Shown here: piece after piece, positions 1 to 48,858 of the stretch | Numbering within the stretch: the stretch's first letter is position 1 | How the letters are laid out: every line of letters starts with the position of its first letter | Assembly (NCBI GenBank): GCA_028281705.1 | Contig: JANQJH010000151.1 | Coordinates: 1 to 48,858 of the forward strand | Source: Verrucomicrobiales bacterium | GTDB lineage: Bacteria; Verrucomicrobiota; Verrucomicrobiia; Verrucomicrobiales; DEV007 | Reading direction: 5' to 3' | DNA: 48,858 bases | Translations under genes and position numbers: made by a program | The notes under the pieces: model-generated | Databases searched by the model: none | What the model saw: only the letters and a program-made list of their open reading frames with translations | What the model was told of the DNA's origin: nothing

Positions 1-17
1 GGGAGGCCGAGCCCGAT

Positions 18-1865
18 TTGGCGGACGTTTTCCTGGTGGACGACGAACCGGCGGCGGCGATGGATGAGCCGGTGCCGACGACACCGATCGATGTGGAAAT
101 TCCAGCGATCCCCGATTTTGAGGAGGCGGAGCGATCCGGAGCGATGGCGGAGGTGGCGGAAACGATGGGGAACGAGATCAAGTTGGGCCAGGAGTACGCC
201 TCACGGAAAAAGCCCCTTCCGCCCCTGAAGGGTGAGGTTCTGGTGGAGGAACGCCCCGAGAGCAGCACTCGATTGGGCATCGGCGGGCAGGTTGAGGATC
301 AGGAACGGGCAGGGGATACGGGTGGCGCAGGATGGGGAAAGCGGATGGTGGGACGCCTGTTTTCACGGCGTGCACGCCATCGCCCCGGGTCCTGTGAGGA
401 GGTGGCCAATTTGCTTTCGAGTCGGGGTAAAGTTCCCATGTATGGTCTCCTGATTCCTTGGCACAAGGTGGCGATTCTGGTCTGTCTCATTTTTGCCGGT
501 GGAGGGGCCTATCTGGCCACCTTGGGACAGCGGCACGTGGAGAAATACCTCGCCATGCTGGGGCTCTCCGCGCAAACGGACCATCCGGACTATCTCCGAA
601 ACCTGGGTGCCACCCGTCCCGAGTTTCTTTTGACAGTCGATGCTGATCGCCTCGTCCGGATTTACCAACAGTGGGCTGAAGGTGAGGATTGGATCACCAC
701 GGGCGAAATCGACCGCAAGGCGGAGGCGTATTCCGGGGAACTGCGGCTTTCGGAACTCGAGCGAGTGACGATTGCGAGGAACGGGACCGGTGGCACGCTG
801 GCCTTGATCTCGAAAAAGACGCGGTTCAGACGCCGGGCCTTGATCCGCGATTTTGGGCGCGGGCTTCTCATGTCCGAGCGCGTGGGCGAGGTCTCGGTGA
901 ACGACGGCTTCGTCGGAAGGCGGACGGAGATCAAGTTTGCCCTGCTCGATCCCCGCACGCTCGTCATTGGCGATCCCGAGATGACGATGCAGTTTCTCAG
1001 CGCTCCCAAGACCTTGCCGTCGGGAGAATTACTCGATCAGCCTGCCCACGTCCTGGCCAACTCGAAGCGGGACTGGCTGGGGCTCTATTGTTCCCGGCGA
1101 TCGCTCGCCGATCTCCGGGATCTTCTTCCGGAACCCCACAAGCCGGCGGCTTCCCGTCTCATCGATTACCTGAGCAGTTCCGAGGCGTCGTCGAGCCAGC
1201 TTTTGGCGCGGATCGGCGTCGATGTCCGGGTGGACGGGGTCTTTGAGTTTACCAGCAGTGCGGCGGCGACACAGTTTGCCGGCGATTGGGGTGAAATGGC
1301 TGAAGCGCGCTTGCGGGAACTGATGTTGATGCTGGGGCCGAACGGTAAAGCGCTCGTTGGGGCCAAGACAGACCTGTCTCATGGCCGGGTCCAGGCGGAG
1401 TCCAGCCACGCCCGCCTGGGGCTGTCGGTGGCCAACCGCTGGGCCATGCTGGATCCCAAGACGGTGAAGGGTACGGTGTTGAATCTCATCGAGGTCTTTC
1501 GGATGAACCCGATCCAGGCCCCGAGGCTGATTTCTCCGGAGGAATCGGAGGCGCGGATGACGGCTCATCAGATCGTGCACAAGTATGACCGGGGAGTCGC
1601 GGCGGGCTCGGAAGCCCTGGCTGGACTGACGGACATCGAGCTGATCGTGGACAAGCTGGCCACGGGTGTGCGGGGCGGTGGTCCCTACCGGAATGTGACC
1701 TACCGGGTTCCTCAGGCCCGGGAGCTCTTCGATCGGGTGGTGGAACTTCTGGAGTGGGATGCCGGGGGGCAATTGGTGGTCAATACGGTGCTGGAGCCAC
1801 GGGTGCCGATCGTCGGCCAGAGGGTGTTGGCCAACGATCACGAGGCGGCGGAGGAGGCCCCGTAG
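18..1865 (+). CDS. Hypothetical membrane-anchored protein (one TM segment near residue 155); the start probably lies upstream of the window
   Basis: Long ORF with TTG start at the window edge; hydrophobic segment VAILVCLIFAGGGAYLATLG; no recognised family. Confidence 0.7.
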   Translation: MADVFLVDDEPAAAMDEPVPTTPIDVEIPAIPDFEEAERSGAMAEVAETMGNEIKLGQEYASRKKPLPPLKGEVLVEERPESSTRLGIGGQVEDQERAGDTGGAGWGKRMVGRLFSRRARHRPGSCEEVANLLSSRGKVPMYGLLIPWHKVAILVCLIFAGGGAYLATLGQRHVEKYLAMLGLSAQTDHPDYLRNLGATRPEFLLTVDADRLVRIYQQWAEGEDWITTGEIDRKAEAYSGELRLSELERVTIARNGTGGTLALISKKTRFRRRALIRDFGRGLLMSERVGEVSVNDGFVGRRTEIKFALLDPRTLVIGDPEMTMQFLSAPKTLPSGELLDQPAHVLANSKRDWLGLYCSRRSLADLRDLLPEPHKPAASRLIDYLSSSEASSSQLLARIGVDVRVDGVFEFTSSAAATQFAGDWGEMAEARLRELMLMLGPNGKALVGAKTDLSHGRVQAESSHARLGLSVANRWAMLDPKTVKGTVLNLIEVFRMNPIQAPRLISPEESEARMTAHQIVHKYDRGVAAGSEALAGLTDIELIVDKLATGVRGGGPYRNVTYRVPQARELFDRVVELLEWDAGGQLVVNTVLEPRVPIVGQRVLANDHEAAEEAP

Positions 1866-1897
1866 GCGGGGCCTTGACGAGTGCTGGGCGATCCTCT

Positions 1898-3058
1898 ATG
1901 CCAAACGGAATGAAGCGTTCCGTCTCGTCTCTTTCAATACTTACCCCCACACTTGTCCTGACCATGGTTGGACTCTCTCTCTCGTCTGGTGCTGAATCTT
2001 CGATTTCGAAAAAGGCCTTCGGCGAGCTGGAAGGCAAGCCGGTGACGGCTTACACACTGACCAACGGCCAGGGGATGTCGGCCGAAATTCTGGATCTGGG
2101 TGGCATCGTTCGCCGTTTGAACGTGGCCGATCGCGAGGGCAAGATGGATGACGTGGTGTTGGGATGTCAGGATGTGGCCGGCTACATGACGGACAGTCCC
2201 TACTTCGGTTGTATCACGGGGCGCTATGCCAACCGCATCGCCAAGGGCAAGTTTACCCTGGAGGGCAAGGAATACACGTTGGCGACGAATAACGAGCCGA
2301 ATCACCTCCACGGCGGCGTGGTCGGTTTCAATAAGAAGATCTGGGAGGCCAAGGATGCGGTGGTGGACGGTGATCCGGTCCTGACACTGCGCTACGTGTC
2401 ACCCGATGGCGAGGAGGGTTACCCGGGAGCCCTGACGAGTGTGGTGACCTATAGCCTAACCAAGGACAATGGGCTGAAGATTCACTACAAGGCGACGACG
2501 GACAAGGCGACGGTGTTGAACTTGACCCATCACGGGTACTGGAACCTGGCGGGCCACAAGAGCGGGAAGACGATTCTCGATCATTCCTTGCAGCTGCACT
2601 GCGATGCCTTCACGCCGACGGACGCCACGGCGATCCCCCTGGGTGAGATTCGCAAGGTGAAGGGGACTCCGTTTGATTTCACGGGGCCGCACAAGATCGG
2701 TGAGAGGATCGGGGCGGAGAATGAGCAGATTGAATTCGGAAAGGGTTATGATCACAATTTCGTCATCAACGGGGAGGCGGGCGAGTTGCGTCCCGTGGCC
2801 CGGGTGACAGAGAGCGGGAGCGGCCGGGTGATGGAGCTGCTCTCGACGGATCATGGCGTGCAATTCTACACGGGGAACTTTCTCGATGGTAGTTTCGAAG
2901 GCAAGGACGGTCAGGTCTACCAGCAGCGGATGGGTTTTTGCCTCGAATGCCAGTTCCATCCTGACACGCCCAATCAACCTTCTTTTCCCACTGCGGTGCT
3001 CAGGCCGGGCGAGACCTACGAGAAGACGACAGTCTATCGTTTTTCCACAGAGTCTTGA
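1898..3058 (+). CDS. galM: Aldose 1-epimerase (GalM/mutarotase family) with N-terminal signal peptide
   Basis: GalM motifs: GGIVRRLNV, YFGCITGRYANRIAKGKF, NHLHGG, LTHHGYWNLAG, GVQFYTGNFLDG; ATG at 1898 chosen over the upstream ORF extension. Confidence 0.93.
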   Translation: MPNGMKRSVSSLSILTPTLVLTMVGLSLSSGAESSISKKAFGELEGKPVTAYTLTNGQGMSAEILDLGGIVRRLNVADREGKMDDVVLGCQDVAGYMTDSPYFGCITGRYANRIAKGKFTLEGKEYTLATNNEPNHLHGGVVGFNKKIWEAKDAVVDGDPVLTLRYVSPDGEEGYPGALTSVVTYSLTKDNGLKIHYKATTDKATVLNLTHHGYWNLAGHKSGKTILDHSLQLHCDAFTPTDATAIPLGEIRKVKGTPFDFTGPHKIGERIGAENEQIEFGKGYDHNFVINGEAGELRPVARVTESGSGRVMELLSTDHGVQFYTGNFLDGSFEGKDGQVYQQRMGFCLECQFHPDTPNQPSFPTAVLRPGETYEKTTVYRFSTES

Positions 3059-3122
3059 TCGGGGGCCGCGAGTCGATCGGTCGGCGCTGTTTTGCTAGTG
3101 GATTCTGAATGAACTGCCGCCG

Positions 3123-4019
3123 ATGCGTCTCGTTCTGTTAGGCGACCTGCATTTTTATCAGTTAGGCGTTTGGCCCTGGCAACTGCTGTCCAAGCGACTG
3201 TTGGGGCAGATGAATCTCTGGCTGAACCGGCGGCGTCATTTCCGGCCGGCGCTGTGGCCGAGTGTGGCGGCGCGGGTGGTGGAACTGGCGCCGGACGGAT
3301 TGTTGGGCTCGGGAGATTTCACGACAACGGCTCTGCTGGGCGAGTTTCACGAGGCGCGGGCTCGATGGAATGATCTCGTGGGACAGCTGACCCTGCCCGC
3401 GGGTGCCCACGTGGTCCCGGGGAACCATGATCGCTACTGCTTTTCCTCGGCGCGGAAGCGGCTCTTTGAGTGGGCGTTTGAGCCGTGGACGGCCGGAACC
3501 TGGCCTGCCGTGTGGCGCCTGAGTGACGCGGTTTACGTGGTGGGCTTGGATCCGACGCGTCCGAACGTGTGGAATGCGAGTGGCGCTCTGGGTGGGGAGC
3601 AGTTAAACGCTCTGGGGGCGGCCTTGGCCGAGATTCCGGCGGCGGCTACCGTGTTCGTGCTCTGTCACTACCCGATCGGGACGCCTCCGGAGTTGCCCGA
3701 GGAGGCTGCTGGTCACGGTCTGGAGGACGCCGGGGAGTTGACCGAGGTCTTGGCAGCGAGCGACCGGCCCCTGATGTATCTTCACGGGCACATCCACTGG
3801 CCCTGGGTCTGGAGGCCGCCGGGAGCACCGCGGGTGACGGTAGTCAATGCGGGAGCTCCCATGTTGACGGGGCGCCGCTACCCACAGGGCCAGGGTTTTG
3901 TCGAGCTGACGGTGGGAGAGGAGGGTGTCAGCATCTGCCGGCATCTCATGGACGCGGAGGGGGAATGGCGACGAAGCGATGAATCGTCGTTCGATCGCGC
4001 GAACGCCGATTGCCCTTGA
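3123..4019 (+). CDS. Calcineurin-like metallophosphoesterase
   Basis: Metallophosphoesterase motifs: LGDLHF, GSGDFT, VPGNHD, CHYPIG, LHGHIHWP. Confidence 0.9.
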   Translation: MRLVLLGDLHFYQLGVWPWQLLSKRLLGQMNLWLNRRRHFRPALWPSVAARVVELAPDGLLGSGDFTTTALLGEFHEARARWNDLVGQLTLPAGAHVVPGNHDRYCFSSARKRLFEWAFEPWTAGTWPAVWRLSDAVYVVGLDPTRPNVWNASGALGGEQLNALGAALAEIPAAATVFVLCHYPIGTPPELPEEAAGHGLEDAGELTEVLAASDRPLMYLHGHIHWPWVWRPPGAPRVTVVNAGAPMLTGRRYPQGQGFVELTVGEEGVSICRHLMDAEGEWRRSDESSFDRANADCP

Positions 4020-4048
4020 GGCCAGCCTCTGCTAAAGGGACAGCCTTC

Positions 4049-5656
4049 ATGGATTTTTGGCCCCGTTTCAATCAGCAGTTTCTTCGTTACACGGATCTCG
4101 GGATCTCTCTCGATGTCAGCAAAATGGGTTTTCCGGAGGGCTATCTCAAGAGCAAGGCGGCCGACTGCCAGCGGGCGGCCGACTACATGCGCGAGCTGGA
4201 AGCCGGTGAGGAGAAGAATGTGGATGAGGGGCGCATGGTGGGGCATTATTGGCTCCGCGATGTCAGCCGGGCGCCGGAGCGGGATGCGGGGGGGCAGCCC
4301 GTGCGGAGCTACATTGACGATTGCCGGGAAGCGATCGCTTCGTTTGCCGAGGAGATCCATGGTGAAGGGAAGTTCACCCACGTGCTGCTCATTGGCATTG
4401 GGGGGTCGGCGCTGGGACCTCAGTTGGTGGCGGATGCGTTAGGCCAGCCCGACGACAAGATGCGGGTGGCGTTTCTGGACAACACGGATCCCGACGGTTT
4501 CGAACGTGTGCTAGGACAACTGCCACTGGCCTCGACCCTGACCCTGGTGATTTCGAAATCGGGTGGGACGAAGGAAACGGCCAACGGGATGAAAACTGCT
4601 CAGGCGGCCTACGCAGCGCAGGGGCTTTCGTTTGCCGGGCACGCCGTGGCCGTGACCGGTGTCGACAGTGCTTTAGATAGGGTGGCCCGCGGGGAGGAGG
4701 GAGATGACGAGGGCCGGGCTTGGCTGCGGCGTTTCGCCATGACGAATTGGGTCGGCGGGCGCACTTCCGTTACCAGTGTGGTGGGGCTCCTGCCCATGGC
4801 CTTGCAGGGACTGGATTTCAGAGCCTTTTTGGACGGCGCCAAGGCGATGGATGCGCGCACGCGGGGAGCGGATCCGGCAGAAAATGCGGCGATGATGATG
4901 GCCCTGATGTGGCATCACGCGGGTGGCGGTACCGGGAAGAGGGACATGGTCATTCTTCCCTACAAGGATCGACTGGCGTTGATGGCGAAGTATTTGCAGC
5001 AATTGATCATGGAATCCCTGGGGAAAGCCCGTGATCTGGACGGAACCGCCGTTGAGCAGGGCATCGCGGTCTACGGGAACAAGGGCTCGACCGACCAACA
5101 CGCCTATGTGCAACAGCTTCGCGACGGTGTGGACAACTTCTTTGCCACCTTTATTGAAGTGCGAGAGAACTTTGGAAATGGCCGGCGTGGCGAGAGTGAG
5201 TCGGGGGACTATTTGCAGGGCTTCTTGAGGGGGACTCGGCGAGCTCTGGCTGACAAGGGGCGACCGTCGATGACTCTGAGTTTGGCTCGCATTGATGCCT
5301 ATACCCTGGGCGCCCTGATTGCTCTCTACGAGAGGGCCGTTGGGATCTATGCCGTGCTGGTGAATATCAATGCCTATGATCAGCCGGGTGTTGAGGCGGG
5401 GAAGAAAGCGGCGGAGGCCTTCATCTGTTTCCTCCATCAGTGCCGGAAGCGGCTCGAGGATGCTTCCGGTGAGAAGGTGCGGGCGGTGGATGTTCACGCC
5501 GGGATCGAAGATTATGTCAGTGCGAAAGGGGATTCGCAGAGCCCGACGATTGAGGATGTCTACCACGCTCTGGTTCACATGGCGCACAATGATGCCGGCG
5601 TGATCCAGGAATGGGGATCCTTCCCGGAGGAAGACACCTTCGCCTATCAAGGCTAA
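4049..5656 (+). CDS. pgi: Glucose-6-phosphate isomerase
   Basis: PGI motifs: IGIGGSALGPQLVADAL, SKSGGTKET, GSTDQHAYVQQLRDG; likely ATG at 4049 (MDFWPRFNQQF). Confidence 0.95.
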   Translation: MDFWPRFNQQFLRYTDLGISLDVSKMGFPEGYLKSKAADCQRAADYMRELEAGEEKNVDEGRMVGHYWLRDVSRAPERDAGGQPVRSYIDDCREAIASFAEEIHGEGKFTHVLLIGIGGSALGPQLVADALGQPDDKMRVAFLDNTDPDGFERVLGQLPLASTLTLVISKSGGTKETANGMKTAQAAYAAQGLSFAGHAVAVTGVDSALDRVARGEEGDDEGRAWLRRFAMTNWVGGRTSVTSVVGLLPMALQGLDFRAFLDGAKAMDARTRGADPAENAAMMMALMWHHAGGGTGKRDMVILPYKDRLALMAKYLQQLIMESLGKARDLDGTAVEQGIAVYGNKGSTDQHAYVQQLRDGVDNFFATFIEVRENFGNGRRGESESGDYLQGFLRGTRRALADKGRPSMTLSLARIDAYTLGALIALYERAVGIYAVLVNINAYDQPGVEAGKKAAEAFICFLHQCRKRLEDASGEKVRAVDVHAGIEDYVSAKGDSQSPTIEDVYHALVHMAHNDAGVIQEWGSFPEEDTFAYQG

Positions 5657-5675
5657 CAATTCATCGGGAATCAAA

Positions 5676-8450
5676 ATGCCGGAGGACTACCTCGCCAAGG
5701 TCAACGAGCACGCCAAGCGCTGCTTGCACCTGAGCGATGGCGAGATTCCCCAGAATCGAGATGAGCTGCTCGCGCTCTACAAGGAATTTCTCGGCGTGGA
5801 GAATCGGCGAATCCGCGAACTTCACGAGGCGGGGGAGGGCGGGCTGACGATTGCGCGGCACCGATCGGACTTGCTCGATGTGGTGATTGAGAATCTCTTT
5901 CAGCACTCCCTGGCAATGTGCCCATCGGATGGAGAAAACGAGGGCGAAGCGGTACCGGTGACCTTGATTGCCACCGGCGGCTACGGGCGGCAGTTGCTCA
6001 ATCCGGCATCGGATATCGACGTGCATTTTCTGCACACCTCTCGTCGCCGGCCGAGTCCCGTGGCGGAGGAAATGATCGAACAGATTCTCTACCTGTTATG
6101 GGACATGGGATTCAAGGTCGGGCATGCGGTGCGGTCGGTGAGGGAGACGATTTCTCAGGCCAATCAAGACATCAGGACCAAGTCGTCCTTGATCGAGGCG
6201 CGATTGATCACGGGGGAAGACGCGCTGTTCGAGCGCTTGCAGTTGGAGTTTCGGAAGCACTGCATTGACGGCAACGAGCACGACTATCTCAAGATGCGCC
6301 GCCGGGACATGCGAGAAAGGCGCGATCAGTATCACACGGTCTTTGTCCAGGAGCCCAACGTGAAGAACGGCTGCGGCGGCTTGCGCGACTATCACAATTT
6401 GATCTGGATCTGTTTTGTGCACTACGGGTCACGGGATCTGCAGACACTGGTGAAGAAGCGCGTTCTGACGAAAGGCGAATTCAGTGAAATTGAGAAGGCC
6501 TACGAGTTCATTCATCGCGTTCGCAACGAGCTCCATTTTCAGGCGGGCCGGGACAATGATATCCTGACATTGCAATTACAAGGTGTGGTGGCGACCAACT
6601 TTTGTTACCCGAGCAAGAGCATCCTTCGCCGGATCGAGGCCTTCATGCGCGATTACTACCACGCGACGCGAGCGCTCTATCGATGTGCCTGGAAGTTGCT
6701 CGAGCGCCTTCATCTGGCGCACGAAGAGGAGGGAGAGAGCGGCGTGATCAGCCTCCTGGCGCGGCGGCGCAAGAAGCGGGAACATTTTGGCAGTTTTTAC
6801 AGTTGGAATCAGCGGATCTACCCGGAGCACGAGAAGATATTCGAGGAAGTTCCCCACCGGCTGATGCGCGTCTTTCAGCACATGCAGCAGCGGCATCTGA
6901 GGATGAGCCCGCAGATCATGGAACTCATCAAGTCGCACTATCATCTTCTCGATCGTGAGTTCCGCTACAACAAGAAGGCGCGGGTCATCTTCGAGGCCAT
7001 TCTCTCGCGGCGGGGCAACGTGGCGCGGGTTTTGAAAGACATGCATCGGGTCGGCATGCTGGGGCGCTATTTGCCTGAGTTCGGGGCCCTCGATTGTCTG
7101 GTGCAGCACGAGTTCTTCCATCGCTACACGGCGGATCACCACACCTTGCTCTGTATTCGAAAGCTGGATGAGCTGGCGGACACCCAGGATCCCAAACTGG
7201 CTTTCTTTCGGGACCTTTTCCGGCACGTGGAAGATCCCTTTGTGCTCTATCTGGCGTTCATACTCCACGATACGGGCCGGGCGGAAAACGTTCGGTTTCA
7301 CAGTGATGCCAGCACGACCATGGCGGAGCGGGTCTGCCGGCGGCTTCAGGTGAAGGGGCAGCGGAGGGACCTGATGCTCTTCCTCGTGGATCATCATCTG
7401 ACTTTTTGGAAGACGGCGACCACGATGCCGATCGATGATCCCGAGACGGTGATCGAGTTCGCTGGGAAAATGCGAGACAAGCGCCACCTCGATTTGCTCC
7501 TCCTCTTTACCTATGCGGATTCCAAGGGGACAAACGAGGAGGGGTGGACGGACTGGAAAGAGATGCTGATGAAGCAGCTCTACCACGCGACCTTGCGTTA
7601 TTGGAAGGATCACGGAGTGGTGGAGGTTTCGCGGAAGGATCAGGAAGGTGAAATCCTGAAAAAGTTAGGCGAATCCTATGCCGGCGAGATCGAGACCCAC
7701 TTTGAGGGGATGCCCGATCGCTATTTCTTCTTTCGGACCACCGAGAGTATTGTGAGAGACATTCGTCTGATTCGCCAGTTTCATGAAACGGACCAGAAGA
7801 ATCCCGAGGTGAAACTGGATCGCCCCGTGTTCCGCTGGGTGGATCACGCGGAGGCGAACTACAGCCAGTTCATTGTCTGTTCTCATGATCGCCGCTATTT
7901 GTTAGCGTGCATTGCGGGGGTCCTTTCGGCGCAGGAGCTGAACATTCTCAGTGCGGACTTTTTCTTCCGCTCGGACGGTGTGGTCTTGGATATCTTCCGG
8001 GTCTGTACCCTGAACCTGGAAGCGGTGACGAACACGGCGGTGCGCAAGGCGGTGAAGAAGCTCATGCTGGAAGCCTTTCAGGAGGAGGACTACGATTTTG
8101 GCAAACTGATCGCCAAGGCGCGTCGCCAGAATCCCGTCGACTCCGAGGCGGCGCAGTTCTTCCCGCAGCGGGTCTACATCACCAATGAACTCACGGCGGA
8201 AGCGAGCGTGATCGAGATCCAGGCGCTGGATCGATTGGGGCTGCTCTACGATTGTTTCATCACCATCGGCCGGCACGGCTTGGAGATCACGCACTCCCGA
8301 ATCATGACGGAAAAGGGGGCGGCGATTGATAGTATCTTTGTCACGACCCCCGACGGAGGGCAAATTGAGGACCCGGAAGCACTGGAGACGCTGCAGCGCG
8401 ATTTGGAAGCGGTGGTCGCTCTGCCGGCATCAGGCAAGACGGGAAGATAG
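5676..8450 (+). CDS. glnD: [Protein-PII] uridylyltransferase / UTase-UR enzyme with HD and ACT domains
   Basis: Nucleotidyltransferase motif GGYGRQLLNPASDIDVHFLH; HD-type segment LAFILHDTGR; C-terminal ACT-like segments. Confidence 0.95.
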   Translation: MPEDYLAKVNEHAKRCLHLSDGEIPQNRDELLALYKEFLGVENRRIRELHEAGEGGLTIARHRSDLLDVVIENLFQHSLAMCPSDGENEGEAVPVTLIATGGYGRQLLNPASDIDVHFLHTSRRRPSPVAEEMIEQILYLLWDMGFKVGHAVRSVRETISQANQDIRTKSSLIEARLITGEDALFERLQLEFRKHCIDGNEHDYLKMRRRDMRERRDQYHTVFVQEPNVKNGCGGLRDYHNLIWICFVHYGSRDLQTLVKKRVLTKGEFSEIEKAYEFIHRVRNELHFQAGRDNDILTLQLQGVVATNFCYPSKSILRRIEAFMRDYYHATRALYRCAWKLLERLHLAHEEEGESGVISLLARRRKKREHFGSFYSWNQRIYPEHEKIFEEVPHRLMRVFQHMQQRHLRMSPQIMELIKSHYHLLDREFRYNKKARVIFEAILSRRGNVARVLKDMHRVGMLGRYLPEFGALDCLVQHEFFHRYTADHHTLLCIRKLDELADTQDPKLAFFRDLFRHVEDPFVLYLAFILHDTGRAENVRFHSDASTTMAERVCRRLQVKGQRRDLMLFLVDHHLTFWKTATTMPIDDPETVIEFAGKMRDKRHLDLLLLFTYADSKGTNEEGWTDWKEMLMKQLYHATLRYWKDHGVVEVSRKDQEGEILKKLGESYAGEIETHFEGMPDRYFFFRTTESIVRDIRLIRQFHETDQKNPEVKLDRPVFRWVDHAEANYSQFIVCSHDRRYLLACIAGVLSAQELNILSADFFFRSDGVVLDIFRVCTLNLEAVTNTAVRKAVKKLMLEAFQEEDYDFGKLIAKARRQNPVDSEAAQFFPQRVYITNELTAEASVIEIQALDRLGLLYDCFITIGRHGLEITHSRIMTEKGAAIDSIFVTTPDGGQIEDPEALETLQRDLEAVVALPASGKTGR

Positions 8451-8516
8451 GTTGTTTTTCCAACAATTGTCTTGGTCGCGGGGAAGGTTTGAGCTAGATT
8501 CGCTATATATTTAGCC

Positions 8517-9071
8517 ATGAAGAGGAACCCTATTGATTCTGATGGAAGGGCGTTCACGCTCTTGGAGTTGTTGGTGGTGATGAGCATCATCGCGATCTTG
8601 GCCACCGCCGGATTGACTGGCTACGGCGTCACGATGGAGGCCGCCAGGCGCGCGCAGGCGCACACGGACTGCCTGGGATTGGAGAATAGTTTCTCGCAGT
8701 ATCTCACGCTCGAGGGACCCTTCCCCGGGCAGTGGGACGGTCCTCAATCGACTCGTGGGGCTTTTCTGTCTGCCATCATGGGAGAGAAATCGGAGCGCAA
8801 TCGGTCGGGAACGCCCTATTTCCAGCCGGCGAGGGTGAAAAGCAACCCAAAGGCGCATGGGTACATCGTGACGCTCAACCAGTACAATGATCCATGGGGG
8901 AACCCTTATCGGGTCCTTCTCGATGTGGCGAATGAGGGCACGGTCTCGGTTCCGGCTGCGTATCGGAAGCGCTTTGGTCACCAACTGAGGGGTCTTTCCA
9001 TCTTTGTCTATTCGGCGGGGAGAGATGGCCGCCTGAATACGGTGGAGGACAACGTCACGAGCCTGGATTGA
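8517..9071 (+). CDS. Type II secretion/type IV pilus pseudopilin-like protein
   Basis: Prepilin N-methylation motif AFTLLELLVVMSIIAILATAGLTGYG. Confidence 0.85.
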   Translation: MKRNPIDSDGRAFTLLELLVVMSIIAILATAGLTGYGVTMEAARRAQAHTDCLGLENSFSQYLTLEGPFPGQWDGPQSTRGAFLSAIMGEKSERNRSGTPYFQPARVKSNPKAHGYIVTLNQYNDPWGNPYRVLLDVANEGTVSVPAAYRKRFGHQLRGLSIFVYSAGRDGRLNTVEDNVTSLD

Positions 9072-9263
9072 CGGTGTGTCCGTGGAGCAGGAGGGGCGGC
9101 GAGCACGAGGCTAGGAGGGCGAATTCATCGCGGGAATGAGACTCGCGGGGCGGCGGATCTGTGGAAAGTGAGAGTCCGGCAGTTGTGGTTTTGTCAATAA
9201 TTATAGAATTGAGTTGCAATTATTGGTATTTTCTCTAATTTTTAGAAACTACAACACAGGACG

Positions 9264-10712
9264 ATGAATGAAAGCCACTCTCGAATACGCGCCTTTACGG
9301 CGATGGAACTCCTCGCCACCGTCGGTTTGGTGGGCATCATTGGCACCCTTAGCCTCACCCTCTTTTTCGGGACACGGGAAGAGACCATGGCGGTCAAGCT
9401 CCGGTCCAATGTGGAGTCTCTCAACCGGGCAATCGCTGCCTATGAGAGCGGTGGGGGAGATTTGACCTCCAGCGTGGATGCCCAGCAAGTCCTCTCGAAA
9501 CTGAAAACGGTGGGCGACAGTGTGGCACAGCTTTCCCTACCGGGATACGCCGGCTCCTTCGTCGACGGGCGTTTGATCGCGGTGAGCGTGGACGCCGGAG
9601 ATGTGGGGTTGCGGGCGGTGTGGGATCTCGAGGCGCGGCGTTTCTCTCTGTCCGAGTCTGGCGGCGGCGTTCGATTCGAGCTAGCAGATGAGGTGACGGC
9701 GGACTTTGGCCAGGAAGAGGCCCGTGAAATGGACATCCCCGGGTTTGCCCAGGCTTCGAATTGGATCTGGGATTTTGAGGAGACGGCTCCGGCAGCGGCA
9801 CGGGTGACTCCGCAGATCCAGACGGGTGATGTTGAATTGACGATGAGCCCTGGATACCTGGATACCATCCAACTGGCCCCTCCTCTGTTTTCGATTCCCG
9901 GGGGCACTTACCCCAGCGGGAACTTTCCGTTGGAAGTAACCCTGTCCAACCCTCCGATCAATCCGGCGGGAACGGCGATCAAGTATTCGATCGATAGCGC
10001 CCCCTGGCAGCTCTATCTTGGAAGCCCGCTCCTCGTGAGCGCGGATACGCACATTGTGGCTTACGCCGATTCCGATGGGAACCAGCACTACATCAGCAGT
10101 TTTGCCACGACGCATTATTACGCTGCCGAAGACGACGAGACCCTGACGTTTGCTGGTCAATCGGCTGGTGAGTTCCGCGATGCCGAAGGTGGCAATGCGA
10201 TGGTGGCGAACTATGTGACCAATGGCCTGGATGCGGAGTTCGAGTGGGGGCGCGGTGTGGCGGGTTACGACTCGGGAAGCATCCTCTCCTTCACCTCGGA
10301 TTCCTTTGTCGATGTGAATGCGGAATCATGGTTCCGGTTGGGTGGTTTGGACTACTTCAATTCGACGATCAGTGCTCCGACTGAAGCGACGAGTGTCTGG
10401 CTCGATGTCACCATCGATTTCAGTACGCCGGACATCGCGGAGACGTTTGCCTTTGAACTCGCTCTGGAGAACACCGCCAATCTCGAGAGCAACACGGCCA
10501 ATCAAAATGCCGACTATGTCAGGATCACCGATCCGAACAGCGTGTTTTCAACCTCACTGAATGGGCAGCAGTACGAGCTGCAATTGCAGTTCGGTTACCT
10601 CGGCTCCGACGGCTTTGCCACGGTGGACCAATTCCACGTGCACGAAGGTGCTCGTGCCGAGGCCGATATTTGGGGTTACTTCGTGCCGAGCGCGGACGAG
10701 TCGCAGCCTTGA
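9264..10712 (+). CDS. Large prepilin-like protein with N-methylation motif and chitobiase/FN3-like C-terminal segment
   Basis: FTAMELLATVGLVGIIGTLSLTLFF N-terminus; AIKYSIDSAPWQLYLGSPLLVSADTHIVAYADS resembles CHB_HEX_C-type segments. Confidence 0.75.
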   Translation: MNESHSRIRAFTAMELLATVGLVGIIGTLSLTLFFGTREETMAVKLRSNVESLNRAIAAYESGGGDLTSSVDAQQVLSKLKTVGDSVAQLSLPGYAGSFVDGRLIAVSVDAGDVGLRAVWDLEARRFSLSESGGGVRFELADEVTADFGQEEAREMDIPGFAQASNWIWDFEETAPAAARVTPQIQTGDVELTMSPGYLDTIQLAPPLFSIPGGTYPSGNFPLEVTLSNPPINPAGTAIKYSIDSAPWQLYLGSPLLVSADTHIVAYADSDGNQHYISSFATTHYYAAEDDETLTFAGQSAGEFRDAEGGNAMVANYVTNGLDAEFEWGRGVAGYDSGSILSFTSDSFVDVNAESWFRLGGLDYFNSTISAPTEATSVWLDVTIDFSTPDIAETFAFELALENTANLESNTANQNADYVRITDPNSVFSTSLNGQQYELQLQFGYLGSDGFATVDQFHVHEGARAEADIWGYFVPSADESQP

Positions 10713-10836
10713 TTCGACGGCGGCGTGCTGAATGGCATGGCGATTGACAATCGAGGAAGATTGCCGGAACGAGGGCACAGACGGCAATCATGACCGAAAG
10801 ATTGTCCCGAGGTTTCCATCGAATCGCATCCCAATC

Positions 10837-11442
10837 ATGGCCCATCAGAAACTTGAACTCGTTCAGATTTACAAGCTCCGCGTCACCCTGCAACACATCG
10901 AGCCTGACATTTATCGGACCCTGGTAGTGCCCAGCTCCTTCAGCTTGAGAGAGTTCCATGAGCTGCTCCAATGTGCGTTCGGCTGGGAGAACTGTCATCT
11001 ACACGCTTTTCGCGACCCGAAGGGTGTGACTTATACCAGCGCTCAGGAAGGGATGTTCGCCATGGAGATGGGAGAGGACGATATCGATGACGCCTCCGTT
11101 CAACTCAAGGAAGTTCTTCGCGCCAAAGGAGGCCGCCTGAGCTACGAGTATGACTTTGGCGACGGTTGGGAGCACGAGGTCGTGTTGCTGGAAAAAGGTC
11201 GTCCGAATGGGAAGGAACTCTATCCTTCGGTCGTCGACGGCGCGCGCAATTGTCCGCCCGAGGACTGTGGTGGTCCCTTTGGTTATGCAGAACTCGTCGA
11301 GATCGCGCAGACCAAACGGCGGGGAGGGAAGCTTGACGAAGAAGATGAGGAGAGATTGGAGTGGTTCGGCGACTTCGACCCGGAGGCCTTCGATCTCGAT
11401 GAAGTCAACAAGCGCGTCGTTTCCCGGGGCAAGCAATCCTGA
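10837..11442 (+). CDS. Plasmid pRiA4b ORF-3 family protein
   Basis: YKLRVTLQHIEPDIYRTLVVPSSFSLREFHELLQCAFGWENCHLHAF, YEYDFGDGWEHEVVLL, CPPEDCGGPFGY are typical of this family. Confidence 0.88.
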   Translation: MAHQKLELVQIYKLRVTLQHIEPDIYRTLVVPSSFSLREFHELLQCAFGWENCHLHAFRDPKGVTYTSAQEGMFAMEMGEDDIDDASVQLKEVLRAKGGRLSYEYDFGDGWEHEVVLLEKGRPNGKELYPSVVDGARNCPPEDCGGPFGYAELVEIAQTKRRGGKLDEEDEERLEWFGDFDPEAFDLDEVNKRVVSRGKQS

Positions 11443-11471
11443 ATCCGGCGGACGGGGATCGATTCAGAGCG

Positions 11472-12641
11472 TTATGTCGAGACCGGGCGCTTGTCGCCGG
11501 CCAGAAGTTGGACGACCACTTGATTGAGGACGACTTTGTGGGAGAGACTGGTGGTGACGAGGCGGAGATTGGCTTCGAGGCACGTCTCCAGGCCGCGACG
11601 GAGTTCGGCGGTGCGGAAATTGGCGGCGGCCATGGAGGCGAGGAAGATCGGGTAGGCGTTCGGAGTGCCGTCCTTCTTCATGGGGAGGTGAGCGATTTCC
11701 TCGCGGGGAAGACTGGCGAGTTTGCTGTTGAACGCCTGGTAACTTCGCGCCTTGATGTGAAATCTTTGGACGAGGTCTTTGGCCAGGAGAAGGCGCCGGA
11801 CTTGGGGAACGATGGCGCCTAACAAGATGCCGACCGCCGTTTCGCCGCGGTAGAGCAGGTGGTCGATGAGGTCGAGGACGCGGGGCAACTGTCTTTTTGC
11901 CAGGGCGTTACCGATTTCGAAGATGACGCCACCACGGCTGAGGGAGACAATTTGGCGAATGTCTTCGAGGGCCACTTCACGGCGTTGCCCAAGATAGAGG
12001 TCCAGTTTCTCGAGTTCGAGATCGACCTGCTGGGTCTCGGCGCCGATGAGCATGGTGAAGAACTCAAGGCCTTCGCGGTCAAATCGCAGACTGCGCTTGC
12101 TGGCCTCGGCACTCACATATTGCATGATATCGCGCTCCCAGCCGTCTCGCGAGGTATCGGGTTTGCTGAATGTCTCCAGGTGAGCCGAGGCATTCAGCTG
12201 TTTGTAAAAGGTGCGCCGTTTGTCGATTGCTGGTGCGCTGAGGATGAAGGTTACCTCGGAGGGAAGGCCCTGCGTGAGGAGGCTGGTGAGTCCTTCGAGC
12301 GCGGAGAGGGTGGTCTTGGAATTTCCCGTGACGGAGTCGCCGAGAAAGTTGGCCCCCTTGAGCCAGACCACTTTGTTCCCTCCGAAGAATGGCAGGGTCT
12401 GCAGGGCTTCGAGCGTCCGCCCGATAATCCGGCTGGCATCCTCCGAATTCTCCGCCGTACCGTCGAGAGATTCCGCTCCAAACTCGTCGAGCCCGGCGCT
12501 CTTGTTCGTGAAGCAGTCGTGGGCTGCCTGCCGGACCCGACCCTCATCGTTGCCGGTGAAGGCAAAAACATTGTCGGCCTTCTTTGTTTTGGTCGTGGTG
12601 GCCTTCTTTCTTGGGGCGCGTTTTTTCTTCGGAGCCGGCAT
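11472..12641 (-). CDS. holA: DNA polymerase III subunit delta with Lys-rich N-terminal extension
   Basis: FFGGNKVVWLKGANFL, DVSAEASKRSLRFD-type middle region, LIGAETQQVDLELEKLDLYLG, HolA-type C-terminus. Confidence 0.85.
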   Translation of the reverse strand: MPAPKKKRAPRKKATTTKTKKADNVFAFTGNDEGRVRQAAHDCFTNKSAGLDEFGAESLDGTAENSEDASRIIGRTLEALQTLPFFGGNKVVWLKGANFLGDSVTGNSKTTLSALEGLTSLLTQGLPSEVTFILSAPAIDKRRTFYKQLNASAHLETFSKPDTSRDGWERDIMQYVSAEASKRSLRFDREGLEFFTMLIGAETQQVDLELEKLDLYLGQRREVALEDIRQIVSLSRGGVIFEIGNALAKRQLPRVLDLIDHLLYRGETAVGILLGAIVPQVRRLLLAKDLVQRFHIKARSYQAFNSKLASLPREEIAHLPMKKDGTPNAYPIFLASMAAANFRTAELRRGLETCLEANLRLVTTSLSHKVVLNQVVVQLLAGDKRPVST

Positions 12642-12647
12642 GGGGTA

Positions 12648-15383
12648 TCAAGGCGCGATGGTGACGACCATCCGGATGAAGGATGTTTGGCCCGGCGTCA
12701 AGAAATCGCTGAAGGCGGCGGAGAAAACGTTCTCCATGTGTTGGGTGGCGGTCGGTTCGACCGGCGTCCAGGAGCGTAGATCATCGGAGAGCTCGAAGCC
12801 GATGGAGACATCGGTTGGAAGCGGCTGTTCGAGCGCGAGGTGAATGAGCGCGGCGCCCTCATCCGTGCGGATCTCGAAGAGGGGGGAGTGCTTCGGATTG
12901 GGGAGCACCGGGGAGGTGTCGAGTCCATACTCGAGAGCGTTGGGGAGCCCATCGTGGTCGGGATCATCTTGGGGGGCACCGATGCCGCCGAAGTGTTCTG
13001 CCCAGTTGGCGTAGGTGTGTTCTGGGGCGGGGACGTTTGCCCGGCCCGGCGTGGGGCTGAGTTGGGTGTAGGATTCTGTCAGTCTGGGTTCGCCACCGTC
13101 CGGGTATCTGCCAAGGGACGAGGAGTTGTTGGCCGCGCCTTCGTTAGGCTGCCTCTGGTTTGGGGTCAGGCTTTCGATGAGATCGAGAGCGTTTTCGTCG
13201 TCGGTTCCATAGACGACCGCATCCATCAGGCCTTCTTCCGAGGGAAGAGAACCGGCCGGGAAGTCCGATCGATCGCCACGGTAGAGGGCGACGCCGTCAG
13301 GGCCGTTTTGCAGGGTGAAACCCGGGATGCCGAGATCGACGTGGGAAACGTCTTCATCGCCGAGCACGAAGAAACCGTTGTTCTGGGTCGATCGCCCGGC
13401 CAAGTCGTAGGCGGCGTAGGAGGTACCTTGGGCGCCGTTGAAGAGGACGACCACGATGCCATCCAGAGGGACATGTCCCACGCCGCCATCATAGAGTTCA
13501 ATGAATTCGCGATCTTCCGGTCCGGCGTGATCGGCATCGAGTTCGTTGATGAGGAGAGTCAACGGCGGATCGCCGTCGTCGCGCACTTGAATCTGAATGG
13601 AGGCGTTGACGTGATCCGCCGAGGAAGCCGTGATTTCGACGGTGACATCGCCGTCGTCGATTGGATCGTCGATGGCTTCGAGAGGGATCTGGATTTGCGT
13701 GATCTGTTGGGGAATGATCACGTTTTGGGGGACGCGGAGTTCGCTCGGATCGCTGCTGGAGAAGGTGATTTCCAGGGGTGCGTCGAGCCTGCCGCCCTCT
13801 CGCTGGACGGTGAGGAGGAGAGCCTCCGGACCGTCGCTCTCGAAGACGACGAGGCTCTCGGCGGTCAGCGCCAGCGATGGCGGCGGCAGGCAAAACGGTT
13901 CCCCGGTCACCTGAAATCCCGGCGTGAAGCCCAACGGGCCCGATGGTGCATCCGCTTCGGTGTGGGGGATGAGGGTGCCGGAGAGTTCCGGGTCTCGAAC
14001 TAGAGACCCGCCTGATGATGGGACCTCTTCATAGCGCAGACCGGCGATTTCGAGGCCTTCCGGGTTCAGGATTTGGATGGTGTCGCCCGAATTGTTCAAG
14101 CCCAATCCGAAGGCGTTGGACCCGTTGGCCCGGTGGACCAGGGCGCCTCCGAATTGCGGGTGGAGACCTTCCACGACGTCGCCGCCGCCAAAAACGAGGG
14201 CCGCGCACCCGGGCTGAACGATGGTGCCCTGGGGAAATCGATGGCGAAGGGCCACGGCGTCCCGAAGCACGTGGTTGGATAGATCGATCGGCCCGCCCGA
14301 GACGTTGACCAGTTCGATGAATTCGTCGCTGCCCGGGCCGTCGAGGGCACCCTCTCCGTCCGCGTTGGCATCCTCGCGGTCGTCCGGGTAGATCTCGTTC
14401 AGGATGATTCCGGCTGGGGCGTCCCCGTCATCATCGAGAACGCGGATCACGGCCATGGCATCGAGGAATCCGGGCGATGTCGCCACGAGAGTGACCGTCT
14501 GGTCGCCATCTCTCCAGGCATCGTCTACTGGGTGGATGGAGAAGGTGACTGTCGTCTGGCCCGCTGGGATGGTGATCGCGCCGGGAGCCGAGATCTCCGA
14601 GAAGTCTGCGATGTCGAGCGTGAGAGCGGCGTCAAACTCGGTCGAGCCGGTCCTCGTGGCCGTCACTTCCACGGGTGTCGTCCTGGAACTCTCCAGCACT
14701 TCTTCAGGTGTGAGTGTCAAGGTGAGCGAGTCGAGGAGGTGATTGGACAGCCCTGGGGTCGGCGGGTTGGCGGCGTAGGACTCGCTGGAAAAGGGCTCGC
14801 CGCCGTCTGGGACCCGGCTCATGGAGGTGTCCGGGGCGTCGTCGATCTGTGGATGCCCCGGAGTGAGCGCCGCGATGAGTTCAAGATCGTCGGGGTCACG
14901 CGATCCATAGACCAGGGCGTCGACGAGATCCTCCTGGATGATGGGGCTGCCCCTGGGAAAATCAGCGATGTCTCGCCGGTAGAGGGCCACGGCGTCGGGG
15001 CCGTTCTGGATGGCACCGCGGGCGCCGGCGTCAATCTCGAGGCTGACATTGAGGACACCGGGATTGCCGATGACGAAGTAGCCCTGGCTGCTGGTGGCGT
15101 GGCCCGTCAGATCGATCGCGAGGTAGGAGGTGTCCGAGCTGCCGTTGAAGAAAACGAGGGTGTAGCCGTTCAGTGGTGTGTTTCCCGAGCCGCCGTCGTA
15201 GAGTTCGACGAACTCCGCCATATCGGATCCGGCCTGATCGGCGTCGACTTCGTTGATGACGAGGGAATTGGCCGCCACCGGCCGCAGGGAACCGAGGGTG
15301 AGGACGACGGGAATCGCCGCGGCGAAAGCCGACCGAAGAGCCTGCCGGGGGTGGAGGGACGTTGTCCTTGGAAAGTCGCACAT
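12648..15383 (-). CDS. Secreted lamin-tail-domain protein with interleaved Calx-beta-like segments
   Basis: Three LTD-type segments (NSLVINEVDADQAGSDMAEFVELYDGG; GIILNEIYPDD...DEFIELVNVSG; LLINELDADHAGPEDREFIELYDGG); signal peptide from Met at 15383. Confidence 0.85.
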   Translation of the reverse strand: MCDFPRTTSLHPRQALRSAFAAAIPVVLTLGSLRPVAANSLVINEVDADQAGSDMAEFVELYDGGSGNTPLNGYTLVFFNGSSDTSYLAIDLTGHATSSQGYFVIGNPGVLNVSLEIDAGARGAIQNGPDAVALYRRDIADFPRGSPIIQEDLVDALVYGSRDPDDLELIAALTPGHPQIDDAPDTSMSRVPDGGEPFSSESYAANPPTPGLSNHLLDSLTLTLTPEEVLESSRTTPVEVTATRTGSTEFDAALTLDIADFSEISAPGAITIPAGQTTVTFSIHPVDDAWRDGDQTVTLVATSPGFLDAMAVIRVLDDDGDAPAGIILNEIYPDDREDANADGEGALDGPGSDEFIELVNVSGGPIDLSNHVLRDAVALRHRFPQGTIVQPGCAALVFGGGDVVEGLHPQFGGALVHRANGSNAFGLGLNNSGDTIQILNPEGLEIAGLRYEEVPSSGGSLVRDPELSGTLIPHTEADAPSGPLGFTPGFQVTGEPFCLPPPSLALTAESLVVFESDGPEALLLTVQREGGRLDAPLEITFSSSDPSELRVPQNVIIPQQITQIQIPLEAIDDPIDDGDVTVEITASSADHVNASIQIQVRDDGDPPLTLLINELDADHAGPEDREFIELYDGGVGHVPLDGIVVVLFNGAQGTSYAAYDLAGRSTQNNGFFVLGDEDVSHVDLGIPGFTLQNGPDGVALYRGDRSDFPAGSLPSEEGLMDAVVYGTDDENALDLIESLTPNQRQPNEGAANNSSSLGRYPDGGEPRLTESYTQLSPTPGRANVPAPEHTYANWAEHFGGIGAPQDDPDHDGLPNALEYGLDTSPVLPNPKHSPLFEIRTDEGAALIHLALEQPLPTDVSIGFELSDDLRSWTPVEPTATQHMENVFSAAFSDFLTPGQTSFIRMVVTIAP

Positions 15384-15548
15384 GTCGTAGAGCCATTCGA
15401 GCAGGCAGACGGGCACCTGCTGGGAGGGGGCCCACGGTGCCTCTTTGTTGTTGCCTGCATCGGTTCTCTACGGAATCGGTCGGCAAATGTTCCCTCTGAA
15501 GGTGGCCGAGAGGTGATTTTTCCCGGCAGAAATTTCCAGGCGGTAGGG

Positions 15549-16286
15549 CTATTCGCCGATCGTGGCTCCTTTGCCCCCAGAGTACGGCGCACCCAGACGA
15601 AGGGGCATCTGCGTCGTGGGAAAGTAGGAACATCGCGTCTGGCTCCGTCTATTTTGGTGGAGCCGGCTCTCGAACCACCAGGCGAGGCTCGCCGCGGCGC
15701 TTGCGAGCAAGATGAAGGCAGCGAGGAGGGCAACCATCGGCCGGCTAAACCTCAGGGGCTCGGGGAGCGACATGCGTTCGGTGAGCACGTGATCGCTGAG
15801 GAGCGCGGCGACGGTGCGGGTGATCATGGCGGCGGGATCCCGCCTCTGACCGGCGGCTTTCTCTTCGGCGAGATGCCGGTTGGCCACGGCGGCGGCGCGC
15901 TGAAAGACCGCCCCAAGCTGGGTGGCGGAGACGAAATCGACCAGGTCCCGGGTGCCGACGAGCGAGATCTGGTCCACGCTCTCGTCATAGACCAGGACCA
16001 CGGCAAAAGGGCTCTGGGCCCAGGCGTTGCGCAGGCCGGTGGCGCGTTCCGCGATGGTCTCCCCCTTGACCAGCCGGTAGGTTGCGACATAGAGCTCGAG
16101 CGCATGGTCCTCGAGGCCGCGGCGCAGGATTTCGGCGAGTTCTGCCTTGCCGGGATCGGAGAACAGTCCGGCCTCGTCGAGAATTCCTGAGGCCGGGCGT
16201 GGCTCCTGCGCAATTCCCGTGTTAATTAGTGTCAGTAGAATATTAAGGATAATAAATATTCTTGACATATTGCCGGAACTTATCAT
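15549..16286 (-). CDS. TPM-domain protein, signal peptide plus C-terminal TM segment
   Basis: ILDEAGLFSDPGKAELAEILRRGLEDHALELYVATYR resembles TPM_phosphatase family; C-terminal hydrophobic segment. Confidence 0.65.
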   Translation of the reverse strand: MISSGNMSRIFIILNILLTLINTGIAQEPRPASGILDEAGLFSDPGKAELAEILRRGLEDHALELYVATYRLVKGETIAERATGLRNAWAQSPFAVVLVYDESVDQISLVGTRDLVDFVSATQLGAVFQRAAAVANRHLAEEKAAGQRRDPAAMITRTVAALLSDHVLTERMSLPEPLRFSRPMVALLAAFILLASAAASLAWWFESRLHQNRRSQTRCSYFPTTQMPLRLGAPYSGGKGATIGE

Positions 16287-16660
16287 AATTAATAGATCGT
16301 CCTAAGAAATTTTATGGAGAACGCAATTTAAGCCGTCTCTTGCGCTTTGCCATAATTATCATGCAAAGCAGGTGTCTTTGGATTTACTAACCTAACTATA
16401 TTAACTTGGCTCATTCTCCAGATATCAGAACCAATTCTGAGACTCATTTTTTGAATAGTTGATCCAAAAGTCGTTCAGTTTTGAGAATTCTAGCTGGCGC
16501 CTCTCCCAAAAATATGGATTTATTGCAAAATCGCATTTTTATACCCAAAGATCGAATCGTTTTTGAAAATGGGTGTTGCTATTAATACCAATCCTTTTAT
16601 ACTTAGCGATAGATTTCACAATTGCGATTAATCGCAACAACGCGAACCAAAGAGAAGAAT

Positions 16661-17221
16661 ATGTCAAACGAGGCACAACCAGAACTCCTTACCGTCAAAG
16701 AGACGGCGGAATACCTTAGGATCCCGCTGCCCACGGTTTATTATCTAGTCCAGCGTGGACAGCTTCCCGCCATTCAGATTGGCGGCCGGTGGCGAATCAA
16801 GCGCAGTTTGCTTGACCGCGATATTCTGCGCAACGAAGAAGCGGGACAGCCCACTGTCCTCGTGGTGGATGATGACCCCGCGCTGCAGACGCTCTTCAAA
16901 CAGTTTCTCAAGAAAGCTGGTTTTGGCCGGATTGTGGTTGGGTCCGGTGCCGAGGCGATTAGTTTTGCCGAACGGCAGTCCTTTGACCTCGTCTTCCTCG
17001 ATCTGAAATTGCCCGACATCGCTGGCGACGAACTCTATGCCAAGCTGAAGGGAATCCATCCGGATATGCCGATCGTGATCATCACGGGCTATCCTGACAG
17101 CGAGATCCTGAGCAAGATTCTCTCGAGTGGTCCAGTGACGGTGATCAAGAAGCCCATCGAATTCGATCAGCTCAACCGCACCGTGCGCATTTTGGGCCAC
17201 AAGGGGGCGGAAGTTTCCTAG
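16661..17221 (+). CDS. Orphan receiver-domain protein with N-terminal excisionase/MerR-type HTH
   Basis: LLTVKETAEYLRIPLPTVYYLVQRGQLPAIQIGGRWRIKRS (HTH_17-like) followed by VLVVDDDPALQTLF...FDLVFLDLKLPDIAGDELY...IVIITGYPDSE...KKP receiver motifs. Confidence 0.92.
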   Translation: MSNEAQPELLTVKETAEYLRIPLPTVYYLVQRGQLPAIQIGGRWRIKRSLLDRDILRNEEAGQPTVLVVDDDPALQTLFKQFLKKAGFGRIVVGSGAEAISFAERQSFDLVFLDLKLPDIAGDELYAKLKGIHPDMPIVIITGYPDSEILSKILSSGPVTVIKKPIEFDQLNRTVRILGHKGAEVS

Positions 17222-17255
17222 CGTGGTTTGCGTTCAGGTCTGTGAAATCAATCAA

Positions 17256-17279
17256 GCCGCCTTTCGGGGCGGCTTTTCT
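17256..17279 (+). terminator. Rho-independent terminator of the HTH-receiver gene
   Basis: GCCGCC-tttcgg-GGCGGC followed by TTTTCTC, 35 nt after the stop. Confidence 0.85.
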
Positions 17280-17370
17280 CATTCTGGCACTTCCTTTTGC
17301 CTGCCCTCTCGTTAGGTAGACAGCCACCTCCCCCATCACATTTGATCACCCGATTCCCACCCGGCCCTCC

Positions 17371-18048
17371 GTGATTCGTTTCTCCTTTTTTCCTCCCGCC
17401 CGCGGCGGTGGCGTGCGTAGAGCCCAGTCGGGATTTTCGTTGGGGCCCTTCGTCGCCACGATGGCCTTCGTTCTCATCATCCTGCTGTGGAATCGGGTGG
17501 AGCCCACGCCGCCTCGGATGGAGGGCGGATTCACTGTTTTTCGGGAGGTGGAGCTGGTCGAGAACGGGGGAAATGATGGGGATAGCTTTCGGATCCGGCA
17601 CGAAGGCGGGAGCGTCGAGGTCTTCCGGCTCTATTTTGTCGATACCTGTGAGAAGAGCGCGCGATTTCCCCGCCGGTTGGACCATCAGGGGGAATATTTT
17701 GGCGGCCTGGGGCGCGATCGTGTGCTGCGGCTGGGCGACGAGGCCCGCGAGACGGTCCTGGATTGGCTACGACGTGAGCCGTTCGAAGTCTACACGCGGA
17801 GGGAGCGCGTGATGGAGAGTGATCGCCTGTATGCCATGATCCGTTTTCCCGAGGCGTCAGCAGACGGGGATTCCTGGTTGGCGCAACGACTGGTTCGCGC
17901 CGGGCTCGCCCGAATTTACACCCGCGGGACCGCTCTTCCAGACGGGACGCCGGAGGCGGGCTTCAAGCGGGAGCTCGGTGTGCTGGAATCGGAGGCCAAA
18001 CGTGCGCAACGGGGCGCCTGGCGTTTCCAGACGAACGGCGCCAAGTAA
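17371..18048 (+). CDS. Thermonuclease/SNase-like family protein, membrane-anchored
   Basis: DGDSFRIRHEGGSVEVFRLYFVDTCEKS, GLARIYTRG; N-terminal TM segment; GTG start. Confidence 0.8.
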   Translation: MIRFSFFPPARGGGVRRAQSGFSLGPFVATMAFVLIILLWNRVEPTPPRMEGGFTVFREVELVENGGNDGDSFRIRHEGGSVEVFRLYFVDTCEKSARFPRRLDHQGEYFGGLGRDRVLRLGDEARETVLDWLRREPFEVYTRRERVMESDRLYAMIRFPEASADGDSWLAQRLVRAGLARIYTRGTALPDGTPEAGFKRELGVLESEAKRAQRGAWRFQTNGAK

Positions 18049-18115
18049 GTTAAGTTAACGCGGGATCTCGAACTAGCCGTGCCGAGATCCAGCCTTGTTT
18101 CAACTGGCCGGCGAT

Positions 18116-18448
18116 CTACGCCGTCGCCAGCGCTTGCAGCTTGGAGGCCATGGACTCCTGATTGAGGCCACCGGTGACACGTTCCTTTTCTTCCCCGCCG
18201 CTGAAAAAGATGAGCGTGGGCATGGCGCGGACACTTAGTTTGACGGCGAGGTCACGATTGTCGTCCACGTTCACTTTGCCGATCTTGGCGGCGTCGCCCA
18301 TCTCTCCGGCGAGGGCCTCGATGACGGGGTTGAGCTGTTGGCAGGGGCCGCACCAGGGAGCCCAGAAATCGAGAAGAACCGGTACGGAAGACTGGAGGAC
18401 TTCGGTTTCGTAGTTATCCCCGGTAATGGTCACAATAGAATCAGCCAT
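18116..18448 (-). CDS. trxA: Thioredoxin
   Basis: VLLDFWAPWCGPCQQLNPVIE with WCGPC active site. Confidence 0.95.
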   Translation of the reverse strand: MADSIVTITGDNYETEVLQSSVPVLLDFWAPWCGPCQQLNPVIEALAGEMGDAAKIGKVNVDDNRDLAVKLSVRAMPTLIFFSGGEEKERVTGGLNQESMASKLQALATA

Positions 18449-18508
18449 GCCTACCTAATGGTCGACATGGCTGACGATGCAAATCGAAATCGATGCGAAG
18501 CGGCCTTC

Positions 18509-18586
18509 TTAGAAGACGCCCTTGGACATGAGTTCCAGAGCGAGAACGATGACCGCGAGGAGAAAGACGAGTAGTGCGGGAAACAT
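18509..18586 (-). CDS. Putative 25-aa transmembrane microprotein MFPALLVFLLAVIVLALELMSKGVF
   Basis: ATG...TAA ORF between the Ala/Pro-rich gene and trxA on the same strand; almost wholly hydrophobic; not in the supplied ORF list. Confidence 0.4.
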   Translation of the reverse strand: MFPALLVFLLAVIVLALELMSKGVF

Positions 18587-18605
18587 GAGATTCAGAGAAG
18601 GCGGG

Positions 18606-19154
18606 TTAGGACTGAGCCTGGAGGTAGTTCATCACCTGGAGCGCCAGCAAGACAAGCGAAACGATGAAGGCGACGACGGCGATGGGGAGCAAGCCGGTTT
18701 CCTCTCCCTCGTCATCATCGGTCACCGAGCTGGACAAGCCGCTGAGGGTGGGAGCTTTGGGCACGGCGGGAGCCGCCTGGAGTTTGACCGTGGCTTTGGG
18801 AAGGGGTGCCGTCTTGGCGGCGGGGACGGCGGCCTTTTTCGCTGGAGGACCCGCGGCTTTCTTGGCGGCGGGGGCGGCAGCCTTCTTGGCTGGCGGGGCA
18901 CCCGGTGCTTTGGGAGCGGCGGGCGGCGCGGCGCCGGTGGGAGCCTTGGGAGCTGGAGCGGTTGGCGGTTTGGGGGCCGTGGGTGGCTTGGGAGCCGCCG
19001 TAGGAGGAGCGGCCGGTGCACCGTCGGGCTTGGCCTTCAACGTGATCCGCACGGTCTCCTTCTTCAGGGGAACGGCATCGCCTCCTCCGGGCTTGGGTGG
19101 CGTTGGGGGTGCCGGTGTGGGTGGCTTGGGCGGCTTTGGTGTTTCGTCACTCAT
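18606..19154 (-). CDS. Low-complexity Ala/Pro/Lys-rich protein with C-terminal TM anchor
   Basis: Many PPKPPTAP/AKKAA/PPAKKAA repeats, then LLPIAVVAFIVSLVLLALQVMNYLQ. Confidence 0.75.
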   Translation of the reverse strand: MSDETPKPPKPPTPAPPTPPKPGGGDAVPLKKETVRITLKAKPDGAPAAPPTAAPKPPTAPKPPTAPAPKAPTGAAPPAAPKAPGAPPAKKAAAPAAKKAAGPPAKKAAVPAAKTAPLPKATVKLQAAPAVPKAPTLSGLSSSVTDDDEGEETGLLPIAVVAFIVSLVLLALQVMNYLQAQS

Positions 19155-19301
19155 TCCTTTATTGATTGGTTGGGTTTAGAAAAAAATTTTCAGGCAGGCC
19201 TGCGCACGATCTACCGACCCTCGGACTTTGTTGTCAATGGTTTTTCCTCTTTTATCAAGAGTGCGAGTTGCGAGGTCGCCCTTCGTGCTCAGGTTGCGCC
19301 T

Positions 19302-20429
19302 ATGTCTACTCCAAACTCGGTAACGGAGTTGTTGCAAGCGCTCATTCGCATTCCAAGCGTTAATCCTTTCGCGCTCGATGACGACTCCGCTCTCCATTTG
19401 GGTGAGGCCCGTTGTGCGCAGTACATTGCCGACTTTCTCGCACGCCTGGGGGCGGAGGTCACAGTGGAGGAAATCGAACCGAATCGGCCCAATGTCATCG
19501 GGCGTTTTCCTAGCCGCGGAGCCGGGAAACCGCGGGTGCTCCTGGCGCCGCACATCGACACCGTGACGATCAAGGGGATGACGATCGACCCCTTTGCCGC
19601 CGAGATCTGGGAGGGGAAAGTGTATGGGCGAGGTGCTTCGGATACCAAGGGGACCATGGCCGCCATGCTCTGGGCGTTGCGCGAGCTTGGATCGTCGCGC
19701 CTGGCCGATCTGGCGGTGGAGGTGACCTTTGCCGGCTTCATGGGTGAGGAGAACAGTCAGCCCGGTTCCAAGCATTTTGCCCAAAACCATCCGGACTACG
19801 CCTTTGCCGTAGTTGGCGAACCGACCGGGCTCGACGTGGTCTACACGCACAAGGGCACCACCTGGGCGGAACTGGTGGCCCGGGGACGCTCGGCGCATGG
19901 ATCCCGGCCTGAGATTGGCGACAACGCGATCCTCAAGTTGACCCGCGCCCTCGATCAGCTGGACCGGAATTTTCCGCCGGCAATGCGTGCCTTTGCCGAT
20001 CCCGTCTTGGGCTTGCCGACGATGAACATCGGGCAGTTGGAGGGTGGCTCCCAGCCCAACATTGTCCCCGACCGGGCGGTGGCTTCCTGTGATTTCCGGC
20101 TGACCCCCGCCCTGGCGGAACACGGTTTTCTGGAGCTGCTGCGGCAGCACTTGCCGGAGGAGATCACGGTGGTGCCACGGTTAGAATGTCAGCCACTGGC
20201 GACCGATCCGGAGCATCCCATGATCGCTGCCCTGGCGGAGGCCGGGAGTGGGCGCAAGGTGGGGGCTCCCTGGTTTTGTGACGCAGCGCATTTGGCGGCG
20301 GCAGGCATTCCCTCGGTGGCTGCGGGGCCCGGATCGATTGACCAGGCACACACGGACGACGAGTGGATCGCCATTGATGACCTGGAAAAAGGGGTGAATT
20401 TCTATCGAGCTTTCCTTGAAACGTGCTAG
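19302..20429 (+). CDS. M20-family metallopeptidase/deacylase (ArgE/DapE-like)
   Basis: LLAPHIDTV, YGRGASDTKGTMAAMLWAL, GFMGEENSQPGSKHF, VVGEPTG; ATG at 19302. Confidence 0.9.
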   Translation: MSTPNSVTELLQALIRIPSVNPFALDDDSALHLGEARCAQYIADFLARLGAEVTVEEIEPNRPNVIGRFPSRGAGKPRVLLAPHIDTVTIKGMTIDPFAAEIWEGKVYGRGASDTKGTMAAMLWALRELGSSRLADLAVEVTFAGFMGEENSQPGSKHFAQNHPDYAFAVVGEPTGLDVVYTHKGTTWAELVARGRSAHGSRPEIGDNAILKLTRALDQLDRNFPPAMRAFADPVLGLPTMNIGQLEGGSQPNIVPDRAVASCDFRLTPALAEHGFLELLRQHLPEEITVVPRLECQPLATDPEHPMIAALAEAGSGRKVGAPWFCDAAHLAAAGIPSVAAGPGSIDQAHTDDEWIAIDDLEKGVNFYRAFLETC

Positions 20430-20438
20430 CCAGCTTCC

Positions 20439-21995
20439 ATGGCCAAGCAACAGCAACAGCAGCAGCAGAAGCAGCAAAAGCAGGGCAAGACCGCCATCAC
20501 TCCGACGCGCGCTGAGGATTTTCCACAGTGGTATCAGCAGGTTGTGCGTGCCGCCGATTTGGCGGAGAACTCGGAGGTGCGGGGGTGCATGGTCATCAAA
20601 CCGTGGGGCTACGGTGTCTGGGAACGCATCCAGCAGCAGTTGGACACGATGTTCAAGGACACCGGTCACGAGAACGCCTATTTCCCGCTCCTCATCCCCT
20701 TGAGCTACCTGGAAGAGGAGGCCAAGCACGCCGAGGGCTTTGCCACGGAATGTGCCGTGGTGACTCATCATCGCCTGGAGGCGGAGACCGATGCCGAGGG
20801 GCAGTCGCGCCTGGTGCCTTCGGGCAAGCTCTCGGAGCCGCTCATCATCCGTCCGACCTCGGAGACCATCATCGGCGCCGCCTTTTCCCGCTGGGTGGAG
20901 TCCTACCGCGATCTTCCGCTCCTGATCAATCAATGGGCCAATGTGATGCGCTGGGAAATGCGGCCCCGGCTCTTTTTGCGCACGGCGGAGTTTCTCTGGC
21001 AAGAGGGGCACACCGCCCACGAGACGGAGCAGGAGGCCCTGGAGGAAACGGACCGGATGCTCGGCGTCTACGCGACCTTCATGAGAGATCATTTGGCGCT
21101 TCCGGTGCTCACGGGACGCAAGTCGGAGAACGAGCGTTTTCCCGGTGCGGTCGATACCTTGTGTGTCGAGGCCATGGTGCAAGACCGCAAGGCGATCCAG
21201 GCGGGGACCTCGCACTTCCTGGGTCAGAACTTCGCCAAGGCCTCGAACATTCAGTTTCAGGGCCGGGACGGCTCTCTGGAGCATGTCTGGACGACCAGCT
21301 GGGGTGTTTCCACCCGGATGATTGGAACGGTGATCATGGCGCATGCGGATGACGACGGCCTCGTGCTGCCGCCGCGCATCGCCCCCAACCACATCGTCAT
21401 CCTTCCCGTGATTCCCAAGGAAGAACATCGTGAGGCGGTGATGGAGGCGGTCAACGCCCTGGCGGCCGAGTTGCGTCAAGAGCGTTTCCACGATGACCGC
21501 TTGAGTGTCCGCGTCGATGATCGGGAACTCAACGGCGGGGTGAAGAACTGGGAGTGGATCAAGAAGGGCGTGCCCATTCGGATCGAGATCGGGCCGCGCG
21601 ATCTGGAGAAAGGCACCATCGCCGTCGTTCGGCGGGACCGCAGCCCTCGAGACAAGGCCTTCCTTCCCACGGCGGAGTTTGTCTCCCAGGCGGCCTCGAC
21701 CTTGCAAGAGATTCAGGATGGTCTCTACGAGCGGGCCCTGGCGTTCCGCGAGGCGCACTCGGTCAAGATCGATACCAAGGAAGCCTTCTATGACTTCTTT
21801 GAGAATGCCTCCTCCGACGGCGGCTTTGCCGTGGCCCACTGGGCCGGTAGCAATGAAGATGAGGAGGCCTTGAAGAAAGACCTTCAGGTGACCATTCGTT
21901 GCATTCCCTTTGACGAGGCTTTCGAGGAAGAAGGAACCTGTTTCTACACGGGAAAACCAAGTTCCCGAAGATTGGTATTCGCCAAATCCTATTGA
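20439..21995 (+). CDS. proS: Prolyl-tRNA synthetase (short archaeal/eukaryotic-like type) with poly-Gln N-terminus
   Basis: RGCMVIKPWGYGVWERIQQQLD, FPLLIPLSYLEEEAKHAEGFATECAVVTHH, LIIRPTSETIIGAAFSRWV, QEGHTAHE. Confidence 0.95.
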   Translation: MAKQQQQQQQKQQKQGKTAITPTRAEDFPQWYQQVVRAADLAENSEVRGCMVIKPWGYGVWERIQQQLDTMFKDTGHENAYFPLLIPLSYLEEEAKHAEGFATECAVVTHHRLEAETDAEGQSRLVPSGKLSEPLIIRPTSETIIGAAFSRWVESYRDLPLLINQWANVMRWEMRPRLFLRTAEFLWQEGHTAHETEQEALEETDRMLGVYATFMRDHLALPVLTGRKSENERFPGAVDTLCVEAMVQDRKAIQAGTSHFLGQNFAKASNIQFQGRDGSLEHVWTTSWGVSTRMIGTVIMAHADDDGLVLPPRIAPNHIVILPVIPKEEHREAVMEAVNALAAELRQERFHDDRLSVRVDDRELNGGVKNWEWIKKGVPIRIEIGPRDLEKGTIAVVRRDRSPRDKAFLPTAEFVSQAASTLQEIQDGLYERALAFREAHSVKIDTKEAFYDFFENASSDGGFAVAHWAGSNEDEEALKKDLQVTIRCIPFDEAFEEEGTCFYTGKPSSRRLVFAKSY

Positions 21996-22229
21996 AAAAG
22001 GTTTGGTTTTTCCGGTGAACAAGTGGTGGATGACACTTCCCGAACCGGTGAACAAGTGGTGACCAAGTCGCCGGCGAGCTACTCTTCAGCATCAGTATGT
22101 TGATGGAGGTCGCCGGATCTCATTTTCGAGGAGCCTGGGGTGTCCGGCCTTTTTGAGCTGGTCATCGTGCCGTCGTTTTCCCTAAACTACGAGGTACACG
22201 TTAGTGCACTAACCAACATCGAAGCGGTC

Positions 22230-25200
22230 ATGAAATCGATCCCACCACTTAAAGACAAACGGCTTCTCGGGCTGGTTTCGGCCATTGGCCTGGCACTTGC
22301 CTCACCGGGCTGGACTCAGGACGTCGGCGACGTCGAGCTGATCGCCTACTGGAACTTTGACAGTCTGTCGGATGTCTGGGGCGGCCATACGGGGGTCTTG
22401 ATTGGCGACGCGGTCTTGGCCGACGGAGGCCGATTTGGACAGGCGCTCGATACGACGGCGGATACGACTTCGGCCTTCGCGATTTTCGACGGCGATCCCG
22501 ATACCAAACCCGGTGCGGGTTGGAGTGAGGGCAAACTGATCGCCGACGCTCCGGTTGACGAGGCTCTCTTTGAGGAGATCAACGAGAAAATCGCGGGTCG
22601 CGATCAACTGAGTATCACCTACTGGCAGCGAAACGTGGATGCGAGGAAGAACCAGAACGCCTTTTGGCTGGTCTCACCCGAGTCTCCCGGCGGCGGGGGC
22701 GGGAATCGGGGCGCCCAGGGGCACACCCCGTGGGGCAACGGCACCATCTTTTTCGACACCGCCGGCTGCTGCGGTGTCGACACCCGGATTAGCGGGGAAA
22801 CGTTGGAAGATGATCTCCTGATGGAGTGGAACCACTTCGCCTTCGTCAAAGACAAGGGAAACAAGGCGGTGTGGCTCAACGGTGCCATTGCGATCGAGGG
22901 AGAGGGGGCCAATCCGTTCTTTGAAGACTTTGCCGGCCTCTACATTGGCAACGGAATCGAGGAAAATTTCAATCAGCCGGGCTTCATCGACGAGTTCGGG
23001 CTCATTGCGGGCGCCCTCTCCGAGTCACAGATTCAGGAATTGGCTGATGGTGCCGCCGTGATCGACATCTTCGACCCTTCGGATCCCAATTTTGCCATTG
23101 GCTCCACGGCCAACTTTGGTCAGCTGCCGGCTGCCGACGGGCCGCAGGAGATCATGTTTCGATTCAAGAACACGGGCGATACCAAGGACCTCACGATCAG
23201 TTCGGCAGAGATCATCTCGGGTGATACGGAGAACTTCACCTTGGTTTCGTCTCCGGCCACCGTGCCCCCGGAGGGCACGGGCGAGGTCGTTCTCAGCTTC
23301 GACTACAAAGGCGACTTTCGAGAGTACGAAGCCGTCATGGAATTCAAGACCGATGACCCGGACGAGGACGACCAGACGGTGCAGGTGGTCCTTCGGGCCA
23401 AGGTACTCAATCCGGTGGGTCCCATCCTCCACCTGCCTCTGGATGAGACCGAGGGTGATGTGGCGTCGGACATCACCGGCTTTGGTCGCCACGGGGTCTA
23501 CGAGGGTGGAGCGGCCCTGGGCCAACCTGGGCTTGATGCGGACACGGGGACCTCGGTCAAATTCGGGGGTGGTTCAGCGGTCAAGGTGAGCGGTGATTCC
23601 TTCCGTGATTCCCTCCCGGTATTCACCGCAGCTTTTTGGATGAACGCAGCTTCCTTGGGTGACGCCGCTGCCGCCGATTTCCGCACCGTGATCGCACGCG
23701 GGTTGGACAACCCTGTCTGGGGGCTGCTCGAGGCCAACGGTCTTTTGATCTGGTTCGGCGAGACCGAGGGCGGCGCCGATGCGCTCTTTCAAACCGATGC
23801 GGCCGTGGTTGAGGCGGGGACGACTTATCATGTGGTGGTGCAGTTGAACGAGGGCGTGGGAACGGTCTTGCTCAACGGGACGGAGGTTCTCCGTGGCGAC
23901 GTCAATCCCTTCGATGACGAGCAGGCCTCCCTATTTGTGGGCGCGTTTGGAGGCGGAGCGCTGCCCTATGACGGCACGGTCGATGACGTGCAACTCTACG
24001 ACTTTGTCCTCGATGACGACGAGATCGCCTTCCTCATGGCGAATCCCGGTTCACCTCTTCGGCCCGAAGGCCCCGTGGACACGGACAACGACCTCCTGTC
24101 CGATGCGGATGAGTTGGCCATCCATGGCACGGATCCCTTCAGTGCGGATACCGACGGGGACAGGTTGACTGACGGCGAGGAGGTGTTGGATCACGGGACC
24201 GATCCCAACAAGGAAGACACTGATGATGATGGCTTTACTGACAGTTTCGAACTCGCCCAGGGTTCGGATCCCAACGATGCCAACAGTCTGCCCGACGACA
24301 AGCTGGGCGCGCCAGATCTGCAGATCACGGAGCTTGGCCAGTTCGGATCGATGCAGGCCAATGGATGGGACACGAGGGACGGTACCTTCCGCTTGAGCAT
24401 CGATTTTGAGGCCAAGGCGGACGGTGGTCCTGAGGTGATCTTCGAATCGGGCGGCGCCACCGTGGGTCTGTCCCTGGTCTACGAGGCGGGCAACAAGTTG
24501 GTCATTCGCCAGGTGGGCAATGGCGGGAACGACGTCGGAACCCTCGAGTACGTCCTCACCGAAGCCCAGATCTCGGCCGGCGATCTCCAGCTCATCTGGA
24601 CGACCCAGATCGACAACGGCGATGGGATGCAGGTGCTCACCCTCTTCATCGATGAGGTCGAGGTGGCCTCGCTGACGGCGGCCTTGCAGGCGGATTGGAC
24701 GGGCTCCAACGCCGCAGCGCTGGGTACGGCAACCTCCGCAGTGGCGGCGGCCGGGGGGAACACGGCCCTAGCGGATACGGAAGATTTCGATTCCGGCACG
24801 ATCAAGACGGATCCCGGCTTGGAGTTCTTCACTGACAAACTCTTCGTTCCCGACACTGGCGGCGGGCCCTCGAATCTGGTGGCGCATTTCCCGCTCGATT
24901 CCGACGGAAATTCCGCCGACGGGGCCTTTGTCGCTGGAACGGTGACGGACGTCGAGTTTGGTGCTGCTGGAGCCAATGACAACACGGGGTCTTCCGCCAC
25001 CTTCAACGGCACGAGTAGTGTCATTCAACACCCCTGGAGCGCGGATCTGAATCCCGAGAGCTTCACCTTGGCCTTGTGGGCCAAGTCAGACGGTGGCGCT
25101 GGTGCCTGGAATTCGCCGGTCACGAGCCGGAATGACCTCAATCCCGATAGCCAGGGCTACCTCATCTACGACAACAATCCGGATGGCGTCTGGACCTTCT

Positions 25201-25760
25201 GGAGTGGCAACGGTACCGTGGAAGGCAACTGGCAAACCCTGGACGGGCCCGCGGTCACGTTGGGCGAATGGGAGCACGTGGCCATCACTTACGACGACGC
25301 CACGGAGACGAAGAAACTCTACGTCAACGGGGAGCTGGTTGCCGAGGCCAACGACGCCGTGGCACCGAACGACTCCAAACCGTTTAACATTGGATCCGGT
25401 CAGGACTTTGGGGACGGTTTCCGCTTTGTCGGTCAGATCGATGACATCGGCCTGTGGAATGTGGCCCACGACGCGGTGGCCATTGGTCAGATCATGGCGC
25501 AAGGCGTGGCCGGCTTCGAAGATAGCGGCGGAGGTCCGGTGGATCCGGAACCCGGCGTGCCACCGCTAGAGGACGTGGGTATCACGGGAAACGGCGTTTT
25601 CGGCATCACCATCCCCGAGGGCTTCACGGCTGACATCGAGTACTCCATCGACCTGGAGAACTGGAGCGTGATCGCCACCGACGTCGCTGGGGCCGTGGAA
25701 GAAACCGATGCGGGACGCATTGCCGCTCTCGAAGGTTACTACCGCGCGACTTACAAGTGA
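22230..25760 (+). CDS. Secreted multidomain protein with LamG/concanavalin A-like domains and thrombospondin type-3-like Ca-binding repeats
   Basis: LamG-type segments (e.g. LNPESFTLALWAKSD...EHVAITYDDATETKKLYVNGELVAE...IDDIGLWNVA); DTDNDLLSDADELAIHGTDPFSADTDGDRLTDGEEVLDHGTDPNKEDTDDDGFTD; signal peptide. Confidence 0.88.
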   Translation: MKSIPPLKDKRLLGLVSAIGLALASPGWTQDVGDVELIAYWNFDSLSDVWGGHTGVLIGDAVLADGGRFGQALDTTADTTSAFAIFDGDPDTKPGAGWSEGKLIADAPVDEALFEEINEKIAGRDQLSITYWQRNVDARKNQNAFWLVSPESPGGGGGNRGAQGHTPWGNGTIFFDTAGCCGVDTRISGETLEDDLLMEWNHFAFVKDKGNKAVWLNGAIAIEGEGANPFFEDFAGLYIGNGIEENFNQPGFIDEFGLIAGALSESQIQELADGAAVIDIFDPSDPNFAIGSTANFGQLPAADGPQEIMFRFKNTGDTKDLTISSAEIISGDTENFTLVSSPATVPPEGTGEVVLSFDYKGDFREYEAVMEFKTDDPDEDDQTVQVVLRAKVLNPVGPILHLPLDETEGDVASDITGFGRHGVYEGGAALGQPGLDADTGTSVKFGGGSAVKVSGDSFRDSLPVFTAAFWMNAASLGDAAAADFRTVIARGLDNPVWGLLEANGLLIWFGETEGGADALFQTDAAVVEAGTTYHVVVQLNEGVGTVLLNGTEVLRGDVNPFDDEQASLFVGAFGGGALPYDGTVDDVQLYDFVLDDDEIAFLMANPGSPLRPEGPVDTDNDLLSDADELAIHGTDPFSADTDGDRLTDGEEVLDHGTDPNKEDTDDDGFTDSFELAQGSDPNDANSLPDDKLGAPDLQITELGQFGSMQANGWDTRDGTFRLSIDFEAKADGGPEVIFESGGATVGLSLVYEAGNKLVIRQVGNGGNDVGTLEYVLTEAQISAGDLQLIWTTQIDNGDGMQVLTLFIDEVEVASLTAALQADWTGSNAAALGTATSAVAAAGGNTALADTEDFDSGTIKTDPGLEFFTDKLFVPDTGGGPSNLVAHFPLDSDGNSADGAFVAGTVTDVEFGAAGANDNTGSSATFNGTSSVIQHPWSADLNPESFTLALWAKSDGGAGAWNSPVTSRNDLNPDSQGYLIYDNNPDGVWTFWSGNGTVEGNWQTLDGPAVTLGEWEHVAITYDDATETKKLYVNGELVAEANDAVAPNDSKPFNIGSGQDFGDGFRFVGQIDDIGLWNVAHDAVAIGQIMAQGVAGFEDSGGGPVDPEPGVPPLEDVGITGNGVFGITIPEGFTADIEYSIDLENWSVIATDVAGAVEETDAGRIAALEGYYRATYK

Positions 25761-25850
25761 GTGACTGCCGGTGGCCAAGCGGTGCGGACACGCCTGTCCG
25801 CCTGATGGAAGTCCTCTCGAATTCATTGATTCAGTAGTAGCGCGGGCAAG

Positions 25851-25878
25851 GGGCGAGGTCGTAAGATCTCGCCCTTTT
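25851..25878 (+). terminator. Rho-independent terminator of the LamG gene
   Basis: GGGCGAG-gtcgtaagat-CTCGCCC followed by TTTT. Confidence 0.75.
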
Positions 25879-25889
25879 CGTTCGTTGCC

Positions 25890-26108
25890 ATGGATCAGCG
25901 CCAGTGCGATCTGATTGCTGTGAAGGTTGGCCAGGCGATCAAGCTTATCGAGGCGGACGGATGGTTCTTGGTGCGGACGCGCGGGAGCCATCGTCAGTTC
26001 AAGCACCCAGTCAAGCCGGGTCTGGTCACGGTCGCCGGGAAGCTGAGCAGTGATCTTGCGCCCGGAACAGAACGCAGTATTCTGAAACAGGCGCAGATCG
26101 ATGCATAA
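25890..26108 (+). CDS. hicA: HicA-family mRNA interferase toxin
   Basis: AIKLIEADGWFLVRTRGSHRQFKHPVKPGLVTVAGKLSSDLAPGTERSILKQA. Confidence 0.9.
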   Translation: MDQRQCDLIAVKVGQAIKLIEADGWFLVRTRGSHRQFKHPVKPGLVTVAGKLSSDLAPGTERSILKQAQIDA

Positions 26109-26319
26109 GTACCTCTTCATTCTCGAGACGATCGGTAGTGGATTTTCTGCCTACGTTCCCGATTTGCCGGGCTGCGTTGCCACTGGGGAAACCGTGGAAG
26201 AGGTGAGTAAGAACATTCGCCAGGCCATCGCATTCCACTTGGATGGACTGCGAGAAGAGGGCTTTGCTATCCCCCTGCCGTCATCCACAGCTGCATACGT
26301 GGAGGTGCAGTCAGCCTGA
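26101..26319 (+). CDS. hicB: HicB-family antitoxin
   Basis: GFSAYVPDLPGCVATGETVEEVSKNIRQAIAFHLDGLREEG; overlaps hicA by 8 bp. Confidence 0.9.
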   Translation: MHKYLFILETIGSGFSAYVPDLPGCVATGETVEEVSKNIRQAIAFHLDGLREEGFAIPLPSSTAAYVEVQSA

Positions 26320-26347
26320 GAACTCGTTTTGCCTCGCCCAGGGTGAA

Positions 26348-26372
26348 ACCGGCGTCTCGCCGGTCCCTTTTT
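26348..26372 (+). terminator. Rho-independent terminator of hicAB
   Basis: ACCGGCG-tct-CGCCGGT followed by cccTTTTTC. Confidence 0.75.
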
Positions 26373-26428
26373 CATCGTGTGCTCACCGTGCTCAACAGGC
26401 GAGATGCCCCTTTTCTCTGACGACCTTC

Positions 26429-26836
26429 CTACTTCCGCAAGCGGAAGGGGGTGCCGCAGTACTTACAGACGAATCGGCGGAAGATGAACATGTCCAGGAC
26501 CATGGTCGTGGAGTAGGAGAAGAAGAGGTATTTCCGCGCGTTGGGATTCATGCGGCAGCGGGCAGTTTGAAAGACCGCTCCCTGGCAGAGGGGACAGCGG
26601 ATTTTCGTCCCGATGAGATAAATGAGAAGCCGTGCCCCGGCGCCGAGAAGGAGGCATCCCAGGGTGGCCCCGGCCCAGATGCGTTGGACGTCGGGATCCT
26701 CTTCAAAAAACATCCGGTATCCCAGATAGGGGAAGGCGAAGACACAGACCCACATGATGGCGCTGAGAAACATGATCTTCACCAAACGCCCCGCACGGGG
26801 GAACGTTCGGGCGTATTTCACGGCGGGCATTTTCAT
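26429..26836 (-). CDS. Small membrane protein with two CxxC zinc-ribbon-like pairs
   Basis: Two TM segments plus CPLC...CKYC; Met at 26836 preferred. Confidence 0.5.
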   Translation of the reverse strand: MKMPAVKYARTFPRAGRLVKIMFLSAIMWVCVFAFPYLGYRMFFEEDPDVQRIWAGATLGCLLLGAGARLLIYLIGTKIRCPLCQGAVFQTARCRMNPNARKYLFFSYSTTMVLDMFIFRRFVCKYCGTPFRLRK

Positions 26837-27005
26837 AGGGATCGAATCGGCGCTGGAGTGGGGGTCAGAATGAAACTGGCTGGTGTGAAGACCGATCATT
26901 CAACCCGCTGGTCCAAAGTCAAACGGGGAATCCGCCAGAGCCGCTCCCCGAGCGGGAAATGGGGCATCCGCGGTCCCGGCCCATCCCTCCTTCCTTCCTC
27001 CCTGA

Positions 27006-29066
27006 TTACCTTGCGAGTTTGGGATCGCGAAAGGGTTTGCCCTCGGCGTAGTGAGCTCTCTGTGTTTGGATGGCTTTTTGGGCTGCTGCGGTCTTGGCGG
27101 GCGGCGATTTCTTGTCCGCCTCGAGGAGGGCGAGAGCGCGGTCCGCAGTTTGCACGGCCAACTTGAATTGGCCCGTTTCGGCATAGGCGGCGGAGAGCGT
27201 GTGCAGCAAATTGGGGTTCTGGTTTCCCGACTTGGCATTGACTGCCTGGGCCAAGCGTAGCGCCTCGGCCCCATCGCGCATCGTGGAATCCGGGTGGGTG
27301 GCCCGGATCCAGGCGATGTTATTATCGGCGTTGAGCAGGTTGGCGTTCAGACGGGTGGTTTCCTCGAAGGCTTGGATGGCCAGGGTGAGCTGCCCGGTCT
27401 CTTGCAGCGCGGTTCCCAGGAGGTAGCGCATCCGGGCGTCCCCAGGCCGCGCCGTGACCAGGCGCTGCAAATGAGGCAGGGCCTCCTTCGCCTGGCTCAG
27501 TTGGAGATGGGTCATGGCGAGCCGCTGCTGCACGTCCAGGTCTCGCGGATTGATGGCTTCGGCGGCCTGCCACTGGGCAACCGCCTCCCGGGCGCGCCCG
27601 CGCGATTTGAGCAGATCTCCCAGGTCCCGGCGGGACCGGAGATCGCGGGGGTTCAATTGGCTCGAATGGCTGTAGGCCTCGATGGCCTCATCGGCCAATC
27701 CTTGCTCGCGCAGGAGCGTAGCCATGACGTAGTAGCGGTCGGCAAAGGTGGTGGGGCCGAAGTGGCCGGGGCGGACGCGTTGGTCGAGCTCGGTGGCCAG
27801 CCGGATATAATCCAGGGCGGCGGGTACGAGGTTGTGATCGACAAAGTGGGAGGCCGCGTAGAGCGGGTCGGCCGTGGTCGGGTCGTGGGTCCAGGTGCCT
27901 GGAAAGGGGATGGCGGCGTCACGGCGGGTGGCTTGATCGGCACCGAAGAGTTGTTTGGCATCGGCCAGGATGACGTCCACCTCCACTGGGCCCTTGTAGA
28001 TGGCGGCGACCAGACCCTGGGCATCGACGAGAAAACTGCAGGGGATGGGCAGGGCCTCCCAGCGGTCGAGCGCGGCGCGTTGGATGATGTCGAGTCCGCG
28101 GACGCTCTCTGGGGCGACGAACTGGTGGCGGAACGGTACCTTCAGCTTGTGCAGAATCTCACCGGCCTTGGCCCGGCCATCGGCCTCTTCATCGACGTTG
28201 AGAGCGAGGACGTTGAGGCCGCCTTGGCGAAAGCGGTCGGCGGAGCCGGACCAGGTGGCGAGTTCTTCCAGACACGGCCGGCACCAGGTGGCCCAGAGCG
28301 TGACCAGAGTCGCCTGGCCTTTGAGACTGATGATTTCGCCAGACGGTGTTTTTAACGTGGGGAGGGCGACTCCGTCAGCCAAAACGATGCGGGCGTTGGC
28401 CTCGGGTTCGGGCAGGGGAAGGTCGGCGTTCCCCTTCTTGAGATCGAGGATTCCGTTCGGTTTCTGCCAGCGTTCCGCCTGGCCGCTCCCCTGGCGCAGG
28501 ACGTAGAACTGGTTGAGCTCGAGGGTCTTGAAGTGTTCCTCGCCGCCACCCGGCCAGTCCACGGTCACGTCCACGGGGGAGTCGTGCGGCCCCAAACCAA
28601 AGTGCATCCATTGACTCGATTGTGAGAGAAAGCTCTCCCCGGCGTGCACCGACTTGATCAAGGGCTGAGTTCCGAGGTGCACCGTGACGCGGGCACCGAT
28701 GGCGTCCCGATTGGTGCCCTTGCCATTGCCCTCAAGTTGGAAGGAAACGAAGCTCCCCTCGGCCTCGATTTGGTTGGCGAGAAAACGCACCCGTGGCGCA
28801 GTGCGGTTGGTCATCCAGAGATCGAGATCGCCGTCGAAGTCCCAGTCCACGGGGCCGATGGCCCGACCGTCTTCCGCGAAGTCCAGTCCCGTCACGGTGG
28901 ACACGTCGGCGAATTTGCCAGACCCGCCACAGTTCAGGTAGGCGTTGTGGCGCTCGTGGCCGCTAAAGGATCGATCTTCGTGCAGCAGGCGATTGAGCGC
29001 TTGCCAGCCCTGACGATAACGCATCACGGTGGCCTCGGAGAAGTCTTCGATGGGGGATTGCGACAC
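27006..29066 (-). CDS. C-terminal part of a CRTAC1-type protein: last FG-GAP, ASPIC/UnbV, thioredoxin-like and TPR domains; probably continuous with 29088..31055
   Basis: VDWDFDGDLDLWMTNRTAP (FG-GAP), ASPIC region GARVTVHLGTQPLIKSV...HFGLG, TLWATWCRPCLEELATW, TPR array. Confidence 0.85.
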   Translation of the reverse strand: MSQSPIEDFSEATVMRYRQGWQALNRLLHEDRSFSGHERHNAYLNCGGSGKFADVSTVTGLDFAEDGRAIGPVDWDFDGDLDLWMTNRTAPRVRFLANQIEAEGSFVSFQLEGNGKGTNRDAIGARVTVHLGTQPLIKSVHAGESFLSQSSQWMHFGLGPHDSPVDVTVDWPGGGEEHFKTLELNQFYVLRQGSGQAERWQKPNGILDLKKGNADLPLPEPEANARIVLADGVALPTLKTPSGEIISLKGQATLVTLWATWCRPCLEELATWSGSADRFRQGGLNVLALNVDEEADGRAKAGEILHKLKVPFRHQFVAPESVRGLDIIQRAALDRWEALPIPCSFLVDAQGLVAAIYKGPVEVDVILADAKQLFGADQATRRDAAIPFPGTWTHDPTTADPLYAASHFVDHNLVPAALDYIRLATELDQRVRPGHFGPTTFADRYYVMATLLREQGLADEAIEAYSHSSQLNPRDLRSRRDLGDLLKSRGRAREAVAQWQAAEAINPRDLDVQQRLAMTHLQLSQAKEALPHLQRLVTARPGDARMRYLLGTALQETGQLTLAIQAFEETTRLNANLLNADNNIAWIRATHPDSTMRDGAEALRLAQAVNAKSGNQNPNLLHTLSAAYAETGQFKLAVQTADRALALLEADKKSPPAKTAAAQKAIQTQRAHYAEGKPFRDPKLAR

Positions 29067-29076
29067 GACCTGCCGC
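29060..29076 (-). promoter_or_regulatory. Candidate bacterial SECIS-like hairpin downstream of an in-frame UGA
   Basis: mRNA sense GCGGCA-GGUCG-UGUCGC: 6-bp stem (one G-U), 5-nt loop starting GG, loop begins 18 nt after the UGA. Confidence 0.45.
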
Positions 29077-29087
29077 CAGTAGACACT

Positions 29088-29090
29088 TCA
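29088..29090 (-). other. In-frame UGA that may be recoded (selenocysteine candidate) within 27006..31055
   Basis: ...FITTDDTGDL-UGA-SVYWRQVVSQSPIEDF... in the same frame; seven codons separate the UGA from the downstream ORF start. Confidence 0.45.
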
Positions 29091-31055
29091 CAAGTCGCCC
29101 GTGTCGTCCGTCGTGATGAAACCGTTGGCCACGATGAGGTCTTGCCAGCTGTCGTTGTTGATATCGACAAAGGCGGAGCCCCAGGCCCAGCGGCCCATGG
29201 TGACGTCGGCCGATTCACTGACATCGCGAAACTGGCCCTGGCCAATGCCTTCAAAGAGCGAATTGCCCCGGGCGTGACGCTGAAAGATCGCCTTGGTACT
29301 GGCCTCCTCCCGGTTCTTGAACTGGCGCTGATAGGTGATGCGGTTGCCGGCGGCGGAGAACATGTTGCTCACATAGAGATCCATCCAGCCATCGCGGTTG
29401 TAGTCGCCCCAGGCGACGGACATCCCCGAGGACATGTCCTCCAGACCCAAGGGACCGGCGACGTCGCGAAAGCGTCCGTTGTTGTTTTGATAGAGATTGT
29501 TGCGGCCGTAGTCGTTGGCCACGTAGAGATCGAGGTCGCCATCGTTGTCGTAGTCTTCCCAGGCGGCAGCGAAACTGAAGCGATTGTTGTTCTGATCCAA
29601 CCCGACCTCTGCCGTGGCCTCGTTGAACTCCCAGTTCCCGTCGTTTCGCAAGAGCATGTTGGCCCCGCCGTTTTGCGCATCGTGATAGGGCATGGGTTCG
29701 CCCATGGCGCCGGATCGCACGGTATCCGCAGTGGTGTTGTAGCCGCAGAGGTAGAGGTCGACGTCGCCATCGACGTCGTAGTCAGCGGCGGCCAGAGCGA
29801 AGGTCTGGGCCACGGTGCCGAGACCGAAAGCGAGTTCGAATCGGGCCTGGCCGAGATTCTCCATGAAGAGCACGCGCCACTCCTGGCCGACCACGATGTC
29901 GCGATCGCCATCGTTGTCGAAGTCGACAATGAGAGCACTGGCGCAGTAGTCGAGCCAATCGACGCCGCTCCCTGCGGTGGCATCGGTGAGCGTCCCATCG
30001 GGGTTTCGCAGGTAGAGCCGGTTTGGCAGACCGCCCTGCATGCAGAGGTAGAGGTCGTCGAGGCGGTCTCCGTTCACATCGCCCAGGGCCAAACCGTGGT
30101 TGGCCACGACGTCCAGCCCTAAGCTGCGGGGAAGCCGGCTGCGCCAATGGTCGGTGCTGCGCAAGAGCTGCTCATGGTAGGAGGGGTTTGCCCCCAGCAC
30201 GGCTGTGGTTCGGTCTTCGAAAAGGGTGTTGGTGGCCCCGCGATAAGTGGCCAGCTCCCACTCGGCGAGTTGAATTTCCTTCAGGCCGGGCGTGAGGGTG
30301 GCGGTCCACAGGAGGTCCCACTCGGCGGTGACCTGAGCCTGACCTTCTCCGGCGGCGGCTTGGCCCCGGGCTTCCAATCGGGCGCGGGAGCGAACGTTTT
30401 TTCTGTCCAGGGGCTCGACGCGATAGTGTTTGAATTTCACCTTGGGCGCCTCGGAAAAGAGCGCCGTGAATGCCGCCGCGGCTTCGGCGAGGCCTTGGGG
30501 GCCACGGGCACTGGGTTTCAATGGGGCCGCATCGGCTTCGAGCCGGGTCACCGTGAGCCCTTTCGTGTTTGTTTCGACGGGGATTTTCTGAGACGGCGCC
30601 CAGGGGCTGGTTGCAAAATCGGGGTCCAGGTTGATCGCCACCGCGGTCTCGGGATCGTCGAGTTGTTCCGCCAGGGTATCCAGCTGGCTCTTGGCGGCTT
30701 GATGAAAGGCCTCGGTGGTCCAGCCGTCTCTCATGGGGTCGATCCGCTCGTAGGCGTCGGCCAAGGGGCCGACGTAGGCGCGCTCCTCGAGTCCGGGCAT
30801 CCGGCTCACCTCCGTGACCGTGGCTTGATCGAGGATGGCCTGGGTCTCGGCCGAAGAAACGGGAATCGGCGTGGGCTGCGGATCTTCCACCGCCGGGGCA
30901 TCTGGTTGCGGTTGTACTGCAGGGGCCGCTGGAAAGGACGTTTCTGTCGTCCGGTCCGACTCGGAACAGCTTGTAGGAAAAACACACGCTGCCGCGAGCA
31001 AGGCAGCGATTGGACTGCCTGATCGGTGAGAGTGGTGGAATCGCGGGCGATTCAT
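29088..31055 (-). CDS. N-terminal part of a CRTAC1/FG-GAP (VCBS)-type exported protein
   Basis: Repeated DVNGDRLDDLYLC, VDFDNDGDRDIVV, YDVDGDVDLYLCGYN, DYDNDGDLDLYVANDYG; N-terminal signal. Confidence 0.88.
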   Translation of the reverse strand: MNRPRFHHSHRSGSPIAALLAAACVFPTSCSESDRTTETSFPAAPAVQPQPDAPAVEDPQPTPIPVSSAETQAILDQATVTEVSRMPGLEERAYVGPLADAYERIDPMRDGWTTEAFHQAAKSQLDTLAEQLDDPETAVAINLDPDFATSPWAPSQKIPVETNTKGLTVTRLEADAAPLKPSARGPQGLAEAAAAFTALFSEAPKVKFKHYRVEPLDRKNVRSRARLEARGQAAAGEGQAQVTAEWDLLWTATLTPGLKEIQLAEWELATYRGATNTLFEDRTTAVLGANPSYHEQLLRSTDHWRSRLPRSLGLDVVANHGLALGDVNGDRLDDLYLCMQGGLPNRLYLRNPDGTLTDATAGSGVDWLDYCASALIVDFDNDGDRDIVVGQEWRVLFMENLGQARFELAFGLGTVAQTFALAAADYDVDGDVDLYLCGYNTTADTVRSGAMGEPMPYHDAQNGGANMLLRNDGNWEFNEATAEVGLDQNNNRFSFAAAWEDYDNDGDLDLYVANDYGRNNLYQNNNGRFRDVAGPLGLEDMSSGMSVAWGDYNRDGWMDLYVSNMFSAAGNRITYQRQFKNREEASTKAIFQRHARGNSLFEGIGQGQFRDVSESADVTMGRWAWGSAFVDINNDSWQDLIVANGFITTDDTGDL

Positions 31056-31607
31056 GCGGCGATGCTAGCAACTCGGTTCCGCCGCGCAAACGGATTCGGC
31101 AGCAACGCACCTCGGCTCGGTACTTCGAAGAGTCGAGATTCCAGGTTTTGGGGCATCTGCTAGGTTCAAGATCGGTCCGGAACGCAAGGCGCCGAGGAAT
31201 ATGAGCACGTGGCAGCGCTCATGGCATCGTGCCAATATGTCTCCGTTGTTAGTTGCTAAGATCATGGATTGGCTTTGCGGCGCGACAATATGTCGCTATA
31301 GTGGTTTTGTTGGCTGGGCTTGGCGGTCCATTCAACTCTTTGATAATGAGGGATCTCACAGAGATTTGAGAGACGTCTTAGATTCCCGAAGCAACTTGGA
31401 TCCGCGAACCAAGAACTTCATTGTGCCACCGGCGCTCTGCAATGCCAGGTATTGGCTGGCGACCCCGAATTGACACTGGCCGCATCAAGATGCAATCCAT
31501 CTTCACCGTTAGTCACACGCGGATGAAGTGCTCTTCATTTTCCCGTCGGCCAGTAGATCATCCGACATGGGATTCTCATGTGCGGCCGCCTGCCATCCCG
31601 CGATGTA

Positions 31608-31629
31608 TTTGTCTACCAAGGTAGACAAA
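31608..31629. repeat. Perfect inverted repeat TTTGTCTACC-aa-GGTAGACAAA, with a further GGTAGACA half-site 3'
   Basis: Read directly from sequence; third half-site at 31632-31639. Confidence 0.8.
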
Positions 31630-32056
31630 CCAGGTAGACAGATCGATCGTGCTTCCCTTGGCGAGACGTCCTCTTGGGCTTCACCGATTCCACTGAGTGA
31701 GGGGTCGGTTACTGCCAGATGAAGCCGGTGTATTGCGGTGAACACGAGGCGAGTGCTGAGAATGAACCGAGGAATCCGTTGGGTGTTCATCCGCGGTTCA
31801 GAATGGACTGTCGGTTGAGCGCGAATTCATGAACAATGATAGTGATGTGGATTCTCTAAGGATGAGCTGTGTCGAACCGTCAGGATTGGGAACACCTTGG
31901 TGATGAATGCTTCCCAATTTCTAGATGCGCCTTCCTTCATTGTTGCCTTATAATAACATTATCTTAATATGGAGTGTCGGGTAAACTGGTCCAAGAATAT
32001 CTTGACGATAATCTGACGTCGGTTAGTATGCTTGTCAGATTTTGGGAGGAACTTGG

Positions 32057-33811
32057 ATGGAAGGTGGAATCAATAAGTTTATTTGGGCAATTACGGTGTT
32101 CATGCTGGGCTATTATGTTCAGCTATCCCGATTCCAACGGCATCAAAGCAGTTTGGATGCGAGCCAGCCGGAAGTCTATCACTACTCTGCGCTTGATGAC
32201 GTAAGAACGCGTCAACTTGAGGGTTTGCTGGCCTCCGCCGGTTCATCTAATTCCTTGATGGAGCAAATGAACTGGCTCCGCACCGTCTCTCATCGAGATT
32301 TGCCCTCGGTGATGCAGCGGCTTAAAGAGGAAGGAGATACGCTGTTTCGAAATGCTCTTGAGATTCACTGGGCGGATACCGATCCCGAAGGCGCTGTCGA
32401 ATACGTCCGTCACCATTTGAGTGACAACGTTGAGTTTGCGGCCTTGGTGTTGTCCCGTTGGGCGAAGAAGGATCCCCAGGCTGCGATTGGCGGCGCTCGG
32501 AAAATTGGGCATACCGGTCTCCTGGAGGATTTCGATCGGAGTAGCCTGTGTCGCCACTCCCGGGAAATGATTCTGTCAGACTTGAGGTCCGCTCATTCGA
32601 AGCCCAGCTTTATTACGGGCATCTTTGAGACTCTGGCGCAAGAGGACGTGAGTTCAGCGATCGAAGAGGTGGAGGCGCTGTCTAGTCATGCCGCGAAGCG
32701 TCAGGCAATTCGGGGAATCGGCAAGGCGCTGGGCCGGGACGATCCGATTGCCGGAATCGAATGGGCCGAGAGTTTCGCTTCCTCGGAACTGAGGGGCGAT
32801 GCCACTCGCGTTGTGCTTTCGGAATGGATTGCTCAAGATCCCGCGGAAGCGGCCCGTGTTGTGGCGGGTCTTCCCAAGTCGGTGGAAGCGATTCCTCTCT
32901 ACGAGAGTTTGGCCAAAGCTTGGAGCGAACAGGAGCCGGGAGAGACGGTGGCGTGGGTATTGGAGAACACTTCAGGGCGGACTCAGACCGATGTCCTCAC
33001 GGCGGCCTTTGCCGATGCGAAGGCTCCCGGTGAAGTTGTCCAGCTGCTCTTGGATCATGAATTGACGCATACTCAAGGTCCTCTTTTCGAGCATTTGATG
33101 GCCGAGTGGGCCGCTGCGACCCCTGAGGACGCCCTGGGTTGGAGCCATGAATTGCCTGAGGAGGTGCGCGGATCTGCGCTCGCCGGGATCATGAGTGCGA
33201 TGGCGAAAACGGATCCTGAGGCGGCGACCGAATTCCTCGGGCAATTGCCGGAAGGAGATTCTTCGCTCGCGTCTGTGATTCGGGGTATCAGTGCTGGTAT
33301 GGGTTCGGCCGAACCCCTGTCCGGCCTCTCGATGATTGACCGTCACGAAGGGGCGCTCTCTCTTGAAGACTTTACGCGCATCTCGGCCCCGCTGGTTGAT
33401 TCCTTAGGGAATACGGCGCCCGATCTCGCCGCTGAATGGATGCAGCATTCGGGATTCCTTGAAGAAGTACGTTATACACACGTGTCACGGCAAACGGTCA
33501 AGAATCTGACGACGACCTGGGCTGGCGCGGACTTGGAGGCGGCTGAAAATTGGGTGGATGGCCTTTCGGGTACATCGAGAGAGGATGCCTTAGAATCCAT
33601 GGCGCGTTTTCAGCTTTCGATCGACCCTGCAGAAGCGTTTCGGTGGGCGGCAAAACTATCGGAGTTTCAGAAGCGCACGAACGTGATGAGTAATTTGTTC
33701 AGTGATCTTCCGAACACGCTAGACGTTCCCGAGTTGCTCGAAGAGTCACCATTGTCCGCGTCGGATAAGAAGCATCTCCAGCGGGATCTGCGAATGCACG
33801 GGCATCTCTGA
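32057..33811 (+). CDS. Membrane-anchored alpha-solenoid-like protein with DPxxAxxW repeats (cassette gene A)
   Basis: N-terminal TM segment; repeated DPEGAVEYV, DPQAAIGGA, DPIAGIEWAE, DPAEAARVVAGLP; GGAGGA upstream of ATG 32057; paralogous to 46941..48704. Confidence 0.85.
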   Translation: MEGGINKFIWAITVFMLGYYVQLSRFQRHQSSLDASQPEVYHYSALDDVRTRQLEGLLASAGSSNSLMEQMNWLRTVSHRDLPSVMQRLKEEGDTLFRNALEIHWADTDPEGAVEYVRHHLSDNVEFAALVLSRWAKKDPQAAIGGARKIGHTGLLEDFDRSSLCRHSREMILSDLRSAHSKPSFITGIFETLAQEDVSSAIEEVEALSSHAAKRQAIRGIGKALGRDDPIAGIEWAESFASSELRGDATRVVLSEWIAQDPAEAARVVAGLPKSVEAIPLYESLAKAWSEQEPGETVAWVLENTSGRTQTDVLTAAFADAKAPGEVVQLLLDHELTHTQGPLFEHLMAEWAAATPEDALGWSHELPEEVRGSALAGIMSAMAKTDPEAATEFLGQLPEGDSSLASVIRGISAGMGSAEPLSGLSMIDRHEGALSLEDFTRISAPLVDSLGNTAPDLAAEWMQHSGFLEEVRYTHVSRQTVKNLTTTWAGADLEAAENWVDGLSGTSREDALESMARFQLSIDPAEAFRWAAKLSEFQKRTNVMSNLFSDLPNTLDVPELLEESPLSASDKKHLQRDLRMHGHL

Positions 33812-33836
33812 GTCATTGCGCAAAGTTGATAGAATC

Positions 33837-35765
33837 ATGAAGCTAACGATCCAAAGAATTCGATTGGTTCTTCTCCTGGCATTGATGGGAGCATTTGGGT
33901 TTGGGGTCGGCCTCCTGCGCCATCCAATTAGAAAGGGCTCGGCGGTTGGAGATCCGGTTGAGCGCCCGCAGCTCTCCCTTCTTTCCTCATCGAGTCCCAA
34001 ACAAGGCGAGAGAGTTCCCGCGAAAGATATTGAAGACGCCTTGGGGCGAGGAACCGATTCAGAGAGGCTGTGGTGTTTGACGGAGTTGTTAGGACGAGTC
34101 GAACTGGGAGAGATCGGCGAGGTGGTGGATGCGTTGACGGCACTTGAAGACGCGACTTTTCAGGCGATCGCTCTACGGGCGGCACTCGCGCGGTGGGTCG
34201 AGCTGGATGGGGCCGGCTGTTTGCGTTATCTCGTTGAAAATCAAGGAGCGTGGACGGCGCAGCTCACCCAGACGTTCACCCAATCCCTCTTTGCACTGTG
34301 GGCCAAGAGTGATCTGGAGCGTTCGCGAGCCGCTGTCGAGGCCTTGAGTGGGGATGTGAAACGTGACGCACTGCTGGCGATCGCGGATACCATGTCTGCC
34401 AGTGCCCCCAAGGAATCACTCATGCTTGGATTGGAAGCGGAGTTGACTGAGGCCTCTCTTGAGCAAGCCGGGAAACTTTGGGATTTATTGGCGGCGAGCG
34501 AAGGGCTAACGGCAGCAGAGCTTCGCGGTACACTGAACGCCAGCGGGCTCACTGATGGGGTGATTGGGCGCATCTTCACAAGTATCGCAAACCAGAAGGT
34601 GGATGAGGATCCCGCCGGAGCCGTTCAGTGGGCCGCCGCGTTCGAGGGTCCTGCGATGAAGGCGTTTGCCTTGGAGCCCGTATTTGCTCGTATTTCGAAG
34701 GCATCGCCGGACCAGGCTGTGACTCTTCTGGAGACTCTTCCTAACTGGCAAGGGCATCTGTCCATCGTGCGTCAAGTAGCCCGCGAAGTTCTGAAAAAGG
34801 ATCCCCGCAAAGCCTCGGAATGGGTGAACTCTTCACAGGCGGGAATTCACCGCTTTCTGCTCCTCCGGGATCTTGCGAGTGATGGTATTCAGAAAGATCC
34901 TAGACATGTTGCCAAAGTCGCTGAGTGGGCAGCCTACACGTCAGATGTGAGATACATGCACTTCGCGCCTGTTGCCGGAAGATTTGCTGAAGTCGATCCG
35001 GAAGGCGCCCTTGCGTGGTTTCAGAATCTCGAGCCCGGTGGTCAGGTCGACTTCGCTGCTGCGGGGGCGGCCATCGGATCGAGATGGGCGGAAGAGGGTA
35101 TCGATCAAGCGTTGGCCAAGATCGAAGAGTTCCCAACGAGTCCAAAATTAAATGGCTTCACCACAGGGGTGGCGGAAGTACTTGGCCGGGATGCGCCGGA
35201 GAAGGGTTGGCAATGGGTGGCAACGCTGCCGGAAGATTTGGCTCCAGCGGCTCTCGAAGGCCTCGTGAGGGGACAAGTGCAGTCGGATCCGGAGGCGGCC
35301 GCTGCCCAAGTGGACCAGATTGAATCCCGGGCCCTTCAAGTCAAAGCGATCGAAGCGTTGACGGAGGCGTGGGCCCAGGATGATCCCGAATCCGCTGCGA
35401 TCTGGTTATTGGGGCAAGATGGCGCCGAAGACACCAAGAGGGCGACCGAGACACTCCTCACGGAGTGGTCTTACGTTGATCCCTTGGCTGCTTCCGCTTG
35501 GTTGCGGGAGCTTCCCGCAGGCGCCGCGAGGGATGGGGCTGTGGTCGCGATGACGAAGCGCGTGAAGGCTGCCGATCCCCAACTGTCATTGGAGTGGGCC
35601 GTTTCGATTAGTGATGCGAAAACTCGTGAAGCCCTCGTGCCCCGGCTGGCCTATCATTGGTACCGCCTCAATCCTACGGAAGCGCTGGATGGGGCCATGG
35701 GTATGGGTCTTACGGAGATCGAGCTTCAAAAAATGATGGACTTCATTGAGAAAGGATCGTGGTGA
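33837..35765 (+). CDS. Membrane-anchored alpha-solenoid-like protein with DPxxAxxW repeats (cassette gene B)
   Basis: N-terminal TM segment; DPAGAVQWAAAF, DPRKASEWVNS, DPEGALAWFQNL, DPESAAIWL, DPLAASAWLRELP; paralogous to 45030..46937. Confidence 0.85.
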   Translation: MKLTIQRIRLVLLLALMGAFGFGVGLLRHPIRKGSAVGDPVERPQLSLLSSSSPKQGERVPAKDIEDALGRGTDSERLWCLTELLGRVELGEIGEVVDALTALEDATFQAIALRAALARWVELDGAGCLRYLVENQGAWTAQLTQTFTQSLFALWAKSDLERSRAAVEALSGDVKRDALLAIADTMSASAPKESLMLGLEAELTEASLEQAGKLWDLLAASEGLTAAELRGTLNASGLTDGVIGRIFTSIANQKVDEDPAGAVQWAAAFEGPAMKAFALEPVFARISKASPDQAVTLLETLPNWQGHLSIVRQVAREVLKKDPRKASEWVNSSQAGIHRFLLLRDLASDGIQKDPRHVAKVAEWAAYTSDVRYMHFAPVAGRFAEVDPEGALAWFQNLEPGGQVDFAAAGAAIGSRWAEEGIDQALAKIEEFPTSPKLNGFTTGVAEVLGRDAPEKGWQWVATLPEDLAPAALEGLVRGQVQSDPEAAAAQVDQIESRALQVKAIEALTEAWAQDDPESAAIWLLGQDGAEDTKRATETLLTEWSYVDPLAASAWLRELPAGAARDGAVVAMTKRVKAADPQLSLEWAVSISDAKTREALVPRLAYHWYRLNPTEALDGAMGMGLTEIELQKMMDFIEKGSW

Positions 35766-35820
35766 GAAAATGGCATCTGGCAACGGCGGAGAAGTTTTGT
35801 GTGGGGATAGTGGATCGAAT

Positions 35821-35849
35821 TTGACAACCGTTAGTGTATGTGATATGAT
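35821..35849 (+). promoter_or_regulatory. Predicted sigma70-type promoter of the small secreted protein array
   Basis: TTGACA (35821-35826), 17-nt spacer, TATGAT (35844-35849), about 100 bp upstream of the first array gene. Confidence 0.6.
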
Positions 35850-35951
35850 GCATCAAGCAGAAAGACACTCTGCGTAATGTGCGTTCTAATTGAAGATTGA
35901 GAAAGAACTCCAAAATCGAATAATCGAAAACACAATAAAGCTAGAACTACA

Positions 35952-36278
35952 ATGAAGATAAAAAGTGTTATCAAATCTATCGCTGCCGTCACCACATTGA
36001 CCTTCGTTTCTCTGATGGTGGCCAACGCCATGAAGTTCAACGATGGGAGCTATTCTTGCGGGAATGCCCCGTTTGAGACTGAATGGTGTGTCAATCCCTA
36101 TTATACAACGCTGGCGACTCCTGGTACGCATGCCCACATCATTCACGCCCTCGATATTTGGGGAAGTTGCAGCGCGGCCCATTCAGAGGCTGACCGGCGT
36201 TGGGTCTATAATGGGGACGCTTGGCTGAGCTGTGAGGATCTAAAGAAGGGACCGCATACCAATTGGTGGGACAATTGA
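35952..36278 (+). CDS. Small secreted/anchored Cys-His-Trp protein, array member 1
   Basis: Hydrophobic N-terminus; CSAAHSEADRRW and GPHTNWW. Confidence 0.75.
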   Translation: MKIKSVIKSIAAVTTLTFVSLMVANAMKFNDGSYSCGNAPFETEWCVNPYYTTLATPGTHAHIIHALDIWGSCSAAHSEADRRWVYNGDAWLSCEDLKKGPHTNWWDN

Positions 36279-36436
36279 TTTTCTGAAGTGGCTAGCAAGT
36301 GGATTACCATGTCGTTGGACGGGTGATTTGAATTGTTGAACGGACACACAGCGCACCTCTATCCGATTGACGATTCATAGCGCATTTCACATAGCGCATT
36401 TCAAAAACAAGTAACCAAGAAGACACGAACCATAAA

Positions 36437-36760
36437 ATGAAAACAAAAAACATTATTAAGACTGCCATCACCGCCATCACTTTCACGTTCGTCACCTTGA
36501 TGGTGGCAAGTGGACTGAAATTCAATTTTATCGTCGGTTCTGACAATTTTCTTTGTCCGTTTGATCCGTTTATATGCATTTGGGATTCCTATTATACGAT
36601 TGTGACACCAGGTACACATGTACACTTACATGAAGCTCTAGAAAACGGCGGGACTTGTGGCACTTTCCATTCAGAGGCAGACCGCGATTGGGCGTGGACG
36701 AGTAATTGGTTATGTCAGGATTTGGGGGAGGGTCCGTATACCCATTGGTGGAGCCAATGA
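36437..36760 (+). CDS. Small secreted/anchored Cys-His-Trp protein, array member 2
   Basis: THVHLHEALENGGTCGTFHSEADRDW...GPYTHWWSQ. Confidence 0.8.
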   Translation: MKTKNIIKTAITAITFTFVTLMVASGLKFNFIVGSDNFLCPFDPFICIWDSYYTIVTPGTHVHLHEALENGGTCGTFHSEADRDWAWTSNWLCQDLGEGPYTHWWSQ

Positions 36761-36891
36761 GACTGCTCGGTTCTCTTGACTGATATACTGATCTTGAGTG
36801 TGATCGAGTACCGGGATCCCTACTGCCTATCCGATTGGCGATTCATAGCGCATTTCAAAAACAAGTAACCAAGAAGACACGAACCATAAAA

Positions 36892-37215
36892 ATGAAAACA
36901 AAAAACATTATTAAGACTGCCATCACCGCCATCACTTTCACGTTCGTCACCTTGATGGTGGCAAGTGGACTGAGATTCAATTTCATCGTCGGTTCTAACA
37001 ATTTTCTTTGTCCGTTTGATCCGTTTATATGCGTTTGGGATGCCTATTATACGATTGTGACACCAGGTACACACGTCCACTTACATGAAGCTCTAGAAAA
37101 CGGTGGGACTTGTGGCACTTTCCATTCAGAGGCAGACCGCGATTGGACGTGGACGAGTAATGGGTCATGTGAGGATTTGGGGGAGGGTCCGTATACCCAT
37201 TGGTGGAGCCAATGA
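36892..37215 (+). CDS. Small secreted/anchored Cys-His-Trp protein, array member 3
   Basis: Near-identical to member 2; start at MKTKN rather than the 36835 extension. Confidence 0.8.
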   Translation: MKTKNIIKTAITAITFTFVTLMVASGLRFNFIVGSNNFLCPFDPFICVWDAYYTIVTPGTHVHLHEALENGGTCGTFHSEADRDWTWTSNGSCEDLGEGPYTHWWSQ

Positions 37216-37351
37216 TACCCTCAGTTCTCTGGACTGATGCGCTGCTCTTGGGTGTGGGTGTGGTCGAGTGCCGCGTTCCTACTGCCTATCTGATTGACGA
37301 TTCATAGCGCATTTCAAAAAACAAGTAACCAAGAAGACACGAACCATAAAA

Positions 37352-37678
37352 ATGAGGACAAAAAACATTATTAGAACCGTCATCACGGCCATCTCCTTCA
37401 CGTTCGTCACCTTGATGGTCGCCAGTGGGCTGAAATTCAATTTTCCCCTTGGGTCTGGCACATTTGATTGTCCATGGGATCCATCCTTATGCTTCTTCTA
37501 TTCCTATTATACGATAGTGACGCCGGGTACACACGTACACTTGCATGAAGCTCTAGAAAACGATGGCGGGACTTGTGGTACTTTTCATGCAGAGGCAGAC
37601 CGTGACTGGACGTGGACGAGTACTTTGTCGTGTCAGGATCTAGGGGAAGGTCCGTATACCCATTGGTGGAGCCAATGA
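37352..37678 (+). CDS. Small secreted/anchored Cys-His-Trp protein, array member 4
   Basis: THVHLHEALENDGGTCGTFHAEADRDW...GPYTHWWSQ. Confidence 0.8.
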   Translation: MRTKNIIRTVITAISFTFVTLMVASGLKFNFPLGSGTFDCPWDPSLCFFYSYYTIVTPGTHVHLHEALENDGGTCGTFHAEADRDWTWTSTLSCQDLGEGPYTHWWSQ

Positions 37679-37797
37679 GGAGTGAGTTTGCCAGTCCCAT
37701 AGATATGAAAGTCTGTTCCTGATCCGGATCAATTCGATCTGTCAGTGGCACTTGGATGTACTGACGAAACCAAACCAAAACCATAACAACTAAAACG

Positions 37798-38109
37798 ATG
37801 AAAATAGGAGGTCATATTAAGATACTGGTAAATACCGCGATCTGTGTCTTTGCGGCAATGATGGTCGCAGAGGGAATTCGAGTGGAAATTAGCGGTAGCA
37901 CGTGCGGCAACCTTGGTCCTACTGCTACGGGGACTCGGGTTACTCTTGTCAGTGCCGGAGATACAGCCTGGGTGCATGATGCGCTCAACGAAATCGGCGA
38001 TTGTAGTGAAAACCACTCGGAATCTAATCGAACATGGGATCCGGTAACCAGAGCGGGTACTTTTGAATTCTTCATTGAAGGTCCGTTCACCGCCTATTGG
38101 ACCGACTAA
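37798..38109 (+). CDS. Small secreted/anchored Cys-His-Trp protein, array member 5 (diverged)
   Basis: AWVHDALNEIGDCSENHSESNRTW...GPFTAYW. Confidence 0.75.
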   Translation: MKIGGHIKILVNTAICVFAAMMVAEGIRVEISGSTCGNLGPTATGTRVTLVSAGDTAWVHDALNEIGDCSENHSESNRTWDPVTRAGTFEFFIEGPFTAYWTD

Positions 38110-38132
38110 CAAGGTCAGATTGAAGTAGCTCT

Positions 38133-38441
38133 ATGAAAAGGAATCAATACTTCAAGACGCTGACGAGCACCATTGTCTGTGTGTTTTCAGCGATGATGGT
38201 TGCGAAAGGACTCAAAGTTGAAGTCAGCAATAGTTCCTGCGGAAACTTAGGGGGCGTCGTCGTCTCGAACACAGTAACCTTCGTGAGTGCGGGGCACACA
38301 GCCTACGTTCATGATACACTCTCCGACGATGGAATTCACTGCACTCTTGATCACCAGGAGGCGAACCGAGATTGGAACCCAAATCCTGGGGCGGCTCTTT
38401 CCCAACCAATCATTGAAGGTCCATTCACAAGCTATTTGTAA
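38133..38441 (+). CDS. Small secreted/anchored Cys-His-Trp protein, array member 6 (diverged)
   Basis: AYVHDTLSDDGIHCTLDHQEANRDW...GPFTSYL. Confidence 0.75.
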   Translation: MKRNQYFKTLTSTIVCVFSAMMVAKGLKVEVSNSSCGNLGGVVVSNTVTFVSAGHTAYVHDTLSDDGIHCTLDHQEANRDWNPNPGAALSQPIIEGPFTSYL

Positions 38442-38524
38442 AGTAAGAATTCCGATCGCAGAGGGAGGGTTGTGGAGGGCGTGAAGCCCGCTCTTCATCT
38501 TTCTGCGCAGGCAACACCGATCTT

Positions 38525-38562
38525 CCCGGCATCGCTCAGTGGAGACGCTGAGCGATGCCGGG
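38525..38562 (+). terminator. Strong hairpin after the small-protein array (terminator or attenuator candidate)
   Basis: CCCGGCATCGCTCAG-tggagacg-CTGAGCGATGCCGGG, 15-bp perfect stem; no immediate long T-tract. Confidence 0.5.
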
Positions 38563-38606
38563 GTTTGGAGTCGGTCCCCTTTTGCTCTTAGATTTTCGTC
38601 ACTGCC

Positions 38607-39413
38607 ATGAAACTTTCTATCGTCATTCCCGTATACAACGAAGGTGTCTTCATTGAGCGAACCGTCGAGCTGGCTGTTGCCCAACCAGTAGACGGTGTTG
38701 CTGAAAGAGAGATCATTATCGTCGATGACGCCTCGACGGATGGCACGCCGCAGATCGCCAAAAATCTAGCGGAAAAGCATTTTCCCGTGGTGCGTGTTCT
38801 GAGACACGATCGAAATTGTGGCAAAGGCGCTGCCCTGAGGACAGGGTTCAAGGAAGCCGTCGGTGATATCATCTTGGTTCAGGATGGAGATTTTGAATAT
38901 CATCCTCGCGACTATGGGCGACTTCTACGTCCGATTGTGAACGGACAAGCCGATGTGGTTTACGGATCTAGGTTTATGGGGTCTTCGGAGAAACGGGTCA
39001 TCTTCTTTTGGCACATGATGGGGAACCGCCTGCTGACGCTGTGGTCCAACATGCTGACAAACCTGAACCTAACCGATATGGAGACTGGCTATAAGGTGTT
39101 CCGGAAGGAAGTGGTCGATGCCTTGGAGATCAAGGAAGAGCGCTTCGGTGTTGAGCCTGAGATCACCGCCAAGGTCGCTAGCTTGGGTGCCCGTATTTAC
39201 GAGGTTGGCATTGGCTATCACGGGCGCACTTACGATGAAGGAAAAAAGATTGGGTGGAAGGACGGCGTTCGTGCTCTCTGGGTCATCTCAAAGTATTTTT
39301 TTAAATGCCGAATTCTTCGAAGCGATCCGTTGAAGATCAACGGCGGGAAATCGACCGCTGCCGATTCCGGCATTTTTTGTGCGTCCACCATGGAAACCCG
39401 AGATGCGCGCTAG
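38607..39413 (+). CDS. Family 2 glycosyltransferase (dolichyl-phosphate mannosyltransferase-like)
   Basis: MKLSIVIPVYNEG, EIIIVDDASTDGT, CGKGAALRTGFKEAVGDIILVQDGDFEYHP, VVYGSRFM. Confidence 0.92.
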   Translation: MKLSIVIPVYNEGVFIERTVELAVAQPVDGVAEREIIIVDDASTDGTPQIAKNLAEKHFPVVRVLRHDRNCGKGAALRTGFKEAVGDIILVQDGDFEYHPRDYGRLLRPIVNGQADVVYGSRFMGSSEKRVIFFWHMMGNRLLTLWSNMLTNLNLTDMETGYKVFRKEVVDALEIKEERFGVEPEITAKVASLGARIYEVGIGYHGRTYDEGKKIGWKDGVRALWVISKYFFKCRILRSDPLKINGGKSTAADSGIFCASTMETRDAR

Positions 39414-39753
39414 AGAGATTTTGACGGCTTGCCGAGTTCTATGGATTCCAGTGGCCTCGGTTTTGGGCCTCACGGGATGTGGCTCGGAGCGCCAGGAGTC
39501 TTTTGATCTCCCGACGACGGTAGGTCAAATCAGCGAGCGCCTTTTCTCGGAATCCCAATCAGTTGAGATTCAGCTCGAGAATTCTTCCGGGGCCTTTGCT
39601 CCTTGGGCGTGGCTGCACCTTGAAATTGGCGAATCCGAATTCCGGTTCCAATCTGATGAGGATGGGAAGCTTCAGGTGGGATTCCACGATCTTCCCGCTC
39701 AAACGGTGCTCTCGAGTTCGAGAGCTGCTCGACTTGCCGTATTCATACGGTAG
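39403..39753 (+). CDS. Small putative lipoprotein
   Basis: Signal peptide with LTGC lipobox (VLGLTGCGSE); ATG 39403 overlaps the GT2 end. Confidence 0.6.
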   Translation: MRAREILTACRVLWIPVASVLGLTGCGSERQESFDLPTTVGQISERLFSESQSVEIQLENSSGAFAPWAWLHLEIGESEFRFQSDEDGKLQVGFHDLPAQTVLSSSRAARLAVFIR

Positions 39754-39790
39754 TCGCGGAAATCGCTGCTGCGCGATTCCTGATCGTTGA

Positions 39791-40840
39791 TCATTGGCCT
39801 TTGGGTTCAAGAGTTTCCAGTAACACTGCCAAGGGCGTCTCGGCGGAGATTTCAAACGGAGCGTCATCTAGAGGACGCCGAACGCGGACTTGCCCAAAGC
39901 GATTGGGGGAGATGTAAACACTTCCCTCTTTACTTGAGAATTTCACTTTACCGATCGAATTGCGAGGTAAACGAACGTCTATTTCGTCTCCGATGTCCAC
40001 ACCCGCTTGCTTCCAATGATAGAGCACTTCTGGAAATTGCAAAACTCTTCCTGTGATCGCACGAGGCGAGGGTGATCCAACGCCTACCCCCTGATTCTCG
40101 TGGCACCGTGTACATGACGTGGTGGCAATGGGCGCCTGGTTGATGATGGAAATGGCTGAAGCCTTGGCGGCTTCGGTGGATTTTGAGTGGGTTGACAAGC
40201 GAATAGAGGCACCGTTCCAGCGGGCTTGGACGATTCCCAGAGGCGATACCTCCGCCGCATACCAGATCTCGAGAAATGGACGCAGTCTCTGATCTGAAGA
40301 TTTCACAAAGACAAAAGCGTGAGTCGTTTCAATCTCTTTGGAATCGATCATCATTGGCTCTTTTCCTTGGTCCTCCACAATAACCTCTCTCCGCTTCTGG
40401 CGATTCCGAAACGGATACGTCATCAGACCAGGTGCCTCGAGAATCGCCATCTCGTGTGACGTCATTGCGGGATCGTCTTCAGCCAATAGGCGCCAGAGCT
40501 TGAGCGGATTCGGACCGACCTTTTCACCGTTCGTCGCGGTGAGCCAGGTCCTCCCAGCGTCATCGGGTAGGTTTTTGTGAATTCCATATTCGACGTTGAT
40601 TGCTGTTCGGCTTCCGGCTTCAAGTGAATATTGAGACACGTCACCATCGTTCCATTGGACACCAAGCGCTTTCGGCGAGAGATAATTTAATCGATCGAGC
40701 AGTGTCGTCCTCTCCGCGAATCGTTTGAATGAGCGAGCTTCTCGGTTTCGACGGTCAAATTCTTGAAATGCGAGAAACGCGATGCCGATGCCGATCACGA
40801 CCGTCAAGCTCATCGACAGTGCATCCGGGATTGCTTTCAT
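39791..40840 (-). CDS. Membrane-anchored protein with one CxxCH heme-binding motif
   Basis: N-terminal TM; TSCTRCHENQGVG; ATG at 40840 overlaps the upstream stop (ATGA). Confidence 0.75.
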   Translation of the reverse strand: MKAIPDALSMSLTVVIGIGIAFLAFQEFDRRNREARSFKRFAERTTLLDRLNYLSPKALGVQWNDGDVSQYSLEAGSRTAINVEYGIHKNLPDDAGRTWLTATNGEKVGPNPLKLWRLLAEDDPAMTSHEMAILEAPGLMTYPFRNRQKRREVIVEDQGKEPMMIDSKEIETTHAFVFVKSSDQRLRPFLEIWYAAEVSPLGIVQARWNGASIRLSTHSKSTEAAKASAISIINQAPIATTSCTRCHENQGVGVGSPSPRAITGRVLQFPEVLYHWKQAGVDIGDEIDVRLPRNSIGKVKFSSKEGSVYISPNRFGQVRVRRPLDDAPFEISAETPLAVLLETLEPKGQ

Positions 40841-43047
40841 TCTTTGGAGGCTTGGTTGAAGGTCACAAATCCGTTTTCGCGGATGGTACACAATCCCTTG
40901 AGCTGATTGCGGTATTTGCCGATTTTCAAAATCATCTCAATCCGATAAGTTCCATATCCAGGTGACTCGACCGCAAAAGGAACAGAGGCACGTTCGCCGA
41001 TGAGGACACTGTTTTTGTAGGTGTAAGAGCTGGTCACGTCTGGATCAGATTGAAGTTCAGTCGAAGCTTGATACCAATTGATTGTCAATTCGACGGGCTG
41101 ATCCCAAGGCGTCGAAAGGATCATCTGATCGGCAGCGGACAACCCAAGGATGAGGGAAAGCGATTCAGGTTGATCTTCATTGGTGAATATATCCGCCTTG
41201 GTTAGAGACAGCTGAGCAAGAGCACTTCTTTCTGGCTTCCTTGCTTGATAGAGTATCGAGTCGCCTTCAGAGAGGGTCTCTGCGTAGCTGCGCCCAATGG
41301 CTTCCTTCCAGATCGGCGCACGTTTTTCGCTGACCTCATTCCAATGGACCATGATGTAACTGGGGGAAAAAGCATTGATCGCCTGCTCAAGGCGTTCCGG
41401 GGAGTCTTCCCATTGGCAGGCGGCCTCTAGTTGGGCGTAGGCACGAGGATGAAAACCGGAATAGCCGTTGATCAGAGGCTGCCAGTGCTGGACACTTGCG
41501 AGCATGTAGCTCGCATCGCGTGCGGGACGCGCCCGCGATTGGAAATTGGGCAACTCCAATACGGCGCCCCTCTCCTGTTCTGCGAGGAATGCATACAACT
41601 TGGAGTTCGGCGCGAGGTCGTTGCGGATATCATAGAGGCGCACGTTGCTGGGCCAGAGTTCAATGAGGGCGAGAAGCCCGATGGCTCCAAAGCAGAGAAC
41701 GCGCCCGCTTCTCCAAGGGACTCGATTTAGAAGGCACTTGATTGCATGCCCTGCCGTGAGAGCGAGGAACATGGCCAGAAAGATGCTAAACCGGTAAGGT
41801 GAGCGAATGGATGAATACCCGGGAAAGAACTCGTAAAGCAGGTTGTAGGGCGACAGCCAGTAGACGATGCTATAGACGCCTAACCCAACGGGACTCGTGG
41901 GCGCCAGCGCGAGGCCGAGCGAAAGGATGAACGCCAAGAGTGCCATCCAGATGAAATAACGTTCCACGCCTGAGCCAAACGCGAGTGCGGGTGAGTCAAT
42001 TCGCTGATGCTTCAGGCCGCGCTTCAACAAAATCGCCCCAAGGATGCCAAAGGTGAGGAGGATTCCTCCAACAAAACAGCTAGTTTCTGCCGAGCCTCCG
42101 CTCCACTGCAGGAAATCGTGATAAAACCAATTGTTGGATGGTGGTCTTAGGTAGGTGCCCAACATGGCGGACAAGGTTTCAACGACGGCTTTGGGGCGTT
42201 CAAAGGAAAGGGACTGCTTTGGTGCCAGCATCCCTTGTGCGAGCGGCCACATCAGTAATAAGACGCACGCTGATACGGCGCCCCCGCGAATGAGGGCTTG
42301 CTTGGCGTTCCACCATCGTTTCCAACAGAAGATCCCAAAAACCATCGCAAAGACGGTCAAGAAGATGCCGTAGTAGGCGCAGCTATTCCAACACATGAGG
42401 TAGCAAAGGCCCGTCATGATCGCGTCTCTCCAGAGAAATCTGTCCATGAATCGCAGCATGAAGAGAAGGGTGAGCGGCGGAAAGGGGAAGGCATAGAGTT
42501 GAAGCACCCCGAGTTCCTTGAACATGTAGGGATTGAAGAGAAAAAGAAGTCCGGCGAGAAAGGCCGCCGCGTGAGTTTCCATCCTGGAAGACCGGCCCCC
42601 TTGTGAGAGCAAATGCTCCGCCAAGAGATAGACCGCCCAGCCGGAGCTGAAAAAGAAGAGCAAGAACACCAGATTGTAGAGTGTCACGAGTTCGACCCCT
42701 ACGAGGGCGAGCGGCAAGGTAATCAGGGAGGTCAAGAATTGCGGCTCTGAATAGGCTAGGGCATAACGGTGGGGATAGAAATTGTTCGAATCCCAGTAGG
42801 CGGTTTGCAGAGGTGCCCGCATCCAGTGGTGATTCCAGGCCAGGGTCCACAAATTCAGTTGACTCACCATGACGATGGACTGCTCCCCTGGCGTCACGTG
42901 GGAGTTGAGATTCTTTGCTAGTGGCCACGTGACGGCGAGCGCTAGAATGAGGTAGATGAGCGCAGCCACGGCGTGATATCGCCAGTGCATCTTTGCTGGA
43001 AGGTCAGTCGCGCTTTGCGAAGAATCAGACGGGCTGCTATCTTGCAT
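40837..43047 (-). CDS. Polytopic membrane protein, GT-C/YfhO-like putative glycosyltransferase
   Basis: Many TM segments followed by C-terminal soluble domain; N-terminal TWPLAKNLNSHV...NLWTLAWNHHWM...NNFYPHRYALAYSEPQ. Confidence 0.75.
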   Translation of the reverse strand: MQDSSPSDSSQSATDLPAKMHWRYHAVAALIYLILALAVTWPLAKNLNSHVTPGEQSIVMVSQLNLWTLAWNHHWMRAPLQTAYWDSNNFYPHRYALAYSEPQFLTSLITLPLALVGVELVTLYNLVFLLFFFSSGWAVYLLAEHLLSQGGRSSRMETHAAAFLAGLLFLFNPYMFKELGVLQLYAFPFPPLTLLFMLRFMDRFLWRDAIMTGLCYLMCWNSCAYYGIFLTVFAMVFGIFCWKRWWNAKQALIRGGAVSACVLLLMWPLAQGMLAPKQSLSFERPKAVVETLSAMLGTYLRPPSNNWFYHDFLQWSGGSAETSCFVGGILLTFGILGAILLKRGLKHQRIDSPALAFGSGVERYFIWMALLAFILSLGLALAPTSPVGLGVYSIVYWLSPYNLLYEFFPGYSSIRSPYRFSIFLAMFLALTAGHAIKCLLNRVPWRSGRVLCFGAIGLLALIELWPSNVRLYDIRNDLAPNSKLYAFLAEQERGAVLELPNFQSRARPARDASYMLASVQHWQPLINGYSGFHPRAYAQLEAACQWEDSPERLEQAINAFSPSYIMVHWNEVSEKRAPIWKEAIGRSYAETLSEGDSILYQARKPERSALAQLSLTKADIFTNEDQPESLSLILGLSAADQMILSTPWDQPVELTINWYQASTELQSDPDVTSSYTYKNSVLIGERASVPFAVESPGYGTYRIEMILKIGKYRNQLKGLCTIRENGFVTFNQASKE

Positions 43048-43145
43048 GATCTGTTTTCACTCTTTGGAGCGGGGATTGCACCCTTTTGATGTTTTTTGGT
43101 AACATGAAGATCCAGCGCCATTACTAGGGTGCGTTTTAGAACTGG

Positions 43146-43498
43146 CTAGAGCCATGCTAGTATGGCGCCCAGTGTGACGATTCCAAGAAATTTTTCGCGA
43201 TGTTTCTCATACATGATGGCAATTGCTCCGTTCTCCTTCAATCGCTGAACGCGTTCTCAATTCGATGCCGCTTCTTCTTGTATTAGCGCCTATTGAGGAT
43301 CTTAGAGATTTCCGTTCTGCTTTGGATAGGATAGATACAGTGTCCCCGTCCTCGCTTCTCAAATTTATACCTGAGATCGCGCTTCTGCCCCCCCGGACTT
43401 TGAGGAAGTCCATACGGAGCTGATCTAATGCCCTCCCGATGCGGAAGTCCTAGGCGGGAAAACTCGCGCGGAGGCGCAGGGCCCGCAGAGATAGCCAT
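43146..43498 (-). pseudogene. Degenerate IS5-family transposase C-terminal remnant
   Basis: Across shifted frames: GLPQSPGGQKRDLRYKFEKRGRGHCIYPIQSRTEISKI, KKRHRIENAFS, RLKENGAIAIMYEKHREKFLGIVTLGAILAWL*; candidate terminal repeat agggtgcgttttagaactggct at 43126-43147. Confidence 0.75.
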
Positions 43499-43917
43499 TG
43501 AGAATTAGCCGGGTCGTCATCGTTTTCTTCCTGGAGATCCCGTTGACCGATTAGCGAGAGCGTGGCGATCATAGAAAGTTCCAGACTGGCCCTAGTCACG
43601 TTGGATCGACTACGCGACAGTGCTTTTTGCTCTAACAGAAATCTAATTCGTTTTCCAATGACCGAATCTCGAAAAAGGTTGCCAACTGCTTCCTCAAGCG
43701 GTAGAGAATCGCTCTCAGAACGACCATGATGTGCATCGTCCATCGGAGGCCTGTCGCCTCTATCGCTTCGTGTTAGAGTTCCTCCTTGAGCCTCAGATCA
43801 GTGCTTTTGGGGCCTTGGTTTGAAGGCGCCCTGCGAAGGAGCGTGCCCCTCGTTGTGCGGTTATAGAGTCATTCTCCCCCCTCCAACGATCCTTTTCGAT
43901 TTGATGGTTGGACTATG

Positions 43918-43945
43918 TGCTGCCTGGTGTGCCTTCCAGGCAGCA
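43918..43945. repeat. Perfect 10-bp inverted repeat TGCTGCCTGG-tgtgcctt-CCAGGCAGCA
   Basis: Read directly; lies 3' of the minus-strand small-protein gene. Confidence 0.75.
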
Positions 43946-44013
43946 GTAGATTTCACAATACCAGTCATGCAAGCCGGACAGCGGCACAATATGCAATGCA
44001 GGACGGTAACAAT

Positions 44014-44310
44014 TTAGGGGGCAGGCTCCATCCAGAAATTATCGGACGGGCCATCGCTGCCGTTGCCTCCTGCTACCCATTTAGAGTTAGAGAACTCATG
44101 TGTTGTGTCAACCATGCAAAAAGTCTGTACTTCAGCAAACGCAATGTGGAAGCCAGCGTAGGCGGTCTGATGAAAGGTGCCGCTCTGTTCGGAGCAAACG
44201 TCAAAGCTCTCTATTTCGAAAGTCGCCTCAGTTACTGGCCGTAAAGCCATCAATACCAGGAATGATACGGAGCACGACGTTAATACACATTTTAGTCTAT
44301 CTATTTTCAT
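44014..44310 (-). CDS. Diverged seventh member of the small secreted Cys-His-Trp family
   Basis: Hydrophobic N-terminus; CMVDTTHEFSNSKW and GPSDNFW align with the array consensus. Confidence 0.55.
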   Translation of the reverse strand: MKIDRLKCVLTSCSVSFLVLMALRPVTEATFEIESFDVCSEQSGTFHQTAYAGFHIAFAEVQTFCMVDTTHEFSNSKWVAGGNGSDGPSDNFWMEPAP

Positions 44311-44373
44311 AATGTCATTTTTTGGTGTTTAGTTTCTTTGTCTTGTTCTAGCGGACCAAAACAACTGGGCCCG

Positions 44374-44962
44374 CTAAATCTCAGAGAGCTGATTGCTGTG
44401 GTGACCTGACTCGCGCAAAGAAACTTCTCGACCTTCCTGGGCATCCACCGTTGAATTACGAGTCCGGCGATTTCTGGTCTCTAACCAATACTTGGCTGTC
44501 GTCCAGATCGCACTTGCGCCATCCTTCCATGTGATCTTCTTTCCCTGCTGGTACGTTCGTCCATTGTACCCGATTCCAACTTCATAAATCCGAAGTCGTA
44601 GCTGAGCAATCTTAGCGGTTAGTTCTGGTTCAATTCCGAACCTGTCCTCCTCAATGGCGATCTGATCCAGGACCTCCTTCCGAAAAACCTTATAGCCGGT
44701 TTCCATGTCGGTCAGATTCAGATTTGTTAGCATATTGGACCAAAAGGTGAGGATTCTTGCGATGATTGACAATGCGGATTTTTTTCTTGTGAGAGGTTGT
44801 TAATGTTTCTAATGCTGATGCAGTGCCGTCCGTCGATCCATCGTTAATGACGATAATCTCGCTTTCATCAATGCCATCTACGCGCTGAGAAATAACCTGC
44901 CTCAGCGCTTCGCCAACGAAGTGCATCTCATTGTAAACAGGAACCACTATTGAAAGTTTCAT
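44374..44962 (-). pseudogene. Family 2 glycosyltransferase pseudogene with internal deletion and frame disruption
   Basis: MKLSIVVPVYNE...SEIIVINDGSTDGT...NHRKN joined out of frame to LTFWSNMLTNLNLTDMETGYKVFRKEV...; the middle containing DxD is missing versus 38607..39413. Confidence 0.85.
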
Positions 44963-45029
44963 GGGCTAACGCAATCATATTTAGGCTATCATCATGCCAA
45001 TACTGATAAGAAAGTCATTGTTGATTTGA

Positions 45030-46937
45030 TTAATGAATAGGACCCCCATTGGTTTCTATTAGCATAATAAGCTTTTCTTGTTCGATTTCAGTAAGGCCTA
45101 GATTAAGAGAAAAATCCAAAGCCTCGTTCTGATTCGTCCGAGCCCACAAATAGGCCAACCGAGGAACAAGAGTTTCTCTCATCTTGGAATCATTGATGGA
45201 AACGGCCCACTCCATCGCTGTTTGAGGGTCAATGCCGATGAAGTCTTTTGCGAGTGTAACTGCCCCGCTATCTCGCGCTGTGCCCTCAGGAAGGTCGCGC
45301 AACCATTCTGAAGCGGCCATGGGATCAACGTAGCTCCATTGCTTCACGATTTCATTCACTACCTTATTCATGTTCTCGATGCCTGGCTGTTCGCCAAACC
45401 AATCGGCAGCAGATGCCGGATCCGCTTCAGACCAGGCTGATGATAAGGTATGCAGTGCTTGATCTTTCAGAGGGCTTTCTTCCACCGATAAGATGGCCTT
45501 GGCCGCCTCGTGGGGAGTATCTCTCAACTGACCACGCACCAAACCAGAAATGGCCGCGGATTGGAGATCTTCATCAAGAGAATCTATCCAATCCCACCCG
45601 CGGGCAGCATTGGATTCTCCCAGTACCTCGGCAATTCCCCCCGCAAATCCCCGTTGCTTTTCCGCTGTTCGTAGATATTCGAGCTGAGCGATGGCTTCGT
45701 TTATGTTTCGTTCGGCCCACCGTTGCCCAATGGCTGAACCCACCGCTTTGACGTCAGCATGAGCTCGCGGATGCATTCGATTGAACCACTCTAAGGCCCC
45801 GTCTGGGTCATAGTCGGCAAATCGCCCTGCAATAGGTGCGAACTCTATGAATGGCATGTCGGTCGTCAAGGCTGCCCATTCGGAGATTTTGGCCGCATAG
45901 ACAGGATCCAATTGCGCCCCTTTGGTTGCCAGATCCCTCAAGAGCTCGAATCGACCAAGTCCTGCATGAGACTTATTGGCCCATTCCGTGGCTCCCTGTG
46001 GATTCGTCTTGAGCATTGCCATTGCGATTTCTCGGACTAAATTGCTATCGCCTTGCCAATTGGGAATCTGGTTTAGGCGTGCAGTAGCCTCGTCGGGCGA
46101 CCTTTCAGCCAGTGCCCCAAATACCGCTGCTAATGCAGAGGAGCGCAATGAGGGCTGTACAAATAACTGAGCCCAGTTGATTGCTTCATCAGGATCTTCC
46201 TCAATCTTTAATCGGGCCAATTGCCCGACGATTTCATTGACGACATCATTCGGAACACTCCTTGATACGGCAGAGCTGAGCAATTTGGCTGCAGAATTCT
46301 CATCGAGAGTGGCTATCTGGTCCCAAAGCTTCGCCACATTTTCTTCCAAGATCGAAGCATTTAGGGAGAGGATCAGAGAAGCTCTTGGATTGGTAGAATC
46401 CACAGATTGGCTCATCGCCGCGAGAGCCAATCTGCGAACACTGGGGTTCAATGCGGTCGTGGCTGTGCGCGCTGCAGCGAAGTCAATTTCCGCCCAAGTC
46501 GCAAAAAAAATACTAAGTAATTCATCATGTTTTGGCTTACCGACTTCAAGGCTTTCTACGAATCGGAAACCGCCATCAACGTCTATCTCAATCCATTTCG
46601 CGAACAGGATCTGAGTTATAGCAAGTCTGAGCGCTGAGTTCTGCAACGCCATGATCTCCTTTGGCAGTGACGCTAGACCGTCTGATGAGGTTCGATCTAT
46701 AAGATCGCAAATGCCCAAGAGCTGTTGAGAGACGGGTCGTCGACGCAAAGCGTCTTCAATAGAAGTGGCGGGAGGCCATTCCCTGAAATCTCGCAGAATG
46801 CTCTGTGTGTTGACGGCGGATTCTTCGGCAGTAAGGTGCCTCGTGAAGCTGCTCGTTATCGCTAGCCGATGGCGTGTTACAATGCCTGCTAGAAGCCCAG
46901 CGGATAAGACGATTAGGAGGGTTCGCGTGGAATTCAT
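45030..46937 (-). CDS. Alpha-solenoid-like DPxxAxxW repeat protein, paralog of cassette gene B
   Basis: AVSINDSKMRETLVPRLAYLWARTNQNEALDFSLNLGLTEIEQEKL matches the C-terminus of 33837..35765; N-terminal TM. Confidence 0.85.
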   Translation of the reverse strand: MNSTRTLLIVLSAGLLAGIVTRHRLAITSSFTRHLTAEESAVNTQSILRDFREWPPATSIEDALRRRPVSQQLLGICDLIDRTSSDGLASLPKEIMALQNSALRLAITQILFAKWIEIDVDGGFRFVESLEVGKPKHDELLSIFFATWAEIDFAAARTATTALNPSVRRLALAAMSQSVDSTNPRASLILSLNASILEENVAKLWDQIATLDENSAAKLLSSAVSRSVPNDVVNEIVGQLARLKIEEDPDEAINWAQLFVQPSLRSSALAAVFGALAERSPDEATARLNQIPNWQGDSNLVREIAMAMLKTNPQGATEWANKSHAGLGRFELLRDLATKGAQLDPVYAAKISEWAALTTDMPFIEFAPIAGRFADYDPDGALEWFNRMHPRAHADVKAVGSAIGQRWAERNINEAIAQLEYLRTAEKQRGFAGGIAEVLGESNAARGWDWIDSLDEDLQSAAISGLVRGQLRDTPHEAAKAILSVEESPLKDQALHTLSSAWSEADPASAADWFGEQPGIENMNKVVNEIVKQWSYVDPMAASEWLRDLPEGTARDSGAVTLAKDFIGIDPQTAMEWAVSINDSKMRETLVPRLAYLWARTNQNEALDFSLNLGLTEIEQEKLIMLIETNGGPIH

Positions 46938-46940
46938 TTG

Positions 46941-48704
46941 TTACCGAGGCAGGTGGCCATGCATTCTAAGATCTTTTTGCAGATGCGTTTTGTCTGTATC
47001 TGATAGAGACGAAGCGGCCAACAACTTTGGCACATCCGCCGTCTTCGGAAGATCTCCGAATAGATTGCTTACCAGATTGGTGCGCTGCCTGAAATCCGAA
47101 ATAAGGTTTGCCCAGTTAAAAGCCTGCACGGGATCAATGGACACCAGATATCTTGATAGTGCGTCCGCTCCTTGTTCTCGTGCAAAACCGGGTGGCAGGT
47201 TTTCCACCCATGTCTCCGCTGCGGCCCGGTCGACGCCAACCCAGTTATTCGTGATTTGATTAATAGCCATCCGAGTGCGGTGTGACTCTGCTATGGGTTC
47301 CAAGATTCCCAATTCATCAAGCAGCGTCGAAGCCAATTCTGGATTGTCCTTCGAAGCCTCGGATAGCAAACGGGTAGCGAGTCCATTGTACTCCTGATCG
47401 CTCATGCCTTCGCGATACTCATTCAAGAGCCCAAGTCCCGCTACAAGATCTCTCTCCATGAGTCCTTCCGCAACACCCCCAACATGGGCAGTCGCAATGG
47501 CATCGTTGTCAGAGAGATCGGAGAGATATGCAAGCGCCACTTCGGGATTGTCAATTGCAACTCCGCTTAGCGCTGCACCAACCGCAACGTCCCGCTCGTG
47601 CCCCGCCAGATTTTCGCTCCAAGTAAGCGCCATTTGAGGACTTTCTCCTGCCCAACGCGTCACGAGACTATCGAACAATTTAGGATGGAGTTCAGAGAGC
47701 TCATGTGCGACCAGTAACTGCGCTGTAGCTCCGGGATCCGGAATCTCACTGAATGCTGACATCAACACCTCTGATTGAGTTTCTCCCGATGTGTGTTGTC
47801 TGATCCAGGCGATGGAATCTTCTGGGGACACTTTGGCCCATTCCGACGCAAGCTTCTCATAAACCAACGTCGTCTCGATAGACTGAGGTAGAGATAACAC
47901 GTGCCGCGCCGCAGTTTCCGGTTCGTCCGCAATCCACTGCATTAGCACTGCCCGTCGCGCTTCGTCCCGTAGGCTTGCTCGCTCCAGACCATCGGCCCAC
48001 GCCAGTGCAGACTTGGGATCGGAGGCGGCCCATTTTTTGCCGACACCTCGAACGGCCTGCCGGCGAGCATCACGGTCCCGCAACTGTAAAGCCTGAGCCG
48101 CTGCACTCTCAACGTTCTGAAGTGCCATCGCCTCGAATATCGTAGCAATGAATGTTGGCTTTCTTTCCGATTTCAGGAGATCCGCCTTAACCTTTCGACG
48201 GTCATGTCGGGCAAGAAAGCTGCGATTTGCATCACTCAGCAATCCGGTGTGGCCAATTTTTTTTGCGCTTGCGACTGCCTTTTGCGGATCGCGAAAGGCG
48301 AGCTTCGTCAACACCAACTCACCAAAATCCTCGTTGCTGTCTAAATGGTGACGGATATAGTCTATAGCACCGTCCGGATCACGCTCGGCCCAATACAGCC
48401 GCAATAAATGGAGGAATCGGTCGTCACCAGTCGCCTCAATACGATTATAAACTGCAGCGAGTTCATTGTTAGAAATAGAACTCATCCATTGAATCTGCCG
48501 CGTTAGGCGGGCGAACACACTTAATTCGTCTGCCTCAAGTGCTTCGTCAAGGCTGCTTTCTCGCGACTCCGTAAGCGGATCGAATTGATACTGTAACGGC
48601 TGCGTGGTCTGTATTTCGGGTCGATCCCAGATTAGATCACTTAATTGATAGCCGCCTACGAAGCTCGCTAGAGCAAGCGCGGCAAAATGGAGGGAATCGT
48701 TCAT
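46941..48704 (-). CDS. Alpha-solenoid-like DPxxAxxW repeat protein, paralog of cassette gene A
   Basis: KKIGHTGLL, QAVRGVGK, FNWANLISDFRQRTNLVSNLFGDLPKTADVPKLL...HLQKDLRMHGHL match 32057..33811; Met at 48704 preferred over 48776, which lies in the tandem repeat. Confidence 0.85.
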   Translation of the reverse strand: MNDSLHFAALALASFVGGYQLSDLIWDRPEIQTTQPLQYQFDPLTESRESSLDEALEADELSVFARLTRQIQWMSSISNNELAAVYNRIEATGDDRFLHLLRLYWAERDPDGAIDYIRHHLDSNEDFGELVLTKLAFRDPQKAVASAKKIGHTGLLSDANRSFLARHDRRKVKADLLKSERKPTFIATIFEAMALQNVESAAAQALQLRDRDARRQAVRGVGKKWAASDPKSALAWADGLERASLRDEARRAVLMQWIADEPETAARHVLSLPQSIETTLVYEKLASEWAKVSPEDSIAWIRQHTSGETQSEVLMSAFSEIPDPGATAQLLVAHELSELHPKLFDSLVTRWAGESPQMALTWSENLAGHERDVAVGAALSGVAIDNPEVALAYLSDLSDNDAIATAHVGGVAEGLMERDLVAGLGLLNEYREGMSDQEYNGLATRLLSEASKDNPELASTLLDELGILEPIAESHRTRMAINQITNNWVGVDRAAAETWVENLPPGFAREQGADALSRYLVSIDPVQAFNWANLISDFRQRTNLVSNLFGDLPKTADVPKLLAASSLSDTDKTHLQKDLRMHGHLPR

Positions 48705-48764
48705 CGCGTTCTTTACATCTCCTGCCTTTTTTAAGGACGCCGCTACAAAGTAGTTATGCATTGG

Positions 48765-48858
48765 CATCCAATTCAAATGGGCACATCCAATTCAAATGGG
48801 CACATCCAATTCAAATGGGCACATCCAATTCAAATGGGCACATCCAATTCAAATGGGC
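48765..48858. repeat. 19-bp tandem repeat (catccaattcaaatgggca), about 5 copies, running off the window
   Basis: Units at 48765, 48784, 48803, 48822, 48841, essentially identical. Confidence 0.95.

What the first reader, a model, noticed from the sequence alone, without database searches (positions are those of the whole stretch)
35952..38441. Six-gene tandem array of a small secreted protein family with a C-x3-H-x-E-[AS]-[DN]-R-x-W signature
All six proteins (102-108 aa) have a positively charged start, a hydrophobic N-terminus ending near MVAxG[LI][KR], then [VI]H..AL or similar, the Cys-His-Glu-Arg-Trp signature and a C-terminal GP[YFH]T..[WY] motif. Two cysteines are shared by all; members 1-4 have an additional pair, consistent with one core and one optional disulfide. 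I recognise no known family.
Basis: partly seen in the sequence, partly recalled or inferred. Interest (0 to 1): 0.72.

Follow-up and report, generated by a model that had tools for sequence, protein, structure and literature searches.

The report
Orphan array of small secreted proteins
A verrucomicrobial bacterium carries six side-by-side genes (and probably a seventh, more distant one nearby) for small, probably exported, disulfide-bonded proteins that are kept by natural selection, have one fast-changing segment and were found in no other genome searched, so the family is real and new but its job is not known.

Summary
Six same-strand ORFs of 102-108 aa share an export-type N-terminus, two invariant mature cysteines, C-x3-H-x-E-[AS]-[DN]-R-x-W and a GP[YFH]T-x-[WY] ending. 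m3 finds m5 and m6 at E = 1e-7 and 2e-6 in its own 8.3-Mb genome. dN/dS is 0.15-0.27 for most pairs with unsaturated dS, so they are under coding constraint. No Pfam, NCBIfam, PHROGs, PADLOC or PDB match; no relative in GTDB and IMG/VR pattern scans, phages, plasmids or several hundred related genomes. New here: (1) a probable distant seventh member, m7 (44014-44310, -); (2) array and m7 lie in two inverted paralogous blocks [repeat protein A - repeat protein B - GT2], and a third A-B block elsewhere also has a small exported-type protein and a GT2; (3) a near-consensus promoter and a strong hairpin flank the array; (4) cysteines 2 and 4 are lost together; (5) residues 31-52 change much faster than the core, while the leaders of m2-m4 hardly change. 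Best reading: Sec-exported, disulfide-bonded binding or effector proteins with a constant core and a variable face. Function is inference; both AlphaFold models were useless. The family is new; its kind (genome-restricted small secreted protein arrays) is not.

The parts
35821..35849 (+). Promoter-like site TTGACA-N17-TATGAT, 11 of 12, with TG before the second hexamer, about 100 bp before m1
   Evidence: the region as a whole has no more sites than shuffles; this is the best match
35952..36278 (+). m1, 108 aa, four mature cysteines
36437..36760 (+). m2, 107 aa, four mature cysteines
36829..36891 (+). A-rich, apparently unstructured 5' leader before m3, repeated before m2 (36361-36436) and m4 (37288-37351); almost unchanged between copies although about 40% of synonymous sites differ
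36892..37215 (+). m3, 107 aa, four mature cysteines; recent duplicate of m2 (93% identical)
37352..37678 (+). m4, 108 aa, four mature cysteines
37798..38109 (+). m5, 103 aa, two mature cysteines
38133..38441 (+). m6, 102 aa, two mature cysteines
38516..38575 (+). Very stable hairpin between m6 and the glycosyltransferase; probable transcription end, although no full T-run follows directly
   Evidence: -51 kcal/mol, z -5.9
44014..44310 (-). m7, 98 aa, probable distant seventh member with two mature cysteines
32042..33811 (+). Repeat protein A, block 1; 39% identical to A of block 2
33816..35765 (+). Repeat protein B, block 1; 41% identical to B of block 2; one hydrophobic N-terminal segment
38607..39413 (+). 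Glycosyltransferase family 2, block 1
46941..48776 (-). Repeat protein A, block 2
45030..46937 (-). Repeat protein B, block 2
44374..44961 (-). Broken glycosyltransferase copy, block 2: internal deletion and frame change
40837..43047 (-). 736-aa protein with about eight membrane spans, GT-C-like by topology only

Best explanation
m1-m6 (and probably m7) are precursors of small Sec-exported proteins. The first ~26 residues are cut off after A-x-[GA]; the mature chain of about 76-82 residues folds around one invariant disulfide (C36-C73 in m1 numbering) and, in m1-m4, a second one (C46-C92). A constant core (H, E, R, W, GP-T) holds the fold, and a segment around residues 31-52 is free to vary and forms the face that meets a partner outside the cytoplasm. 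The copies arose by tandem duplication together with their leaders and are transcribed as one unit from the promoter near 35821 to the hairpin near 38560. The most likely role is that of secreted binding or effector proteins acting at the cell surface or on neighbours; the linked GT2 may glycosylate them or the surface they bind. Shown: family, coding constraint, cysteine pattern, variable segment, array structure, paralogous blocks. Inferred: export, disulfides, transcription unit and every step of function.
For: Homology and constraint. Signal-peptide-like N-termini in all seven. Cysteines 2 and 4 lost together. Between m3 and m4, 17.5 of 52.5 nonsynonymous sites changed in codons 31-52 against about 10 of 199 elsewhere (Fisher p 5e-7), with no significant contrast at synonymous sites. 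Promoter-like site and strong hairpin at the two ends. Two paralogous A-B-GT blocks in the window and a third A-B block on contig C236 that also holds a 115-aa exported-type protein and a GT2.
Against: No structure: both AlphaFold models had mean pLDDT below 40. The small protein of C236 is not detectably related to this family, so the shared layout may be coincidence; A-B-type pairs occur at many loci of this genome without small exported genes. In the variable segment dN (0.44) stays below dS (1.0), so relaxed constraint is as good a reading as diversifying selection. No secretion or expression data.
Confidence: 0.42

Rival explanations
1. A bacteriocin-like array: each small secreted protein inhibits competing bacteria, and the variable face follows variation of the target.
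For: Small, exported-type, cysteine-paired, tandemly duplicated, genome-restricted, one variable segment.
Against: No immunity-type gene paired with the members (gaps of 23-158 bp hold none), no dedicated exporter next to them, no match to bacteriocin families in Pfam or NCBIfam, lactococcin 972 included.
Confidence: 0.2
2. Structural or surface-coat proteins (fibre, sheath or matrix subunits) glycosylated by the GT2 and a membrane GT-C-like enzyme.
For: A GT2 follows the array directly; the A-B blocks carry a GT2 (intact or broken) and lie near a multi-span membrane protein.
Against: A strong hairpin separates array and GT2; the two membrane proteins are not related to each other by BLAST and match no Pfam glycosyltransferase.
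Confidence: 0.2
3. Periplasmic ligands or partners of the A and B repeat proteins, acting inside the envelope, for example in sensing.
For: The array lies directly behind A and B; A-B-like proteins elsewhere in this genome appear fused to ECF-sigma-like N-termini (recognised from memory).
Against: Most A-B pairs have no small exported gene beside them, and the array has its own promoter-like site.
Confidence: 0.13
4. Selfish or decaying duplicated DNA without function.
For: Recent tandem copies; the GT2 copy in block 2 is broken.
Against: dN/dS 0.15-0.27, conserved leaders, all six reading frames intact.
Confidence: 0.05

Closest known systems
Lactococcin 972 family bacteriocins (Pfam PF09683)
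   Same: Exported precursors of similar length with a short mature domain and conserved His/Trp/Tyr positions (from memory, a lead only).
   Different: No hit to PF09683 at E <= 1 for any member; invariant cysteines and the C-x3-H-x-E core are not, to my knowledge, its hallmark; no immunity or ABC-transporter genes beside these genes.
Genome-restricted (orphan) arrays of small secreted disulfide proteins, best known from fungal effectors (general knowledge)
   Same: Signal peptide, few cysteines, tandem duplication, a fast-changing segment, no relatives.
   Different: Bacterial; linked to glycosyltransferase and repeat-protein genes; strong overall purifying selection.
Small exported-type 115-aa protein of block C236 (L041:6846-7193)
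   Same: Position behind an A-B pair and next to a GT2; exported type.
   Different: No detectable sequence relationship (552 of 2000 shuffles score as well).

Membership tests
Lactococcin 972 (PF09683) | Scores against the Pfam model | tested here: not met
   No hit for m1-m6 at E <= 1
Lactococcin 972 (PF09683) | Fold of the mature domain | tested here: inconclusive
   AlphaFold models unusable, mean pLDDT 38 and 36.5
Any family in Pfam-A, NCBIfam, PHROGs, PADLOC or with a solved structure | Profile match at a meaningful E-value | tested here: not met
Sec-exported small proteins | Positive n-region, hydrophobic core, A-x-[AG] cleavage site | tested here: met
   by rule of thumb; SignalP not available
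Small secreted disulfide proteins | Paired cysteines in the mature chain | tested here: met
   2 or 4 mature cysteines in every member, lost in pairs; oxidation state not testable
This family (m1-m6): membership of m7 | Detectable homology | tested here: inconclusive
   Profile of m1-m6 does not rank m7 above shuffles; summed global alignment to m1, m3, m5, m6 beats all 2000 shuffles; only further ORF of 1756 passing the export-plus-motif filter

The most novel reading that the evidence does not exclude
A recurrent verrucomicrobial cassette type: two paralogous exported helical-repeat proteins, fast-evolving genome-specific small secreted proteins and a GT2 (plus a membrane GT-C-like protein), in which the repeat proteins and glycosyltransferases handle, display or modify interchangeable small proteins; an unrecognised surface-diversification system.
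Probability: 0.15. Interest if true: 0.72.

Novelty: new member of a known kind. Interest (0 to 1): 0.42.

Why it matters
It documents a protein family seen so far in one genome only, yet under clear selection, with a built-in contrast between a frozen core and a changing segment. If the A-B-small protein-GT2 layout proves recurrent, it would point to an undescribed way in which Verrucomicrobiota vary their surface or secreted proteins.

Tried and rejected
Pfam, NCBIfam, PHROGs, PADLOC, PDB sequence search: nothing. Weak profile hits in G056, G441, G371, G605, G323, G473, G556, G482 and G051 read as chance: partial, inside long unrelated ORFs, interrupted by stops, or in the wrong frame of a gene such as the DnaE-like one of G051. 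AlphaFold on the precursor and on the mature form: unusable, so no fold search was made. C236 small protein as a family member: rejected; no relatives of it either in 58 genomes. Leader as a structured RNA: no convincing consensus fold (-2.1 kcal/mol). Rfam hit BTnc231 at 38432-38559, 30 bits against a gathering score of 80: taken as chance, driven by the hairpin. Paper searches found nothing on such a family.

Full report
OBSERVATION. The window is the whole of contig C365 of an 8.3-Mb assembly (678 contigs, 91% complete). Its prolyl-tRNA synthetase is nearest (65-70% identity) to records named Chthoniobacter, Verrucomicrobia and Akkermansiaceae, so the source is a verrucomicrobial genome; I could not name it further. 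Eighteen columns are invariant. A single member searched against the whole genome finds exactly the other five, down to E = 2e-6. Five of the six pairs among m1-m4 have dN/dS of 0.15-0.27; the sixth, m2/m3, differs by only 12 changes. The genes have a GC content of 45-51% against 57% for the window.

ANATOMY OF THE PROTEINS. All have two or three net positive charges in the first ten residues, a hydrophobic stretch, and ANA/ASG/AEG/AKG just before [LIM][KR][FV][NE], the usual look of a Sec signal peptide; SignalP was not available. C36 and C73 (m1 numbering) are in all six. C46 and C92 are in m1-m4 and both missing in m5 and m6, which is what a second disulfide would give. Comparing m3 with m4, codons 31-52 (just after the signal peptide) carry 17.5 changes on 52.5 nonsynonymous sites, the rest about 10 on 199 (Fisher p 5e-7); synonymous change does not differ significantly. 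dN does not exceed dS there, so this is either relaxed constraint or moderate diversification.

ARRAY AND LEADERS. m2, m3 and m4 are tandem units of 455-460 bp. The roughly 64 bases before the start codon are almost identical between them (2 substitutions in 64 for m3/m4) while about 40% of synonymous sites differ; binomial probability about 6e-12. Either the leader is selected or it is kept alike by gene conversion confined to it. It occurs nowhere else in the genome and has no convincing fold. Leaders of m1, m5 and m7 are likewise rich in A and poor in G. A TTGACA-N17-TATGAT site lies 100 bp before m1 and an exceptionally stable hairpin (-51 kcal/mol, z -5.9) lies between m6 and the glycosyltransferase. 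The array is thus probably a transcription unit of its own (inference).

SURROUNDINGS. The window holds two inverted, paralogous blocks: A (32042) - B (33816) - m1..m6 - GT2 (38607) on +, and A (46941-48776) - B (45030-46937) - broken GT2 (44374-44961) - m7 on -. The A pair is 39% and the B pair 41% identical, the GT2 remnant 68% over 100 residues, with an internal deletion and frame change. m7 (98 aa) has an export-type N-terminus, two mature cysteines and an H-E-x-x-N-x-x-W and G-P stretch in the family order. The profile alone does not raise it above shuffles, but global alignment to four members beats all 2000 shuffles, and it was the only further ORF of 1756 to pass a crude export-plus-motif filter. 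I treat it as a probable distant member.

A THIRD BLOCK. On contig C236 (L041) full-length paralogues of A (30-31%) and B (29-30%) are followed by a 534-aa multi-span protein, a 115-aa exported-type protein and a GT2. The small protein is not related to m1-m7 by sequence and has no relative in 58 genomes. A-B-like pairs at many other loci of the same genome lack small exported genes. So the layout was seen three times at most and the cassette idea is a lead only.

DISTRIBUTION. Profile searches over 290 genomes of the order, 390 of the phylum, 76 of the family (three others of the same genus) and 385 of the class found no credible relative (overlapping sets; the larger scans scored only the best candidates per genome). 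Pattern-led scans of GTDB representatives and IMG/VR found none, tblastn against phages and plasmids none. The large metagenome collection could not be searched. As far as seen here the family is restricted to one genome.

FUNCTION. There is no enzyme family, no immunity gene, no exporter and no usable structure. What the sequence does show (export-type N-terminus, paired cysteines, frozen core, changing segment, duplication, narrow distribution) is the usual picture of secreted proteins that meet a partner outside the cell. I put that reading first (0.42), with bacteriocin-like, surface-coat and envelope-ligand readings behind it. None is demonstrated.

VERDICT. Observation confirmed and extended; interpretation as an unknown secreted family supported; new family, known kind.

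Noticed in passing
window 32042-35765 and 45030-48776: The A and B repeat proteins belong to a family with 67 matches in this genome and 41 and 55 in two related genomes; several copies appear fused to ECF-sigma-like N-termini.
   Followed up: partly
window 44374-44961 (-): Glycosyltransferase pseudogene with internal deletion and frame change.
   Followed up: yes
L041:5473-12556: Third A-B block with a multi-span membrane protein, an orphan 115-aa exported-type protein and a GT2.
   Followed up: partly
window 36361-36436, 36829-36891, 37288-37351: 5' leaders far more conserved than the synonymous sites of the genes they precede; no structure found.
   Followed up: partly
window 39791-40891 (-): 366-aa protein with one membrane span and a single CxxCH haem-binding-type motif, next to the 736-aa membrane protein.
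   Followed up: no
window 38607-39413: The GT2 is much closer (54-57%) to copies in other families of the order than to any found in its own genus (about 30%), suggesting horizontal transfer or loss.
   Followed up: no
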